This document shows positions 1 to 21,766 of a stretch of DNA of 21,766 nucleotides, in pieces (position 1 is the stretch's first letter; the number at the start of each line of letters is the position of its first letter). The notes beneath the pieces were generated by a model. That model worked only from the letters and a program-made list of their open reading frames with translations, searched no databases and had not been told where the DNA came from. Source of the DNA: a virus. Position numbers and translations under genes: made by a program. The DNA is taken from the IMG/VR virus record IMGVR_UViG_3300009136_000041, positions 1 to 21,766 of that record. One strand, 5' to 3'.

Positions 1-135
1 GGTAACGCTAGAGTTATGTTTTCCCCTGCCCGACATAATGGCGCTATAGGAATACGTGAAGTAGTGAATGATGCACAAAGAGACAATAACGATCTTTTAC
101 CCGTAAGAATTTGCAGCTCTGGATGGTGCGGATAA
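1..135 (+). CDS. Partial gene, C-terminal 44 residues, function unknown
   Basis: An open frame enters from the left edge in frame 1 and stops at TAA 133-135. The visible tail ends ICSSGWCG, with two cysteines close to the end and a fairly polar, basic body. I do not recognise the family. It lies just before the lysis genes, where T7-like phages often have fibre or accessory genes, so a virion appendage protein is possible. This is inferred only from position. The reading frame at the window start would be continuous with the open frame at the window end if the two ends were joined (see findings). Confidence 0.5.
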   Translation, partial: GNARVMFSPARHNGAIGIREVVNDAQRDNNDLLPVRICSSGWCG

Positions 136-211
136 GAACGATAACAAAGAGTTAATGAGCAAGCGTAGCGTAGCCTCTTTAACGAGGTGTTATTAATTAT
201 AAGGGCGTTAA

Positions 212-394
212 ATGATTAAGGTAATATTCACTAAGGGCGGCTTATTGCCGCGATTCCCAATTCAATACTATGTTAAAACCGATAACTATAGGATAGCTGA
301 GGAAAAGGCCAAGCAGCAATTTGATAAAGACAAACCGAATAATAATCGATACAATCAGACTTTAATGGTCGTAATTAACCCTATAGAGCCTTAA
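212..394 (+). CDS. Small hypothetical protein (60 aa)
   Basis: This is a short ORF starting at ATG 212 with a good Shine-Dalgarno sequence (AAGGG, 201-205, six bases before the start). It ends two bases before the endolysin gene. The protein is basic and polar with an N-terminal beta-like stretch (MIKVIFTKGG) and a lysine and asparagine-rich centre. It has no signal peptide or membrane segment. The RBS and tight spacing support it as a real gene translated together with the lysis genes. No family is recognised. Confidence 0.6.
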   Translation: MIKVIFTKGGLLPRFPIQYYVKTDNYRIAEEKAKQQFDKDKPNNNRYNQTLMVVINPIEP

Positions 395-396
395 GC

Positions 397-777
397 ATGA
401 TTAGCACTAGAAACTTTAGCCCGATTACAGATAAGAAGATTCTTTGTACTTGCGGCCATGAGGATTGTGATCAGAGAAGCGTTAGCCAAGAAGTGTTAAA
501 TATGGCTCAATCTGCTAGGGATGCTCTAGGTTTTGGCTTGATTGTTACCAGTGGTGGAAGATGCCCCAAGCATCCTAATGAGATTCATAGGTCTGTACCT
601 GCTGACCACCAGCGGGGGCGCGGTATAGATATCAGTATCACTGGGGCAACTAGGGGCAATGTTGTTAGGGCTGGCTTAGATGCAGGCTTTAACGCCATAG
701 GCATTGCTTCAACCTTTGTGCATTGGGGTCATAGACCTGAGTTGCCTGATGATTATACGATTATGTGGGTTTACTAA
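397..777 (+). CDS. Endolysin, M15A-type zinc D-Ala-D-Ala peptidase
   Basis: A 126-residue peptidoglycan peptidase of the M15A type common in phage lysis cassettes; it would cut peptide cross-links in the host wall at the end of infection. An N-terminal cysteine cluster (C17, C19, C24) is followed by the SGGRCP motif (R55). The zinc-site pattern HxxGxGxD gives H71 and D78, and FVHWGH supplies the third ligand H109. The protein ends DYTIMWVY, close to the usual MWTY-like ending of phage members. There is no signal peptide, so export would need the adjacent holin. The stop overlaps the start of the next gene (TAATG at 775-779). The SD sequence is weak (AGAG around 385). The family call is firm from the motifs; the exact bond cut is inferred from the family. 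Confidence 0.9.
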   Translation: MISTRNFSPITDKKILCTCGHEDCDQRSVSQEVLNMAQSARDALGFGLIVTSGGRCPKHPNEIHRSVPADHQRGRGIDISITGATRGNVVRAGLDAGFNAIGIASTFVHWGHRPELPDDYTIMWVY

Positions 778-1157
778 TGTCGGGGATACTGGCTAAGATA
801 TTCGGGGCTGGCGATGTTATTCAATCGGGTGTTGACTTAATAGACAGCCTGCATACCTCGACTGAGGAAGAAATACAGGCCAAGAGCAAAGCTAAAACGG
901 ATTTATTAAGCGCGTATGCCCCATTCAAGATAGCGCAGCGATACCTGGCAATGATGTTTACGCTTACTTATTTGATAAGCTTTTTTATATGTCTGATAAA
1001 TATTCTTATTGCTGATGACTTTACAAAGCTTGATATTACTAATCTATTGAGTGAGTTCTATATCGGTGAGATAATGCTAACTATTGTTGCTTTTTACTTC
1101 GCCGGCGGTGCTGTTGAAGGCGTAGTTAACCGCGTTAAAGCAAAGAAGGAGGCATAG
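777..1157 (+). CDS. Putative holin, GTA/3TM-holin type
   Basis: This 126-residue protein probably forms the membrane lesions that let the endolysin reach the wall. It has an amphipathic N-terminal helix (about 3-25), a charged linker, a long hydrophobic stretch (about 57-78) and a second one (about 95-112). The tail is basic and ends KAKKEA. YAPFKIAQRYLAMM before the first membrane segment and YFAGGAVEGVV near the end resemble the 3TM holin family of gene-transfer-agent release. I start it at ATG 777, which overlaps the endolysin stop as TAATG. An in-frame GTG at 765 would add four residues. Only two membrane spans are clear, so holin is the best fit but not proven. Confidence 0.75.
   Translation: MSGILAKIFGAGDVIQSGVDLIDSLHTSTEEEIQAKSKAKTDLLSAYAPFKIAQRYLAMMFTLTYLISFFICLINILIADDFTKLDITNLLSEFYIGEIMLTIVAFYFAGGAVEGVVNRVKAKKEA
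1146..1152 (+). promoter_or_regulatory. Strong ribosome binding site (AAGGAGG)
   Basis: A full consensus AAGGAGG lies seven bases before GTG 1160. It settles the GTG as the start of the membrane coiled-coil gene and is the strongest SD sequence I found in the window. Confidence 0.85.
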
Positions 1158-1159
1158 CC

Positions 1160-1780
1160 GTGGCTGCAGTAAAAACATCACCGTCTGAGCCTGAGTTAAC
1201 AGCACTATGGAATCATACCCATAGCCACGGCGAGAAAATATCCAACCTTGAAAAGATAGCGGCTAGACTTGAAACGGGGCAAGATAGCTTAGAGGGCAAG
1301 ATAGACACAGGCTTTGCAGCTTTGCAGTCTGATCTGCAAAGGTCAGTTAAGCCGCCACTTAATGTTATTGGCGTAGCTACGCTGTCGATAGTTATTCTCA
1401 GTGGCTTCGGCGCCGTGCTCACATATATGATAGGGCAAAGCGGCGCGGCGATGGAGAGGGAGACAGATTTAAGATTTGAAGCGGTTAGGTCTAGCGCGGT
1501 TATAGCCACCAAAGCACTAAAACAAGAGATAGCAGATGTAAATCACACTATTGACAACATGAACAAGAGAATGATTATTGATGATCAGCGCGAACAGCAG
1601 GATATGTATGACAAAGGCGTTTTAGTCTCAAAGTTTAAAGGGTTAGAGCAAAACTTTTACCATTTAGATGATCACCTGCATATAAAAGACAGGCGCAACG
1701 AGGATTATAGGCTAAGAATAAAGGAGCGCCTAAGCGTCTTAGAAACAGACGCAGAAATAGGCAGACACAAATCAAATTAA
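1160..1780 (+). CDS. Single-pass membrane protein with coiled coils, lysis module
   Basis: A 206-residue protein starting at GTG with a consensus SD sequence. It has a polar N-terminal helical part (about 20-62), one strong hydrophobic segment (about 66-92, PLNVIGVATLSIVIL onward) and a long charged C-terminal helical part (about 98-200) likely to form a coiled coil. It follows the holin by two bases and is the last gene before the terminator at 1833. I do not recognise a named family. Its position and membrane-plus-coil layout suggest a spanin-like or other lysis-accessory role. No lipobox or separate o-spanin gene is visible, so this remains inference. Superinfection-exclusion proteins can look similar. 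Confidence 0.7.
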   Translation: MAAVKTSPSEPELTALWNHTHSHGEKISNLEKIAARLETGQDSLEGKIDTGFAALQSDLQRSVKPPLNVIGVATLSIVILSGFGAVLTYMIGQSGAAMERETDLRFEAVRSSAVIATKALKQEIADVNHTIDNMNKRMIIDDQREQQDMYDKGVLVSKFKGLEQNFYHLDDHLHIKDRRNEDYRLRIKERLSVLETDAEIGRHKSN

Positions 1781-1781
1781 A

Positions 1782-1856
1782 GAATTCCGTCTCGGAATAG
1801 CTACGGCTTTAACTGGACTTGGCTGTAGCATTGCCCCTTAATTGGGGCTTTTTTTT
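1782..1856 (+). ncRNA. Candidate structured RNA: three hairpins ending in a terminator
   Basis: Three hairpins follow each other almost without gaps. The first pairs 1784-1789 with 1793-1798 (six perfect pairs, loop TCT). The second pairs 1800-1808 with 1821-1829 (nine pairs, two of them G-T). The third pairs 1833-1837 with 1844-1848 and is followed by eight T. It could be a small RNA released from the 3' end of the lysis transcript, or a compound terminator. The pairing is seen directly; the function is inference. Confidence 0.45.
1833..1856 (+). terminator. Intrinsic terminator after the lysis genes
   Basis: A GCCCC/GGGGC stem with a six-base loop (TTAATT) is followed directly by eight T. 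This is a standard Rho-independent terminator and separates the lysis operon from the packaging operon. Confidence 0.88.
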
Positions 1857-1883
1857 GTCAATTTATAATTCGCTCGAATATAG

Positions 1884-1892
1884 TGCTATAAT
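1884..1892 (+). promoter_or_regulatory. Extended -10 promoter for the packaging operon
   Basis: TGCTATAAT is a perfect extended -10 element of the sigma70 type, about 28 bases after the terminator and about 90 bases before the next gene. No good -35 lies at the usual distance, which is allowed for extended -10 promoters. Transcription would start near 1898-1900. Confidence 0.65.
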
Positions 1893-1898
1893 AACGGC

Positions 1899-1918
1899 AG
1901 GTATTTTCCCGGATACCT
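1899..1918 (+). promoter_or_regulatory. Leader hairpin 1
   Basis: AGGTAT (1899-1904) pairs with ATACCT (1913-1918) around an eight-base loop. It sits at the expected transcription start, so the transcript would begin with a 5' stem. That could protect it from 5' decay, or the palindrome could be an operator in DNA form. Confidence 0.45.
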
Positions 1919-1924
1919 ATCAAT

Positions 1925-1958
1925 TATGGGGCTTAAATATCGGTGTTTAAGCCCCATA
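1925..1958 (+). promoter_or_regulatory. Leader hairpin 2, perfect 13-bp inverted repeat
   Basis: Bases 1925-1937 pair perfectly with 1946-1958 around the loop TATCGGTG. No T run follows, so it is not a normal terminator. It stands twelve bases before the SD sequence GGGAG (1970-1974) of the next gene. It could be an mRNA-stabilising or RNase III-processed stem, or a protein-binding operator. Confidence 0.6.
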
Positions 1959-1980
1959 TCTAAAGGGATGGGAGTAAAAC

Positions 1981-2289
1981 ATGCAGAATACTAAAGGCTC
2001 ATTAGCTCAACAATTGGCAGAAGCTAAAGCTAACGAAGAGAAAGAGAAAGCTCTAAACGGTATGATCGATGCAGCAGCTAAGTGCCTGGTAGACGGTAAC
2101 AGCAAACAGGCTGCACAAGCCATTCAAGAATTAGCATACTATTGCAAGCAGTCACAAGAACTATTTACTCATGTCCGTAAAATGGTTATAAGTATTGCAG
2201 TAGCTCAATCAGATGAATTGTTTATATTAGAAAAACTTAAAATAGCAGAAGAGGACTTACGTGATGCAAGAAGAAAAATCATCCAGTAA
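1981..2289 (+). CDS. Hypothetical helical protein (102 aa), first gene of packaging operon
   Basis: It starts at ATG 1981 with GGGAG six bases upstream. The protein is almost entirely helix-forming, rich in alanine, glutamate, lysine and glutamine, with two cysteines (in AAKCLV and YYCKQS), and has no membrane segment. It is the first gene after the promoter and double hairpin, so it would be the gene most directly controlled by that leader. It overlaps the next gene by 26 bases. No family is recognised. Confidence 0.75.
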   Translation: MQNTKGSLAQQLAEAKANEEKEKALNGMIDAAAKCLVDGNSKQAAQAIQELAYYCKQSQELFTHVRKMVISIAVAQSDELFILEKLKIAEEDLRDARRKIIQ

Positions 2290-2488
2290 AAAGCCAGAGA
2301 CTAAGCCAAAGGCAGCACCTAAGCCAAAGGCAGCACCTAAGCCAGAGATGGCAACAAAGGCCGATATTGAACGCCTAGAGGCTGCATTAAGCAAAGTGGC
2401 GGTAATGGCTGGACAAGGTAACATCTTGGCTGAGTATGGTATTAAGCGGTGGGTTCCATCTGCTAAAGATACGAAGAGACAGTGGTAA
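2264..2488 (+). CDS. Small Lys/Pro-rich protein with tandem repeat (74 aa)
   Basis: The N-terminal part is a flexible, basic, lysine-proline-alanine tract made of PKAAPK repeats. It is followed by a short predicted helix (ATKADIERLEAALSKVAVM) and a tail ending KDTKRQW. I place the start at ATG 2264; an adjoining GTG at 2261 is equally close to the SD sequence GAGG (2251-2254). The start lies inside the end of the previous gene, so translation is probably coupled. The flexible basic arm could bind nucleic acid, but no family is recognised. Confidence 0.65.
   Translation: MQEEKSSSKKPETKPKAAPKPKAAPKPEMATKADIERLEAALSKVAVMAGQGNILAEYGIKRWVPSAKDTKRQW
2291..2347 (+). repeat. 18-bp tandem repeat coding Lys-Pro-Lys-Ala-Ala-Pro
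   Basis: Two identical 18-base units (2303-2320 and 2321-2338) are flanked by partial copies at 2291-2302 and 2339-2347. The unit is a multiple of three, so gain or loss of a copy keeps the frame. This suggests slipped-strand length variation. Confidence 0.85.
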
Positions 2489-2492
2489 GCTA

Positions 2493-2744
2493 ATGATTAA
2501 TTTTATTGTTTTTAAAGATGATGATGGTGTAGGTGTTAAGGCTGGGGATCAGAAGCAGTACATAACAGGCGAGATATTAGAAGCCATGGAGTCTGATTAT
2601 GAAGAATTAGCCTCTAAGGTCAAATGCTTAGAGTCTGAAAACGCTAAACTTAGCTTAATGCTGGCCGATATTATCGCAGATGATAAAGGTAAAGATTTAA
2701 AATTGAGTTTAATTGAGGCTATTTTATCTCATGGCTGCAACTAG
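2493..2744 (+). CDS. Hypothetical protein (83 aa)
   Basis: The start is placed at ATG 2493, five bases after the previous stop. The frame is open further upstream, but that part overlaps the previous gene and encodes unlikely sequence. An N-terminal beta-like part (MINFIVFKDDDGVGV) is followed by a helical segment with heptad-like leucines (about 40-75), suggesting a small coiled coil. The SD sequence is weak. The last 14 bases overlap the next gene. The function is unknown; position suggests a packaging accessory. Confidence 0.65.
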   Translation: MINFIVFKDDDGVGVKAGDQKQYITGEILEAMESDYEELASKVKCLESENAKLSLMLADIIADDKGKDLKLSLIEAILSHGCN

Positions 2745-3042
2745 AGCGCAACAAAACAAATCAATACGGCAAGAGGCTCTTAGAGAGCAGTTATCTGCTC
2801 AGGGTCATGTGCAGCAAGCAGTTGTTATAATTGATAAATTGACCGATCTAAGTGTAGATTTAGACTCTTTACATATCCAAAGGCTTAATATTGCTATGGG
2901 TGGTCACTTCAAGCTCATTAATAAATACTTACCTGAGCTTAAAGCGAGTGAGATGTCATTAATCGATGAAGATGGCCGTACTACTGGCTTTAAGGTAGAG
3001 TTTACTAATGATAAAAGAGATAGCGATACCTCAGAAGTTTAG
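2731..3042 (+). CDS. Putative terminase small subunit (103 aa)
   Basis: A small, mostly helical protein directly before the large terminase gene, overlapping it by 35 bases. Its pattern (RQEALREQLSAQG near the start, then LHIQRLNIAM and KLINKYLPELKASEM) resembles small proteins annotated as terminase small subunits in podoviruses, where the NKYLP segment is typical. A small subunit would recognise phage DNA and load the large subunit. No classic helix-turn-helix is obvious and the protein is short, so the call leans on gene order. I use ATG 2731; a TTG at 2713 would add six residues. Confidence 0.55.
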   Translation: MAATRAQQNKSIRQEALREQLSAQGHVQQAVVIIDKLTDLSVDLDSLHIQRLNIAMGGHFKLINKYLPELKASEMSLIDEDGRTTGFKVEFTNDKRDSDTSEV

Positions 3043-4261
3043 TGGATTCTCTGAGCCGCATAGATACAAAGTAGCTTATGGCGGTCGTGGTAGCGGCAAA
3101 TCATGGTCTATAGCTACGTTATTAATACTTAAAGCGTTATCCTCTCCTGCACGTATCCTCTGCGCTAGGGAGATACAGAAGTCTATTATCGACTCATGCT
3201 TACAATTACTATCTGATGCTATCTATCGGTTAGGTGTTGAAGATCAATTCGATATTCAATCAACACAGATACTAGGCAAGAATGGCTCTAGGTTCTTATT
3301 TGAAGGGCTGCGATCTAATATCTCTAAGATAAAAAGCATGGAAGGAATTGATATAGTCTGGTGTGAGGAAGCCGACCAGGTATCAGCAACATCATGGAAT
3401 ACTTTGATACCTACCATTCGTAAGGAAGGCTCTGAGATATGGGTATCGTTTAATCCATCTGATGAAATGGATGATACTTATCAAAGATTTGTTTCTAACC
3501 CTCCAGAAGATTGCTATGCCGTAAAGGTTAATTATTGTGATAACCAATGGTTTCCTGAAGAGTTAGAGAAAGAACGGCTGGCAATGAAAGCCCAAAGCGA
3601 TACGCTTTACCGCCATATATGGGAAGGTGAACCAATTGCTAATAGAGATGGGGCTTACTGGGCTAAGTACATCAAACAGGATCAAGTAGCTAGGATACCG
3701 ATAGAGGCAAGACACCCGGTCAATACCTACTGGGATTTGGGTGTCAGTGATTCTACTGCAATATGGTTTGTTCAAACTGTAGCTAATGAGATTAGGGTGG
3801 TTAACTGCTATGAAAATCACGGCGAAGGTCTTGCTCATTATATTAATTATATCCATGATTGGCGCGATTCTAATCAAGCGGTTATGGGTAGCCACTATGC
3901 ACCGCATGATATTGCTGTGCGCGAGTTGGGAACGGGCAAGAGTAGGCTTGAAACTGCAAGAACTATGGGTATTGTTTTCCAAGTAGCTCCAAACGTATCC
4001 ATTGACGATGGGATACAAGCAGTCAGGGCTATCATGCCTAGGTGCTGGTTTAATCAAGACCATTGTAAGGATGGACTAAGGGCGCTTAGATCGTATCGTA
4101 AAGAGTTTGACGATAAGAAAGGCGTGTATAAGCCTAGACCGTTGCATGATTGGGCTAGTCATTATGCTGATGCCTTTAGATACTTTGCTTTATGTCATAG
4201 AGATGTGTCTAATAATTGGTCACAGCCAGTAACAGCGCAGCAATGGAGCCCTTTTGACTGA
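3008..4261 (+). CDS. terL: Terminase large subunit (ATPase and nuclease)
   Basis: The 417-residue packaging motor of the phage. The ATPase part has Walker A GGRGSGKS (25-32), Walker B IDIVWCEEAD (114-123) with the catalytic glutamate at 120 or 121, and a coupling motif SFNPSD (147-152). The nuclease part has YWDLGVSD (D243), APHDIAVRE (D301) and HYADAFRY (D388), the three acidic metal ligands of the RNase H-like fold. Length and motifs fit the Terminase_3 group used by many podoviruses and siphoviruses. The first ATG used here lies inside the putative small subunit gene. The stop overlaps the next start by eight bases. All key residues are present, so it should be active. Confidence 0.95.
   Translation: MIKEIAIPQKFSGFSEPHRYKVAYGGRGSGKSWSIATLLILKALSSPARILCAREIQKSIIDSCLQLLSDAIYRLGVEDQFDIQSTQILGKNGSRFLFEGLRSNISKIKSMEGIDIVWCEEADQVSATSWNTLIPTIRKEGSEIWVSFNPSDEMDDTYQRFVSNPPEDCYAVKVNYCDNQWFPEELEKERLAMKAQSDTLYRHIWEGEPIANRDGAYWAKYIKQDQVARIPIEARHPVNTYWDLGVSDSTAIWFVQTVANEIRVVNCYENHGEGLAHYINYIHDWRDSNQAVMGSHYAPHDIAVRELGTGKSRLETARTMGIVFQVAPNVSIDDGIQAVRAIMPRCWFNQDHCKDGLRALRSYRKEFDDKKGVYKPRPLHDWASHYADAFRYFALCHRDVSNNWSQPVTAQQWSPFD
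4245..4248 (+). promoter_or_regulatory. RBS deciding a TTG start
   Basis: GGAG lies five bases before TTG 4254 and inside the end of the large terminase gene. It supports the TTG as the start of the following gene. Confidence 0.6.
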
Positions 4262-4670
4262 TAACAACGACAAAGCTATAAGAGTCTGGTACATAGTCTT
4301 ATGTGAGTCTAAGGCTAGACATTGGGCTATTAACTGGATGACTAACGGCCATTGCTATGCTGCTAGAAGATCGCCGGCTGGCACTATGTGGTCTATTGTT
4401 GATCCTACTACCAGCATTGTTGAAGTATCGACCTATCCTGTTGCAGTACTGCCTAACCCTCAAGACTATAGCGAGTACGCTACCAAGGTGATTAGGTGCG
4501 TAGTTGATCCACAAGTTGATGGAAAATTCAAGGTTAGGTTTGGGCTTTTAACTTGTGTTACCATTATGAAAGCGTTGTTATCCCTGAGTGGGTGGCGCAT
4601 TGTATCTCCTGATCAACTGGGGAATCATCTTATTAATAGCGGTATTGGTAAAGAAGTGTGGAGTAAGTAA
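4254..4670 (+). CDS. Conserved packaging-region protein, candidate permuted papain-like (NlpC/P60-like) fold
   Basis: A 138-residue protein starting at TTG with GGAG upstream, between the large terminase and the portal. I recognise the pattern from phage proteins in the same location: an aromatic N-terminus (VWYIVL), a GHC motif with H33, an aspartate in SIVDP (D50) and, near the C-terminus, TCVTIMKALL with C101 before SPDQLGNHL. The order His, Asp, then Cys at the head of a helix is that of circularly permuted NlpC/P60 or LRAT-like enzymes. That suggests a cysteine hydrolase or a derived inactive fold. This is inference from motif order only; the residues are seen directly. Its role could be in head maturation or wall processing. 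Confidence 0.6.
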   Translation: MTDNNDKAIRVWYIVLCESKARHWAINWMTNGHCYAARRSPAGTMWSIVDPTTSIVEVSTYPVAVLPNPQDYSEYATKVIRCVVDPQVDGKFKVRFGLLTCVTIMKALLSLSGWRIVSPDQLGNHLINSGIGKEVWSK

Positions 4671-4876
4671 TGGCGCAACAATTAAACAAACTAGGTGGTG
4701 GGTTGTTGGGCAAAATTGGCTTACCTGATCCAATCTCTGATACTGCAGACTTTGCTGATTCAGAAGATAAACGGCTGAAGGCTGAGAGAAACAAGCTTAA
4801 CGCTGCTAACAAAAGCGCAGTAGATAGCGAGAACGCTAAACATAGTTCAACTAAATCCAAAAGCTTACTGGGGTAA
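4670..4876 (+). CDS. Small hypothetical protein before the portal (68 aa)
   Basis: It starts at ATG 4670, overlapping the previous stop as TAATG. A glycine-rich, weakly hydrophobic N-terminus (LNKLGGGLLGKIGLP) is followed by a charged helix (about 30-60) with many lysines and aspartates. There are no cysteines and no membrane span long enough to count. It is probably a minor virion or assembly factor by position. The family is not recognised. Confidence 0.6.
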   Translation: MAQQLNKLGGGLLGKIGLPDPISDTADFADSEDKRLKAERNKLNAANKSAVDSENAKHSSTKSKSLLG

Positions 4877-4879
4877 TTT

Positions 4880-5128
4880 ATGGGCAGTATATTAGATATG
4901 GGCGCAGAAAAGCGAGCCAAGAAACAGGCAGCCATGCAGCAAGAGCAGTTAGATAAGCAGAAGCAGAAAGAAGATTTACGAGCTGCTGAGGCTGAAGATG
5001 AAGTATCAAGGCGTAAAGGTATCGCCGCTAAGGGTGGATCAAAAGCATCATTATTGGCTACAAGTGAAGCCGGCGTGACTGCTGCTGCATCTATGAAGCC
5101 AGCACTATCTAAATCAATGGGCGGTTAA
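4880..5128 (+). CDS. Small helical pre-portal protein (82 aa)
   Basis: A basic helical protein with a long Lys/Gln/Glu-rich helix (about 9-45) and a C-terminal RRKGIAAKGGSKASLLATSEAG-like segment. Short proteins with this ending (a Gly-Arg or Gly-Ser stretch followed by a leucine, threonine and serine run) are common just before portal genes in podoviruses. The function is not known; a minor structural or head-completion role is possible. The start follows the previous stop by three bases and has only a weak SD sequence (GGGG, 4870-4873). Confidence 0.65.
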   Translation: MGSILDMGAEKRAKKQAAMQQEQLDKQKQKEDLRAAEAEDEVSRRKGIAAKGGSKASLLATSEAGVTAAASMKPALSKSMGG

Positions 5129-5129
5129 T

Positions 5130-6677
5130 ATGTCATTAGCAGACTTAGGAACGGTTACGGACTTACTAAAACGGTTTAAGTCTGCAACAAAGGAATATGA
5201 AAGCTTCAGATCGATTCACCAAGAAACTTATGATTTTGTAGCACCTACCCGCGAAACATTTAGGTTTCATTCTCCAGGCCAAGAAAAGAATAGGCATGTA
5301 TTCGACTCAACGGCTGTAACAGCATTAGAGCAATTCGCCTCACGCATCAAAGGTTCTACTATTCCATCGTGGAAAGAATGGGCTGTGTTGGTAGCTGGCT
5401 CAAGTATCCCTGATGATTCTAAGGAAGAAATCAATAAGGACTTAGAGGAAGGCACAAAGAAATTCTTTGATGCACTTAATCACTCTAATTTCGACACTGA
5501 GATTAACCCGGCTTTAGTTGATATGGGTATAGGTACAGGCGCCATCATCATTGATGAGGGTGAGTTTAATAGCGGTGACACGTTTAACTTTACTAACGTA
5601 CCTTTATCAGAGTTATACCCTGAAAAGCCAGCACAAGGGCGCATACGCTCAGCATGGCGTAAGCATAAAGTTATTGTAAGTAAGATTGAGCAGATATGGC
5701 CTGGCGCTAAGTTAGGCGAGCAGCTAGAGAAGATTGCCAAAAAAGATCCATTTGCCGAAGTAGATATTTTAAATGGTCAATTATTTAATGCTAAAGATGG
5801 TCTTTACTACAACGTCATTATCTATGAAGCAGGCAAGCAGCTTATATTTGATCAAGCGTTCAAATCACAGCGATTTATTGTATTCCGCTGGCACGTTGTA
5901 AGCGGTGAGACGTATGGTCGTGGTGTGGCAATGCAAACCTTGCCTGATGTTAGAACGCTTAATAAGATTGTTGAGTTTAAGCTTCAGTCATTGGCTTTGG
6001 CTGTTGGTGGTGTTTATACCGGTGTAAACGATGGGATATTCAATCCTAATACGGTACGAATTGCCCCTAAGACTATTATTCCCGTTGCTAGTAACAACGA
6101 TCAAAACCCCACACTTAGACCATTAGCTCAGGGAGGTGACCCCGCATCTGTAGAGTTCTCTATTAGAGAATTGCAAGAGAAGATAAATAAGGCGTTCTTT
6201 GCTAATCCGTTGGGCGATGTTACCGATCCGGTGCGGTCTGCTACTGAGAACATGATCAGACAGCAAGAGATGCTTAAGCAGGCGGGAGCCTCACTTGGTC
6301 GCTTAAAGTCTGAGCTTATCGAGCCATTGCTAGAGGCTGGCTTAGATATATTAACTGGCTTAGGTGAATTCCCTGATGTGCAGATAGATGGCCGTCAGAT
6401 AACCATTAAGCATAGCTCACCATTAGCTAAGGCTGAGGATATAGAGGACTTCCAGAATATCCTAACATGGGCACAATCTAATATTGGCTTAGTTGGTCAA
6501 GAGGTCTTCATGGGAACGGCTAAGGTTGAAGACTTCCCTAAAGTGACCGGCGATATGTTAGGAATCCCCGCGGCATTGATTCGATCGAAAGAAGAGGTAG
6601 ATGCTATCGGTAAGGTCGCAGCACAAGCAGCACAACAAGGATTAGGCGGAGGCGCACCAGTTGAGCAACCCGTATGA
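5130..6677 (+). CDS. Portal protein (T7 gp8-like head-tail connector)
   Basis: The 515-residue protein would form the dodecameric ring at the head vertex, the channel for packaging and exit of DNA. Its pattern fits the podovirus head-tail connector family (T7 gp8 type). It has an N-terminal helix with FRSIHQETYDFVAPT, the segment FDSTAVTALEQFASRIKGS (58-76), the conserved GETYGRG (259-265) followed by LPDVRTLNKI, and a glycine and alanine-rich C-terminus. The length is typical. It starts one base after the previous stop and overlaps the next gene by 17 bases. The head-side neighbours (scaffold, capsid) agree with this call. Confidence 0.92.
   Translation: MSLADLGTVTDLLKRFKSATKEYESFRSIHQETYDFVAPTRETFRFHSPGQEKNRHVFDSTAVTALEQFASRIKGSTIPSWKEWAVLVAGSSIPDDSKEEINKDLEEGTKKFFDALNHSNFDTEINPALVDMGIGTGAIIIDEGEFNSGDTFNFTNVPLSELYPEKPAQGRIRSAWRKHKVIVSKIEQIWPGAKLGEQLEKIAKKDPFAEVDILNGQLFNAKDGLYYNVIIYEAGKQLIFDQAFKSQRFIVFRWHVVSGETYGRGVAMQTLPDVRTLNKIVEFKLQSLALAVGGVYTGVNDGIFNPNTVRIAPKTIIPVASNNDQNPTLRPLAQGGDPASVEFSIRELQEKINKAFFANPLGDVTDPVRSATENMIRQQEMLKQAGASLGRLKSELIEPLLEAGLDILTGLGEFPDVQIDGRQITIKHSSPLAKAEDIEDFQNILTWAQSNIGLVGQEVFMGTAKVEDFPKVTGDMLGIPAALIRSKEEVDAIGKVAAQAAQQGLGGGAPVEQPV
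6648..6652 (+). promoter_or_regulatory. RBS for a TTG start inside the portal gene
   Basis: GGAGG lies eight bases before TTG 6661, within the last codons of the portal gene. It supports the TTG start of the next gene. Confidence 0.65.
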
Positions 6678-6930
6678 TGATTTAGGCTCGCAGCCTGAAT
6701 GGAATGAAGACGATAAAGCTAACTTTGAACGGTTAGATTATCTTATTCATAAGACTTTTGGTCAAAGTGATGAGGGCTTAGAGCTGTTAGCACTATGGAC
6801 TGAGAATCTTATAATGTCACCGGGCTTTGAGTTTGGTGATAATGATTTGACTATAGGCCACAAAGAGGGCGTTAAGTCATTTATACGCAATATAATTTTA
6901 ACTATTAAAAAGGTAGAGAATGATGAGTGA
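6661..6930 (+). CDS. Bbp19-like small phage protein (89 aa)
   Basis: A small acidic protein that starts at TTG and overlaps both neighbours. A short acidic N-terminus leads to a core with a helix and the FGQSDEGLELLALW pattern, then IGHKEGVKSFIRNIIL near the end. This layout (a conserved Gly followed by a Leu-rich helix, and a second EG motif before a final helix) and the position between portal and scaffold fit the Bbp19-like family first seen in Bordetella phage BPP-1. The role is not established; a minor capsid or assembly role is likely by position. Confidence 0.6.
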   Translation: MSNPYDDLGSQPEWNEDDKANFERLDYLIHKTFGQSDEGLELLALWTENLIMSPGFEFGDNDLTIGHKEGVKSFIRNIILTIKKVENDE

Positions 6931-7678
6931 TGACATCGAAACAAATGAAGAAGTAGTAACTGAGCCACCGGCCGAGACTACAGTAACCGCTGAGACTGTT
7001 GAGACTGAGGCAGTTGAAAAGGTAGAGCATCCTGAATGGTTTAAGGCTGACAAGTACAAGACGGTTGATGATCAAGCTAAGGCTTATACTGATTTAGAGA
7101 AAAAATTCGGATCATTTACCGGTGCGCCTGAGACTTATGAGGCGGTTTTATCTGACGAGCTAACTGAAGCAGGCGTGTCTATTAATGCTGATGATCCATT
7201 GATGGCTAGAGCTATTGAGTTTGCTAAGGCTTCTAACATGAGTCAAGAAGGCTTTAATGGCATGGTGCAGCTATATGCTGAAAACCTTGTCACAGAAAAC
7301 ATTGCTTTAGAGCAGTACAAGTCTGAGCAATTGGATTCGCTGGGCGCTAAGGGTGCACAACGTATCGAAGGCATTAATAAGTGGGTCGATGCCAATATGG
7401 ATGCAGAAAGCGCAGCTAATTTACGTGGCGTTATCACTACATCTGAAGGCGTACAAGCTATTGAGCAATTGATAGCTAAGACTAAAAACGCGCCTGTAGC
7501 TGCTGCTGATCTTGCGCCGGCACAAAGCGTTACACAAACTGAACTAGATGCAATGTATTTTGCTAAGGATGAGAACGGTAACCGTAAGATTAATACCGAT
7601 CCATCATTTAAGGCTGAGTATGAAAGTAAAAAATCCGCATTACATGGTGATGCACCATTCAGGCAAATGATAGGCTAA
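6920..7678 (+). CDS. Capsid assembly scaffolding protein
   Basis: A 252-residue acidic protein, T7 gp9-like in position and pattern, that would guide procapsid assembly and then leave. The N-terminus is a low-complexity Glu/Thr/Val run (1-36), followed by HPEWFKADKYKTVDDQAKAY and FGSFTGAPETYE (about 39-77), which are hallmarks of podovirus scaffold proteins. A helical middle part follows, with a polar C-terminus containing MYFAKDENGN. It begins inside the previous gene (AAGG at 6910-6913 is the SD sequence). It is separated from the capsid gene by a fibre-like gene, which is unusual. Confidence 0.88.
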   Translation: MMSDDIETNEEVVTEPPAETTVTAETVETEAVEKVEHPEWFKADKYKTVDDQAKAYTDLEKKFGSFTGAPETYEAVLSDELTEAGVSINADDPLMARAIEFAKASNMSQEGFNGMVQLYAENLVTENIALEQYKSEQLDSLGAKGAQRIEGINKWVDANMDAESAANLRGVITTSEGVQAIEQLIAKTKNAPVAAADLAPAQSVTQTELDAMYFAKDENGNRKINTDPSFKAEYESKKSALHGDAPFRQMIG

Positions 7679-7682
7679 TATT

Positions 7683-9101
7683 ATGTTTAACATACAAACC
7701 TTTTCCCCAGTTGGCAGCCAAGCAACGGCGGCGCCAAGTATATTTACTTATAGCACGACTGACACGCTTTCTCAGGTGTTGGCTCCTAACTACTTTTACG
7801 GCGTATCATTTAATGAAGGCGATATAGTTAGAGTCGAATGTGCCGAGGGGTCAAGGGTTGTTAAGTATGTTAGTGGCGTATTCGTTAATGATTCAGTATT
7901 AGCTAGCAGGGTTATTGTCACAGATTCTAGCCAGTTTGCTAATATTGATAGCACTAAAGAATATTTTATTGATGGCATTATAGATATGACAGGGGTATCA
8001 ATAGTTGTTCCTCCAGGTGGTATCAGTCTAAAAGGCTACGGCTTTAATATATCCGGCTTAGTTTGCGCTGATGATAATTACACAATGTTTGTTAGCGAGT
8101 CTATTGCTATAGGCTCGGGTGATGTTTTAGGAATGGATTATTTTATAAGTGTTACCGGCGCGGCATCTAAAGTTTATGAGCTTTATGACGCTACCGGGCT
8201 TTATGCTTTTGAGTTTCAAAGAATAAATTATAATAATTGCACTAATCTAGGTGATCTTTACGACTACAGGCAAGGCTTAGAGCTTGGAACGGGTAGATTT
8301 GGCGGCTCTCCCTCGTTAACTTTGCATGGTATATGGTTAGGTGGTTATAGAATTACAACGTCTATAGTTCGTAATTTAGCAGGAACAATGACAGAGCCAT
8401 TGTTTAAAGCTGGTTTTTTGTTCGAGATGAGAAGCAGGTTTTTAACTGATATGAATGTAGACCTACCAACATTAGCACCTTTGCTAGATTTTCAGCCTGT
8501 AAACTTTCCTAATGCTAGCACGTTGCAGCTTAAAGGCTGCGAGATAACAAGAGATGGAGCCTATGTTTCTAATGATTCAAATATAACGCCTAATATTTCT
8601 GAGTCAGATTTGCCATCCTACTGGAAAGGAAACAACGGTTTATTAAATACTTTTGTTGGTGGCACAATATCGGTAATAAGTGAAGAATTGACAGTAATAG
8701 GTGCTGGTTCAACTTATTATGATCTAGAGGGCGTTTATCTTGGCACAGGTTTGCAACACTTTTCAGCTAGCGCAGATGGTAAGCTAACGCACTTGGGAGA
8801 AACCCCGACAGAATATGAGATCACAGCCTCATTGGTATTAGAAAGCCAGCAAAATAATGATTTAACAGTTAGGTTTAGAAAGTGGGATAACAGTGCTGGG
8901 GTTTTTATAAATTTAGATTATACGGAGCAGACAAGGCAGGTTAGCCAGCTTCAAGGTGGTCGAGATGTTGCAAACTTTACTCTAGTTGTTGGTGGCTCTT
9001 TAGATCAAAATGATTTTTTTCAATTACAGGTAAAAAATAATAGTGGCAATAGTAATGTTACCGCTGAAACAAGTAGTTTTTTTAGAGTTCAAGAAAGATA
9101 A
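7683..9101 (+). CDS. Fibre- or decoration-like virion protein between scaffold and capsid genes
   Basis: A 472-residue, beta-rich protein poor in charged helices. The first about 70 residues (FTYSTTDTLSQVLAPNYF, then FNEGDIVRVECAEGS) resemble an N-terminal module that occurs in several phage head-fibre and tail-fibre proteins. The middle is a long beta region without recognised motifs. The last about 110 residues read like a jelly-roll-type domain ending with LQVKNNSGNSNVTAE and FFRVQER. It could be a head fibre, decoration protein or receptor-binding protein. Arginine codons are mostly AGA/AGG (15 of 17 by hand count), opposite to the capsid gene next door, which may hint at separate ancestry. 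The family is not firm. Confidence 0.65.
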   Translation: MFNIQTFSPVGSQATAAPSIFTYSTTDTLSQVLAPNYFYGVSFNEGDIVRVECAEGSRVVKYVSGVFVNDSVLASRVIVTDSSQFANIDSTKEYFIDGIIDMTGVSIVVPPGGISLKGYGFNISGLVCADDNYTMFVSESIAIGSGDVLGMDYFISVTGAASKVYELYDATGLYAFEFQRINYNNCTNLGDLYDYRQGLELGTGRFGGSPSLTLHGIWLGGYRITTSIVRNLAGTMTEPLFKAGFLFEMRSRFLTDMNVDLPTLAPLLDFQPVNFPNASTLQLKGCEITRDGAYVSNDSNITPNISESDLPSYWKGNNGLLNTFVGGTISVISEELTVIGAGSTYYDLEGVYLGTGLQHFSASADGKLTHLGETPTEYEITASLVLESQQNNDLTVRFRKWDNSAGVFINLDYTEQTRQVSQLQGGRDVANFTLVVGGSLDQNDFFQLQVKNNSGNSNVTAETSSFFRVQER

Positions 9102-9105
9102 CCAG

Positions 9106-9136
9106 TTGACAATTATTGTCACTATGTGTTTATAAT
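9106..9136 (+). promoter_or_regulatory. Promoter for the major capsid gene
   Basis: A perfect -35 TTGACA (9106-9111) and a perfect -10 TATAAT (9131-9136) are separated by 19 bases, slightly longer than ideal. It lies about 135 bases before the capsid start and just after the fibre-like gene, so the capsid gene can be transcribed on its own. Confidence 0.65.
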
Positions 9137-9141
9137 TGTCA
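9107..9141 (+). promoter_or_regulatory. Three operator-like TGACAAT/ATTGTCA boxes
   Basis: TGACAAT (9107-9113) and ATTGTCA (9115-9121) form a palindrome around one base. A second ATTGTCA lies at 9135-9141, exactly 20 bases downstream of the first, about two helical turns. The boxes cover the -35 and -10, so a bound protein would compete with RNA polymerase. No candidate regulator is encoded in the window. Confidence 0.5.
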
Positions 9142-9209
9142 CAACACCTTCCGATACCCTCTTAAAAGGCCGGACTTGAAATACTTAGTTAATTTTATAT
9201 TAGCAAAAG

Positions 9210-9233
9210 TCAAACCGAGTTTCGGCACTTTGA
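9210..9233 (+). promoter_or_regulatory. Hairpin in the capsid mRNA leader
   Basis: TCAAA-CCGA (9210-9218) pairs with TCGG (9222-9225) and TTTGA (9229-9233) with a three-base bulge CAC and loop GTT. There is no T run, so it is not a terminator. It could stabilise the capsid mRNA or tune its translation. Confidence 0.4.
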
Positions 9234-9272
9234 TCAAGCTAAACCGAATCAAATACTTTTAGGAGACATAAT

Positions 9273-10112
9273 ATGTCTAAGTTCCTCACTAATGCCGCAG
9301 TCATTGAATTTGACAGCGAAGTAAAACACGAATATCAGGGTATGGGTCGTTTACGTAACACTGTTACTTTACGTACCAACGTTACTGGCGAAAGTTACAA
9401 GTTCGCACGTACTGGTCAAGGTCTTGCTAATCAGAAGGCTACCCAAGCTGATGTAACTCCAATGGACGTTACCTATGGCCGTCAAACTGCAACGATGGAA
9501 AACTGGTTAGCTCCAGAATACACCGACATTTTTGACCAGGCTGAAGTTAATTTTGATGAGAAGCAAGAGCTAGCTAAGACCATTGCTAAAGCTTTGGCTC
9601 GCCGTGAAGATCAAATCATAATCGATGCTGTTGAGGGTGCTACTTATAGTACTACTCCTGCAACTGCTGATACTGGTTTGTTACTTACGACTGCTGCTGC
9701 TGGCTTAACGGTTGCTCAGTTACGTGCAGCATCTACCGGTCTAACTGATCGCGGTGTTGAAAACGAAGATCGTTTCGTTATGTGTACGGCTGGCGCTTTA
9801 TCTAGCTTGTTAAGCGAAGAGTCTATTACTAGCTCTGACTATAACAATGTTAAAACTTTAGTTAATGGCGAGATTGATACCTTTATGGGCTTCAAGTTCA
9901 ACATTATCGAAAGTCGCGTTGAAGGTGGTCTAACTGCTTTGACTAACTTTGCTTACCATAAGTCTTCAGTAGGTTATGCTGTCGGTATCGACATGAAAAC
10001 TACTATCGATTGGGTTGCTCAGAAAACCTCATGGTTGTGTAACGGTATGCTTAAGTCTGGCGCTGTTGTGCGTGAAGCTGCTGGTATTGTTAAGATGCCT
10101 ACTACTTCATAA
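9273..10112 (+). CDS. Major capsid protein
   Basis: The 279-residue shell protein, probably HK97-fold and of the BPP-1-like podovirus capsid group. Recognisable parts are the N-terminal FLTNAAVIEFDSEVKHEYQG, then MENWLAPEYTDIFDQAEVNFDEKQ around 76-98, which is close to conserved capsid segments, and a helix ending ALARREDQIIIDAV. It has a strong SD sequence (AGGAG, 9261-9265), its own promoter and a terminator behind it, as expected for the most abundant virion protein. All 12 arginines use CGT or CGC, a mark of high expression. The position after the scaffold gene agrees. I did not identify a maturation protease site. Confidence 0.9.
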   Translation: MSKFLTNAAVIEFDSEVKHEYQGMGRLRNTVTLRTNVTGESYKFARTGQGLANQKATQADVTPMDVTYGRQTATMENWLAPEYTDIFDQAEVNFDEKQELAKTIAKALARREDQIIIDAVEGATYSTTPATADTGLLLTTAAAGLTVAQLRAASTGLTDRGVENEDRFVMCTAGALSSLLSEESITSSDYNNVKTLVNGEIDTFMGFKFNIIESRVEGGLTALTNFAYHKSSVGYAVGIDMKTTIDWVAQKTSWLCNGMLKSGAVVREAAGIVKMPTTS

Positions 10113-10119
10113 GTAGACC

Positions 10120-10156
10120 GGCGGGGGTTAGCTATTACTAGCTCCCGCCAATTTTT
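10120..10156 (+). terminator. Intrinsic terminator after the capsid gene
   Basis: A 12-bp stem (10120-10131 with 10138-10149, including GGCGGG/CCCGCC and two G-T pairs) has a six-base loop and is followed by AA and five T. It would end part of the capsid transcripts and lower expression of the tail genes. Confidence 0.85.
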
Positions 10157-10166
10157 CATCACTCTT

Positions 10167-10188
10167 CACCTCGTAAGGGGTGCTTTTT
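10167..10188 (+). terminator. Second terminator-like hairpin before the adaptor gene
   Basis: CACCTC (10167-10172) pairs with GGGGTG (10177-10182), one G-T pair, around a GTAA tetraloop of the GNRA type, and is followed by C and five T. The SD sequence of the next gene (GAGG, 10189-10192) starts directly after the T run. It may be a backup terminator or a leader hairpin. Confidence 0.55.
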
Positions 10189-10198
10189 GAGGTAGTTT

Positions 10199-10780
10199 AT
10201 GTCTAGTTCTATAGATATAGCGTCTAATGCTTTACTGCTGATAGGCGATAACCCTATCTCATCATTCAATGATCCAGGTGCCGGCGCTCAAGCTGCCGCT
10301 AACCTTTATCCGCAAACTAAAGAGATGGTACTTAGCTATCATCCTTGGTCGTTTGCCATGAAGCATCAAGAGCTATCAAGGCTATCAGCCGCTCCAGATA
10401 AGCGCACTGGCTACAAATACGCATATAAGACACCAACTGACCTAATCCGATTATGGGCTATCATGCCTCATAGTGATTACGTTATTGTAGGTGAGAACAT
10501 TTTAAGTAATGAGCCTGCTTTACTTGCTCGTTATGTTTATGATGTGTCTGAGTCAGCTATACCGGCACAGCTAATTAAGGCTATGGAGTATCAAATGGCC
10601 TCAGAGTTTTCTATATCTGTTACTGAAGATGAGAACAAGGCAGCATTTTATCAGCAAAAAGCTAATTTACAGTTAGCCAAAGCATCCAATGTTGACTCTC
10701 AAGGCCAACCACAGCAATCTATTGCCTCATCACCATTCATTGAAGCGCGTAATGGTGGGTTCTCAGGAAGCTATTTCTAA
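10199..10780 (+). CDS. Tail adaptor (T7 gp11-like, tail tubular protein A)
   Basis: A 193-residue protein that would form the ring between the portal and the nozzle. It has the family pattern: NALLLIGDNPISSFNDPG near the start (9-26), then LSYHPWSFAMKHQELS (about 45-60), AYKTPTDLIRLWA and, near the end, AKASNVDSQGQPQQ. Length is typical for gp11-type adaptors. It has a good SD sequence (GAGG, six bases upstream), and its stop overlaps the next start as TAATG, so it is coupled to the nozzle gene as in T7-like phages. Confidence 0.9.
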   Translation: MSSSIDIASNALLLIGDNPISSFNDPGAGAQAAANLYPQTKEMVLSYHPWSFAMKHQELSRLSAAPDKRTGYKYAYKTPTDLIRLWAIMPHSDYVIVGENILSNEPALLARYVYDVSESAIPAQLIKAMEYQMASEFSISVTEDENKAAFYQQKANLQLAKASNVDSQGQPQQSIASSPFIEARNGGFSGSYF

Positions 10781-12801
10781 TGGGCTTATGGACAACTCAA
10801 TCAAATTTTACAAAGGGCGAAATAGATCCCACATTATTAGGTCGAGTTGATTTAGATATATATTATCAATCAGTTCAAGAGGCCACTAATGTTCTATCTA
10901 TCCCTCAAGGTGGGCTTAAGAAGCGGCCTGGCACAGCATTTTTAGGTGCTGCTTTAGGTGATGGGCGGCTAGAAAGTTTTAGCTTTAATACTGAGCAAAA
11001 CTATCTGCTAGTCTTTACTGCATTAAATATGCAGGTTTATAAAGATGGTGTTTTGCAGGCAACCGTAACAACACCATACCCAAGCACTACAGTTATCCGC
11101 GAGGTTGATTATATTCAATCGGCTGACTCTATTATTATTACTCACCCCAACTATGAGCCTAGATTTATACAGCGCACAAGCGATACAGCATGGACTATCA
11201 CAACGCTACCACTAACCAACTTACCTCAGTATAATTATGATGATGCTAGTAGTCCTACGGCCGTTAGTGAGGTTCAAGAGATAAATTTTAGCACTGATGA
11301 TGCTGAAGGTGATAAGTTTAGAATATCACTAGATGGTATTTTAACTGAAGAGATAGTCTATAGTGAGGCGGCTGCTACCGGCGATGCTAGAGCATTAACT
11401 ACCGCCAAAAACATACAAGTTGCATTGCAGGAATTACCGAACACAGGTAACACAGGTGTTTCGGTTGTATCAACTGGCATTAGAGATTATCAGGTTACAT
11501 TCTCAGGCGAATCTGCTAGTGATTGGGAGCTAATGACGATCACTTATTTATTTTCTGCTAATGCTAATGTAACCGCTCCAGTGACTAGAATATCTGGCGG
11601 TACCTCCCCAAAAGAAGATGTATGGTCTACTGGTAGAGGATGGCCTAGAACGTGTACTTTTCACGAAGGGCGCCTATGGTTTGGCGGGTCTTTATCGCGC
11701 CCATCTACTATATGGGGATCAAACGTCAATGATCCTTTTAACTTTGAAGCAGGTCGAGCTAGGGCAGATCAATCCATTGATGCAACACTAGCAACTGATC
11801 AGCTTAATGCTATTACGGGGATTATCTCTAATCGCTCATTGCAGATATTTACTAGTGGCGCTGAGTTCTATGTGCCTACATCACCTATTACTCCTGAGAC
11901 AGTGGCGGTTAAACCACAGACTAATATAGGCTCTAAGCGAGTTAGGCCGGTAGTTATTGAAGGTTTAACCATGTTTGTCCAAAGAACGGGCAAAGCGCTG
12001 TATCAATTCCAATATACTGACGAATTTCAATCTAATGAATCTCGTAGCGCATCTTTAGCATCACCTCATTTAATTACTAACCCTTATCAGCTAGCGGTAT
12101 CCCAAGGCAGTAGCGAAACCGATGCCAACTATATTTACTTGGTTAGTGATACGGGTGACATGACTGTTTTTAATACTCAGTCGCTTGAAGGCGTGCAAGC
12201 TTTCACAAGATGGTCAGACCAGGCTGATATTAAATCGGTGGCGGTAGTTGATGAGGTTGTTCATCTTCTAGTTAATCGCGGCTCTAGGTATGACATTGTT
12301 AAGGCTGATAGCTTTCTTAATACTGATTCTTCTGTATTACAGCTAATTGTAGGCGATACAGTTACAGGGCTTGATCACTTAGATGGTCAGACGGTTAAGG
12401 TTAAAGCGGAGGGAGCGGTTCAGCTTGATAAGGTTGTAGTTGCTGGGTCTATTACATTAGATCGTGAGGTTAACGGACTTGTCGAGGTTGGTTTAGAGTA
12501 TCAACCGACCATTAAAACCATGCCGCTAAACGTAACGCTTAACGATGGCTCGCACGCTGCACAAAAAAAGCGAATTATGAGGTGCGCAATTCGGGTGCAT
12601 GAGTCTAACGGTGTTATAGTTAACGGGCAGAGATTAGCCGATAAAACTATAGGACTTAATCAGTTTGATTCGCCAGAGCCACAATCAGAATTTAAAAGAG
12701 TATTTTTGTCTGGTTGGTCACTGGACGCAACGATAGAGATAACACAGACAACGCCATACCCGTTAACGGTGCTGGCTTTAGATTTAGAGGTTAAGGTATA
12801 G
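10780..12801 (+). CDS. Tail nozzle (T7 gp12-like, tail tubular protein B) with inserted beta domain
   Basis: A 673-residue protein forming the tip of the short tail. The family's N-terminal pattern is NFTKGEIDPTLLGRVDLDIYYQ and NVLSIPQGGLKKRPGTAFL (9-55), and the core has GWPRTCTFHEGRLWFGGS (287-304) and IWGSNVNDPFNF (311-322). Between about 163 and 272 lies a segment that looks inserted: a beta domain with AKNIQVALQELPNTGNTGV and YQVTFSG, similar to modules in phage and bacterial surface proteins. This would decorate the nozzle and might touch the host. The core assignment is firm; the insertion call is inference. AGGAAG (10764-10770) serves as the SD sequence. Confidence 0.88.
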   Translation: MGLWTTQSNFTKGEIDPTLLGRVDLDIYYQSVQEATNVLSIPQGGLKKRPGTAFLGAALGDGRLESFSFNTEQNYLLVFTALNMQVYKDGVLQATVTTPYPSTTVIREVDYIQSADSIIITHPNYEPRFIQRTSDTAWTITTLPLTNLPQYNYDDASSPTAVSEVQEINFSTDDAEGDKFRISLDGILTEEIVYSEAAATGDARALTTAKNIQVALQELPNTGNTGVSVVSTGIRDYQVTFSGESASDWELMTITYLFSANANVTAPVTRISGGTSPKEDVWSTGRGWPRTCTFHEGRLWFGGSLSRPSTIWGSNVNDPFNFEAGRARADQSIDATLATDQLNAITGIISNRSLQIFTSGAEFYVPTSPITPETVAVKPQTNIGSKRVRPVVIEGLTMFVQRTGKALYQFQYTDEFQSNESRSASLASPHLITNPYQLAVSQGSSETDANYIYLVSDTGDMTVFNTQSLEGVQAFTRWSDQADIKSVAVVDEVVHLLVNRGSRYDIVKADSFLNTDSSVLQLIVGDTVTGLDHLDGQTVKVKAEGAVQLDKVVVAGSITLDREVNGLVEVGLEYQPTIKTMPLNVTLNDGSHAAQKKRIMRCAIRVHESNGVIVNGQRLADKTIGLNQFDSPEPQSEFKRVFLSGWSLDATIEITQTTPYPLTVLALDLEVKV

Positions 12802-12803
12802 AT

Positions 12804-13274
12804 ATGGCACAGTTAGCATTAGTAGCAGTACCGGCAGTGCTTGGAGCTATGCAGCAAACTCAAGCTGGCAAGATCAAGCAAATTGAATCTGAGGTTAATG
12901 CTGCACAAATAGAGACTGCTGCATCTCAGAGAGAAGCGGATCGTAAGGATGCTCTAGCTGCTGCTGTATCAAGTCAAAACGCTGCTGGTGGTGCAAGTGG
13001 TATAACCTTTGAAGGTTCGCCTCTATCGGTCCTAGAGGAAGATATACGACTAGCTGAGGAAGGCAGTGAGCGCGATGCGTTAATGGCTAGATTGGGTGCG
13101 GATGCAGAATTAAATAGAGGTAGGACTGCTGAATCTCAAGCTAGGTCAAATGCACAGCTTGGCCTATTGACTACGGCTGCTACTGTTGGCGCTCAAGGTT
13201 TTAAATCTAGTGCTAAATCTAGCAATGGATTGCAGCCTATTGATATGTCAAAAATACCCGCTAAAAAAAGATAA
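12804..13274 (+). CDS. Internal virion (ejection) protein, T7 gp14-like
   Basis: A 156-residue, alanine-rich helical protein. A short hydrophobic N-terminus (ALVAVPAVLGAM) leads to a long helix (about 20-60), then GGASGITFEGSPLSVLEEDI (62-80), which matches the ASG/GSP signature common in gp14-like ejection proteins of podoviruses. A second charged helix and a basic tail (KIPAKKR) follow. In T7, gp14 forms a pore in the outer membrane during DNA entry. The order after the nozzle gene and before a gp15-like gene is the same as in T7. Confidence 0.75.
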   Translation: MAQLALVAVPAVLGAMQQTQAGKIKQIESEVNAAQIETAASQREADRKDALAAAVSSQNAAGGASGITFEGSPLSVLEEDIRLAEEGSERDALMARLGADAELNRGRTAESQARSNAQLGLLTTAATVGAQGFKSSAKSSNGLQPIDMSKIPAKKR

Positions 13275-13284
13275 GGCTATAAGC

Positions 13285-15315
13285 ATGGCAAGATTCAATC
13301 AGAAAGTAGGCATACAGACACAGAATCTAGCTAGTGGTGCTGAGAGTGGTCTAATGGCGCTTAGTGGTAAGTTCCAGCAAATAGCTCAGAAGAATCTGGC
13401 TAGCAGAGAACAATCAATTATTGAAGATCAAACCTTAACCGGCCAGCAATCATTCGTTAAAGGCGAGCAGCCTAAGTTTATGGACGAGGATAGGATTGTA
13501 GGTGGTGTGTCTGCCAAGGCTTATAATAAGGGTTTGATGGCGGCGTATTCTGCCTCTATTTCTAATGACATGAGGCAGGACTTAGCTAATATCGAGCTGA
13601 ATAACCCTGATGATGTTGCTGAATATAATGCTCAGGTAGAAGCAAATAGGAATGCTTTAGCCAAATCCGTTGATCCTGCTGCACTACCTAATGTGCTAGC
13701 CCGATTCGATGAGCATACTACTAGTGGATCAATTAGGGTTAGGCAGCGTGGCGAGACTAAAGCTAGAGCCAATACTAAGCAGATACTAGGCGATAATATT
13801 AAAAGCTTAGGTGATGAATCAGCCAGGTTAGCTAGATTAGGTGATACCGATGCCGCTAGAAATGGACTGATTGAGCTAAGTAGTCATCTTGACGCGGCTG
13901 TAGCTGCTGAGACAATTACGGCTGTAGATGCAAAAATAGAGTTAGCCAAGTATCAGCAAGAGGCTATGGAGCAAGAAAGCCGACACCAATTTGATGAGGT
14001 ACTAAAAACCGATACCGGCGTAGTCGATGCTCTAGATAAGCTATCTAAAATAGAGGATAAACCGCCAAAGGGCTGGACTCCTGATAAGTGGGATAGCTAT
14101 ATATCAAGCCAAAGATCAGACATTATCAGAGAGAAATCTAGGCGTGATGCTAATAAAGCAGAAGGCTCTAAACTGGCTTTTAACGCTGTTAAGGATTATG
14201 CAAAAGCAGCGACATTAGGCATTGAGGTATCACCAGAAGAAACCGCTAGAGTTAGTGCGCTTGCTTCTACTGATCCAGCACTTAAAAAACAATTTGACAT
14301 CATTAACAATACTAAGCTGTTTGCGCTTACTTCACGCGCCGATAGAAATGAAATGCTTGCAGCTACCAAAGAAGGTGGCTTGCTTGATGTTGACGAATAC
14401 GCCTCTATCGTATCTGCCAACAAAGCTATTAATGATGCTGCTGCTAAAGATGGTTATGCTCTAGGGGTGTCACAAGGGCTGATTAATCCAATACCTATGG
14501 ACATATCAAACCCTAATTCATTTGCTGAGAAGGTTAAGCAGGCCGAAACCTTGTCTATTCATTATGGTGTTACGGTATCGCCATTAAGCGATAGTGAGGC
14601 CACGGCATTAAGTGATGGTTTAAATGATATGACTACCGATGAGAAGGTGGCGTTAGCGAATACGTTGAATGCCTCACCTTCAGTATGGGGTCAAATATCC
14701 GACAAGAATCAAGGTGCTTTTTCTATGGCAGGCGCTACCGGCGACCAGCCAGTAATGACCGCGGTATTCAAAGGTCAAGAATTATTACAGGCAAAACTAG
14801 CTATTCCAGTTAAGCAGTCCTATTATCAGATGAATTTCGATGAGCAGGTTGAAGGCGTTTATGGGGTGCAAGATAGACGCGACCTATTAGCCGCAACGAT
14901 AGCTCATTATGCCGCGACTCATCCTGACGGCGAGTATGATAAAAGTGAGTTTGCTGATTCTATTGAGGCGGTTACTGGCGGTATTGGTGAGGTCAATGGA
15001 TTTAAGGTTGAACTACCTAGAGGGGTTGATAGCGAAACTTTTGAGGACTTTATTGATGATATACAGCCTGAAACTATCGAGGCTTTAGGCGGCGTTCAAG
15101 GCGTATCTAATGAGCGGGCTGTAGAGTTAATCCAGCAATCAAGAGTTAGAAATATTAAATCGGGTAGCTATATCATTGATTATGATGGCACTCAGTTATG
15201 GGGCAATGACAATAAGCCTTTTGTTATTGAATGGTCTGAAGAGTTGCTATCTAGAAATGATGGGTATCAACAATCAATATTAAGAAATAAACGAAGCGGC
15301 CAGGGTGGTAAATAA
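13285..15315 (+). CDS. Internal virion (ejection) protein, T7 gp15-like
   Basis: I start it at ATG 13285, eight bases after AAGG (13273-13276). The frame is open upstream, but that part overlaps the previous gene and encodes unlikely sequence. The 676-residue protein is overwhelmingly helical and charged, with many Ala, Asp, Lys and Gln. The N-terminus (RFNQKVGIQTQNLASGAESGL) and C-terminal SGSYIIDYDGTQLWGN followed by PFVIEWS fit large core proteins placed between gp14- and gp16-like genes. In T7, gp15 builds the periplasmic tunnel with gp16. The function is inferred from position, size and composition. Its stop overlaps the next start (TAATG). Confidence 0.72.
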   Translation: MARFNQKVGIQTQNLASGAESGLMALSGKFQQIAQKNLASREQSIIEDQTLTGQQSFVKGEQPKFMDEDRIVGGVSAKAYNKGLMAAYSASISNDMRQDLANIELNNPDDVAEYNAQVEANRNALAKSVDPAALPNVLARFDEHTTSGSIRVRQRGETKARANTKQILGDNIKSLGDESARLARLGDTDAARNGLIELSSHLDAAVAAETITAVDAKIELAKYQQEAMEQESRHQFDEVLKTDTGVVDALDKLSKIEDKPPKGWTPDKWDSYISSQRSDIIREKSRRDANKAEGSKLAFNAVKDYAKAATLGIEVSPEETARVSALASTDPALKKQFDIINNTKLFALTSRADRNEMLAATKEGGLLDVDEYASIVSANKAINDAAAKDGYALGVSQGLINPIPMDISNPNSFAEKVKQAETLSIHYGVTVSPLSDSEATALSDGLNDMTTDEKVALANTLNASPSVWGQISDKNQGAFSMAGATGDQPVMTAVFKGQELLQAKLAIPVKQSYYQMNFDEQVEGVYGVQDRRDLLAATIAHYAATHPDGEYDKSEFADSIEAVTGGIGEVNGFKVELPRGVDSETFEDFIDDIQPETIEALGGVQGVSNERAVELIQQSRVRNIKSGSYIIDYDGTQLWGNDNKPFVIEWSEELLSRNDGYQQSILRNKRSGQGGK

Positions 15316-17567
15316 TGCCATTTGTAAGCGGTAAAGAAAGCAGAGAGCTAACACAAGGTTTAACGCCTTATGATTCAAGTACTGCGGCTACTGATTTTGG
15401 TGAGGTATTCGCTGCATCACTTGGCCAAGTTATTGATGAAGATTTAACCATATCGCACTCTTTAAACCGCGAAGGGTGGGAAGAAAGACGGAGCTTAACT
15501 GCTGAAGCTATAAACACTGATCAAGTTGACCGGCATAAATACATGGACCGGCGTGGTAAGTTTGACTATGACAGGCTCGCTCAGGAGATGCCTGAGCTAG
15601 GTTTAAAGTCTGATCAAGTGTTAGCGGATGAAAGAAATGCCTTGTTAGCTCAAAGGCGCGGCTATGCTCAAGATGTTATCGAGCGTGGTAGTGGTATTGC
15701 TCAATTCTTGGGTGCTGCCAATGCTTATATGCTTGATCCCGTTAATATTGCCACTATTGGCGTGGCTACTGCATCTGTATCAGCGAAATCATTGTCTGTA
15801 TTAGGTCGTGCGCTAATGGTTGGGCGTAATGAGGCGGCGTTAAATGCTGCATCTGAGCTAATGATTCAGCCTTTTGTGTATGGTCATAAGCAAGAAATCG
15901 ATTCTCCTTATGCTGCATCTGATGCTATTAAGAATATAGCATTTGCGGCGGCTGGCGGCGCGGTGTTTGGCTCTGCTGTTGGCGGTATTAGTGGAGTAAT
16001 TGGTAAATCTGCCAAAGCATCAAAGGGTATAGAGCCTAATATTGTTGCTAGGGATGCTCAAGAGCCTGATAGCTTGGCTGAAGGTGTTGATGCACCTAAT
16101 GAGGTTAAGGCATTTAACCTGTCAAACAAAATCGAGACAGCTATACCTGATATTGATTCACCTAGAAAAGTTCAAGAGTTTAAACAATATTATGAAAGTA
16201 ATGGAATAGATGTTAATGCTGACAACACTATAACTTTATACCATGCAACAAATAAGGAATCCGCTGATAAGATTATATCTTCTAAGCAGTTTTTAGGCAC
16301 AGATTCGCCTATTGGTGGGATGGTAGACGCTGATATAGAAACAGCATCATTTTTTGGATTTAGCAAAGAATGGGTAGAAAGCACATGGAATACTGGGTCA
16401 TCTCAAAAAGTCATTGAAGTTAAAGTTCCAGTTCAATATATAAGGCATGGTGGGCAAAACTTCCAAGAGGCTTATTTTGAAGGAGGGCTTAAACAGTCCG
16501 GCGATGTTTGGATACCTAATAAACTATCTGAATCTTTTGTGGATACTATTGCGCCAATGGAGTACAAGCCTGTAATTGCCGATGTGGTTGATGCTCCAAT
16601 TAACGGTAGCACTGTTGGCGGCATAAGCGGCTATCTATCTAAGGCAATCAAAAGCGCAGAAACATTAGATATAGTCACTCCTGATGTAGAGCAATCGTTA
16701 CAGTATCTTTCACGAATGCAAGAGAGTATAGAATCGGGTCGATTATCTAGAGATAACTATGATTCTGTAATGAAAGATTATGATTCTGTATTAAGCGGCG
16801 AGTATGCCAGCTATAAGGCTGCTGCAGATAATACTGTTAAGCAATCTCAGAAAATAATTAATGATACGCTAAAGAATGAGGATACATTAGGTCAGTTTAT
16901 ATCTAAGAGCGGCGGTATTGATAGAGAGCTAATACAGGCTGAGGGTGTTGATCCTGTAGCGTTTAAAGATAGAGGCAAGGTGTTTGGCAAGCCGCTATAT
17001 AGAAAGAAAGGCGGCAAATCTGCTGATGAGCTAGCTGAAGCATTGAACGAAGCAGGCTATAAGGGTGGTAGATTAACGGCTAACGATGTTGTTTCTATGA
17101 TCCATGACATAGCCAACGGCGCTGATCCATTAATGAATGGTGCAGCTAAAGCTAAGGTTGATTTTCATCAAAATATTATAGATGACTTCTCTCGATCTAC
17201 TGATGATGGTTATCTTAAAAGCTTATACGGTGATGTAAGAAAGCTTGATATTGAAGAAGATGTTAAGTATTACAACGACCTAGAAGCTAGAAAGGTTGAG
17301 GCTAATAAGCCATCTAAAACACCATCTGACTATTTTGAGCCACCTAAAGCCAAGCCTAAGAAAGCAATGGGCACCGATAGAGAGCGAGAGATATTAAAGC
17401 GTACTGGAATAGATGAAGATTTCGATGCAGATATGGACGCTTACTCTAGGTTAGATAACCCTGCTATAATTAAGGACGGCGAAATGGTAGAGGCATCTAG
17501 TTTTATGAAAGAGTTAGACGATGAGATAGGCGGCATAGAATCCGTATTGGTGTGTGCCCGTGGCTAG
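15315..17567 (+). CDS. Ejection protein, N-terminal gp16-like part, with embedded ART-like domain
   Basis: The 750-residue product begins with a charged helical part (1-125). A segment with the gp16-like pattern follows (FLGAANAYMLDPVNIATIG, 131-149; SELMIQPFVYGHKQEIDSPYA, about 180-200; an Ala/Gly-rich hydrophobic stretch to about 229). This is probably the membrane-entering core. Residues about 283-398 look like an ADP-ribosyltransferase domain: LYHATN with H310, ASFFG (344-348), and QEAYFE with E385/E389 (see findings). Residues about 527-612 (SKSGGIDRELIQAEG, then ADELAEALNEAGY) match a module of phage polyvalent and ejection proteins. A Lys/Pro-rich linker and acidic tail follow. No lytic transglycosylase domain is visible, unlike T7 gp16. 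The large core of gp16 seems to continue in the next gene. Confidence 0.75.
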   Translation: MPFVSGKESRELTQGLTPYDSSTAATDFGEVFAASLGQVIDEDLTISHSLNREGWEERRSLTAEAINTDQVDRHKYMDRRGKFDYDRLAQEMPELGLKSDQVLADERNALLAQRRGYAQDVIERGSGIAQFLGAANAYMLDPVNIATIGVATASVSAKSLSVLGRALMVGRNEAALNAASELMIQPFVYGHKQEIDSPYAASDAIKNIAFAAAGGAVFGSAVGGISGVIGKSAKASKGIEPNIVARDAQEPDSLAEGVDAPNEVKAFNLSNKIETAIPDIDSPRKVQEFKQYYESNGIDVNADNTITLYHATNKESADKIISSKQFLGTDSPIGGMVDADIETASFFGFSKEWVESTWNTGSSQKVIEVKVPVQYIRHGGQNFQEAYFEGGLKQSGDVWIPNKLSESFVDTIAPMEYKPVIADVVDAPINGSTVGGISGYLSKAIKSAETLDIVTPDVEQSLQYLSRMQESIESGRLSRDNYDSVMKDYDSVLSGEYASYKAAADNTVKQSQKIINDTLKNEDTLGQFISKSGGIDRELIQAEGVDPVAFKDRGKVFGKPLYRKKGGKSADELAEALNEAGYKGGRLTANDVVSMIHDIANGADPLMNGAAKAKVDFHQNIIDDFSRSTDDGYLKSLYGDVRKLDIEEDVKYYNDLEARKVEANKPSKTPSDYFEPPKAKPKKAMGTDREREILKRTGIDEDFDADMDAYSRLDNPAIIKDGEMVEASSFMKELDDEIGGIESVLVCARG
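16161..16508 (+). other. Region encoding the ART-like domain
   Basis: This part of the ejection gene codes residues about 283-398. It carries LYHAT (His in the first motif), a strand with ASFFGFS, and QEAYFE at the third position of the ART fold. The DNA reads more A/T-rich than the flanks by eye (for example around 16185-16260 and 16340-16450). The order of the motifs matches the H-[Y/S]-E type layout. The second-motif tyrosine is not evident, so activity is uncertain. Confidence 0.5.
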
Positions 17568-19860
17568 CTTTGATTTTTGTATCGACCAAGCCTTTAAAGA
17601 CGGCAAGATAACCAAAGCCACAGCTAACTCAATTAAGGAATCTGCTGATCCAGAAGATGCTATTAACGGGTTGGTGGCTGATCTAACCAGACAGAAGCGA
17701 GAGGCGGCTATACAGGCTGTTAGGCTTGCTGATGGGTGGGCTAAGGTTTCCTCTCATCCTGTTTCTAAACATGACGGTCTTATATCGTTAATGGTTCGTG
17801 ATCAAACGGAGAAAGCCGGCTATGCTAATGTTGATTATTTGGCGAAGCGTAACCATGCTAAGTACAACTCCATGTTTGCTGATGCTTTATCTCGTTTTCG
17901 TACTCGTAGAATTGGATTCGAGCAAGACGAAGCAGGACTTACAAAGCTCATCAAAGCAGTCTACGGAGAGGCAGTTGACGATCCAGAAATCGAAGCGTTT
18001 GCAAGACAGTGGGCAGACACGCTTGAGCAGACAAGAGTGGACTTTAATGCTAAAGGGGGATCAATATCTAAGAATGAATCTTACTTACTACCCCAAAACC
18101 ATGACGCTAAAGCCATAAGAGAGATGGGTTTAGACCATTGGAAGGCTAGAATAATGCCTATGCTAGATCGGTCTAAAATGACTGATGATTTAGGCGAGCA
18201 ATTAACAGATAGAGATTTCACTGAAGCTTTAGATTATGTTTATGAAACCATTACTACCGGTGGATTAAATAAAACTAAGGACTTTTCTGTACCTAGACTT
18301 GGCAAAAAGATGTCACGCAAAGGTTCAGAGCAAAGATTTATCTACTTTAAAGATGCTGATAGCTGGATGGCATACCAAAAAGAATTCGGCAAGGGTGATA
18401 TATTTACGACACTGACCGACTCTTTAGAGGCTAAAGCCAATGATACCGCAATGATGGAGATTTTCGGCACTAGTCCAGAATCAACATATCTGGCGCTAAA
18501 GAATCAAATTATTAAAGAAGGTGGCTTATCTCAAAGGCAGCAAAGCCTAAACGATGCAGTTTATAACGTGGTATCAGGTAAAACCAGTGACGGTAACTTA
18601 ACCGGTGTAGCTGATTTTATGCAATCTACCCGTAATGTGTTGACTGCTTCCACTTTAGGCGGTGCATTCTTATCTGCATTGTCCGATGTTGGCTTTCAAG
18701 GTTTGACCTCCCACTATAATGGCTTAATGGCATCTACTGTATTAGGCCGTCAAATGAAGCTGATGAGTCCAACAAAAGAAGCTGATCGCATTATGGCGGT
18801 CAAGATTGGCTTAGGTGCTGAGGCGTGGCTAGGTCGCGCTACAGGCTCTAACCGATACGCTGACATATTTGGTACGGGTAAGACTGCAAAGCTGGCTGAA
18901 GGCGTTATGCGCGGTTCGTTGCTTGCCCCGTGGACTGATGCAGGCCGTAAAGCGTTTGGCATGGAATATAGCTCGATGCTTGCCGATAACTTTGGCAAAT
19001 CATTTGATGATCTATCAAGGCATACCAAAAGAGCTTTTGAGGCATACGGCATTAACTCTAATGACTGGGATTTATTTAGGGCTTCAGATACTTTAGATTT
19101 TGAGGGCGCTAAATACGCTGATTTAACTAAAGAAGGCGGCAAAAAGTTTAATCAAATGATTATGACTGAGACTGATTTCGCCGTACCTACTCCAGACGCT
19201 AAGGTTAGAGCGATGACTACAGGCGGCACAGGTCGCTCAACGGTTGGAGGGCAGACTTGGCGTTCCGTTATGATGCTCAAGTCTTTCCCTATTACCATGA
19301 TGACTACTCACTTTTATCGTGGTGCTTATCAGGCTACAGCATTAGAGAAGATCGGCTATCTTGGGACTCTAGCGGCAACCACTACAATTATGGGCGCTAT
19401 TTCGGTACAAGCTAAAGATTTGGCATTTGGTAGAGAGCCTAGACCAGTAGACGAGAAATTAATGGCGGCTGCATTCATGCAGGGCGGTGGCTTAGGAATA
19501 TTTGGCGATTTCGTATTCTCTGACCATAATAGATATGGCGGCGGTTTTAGTGCTACCGCTTTTGGTGTTACTGGGCAGCTAGCAGATACCTCGTTAAAAT
19601 ATACTATTGGCAATGTTGCACAAGCTATCAAGGGTGAAGAAACCAATATATTAGGCGAGACAGTACAGCTAGCCAAAAGATATAGCCCTAGTGTGTGGCA
19701 GACAAGGTTGTTTACTAATGCTATATTTGATCAAATGGAATTACTAGCTAACCCTAACTCACAAAGAAGATTTAACAAGATCGTTAAAAGACGCCAAAAA
19801 AACTATGACCAAGGTTATTGGTGGCGACCAGGCGAAACAACACCAGAGGCTTTAAAATGA
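17554..19860 (+). CDS. Ejection protein, gp16-like C-terminal part
   Basis: A 768-residue protein starting at GTG 17554 (a second GTG lies at 17560), overlapping the previous gene by 14 bases in another frame. The N-terminus FDFCIDQAFKDGKITKATAN is the helix pair typical of such proteins. Later parts include LTASTLGGAFLSALSDVGFQG (a hydrophobic, glycine-rich helix), VMMLKSFPITMMTTHFYRGA, ending FGDFVFSDHNRYGGGFSA and a basic C-terminus (FNKIVKRRQKNYDQGYWWRPG). These match the C-terminal region of gp16-type proteins that enter the host membrane during DNA ejection. The SD sequence is poor, so coupling to the upstream gene is likely. Confidence 0.75.
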   Translation: MPVASFDFCIDQAFKDGKITKATANSIKESADPEDAINGLVADLTRQKREAAIQAVRLADGWAKVSSHPVSKHDGLISLMVRDQTEKAGYANVDYLAKRNHAKYNSMFADALSRFRTRRIGFEQDEAGLTKLIKAVYGEAVDDPEIEAFARQWADTLEQTRVDFNAKGGSISKNESYLLPQNHDAKAIREMGLDHWKARIMPMLDRSKMTDDLGEQLTDRDFTEALDYVYETITTGGLNKTKDFSVPRLGKKMSRKGSEQRFIYFKDADSWMAYQKEFGKGDIFTTLTDSLEAKANDTAMMEIFGTSPESTYLALKNQIIKEGGLSQRQQSLNDAVYNVVSGKTSDGNLTGVADFMQSTRNVLTASTLGGAFLSALSDVGFQGLTSHYNGLMASTVLGRQMKLMSPTKEADRIMAVKIGLGAEAWLGRATGSNRYADIFGTGKTAKLAEGVMRGSLLAPWTDAGRKAFGMEYSSMLADNFGKSFDDLSRHTKRAFEAYGINSNDWDLFRASDTLDFEGAKYADLTKEGGKKFNQMIMTETDFAVPTPDAKVRAMTTGGTGRSTVGGQTWRSVMMLKSFPITMMTTHFYRGAYQATALEKIGYLGTLAATTTIMGAISVQAKDLAFGREPRPVDEKLMAAAFMQGGGLGIFGDFVFSDHNRYGGGFSATAFGVTGQLADTSLKYTIGNVAQAIKGEETNILGETVQLAKRYSPSVWQTRLFTNAIFDQMELLANPNSQRRFNKIVKRRQKNYDQGYWWRPGETTPEALK

Positions 19861-21071
19861 CTATTACAGCATTACCATCACGCGATGAGTACACCTCTAG
19901 CGCAGGTCAAACAGTATTTAATTATTCATTCAAGATTTACGAGAGTTCAAATCTTGATGTATATGTCACGCCTGTTGGTCAAATGGCTAATGATGCCGCT
20001 GATTTAACTACTGATTATGTGGTCGATCCTAATACTATAGACAATCCTGCTGGCGGTTTTATTACCTTTAACAGTCCATTATCTAGCGGTGATCTAGTAA
20101 CGATTGTTTCTAATATCCCTTATGACCGTACAGTAGACTATCAGGTTAATGGTGACTTCTTACCTACTACGGTAAATGGGGATAATGACCGCCAAGTATC
20201 GCAGATCAAGCAGGTACTTACCCAAGCGCAAAGGTCGCTAGCCTACCCTCAATCATTGCAAGGCGCTTCGTCATTAACTTTTCCATCTCCTGAAGCTGGC
20301 TTATACCTTAAATGGAAGATTGACTTATCAGGACTTGAAAACATTGATCTAGATACAGAATTCTTGGCGCTTAGTGGCGGCACAATGGCTGGCTCTATCA
20401 ATATGGGCGGCTATGATATAACTAATATCAGCGAAACTTATACTAGCAGGCTGTTTTTAGCTGGCTCTGAGATAATCCCAAGTCGTGATTTTACGATAAC
20501 ATTAGCCGAGCAAATAACATTAGTTGATGGTCAGGTATCGGTAACATTTACAAACAACACTCTAGGCGCTACTTTTTACATTAATAGCCTCGATGCCGAC
20601 TCAGGACTTATTATTGCTGGCGCTGATTACAGTATAGATAATGCCACTAAGACTGTTACGCTAAATAACTCTTACCCTGCCGGCACTATCTTGGTTATGC
20701 AATACTTTGATGGCGATGCATCTGGAAGCTTTTTGGCTGAGGCTCATACATGGAGCGGGCAACAACAACCGGCGTTTGCTGATCTAACCTATGCCGCAAA
20801 CATTGATTGGGATGCAGACTCTCAGGTGACAGGCGTAACTTTAACGGGTAATGCTAATTTTAATGCGCCTACCAACCTTGTTAATCGTGGTTATTATGAG
20901 CTATGGATCACTCAAGATGGCATTGGTAGCAGAGTGCCAACATTTGATGCTGCTTATGTTGCTGCTTCACTTCCAACCTTAAGCACAGGAGCAGGGGACG
21001 TTGATATTCTATTCTTTAAAAGCAACGGATCGTCTCTAGTTTGTTACTTAAGTAAACTAAATGCTTTCTAA
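19857..21071 (+). CDS. Tail fibre protein (T7 gp17-like N-terminus)
   Basis: A 404-residue fibre that would attach to the tail and bind the host surface. The start is ATG 19857, overlapping the previous stop as ATGA, with GAGG (19846-19849) upstream. Residues 1-150 match the T7 tail-fibre attachment domain: RDEYTSSAGQTVFNYSFKIY, DVYVTP, TDYVVD, GGFITFNSPL and NGDNDRQVSQIKQVLTQAQRS. Residues 172-191 carry a fibre repeat (LSGGTMAGSINMGGYDITN). Then come a beta domain (about 210-300) and a C-terminal tip (from about 315) with GYYELWITQDGIGSRVP and DVDILFF, a receptor-binding type found in other phage tails. The fibre is short compared with T7 gp17 (about 550 residues). Confidence 0.9.
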   Translation: MTITALPSRDEYTSSAGQTVFNYSFKIYESSNLDVYVTPVGQMANDAADLTTDYVVDPNTIDNPAGGFITFNSPLSSGDLVTIVSNIPYDRTVDYQVNGDFLPTTVNGDNDRQVSQIKQVLTQAQRSLAYPQSLQGASSLTFPSPEAGLYLKWKIDLSGLENIDLDTEFLALSGGTMAGSINMGGYDITNISETYTSRLFLAGSEIIPSRDFTITLAEQITLVDGQVSVTFTNNTLGATFYINSLDADSGLIIAGADYSIDNATKTVTLNNSYPAGTILVMQYFDGDASGSFLAEAHTWSGQQQPAFADLTYAANIDWDADSQVTGVTLTGNANFNAPTNLVNRGYYELWITQDGIGSRVPTFDAAYVAASLPTLSTGAGDVDILFFKSNGSSLVCYLSKLNAF

Positions 21072-21081
21072 TAACCATCTA

Positions 21082-21128
21082 TTGCATAGGTTTAACCCTT
21101 TGTGTAAGGTGTTTAAAAGCCGATGCAA
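21082..21128 (+). repeat. Nested inverted repeats after the fibre gene
   Basis: TTGCAT (21082-21087) pairs with ATGCAA (21123-21128). Inside, TTTAA (21091-21095) pairs with TTAAA (21113-21117), and CCTT (21097-21100) with AAGG (21106-21109). The nested stems could form a leader or 3' structure, but no T run follows. Confidence 0.4.
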
Positions 21129-21155
21129 AACCACACAATTAAAGAGGAATAAATA

Positions 21156-21434
21156 ATGGCTTATCAATACAATACTAGCATTTCAAGCGCGACACCGGTT
21201 GTTGTAAATGAGAATTCAGTTAATGGGTCTTTATTGTTTAGTAAGTTCCACACCATCCAGTGTACAGGTGCTGCTTGTGTTGTGGACGTCAAGATAGCTA
21301 ACAATGCAGCGTACACTAATGTTGATACGTTGGATGATGCTATACAGAATATGAATGCTTATGGCATTACAGCCATTAAGCTAACAGTTGCCAGTGGTAC
21401 GTGTGCTGTCAGCATAGCAGGAACCTCTGAATAA
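21156..21434 (+). CDS. Small fibre-associated protein (92 aa), unknown
   Basis: A beta-rich protein with a strong SD sequence (AGAGG, 21143-21147, eight bases before ATG). It is rich in Val, Asn, Thr, Ala and Ser, with three cysteines in CTGAACVVDV and ASGTCAVS. The stop overlaps the next start by one base. Its position after the fibre gene and before another open frame suggests a small virion appendage or fibre-cap protein. No family is recognised. Confidence 0.6.
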   Translation: MAYQYNTSISSATPVVVNENSVNGSLLFSKFHTIQCTGAACVVDVKIANNAAYTNVDTLDDAIQNMNAYGITAIKLTVASGTCAVSIAGTSE

Positions 21435-21766
21435 TGACTATTGTTACGGACGTAATGTCAGACGTAATAACCAATGTCTCCAGTGGTGTCTTAGACCTGA
21501 ATGGGACCAGAGAACGTTACAGGTTCGACATAGCAGACAGCATGTATGCCACATTCCCTGAATGGACTCCGCTTAATGCTGTGTTCAGCTATGGGGCTGA
21601 TGTTGTTGTCACTACTGGAAACACTGGCGTAGCACAGGAGATACTTGTAGGTGCCACTGCTGCGGGGGATCATATTTTAAGAGTATCCTCTACAGGCTTT
21701 ATACAGATCGTATACCGAGATACTGTAGGGACTCAACGCTTCTTTAACACTGGCTCTGCTATTGAT
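21434..21766 (+). CDS. Partial gene, N-terminal 111 residues of a probable appendage protein
   Basis: ATG 21434 overlaps the previous stop (TAATG) and the frame stays open to the right edge. The sequence is beta-rich: a short N-terminus (MTIVTDVMSDVITNVSSGV) leads to YRFDIADSMYATFPEW and alternating hydrophobic and polar strands (VFSYGADVVVTTG, QEILVGATAAGDHILRV, GFIQIVYRDTVG). This fits a phage tail or head appendage next to the fibre gene. The C-terminus is outside the window and no family is certain. Confidence 0.55.
   Translation, partial: MTIVTDVMSDVITNVSSGVLDLNGTRERYRFDIADSMYATFPEWTPLNAVFSYGADVVVTTGNTGVAQEILVGATAAGDHILRVSSTGFIQIVYRDTVGTQRFFNTGSAID

What the first reader, a model, noticed from the sequence alone, without database searches (positions are those of the whole stretch)
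16161..16508. ADP-ribosyltransferase-like domain embedded in an ejected virion protein
Residues about 283-398 of the gp16-like protein carry motifs in ART order: LYHATN (H310), a strand with ASFFG (344-348) and QEAYFE (E385, E389). ART domains inside large phage proteins are known (the polyvalent-protein ARTs, T4 Alt), but here one seems inserted in a podovirus ejection protein. If active, it would enter the host with the DNA and could modify host targets in the first minutes of infection. The motifs are seen directly. The fold and activity are inferred, and the second-motif Tyr is missing or replaced.
Basis: partly seen in the sequence, partly recalled or inferred. Interest (0 to 1): 0.72.

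Follow-up and report, generated by a model that had tools for sequence, protein, structure and literature searches.

The report
Enzyme-like insert in phage ejection protein
A short-tailed phage carries, inside a protein that is probably pushed into the host cell together with its DNA, an extra segment related to enzymes that tag host molecules with ADP-ribose; close relatives lack it or carry a different enzyme-like segment there, which suggests a swappable delivery slot, although activity of this copy is unproven.

Summary
The 750-aa protein at 15315-17567 is a podovirus ejection protein. Residues about 208-440 are absent from its closest positional orthologs (534-aa relatives align to 1-207 and 440-750), so the segment is an insertion. 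A two-copy VGGISG motif flanks it. Residues 302-378 match a small phage domain family (19 bits; best of 5000 shuffles 9.9). A homologous domain (L006) folds confidently (pLDDT 83.5). Its PDB neighbours are almost all ADP-ribosyltransferases (ARTs): KptA/Tpt1, TreTu, RhsP2, diphtheria toxin, PARPs. The window's own model was poor (pLDDT 49), so its fold rests on homology. The segment is not a PF18760 member, but an ortholog (L043) carries a true PF18760 ART in the same region, and a sister phage with about 98% identical flanks lacks it. Other orthologs of this gene carry Zeta toxin, ddrB-ParB, PBECR1 or lysozyme domains. This fits the known polyvalent-protein theme. New are a divergent ART subfamily and a cargo slot just behind two hydrophobic segments.

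The parts
15315..17567 (+). Ejection-protein gene, 750 aa, that carries the insert
   Evidence: synteny with SPN1S_0018, K300_0018, ZCVPP1 and NVP1182O_16 upstream of the phrog_684 virion protein
15315..15998 (+). Conserved N-terminal part, residues 1-228, 40-54% identical to close positional orthologs; weak match to phrog_342 (T7 gp16-type internal virion protein)
   Evidence: phrog_3003 E 6e-6 and phrog_342 E 1e-3
15708..15803 (+). First hydrophobic segment, residues 132-163
   Evidence: hydropathy scan, also present in orthologs
15921..15998 (+). Second hydrophobic segment, residues 203-228, directly before the insert
15976..15994 (+). Left copy of the duplicated junction (encodes VGGISG)
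   Evidence: 16 of 19 nt identical to the right copy, 636 bp apart
15995..16630 (+). Inserted segment, about 636 bp (about 212 aa); orthologs have only a short linker here
   Evidence: G+C 38% for residues 240-430 against 46% for residues 1-230
16173..16586 (+). ART-like domain, residues about 287-424
   Evidence: profile match at 302-378; phrog_6170 match at 16218-16436, E 1.4e-5; fold of the homologous domain
16242..16244 (+). H310, motif-1 histidine in LYHATN
   Evidence: aligned with the conserved H of nearly all family members
16350..16361 (+). F346-F347-G348-F349, degenerate second motif (YFST / GFFS in relatives)
16467..16481 (+).
   Evidence: not clearly aligned to the relatives' acid
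16503..16505 (+). D397, alternative candidate for the strand-5 acid (SGDVWIP)
   Evidence: aligned to E84 of the L006 domain in A8
16612..16630 (+). Right copy of the duplicated junction (encodes VGGISG)
16632..17564 (+). Conserved C-terminal part, residues 440-750, up to 44% identical to orthologs; C747 is the invariant near-terminal cysteine
12804..13274 (+). Likely gp14-like ejection protein
   Evidence: weak phrog_418 match, E 0.09; position
13186..15315 (+). Likely gp15-like ejection protein
   Evidence: similar to the syntenic ZCVPP1 and SPN1S proteins; position
17554..19860 (+). phrog_684 virion structural protein, the synteny anchor
   Evidence: E 4.9e-153; used to collect 160 positional loci

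Best explanation
Residues about 287-424 form an ART-fold domain of the H-[YF]-[ED] type (the KptA / PARP / diphtheria-toxin side of the superfamily). It was inserted as cargo into a gp16-like ejection protein of an epsilon15/T7-like podovirus, at a site just after two hydrophobic segments. The carrier is packed in the head and ejected with the DNA. By analogy with T7 gp16, the part behind the hydrophobic segments would reach the host cytoplasm, where the ART would use NAD+ to modify a host molecule before phage genes are expressed. Shown here: domain homology, the insertion, exchange of domains in orthologs, the predicted fold of a homolog. Inferred: the fold of the window copy itself, ejection, topology, catalysis and target.
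For: Window segment matches the family profile, 19.1 bits against 9.9 for the best of 5000 shuffles. L006-domain model pLDDT 83.5, pTM 0.78. Foldseek ranks 1-24 in the PDB are KptA/Tpt1, the Rhs toxins TreTu and RhsP2, and CNFy, best E 7e-3. VIA: TreTu Z 6.8 over 80 residues, RhsP2 6.7, diphtheria toxin 6.2, KptA 5.6, PARP14 4.9. A BFVD neighbour is annotated ADP-ribosyltransferase. Profile-profile score against a set around a Pfam-verified ART-PolyVal domain 28-31.5, best of 200 column shuffles 15.9. Homologs weakly match ART-PolyVal, PARP and DRAT and KptA. Orthologs lack the segment. L043 has PF18760 in the same region at E 2.5e-14, while L042, about 98% identical in the flanking DNA, lacks it. 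Hydrophobic pair just before the slot.
Against: The window's own model is poor, pLDDT 49. No Pfam, NCBIfam or PDB sequence match to an ART for the window domain itself. VIA Z values below 8 are only middling. The second-motif Tyr is out of register, and the acid position varies in relatives (E, Q, H or none), so the domain could be inactive. Ejection rests on synteny; T7 gp16 similarity is weak (E 1e-3), and the N-terminal profile found no ejection protein among solved structures.
Confidence: 0.66

Rival explanations
1. A catalytically dead ART-fold module kept for binding (NAD+, ADP-ribose, a host or phage protein) or as a structural spacer in the ejection protein.
For: Tyr of the second motif is not in register, the acid is uncertain, and the acid position varies in mycobacteriophage relatives.
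Against: H310 is kept; L006 and L008 keep a full H-Y-E set; carriers exchange this region for recognised enzyme domains, which fits enzymatic cargo better.
Confidence: 0.4
2. The segment is an ordinary, rapidly diverging part of the ejection protein with no ART ancestry, and the motifs are coincidence.
For: Ejection proteins diverge fast and mosaically (PMC8954989); no curated family matches the window segment.
Against: Absent from close orthologs; homologous domain in unrelated phage proteins with an ART-like predicted fold; score well above shuffles.
Confidence: 0.08
3. The ART-like domain acts on nucleic acid or on the phage's own molecules (for example KptA-like chemistry) rather than on a host protein.
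For: The best Foldseek matches are KptA/Tpt1 RNA 2'-phosphotransferases, and the cyanophage relative weakly matches KptA models.
Against: Rank among small ART domains does not fix the substrate; VIA ranks toxin ARTs (TreTu, RhsP2, diphtheria toxin) slightly higher.
Confidence: 0.15

Closest known systems
ART-PolyVal (PF18760; Tox-ART-HYD2 clade) in polyvalent proteins (PMC5512222)
   Same: Small H-type ART domain within a large protein predicted to be injected with the DNA; profile-profile similarity over motifs 1 and 2 above shuffles; a true member sits in the same region of the orthologous ejection protein L043.
   Different: The window segment does not match PF18760, lacks the in-register Tyr, and is closer to a separate phage family (L006, DirkDirk gp109, phrog_6170).
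phrog_6170 / small mycobacteriophage ART-like proteins (DirkDirk gp109; Silverleaf protein annotated ADP-ribosyltransferase)
   Same: Same domain family by profile.
   Different: The mycobacteriophage members are stand-alone 114-128 aa proteins near tRNA genes, not virion-protein inserts.
T4 Alt
   Same: Head-packaged ART injected with the DNA that modifies host RNA polymerase (PMC5512222).
   Different: R-S-E type active site, separate protein, myovirus.
T7 gp16 / epsilon15-type ejection proteins (PMC8954989)
   Same: Gene position, hydrophobic segments, mosaic domain content.
   Different: T7 gp16 carries an N-terminal peptidoglycan hydrolase; here an ART-like domain sits behind the hydrophobic segments.
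Synechococcus phage S-CBP42 internal virion protein (1610 aa)
   Same: LYHATN ART-like stretch inside an internal virion protein.
   Different: T7-like cyanophage; weakly KptA/PARP-like domain in a much larger protein.

Membership tests
ART superfamily (H-Y-E/D side) | ART fold | tested here: inconclusive
   Own model pLDDT 49; the homologous L006 domain is ART-like, so the window fold is inferred by homology
ART superfamily (H-Y-E/D side) | Histidine in strand 1 | tested here: met
   H310, aligned in nearly all members
ART superfamily (H-Y-E/D side) | Aromatic (Tyr) in strand 2 | tested here: inconclusive
   F346, F347, F349 nearby; the aligned residue is G348 or F347
ART superfamily (H-Y-E/D side) | Acid at strand 5 | tested here: inconclusive
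   D397, E385 or E389; alignments disagree
ART superfamily (H-Y-E/D side) | NAD+-dependent transferase activity | not testable with these tools
   needs an assay
ART-PolyVal PF18760 | Match to the Pfam model above its cut-off | tested here: not met
   no PF18760 match reported for the window domain at E <= 10; ortholog L043 does match, 54.7 bits against a cut-off of 31.2
gp16-like podovirus ejection protein | Gene position after gp14- and gp15-like genes, within the virion gene block | tested here: met
gp16-like podovirus ejection protein | Sequence similarity to the T7 gp16 family | tested here: inconclusive
   phrog_342 E 1e-3 over residues 117-235
gp16-like podovirus ejection protein | Presence in the virion and ejection | not testable with these tools
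   needs mass spectrometry and infection experiments
Polyvalent protein (PMC5512222) | Several disparate domains in one virion-associated polypeptide | tested here: inconclusive
   Window protein: one recognisable inserted domain plus ejection-protein parts; orthologs by position carry Zeta toxin, ddrB-ParB, PBECR1, lysozyme

The most novel reading that the evidence does not exclude
The gp16-like ejection protein of a broad group of epsilon15-like podoviruses is a delivery platform with a cargo slot behind its two hydrophobic segments. Whole enzyme domains (ARTs of two subfamilies, and elsewhere in the protein kinases, nucleases and hydrolases) are exchanged between nearly identical phages and reach the host cytoplasm before any phage gene is expressed.
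Probability: 0.35. Interest if true: 0.75.

Novelty: new variant of a known kind. Interest (0 to 1): 0.52.

Why it matters
It ties a general prediction (virion-embedded ARTs delivered with the DNA) to a specific slot in an ejection protein. A natural pair of sister loci with about 98% identical flanks, one with and one without a recognised ART, makes the effect of such cargo testable. It also flags a divergent phage ART family without a Pfam or NCBIfam model, and shows that domain exchange in this gene extends to other enzymes.

Tried and rejected
Structure prediction of the window domain itself (A14) gave pLDDT 49 and was not used for fold searches. Sequence searches of the PDB with the single domain gave nothing; with the family profile A17 only weak matches, mostly ARTs, E 0.36-1.2. 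The N-terminal profile found no ejection protein in the PDB. Full-length searches found no close relative of the whole protein in viral or genome contigs, nor of the region in phages by megablast. phrog_6170 was not found in 398 genomes of one phylum, a search in which nothing rang, so absence is not shown. Alignment A2 had no stretch conserved enough for a scan. Forcing one alignment of the strand-5 region failed: different trims of the relatives gave different pairings, so the acid is left open. Considered and rejected: coincidence of motifs; membership in PF18760; E385/E389 as an established catalytic pair.

Full report
What was checked. The ORF at 15315-17567 encodes 750 aa. The window is a 21.8-kb virus record with a podovirus gene order: portal (PF12236), coat protein (PF19821), tail proteins, a 156-aa, a 709-aa and the 750-aa protein, a phrog_684 virion protein and a tail-fibre-like protein. 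The order matches SPN1S-type (Uetakevirus) and Vibrio phages.

The carrier. Residues of the N-terminal third have relatives in the syntenic proteins of Vibrio phages ZCVPP1, K300 and 1.182.O and a weak match to phrog_342, the T7 gp16-type internal virion protein, E 1e-3. I used phrog_684 as an anchor to collect 80 viral and 80 genome loci and took the ORF directly upstream in 155 of them. Close orthologs align to window 1-207 and 440-750 and lack what is between: L029 and L035 (534 aa each) are the clearest, and L034 shows the same gap with overlapping ends. A multiple alignment places the gap between the VGGISG region and TPDV. In the window VGGISG occurs twice, at 15976-15994 and 16612-16630, 16 of 19 nt identical and 636 bp apart. 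I read this as a duplicated junction around an insert of about 212 aa; a 19-nt two-copy repeat could also be chance. G+C is 38% for residues 240-430 against 46% before and 40% after.

The domain. BLASTP finds L006, L008 and DirkDirk gp109 (E-values are for a small local set). A profile made without the window sequence scores 19.1 bits at 302-378, and a profile without L006 and L008 as well still scores 18.1; the best of 5000 shuffles scored 9.9 and 9.0. phrog_6170 matches the window at 16218-16436, E 1.4e-5 for this record. The window domain has no credible Pfam match and no credible NCBIfam match. Its relatives weakly touch ART families: ART-PolyVal for ScoobyDoobyDoo gp114, PARP for S-CBP42, DRAT for DAC16 (E 0.04-0.08), and KptA for S-CBP42, E 0.003. 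Each is weak alone; together they point one way.

The fold. The window domain alone modelled badly, pLDDT 49. The homologous L006 domain, with seven relatives in its alignment, modelled well, pLDDT 83.5 and pTM 0.78. This was the second of two attempts and a different query, so the good model is of a homolog about 30-36% identical over the aligned part, not of the window. Foldseek against the PDB lists KptA/Tpt1, the Rhs toxins TreTu and RhsP2 and CNFy at ranks 1-24, best E 7e-3, before unrelated folds begin. VIA-align gives TreTu Z 6.8 over 80 residues at 2.5 A, RhsP2 6.7, diphtheria toxin 6.2, KptA 5.6, PARP14 4.9. These Z values are middling, but the list is consistent. In the viral library one neighbour is annotated ADP-ribosyltransferase, E 4e-4. 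A profile-profile comparison with a set around the Pfam-verified ART of L043 scores 28-31.5 over about 50 columns covering motifs 1 and 2, against at most 15.9 in 200 column shuffles; a core subset of five sequences scored only 17.6. I conclude that the family is ART-like and that the window copy is a divergent member by homology.

Active site. L006 has H25, Y49 and E84 in the expected order. The window keeps H310. The Tyr position falls on G348 or F347, with F346 and F349 beside it. For the acid, one alignment pairs D397 (SGDVWIP) with E84; other trims pair differently. I prefer D397 because the low-confidence window model puts a strand right after it and a helix at 380-389, which is weak support. 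In mycobacteriophage relatives the acid is E, Q, H or absent. Activity is therefore open; I put it near 40%.

Cargo exchange. L043, a 572-aa ortholog, has PF18760 ART-PolyVal at 290-426, E 2.5e-14. L042 is 98% identical to L043 in the DNA on both sides but lacks this stretch. L058 carries a weaker PF18760 match, E 2.4e-4, below the cut-off. Among 98 representatives, 14 match Zeta toxin, 13 ddrB-ParB, 7 Phage_lysozyme2, 4 PBECR1, 3 SLT, 3 GH108 and 2 ART-PolyVal. Those domains are spread over the protein; many, such as the Zeta toxins near residues 830-1120, are not in the slot used in the window. Most of these representatives are distant and were assigned by gene position only.

How it may work. 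Two hydrophobic segments, residues 132-163 and 203-228, lie just before the insert and recur in orthologs. In T7 the gp16 N-terminal domain stays in the periplasm and the C-terminal domain is thought to reach the cytoplasm (PMC8954989). By analogy the insert would be cytoplasmic, as T4 Alt is (PMC5512222). This step is inference.

Known context. Polyvalent proteins with ART and PBECR domains, and an ART in a podovirus vRNAP, were described in 2017 (PMC5512222). A later survey found ARTs in about 3% of podoviruses and argued that many viral ARTs are packaged (PMC9503650). Mosaic ejection proteins are also known (PMC8954989). What is added here is a divergent ART subfamily without a Pfam or NCBIfam model, its insertion site in an epsilon15-like ejection protein, and a natural with/without pair for a second ART in the orthologous gene.

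Noticed in passing
window 17553-17555 (C747) and orthologs L029-L188: A cysteine close to the C-terminus is invariant in both alignments of positional orthologs (47 and 51 sequences), and a Cys lies within the last 8 residues in 137 of 155; its role is unknown.
   Followed up: partly
window 16773-17177 (residues 487-621): This C-terminal stretch is 40-50% identical to parts of very large (over 2500 aa) proteins of many Vibrio phages.
   Followed up: partly
L006 1791-3485, L008 3864-5609, L058 3023-5923: ART-like domain together with a RelA/SpoT-like stretch in one phage protein; only L006 has a weak Pfam match (E 0.013), the others are by eye.
   Followed up: no
L037 and L042, second half of the ejection protein: A stretch with LDGHHRA, resembling ParB-like domains, where L043 has a different sequence: a second exchangeable region.
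   Followed up: no
L016, L018, L019, L200 (mycobacteriophages): Small ART-like proteins near tRNA genes in which the acid position is E, Q, absent or H, while the histidine is kept.
   Followed up: partly
L038, L039, L041, L046, L047, L055: Orthologs of about 808 aa have an insert of some 300 aa at another site, between the equivalents of window residues 713 and 714; no Pfam match in L038.
   Followed up: partly
L109 (Teredinibacter sp. ISS155) and L036: The genes upstream of the phrog_684 protein do not include a recognisable ejection protein; the neighbourhood looks partly like DNA-replication genes.
   Followed up: no
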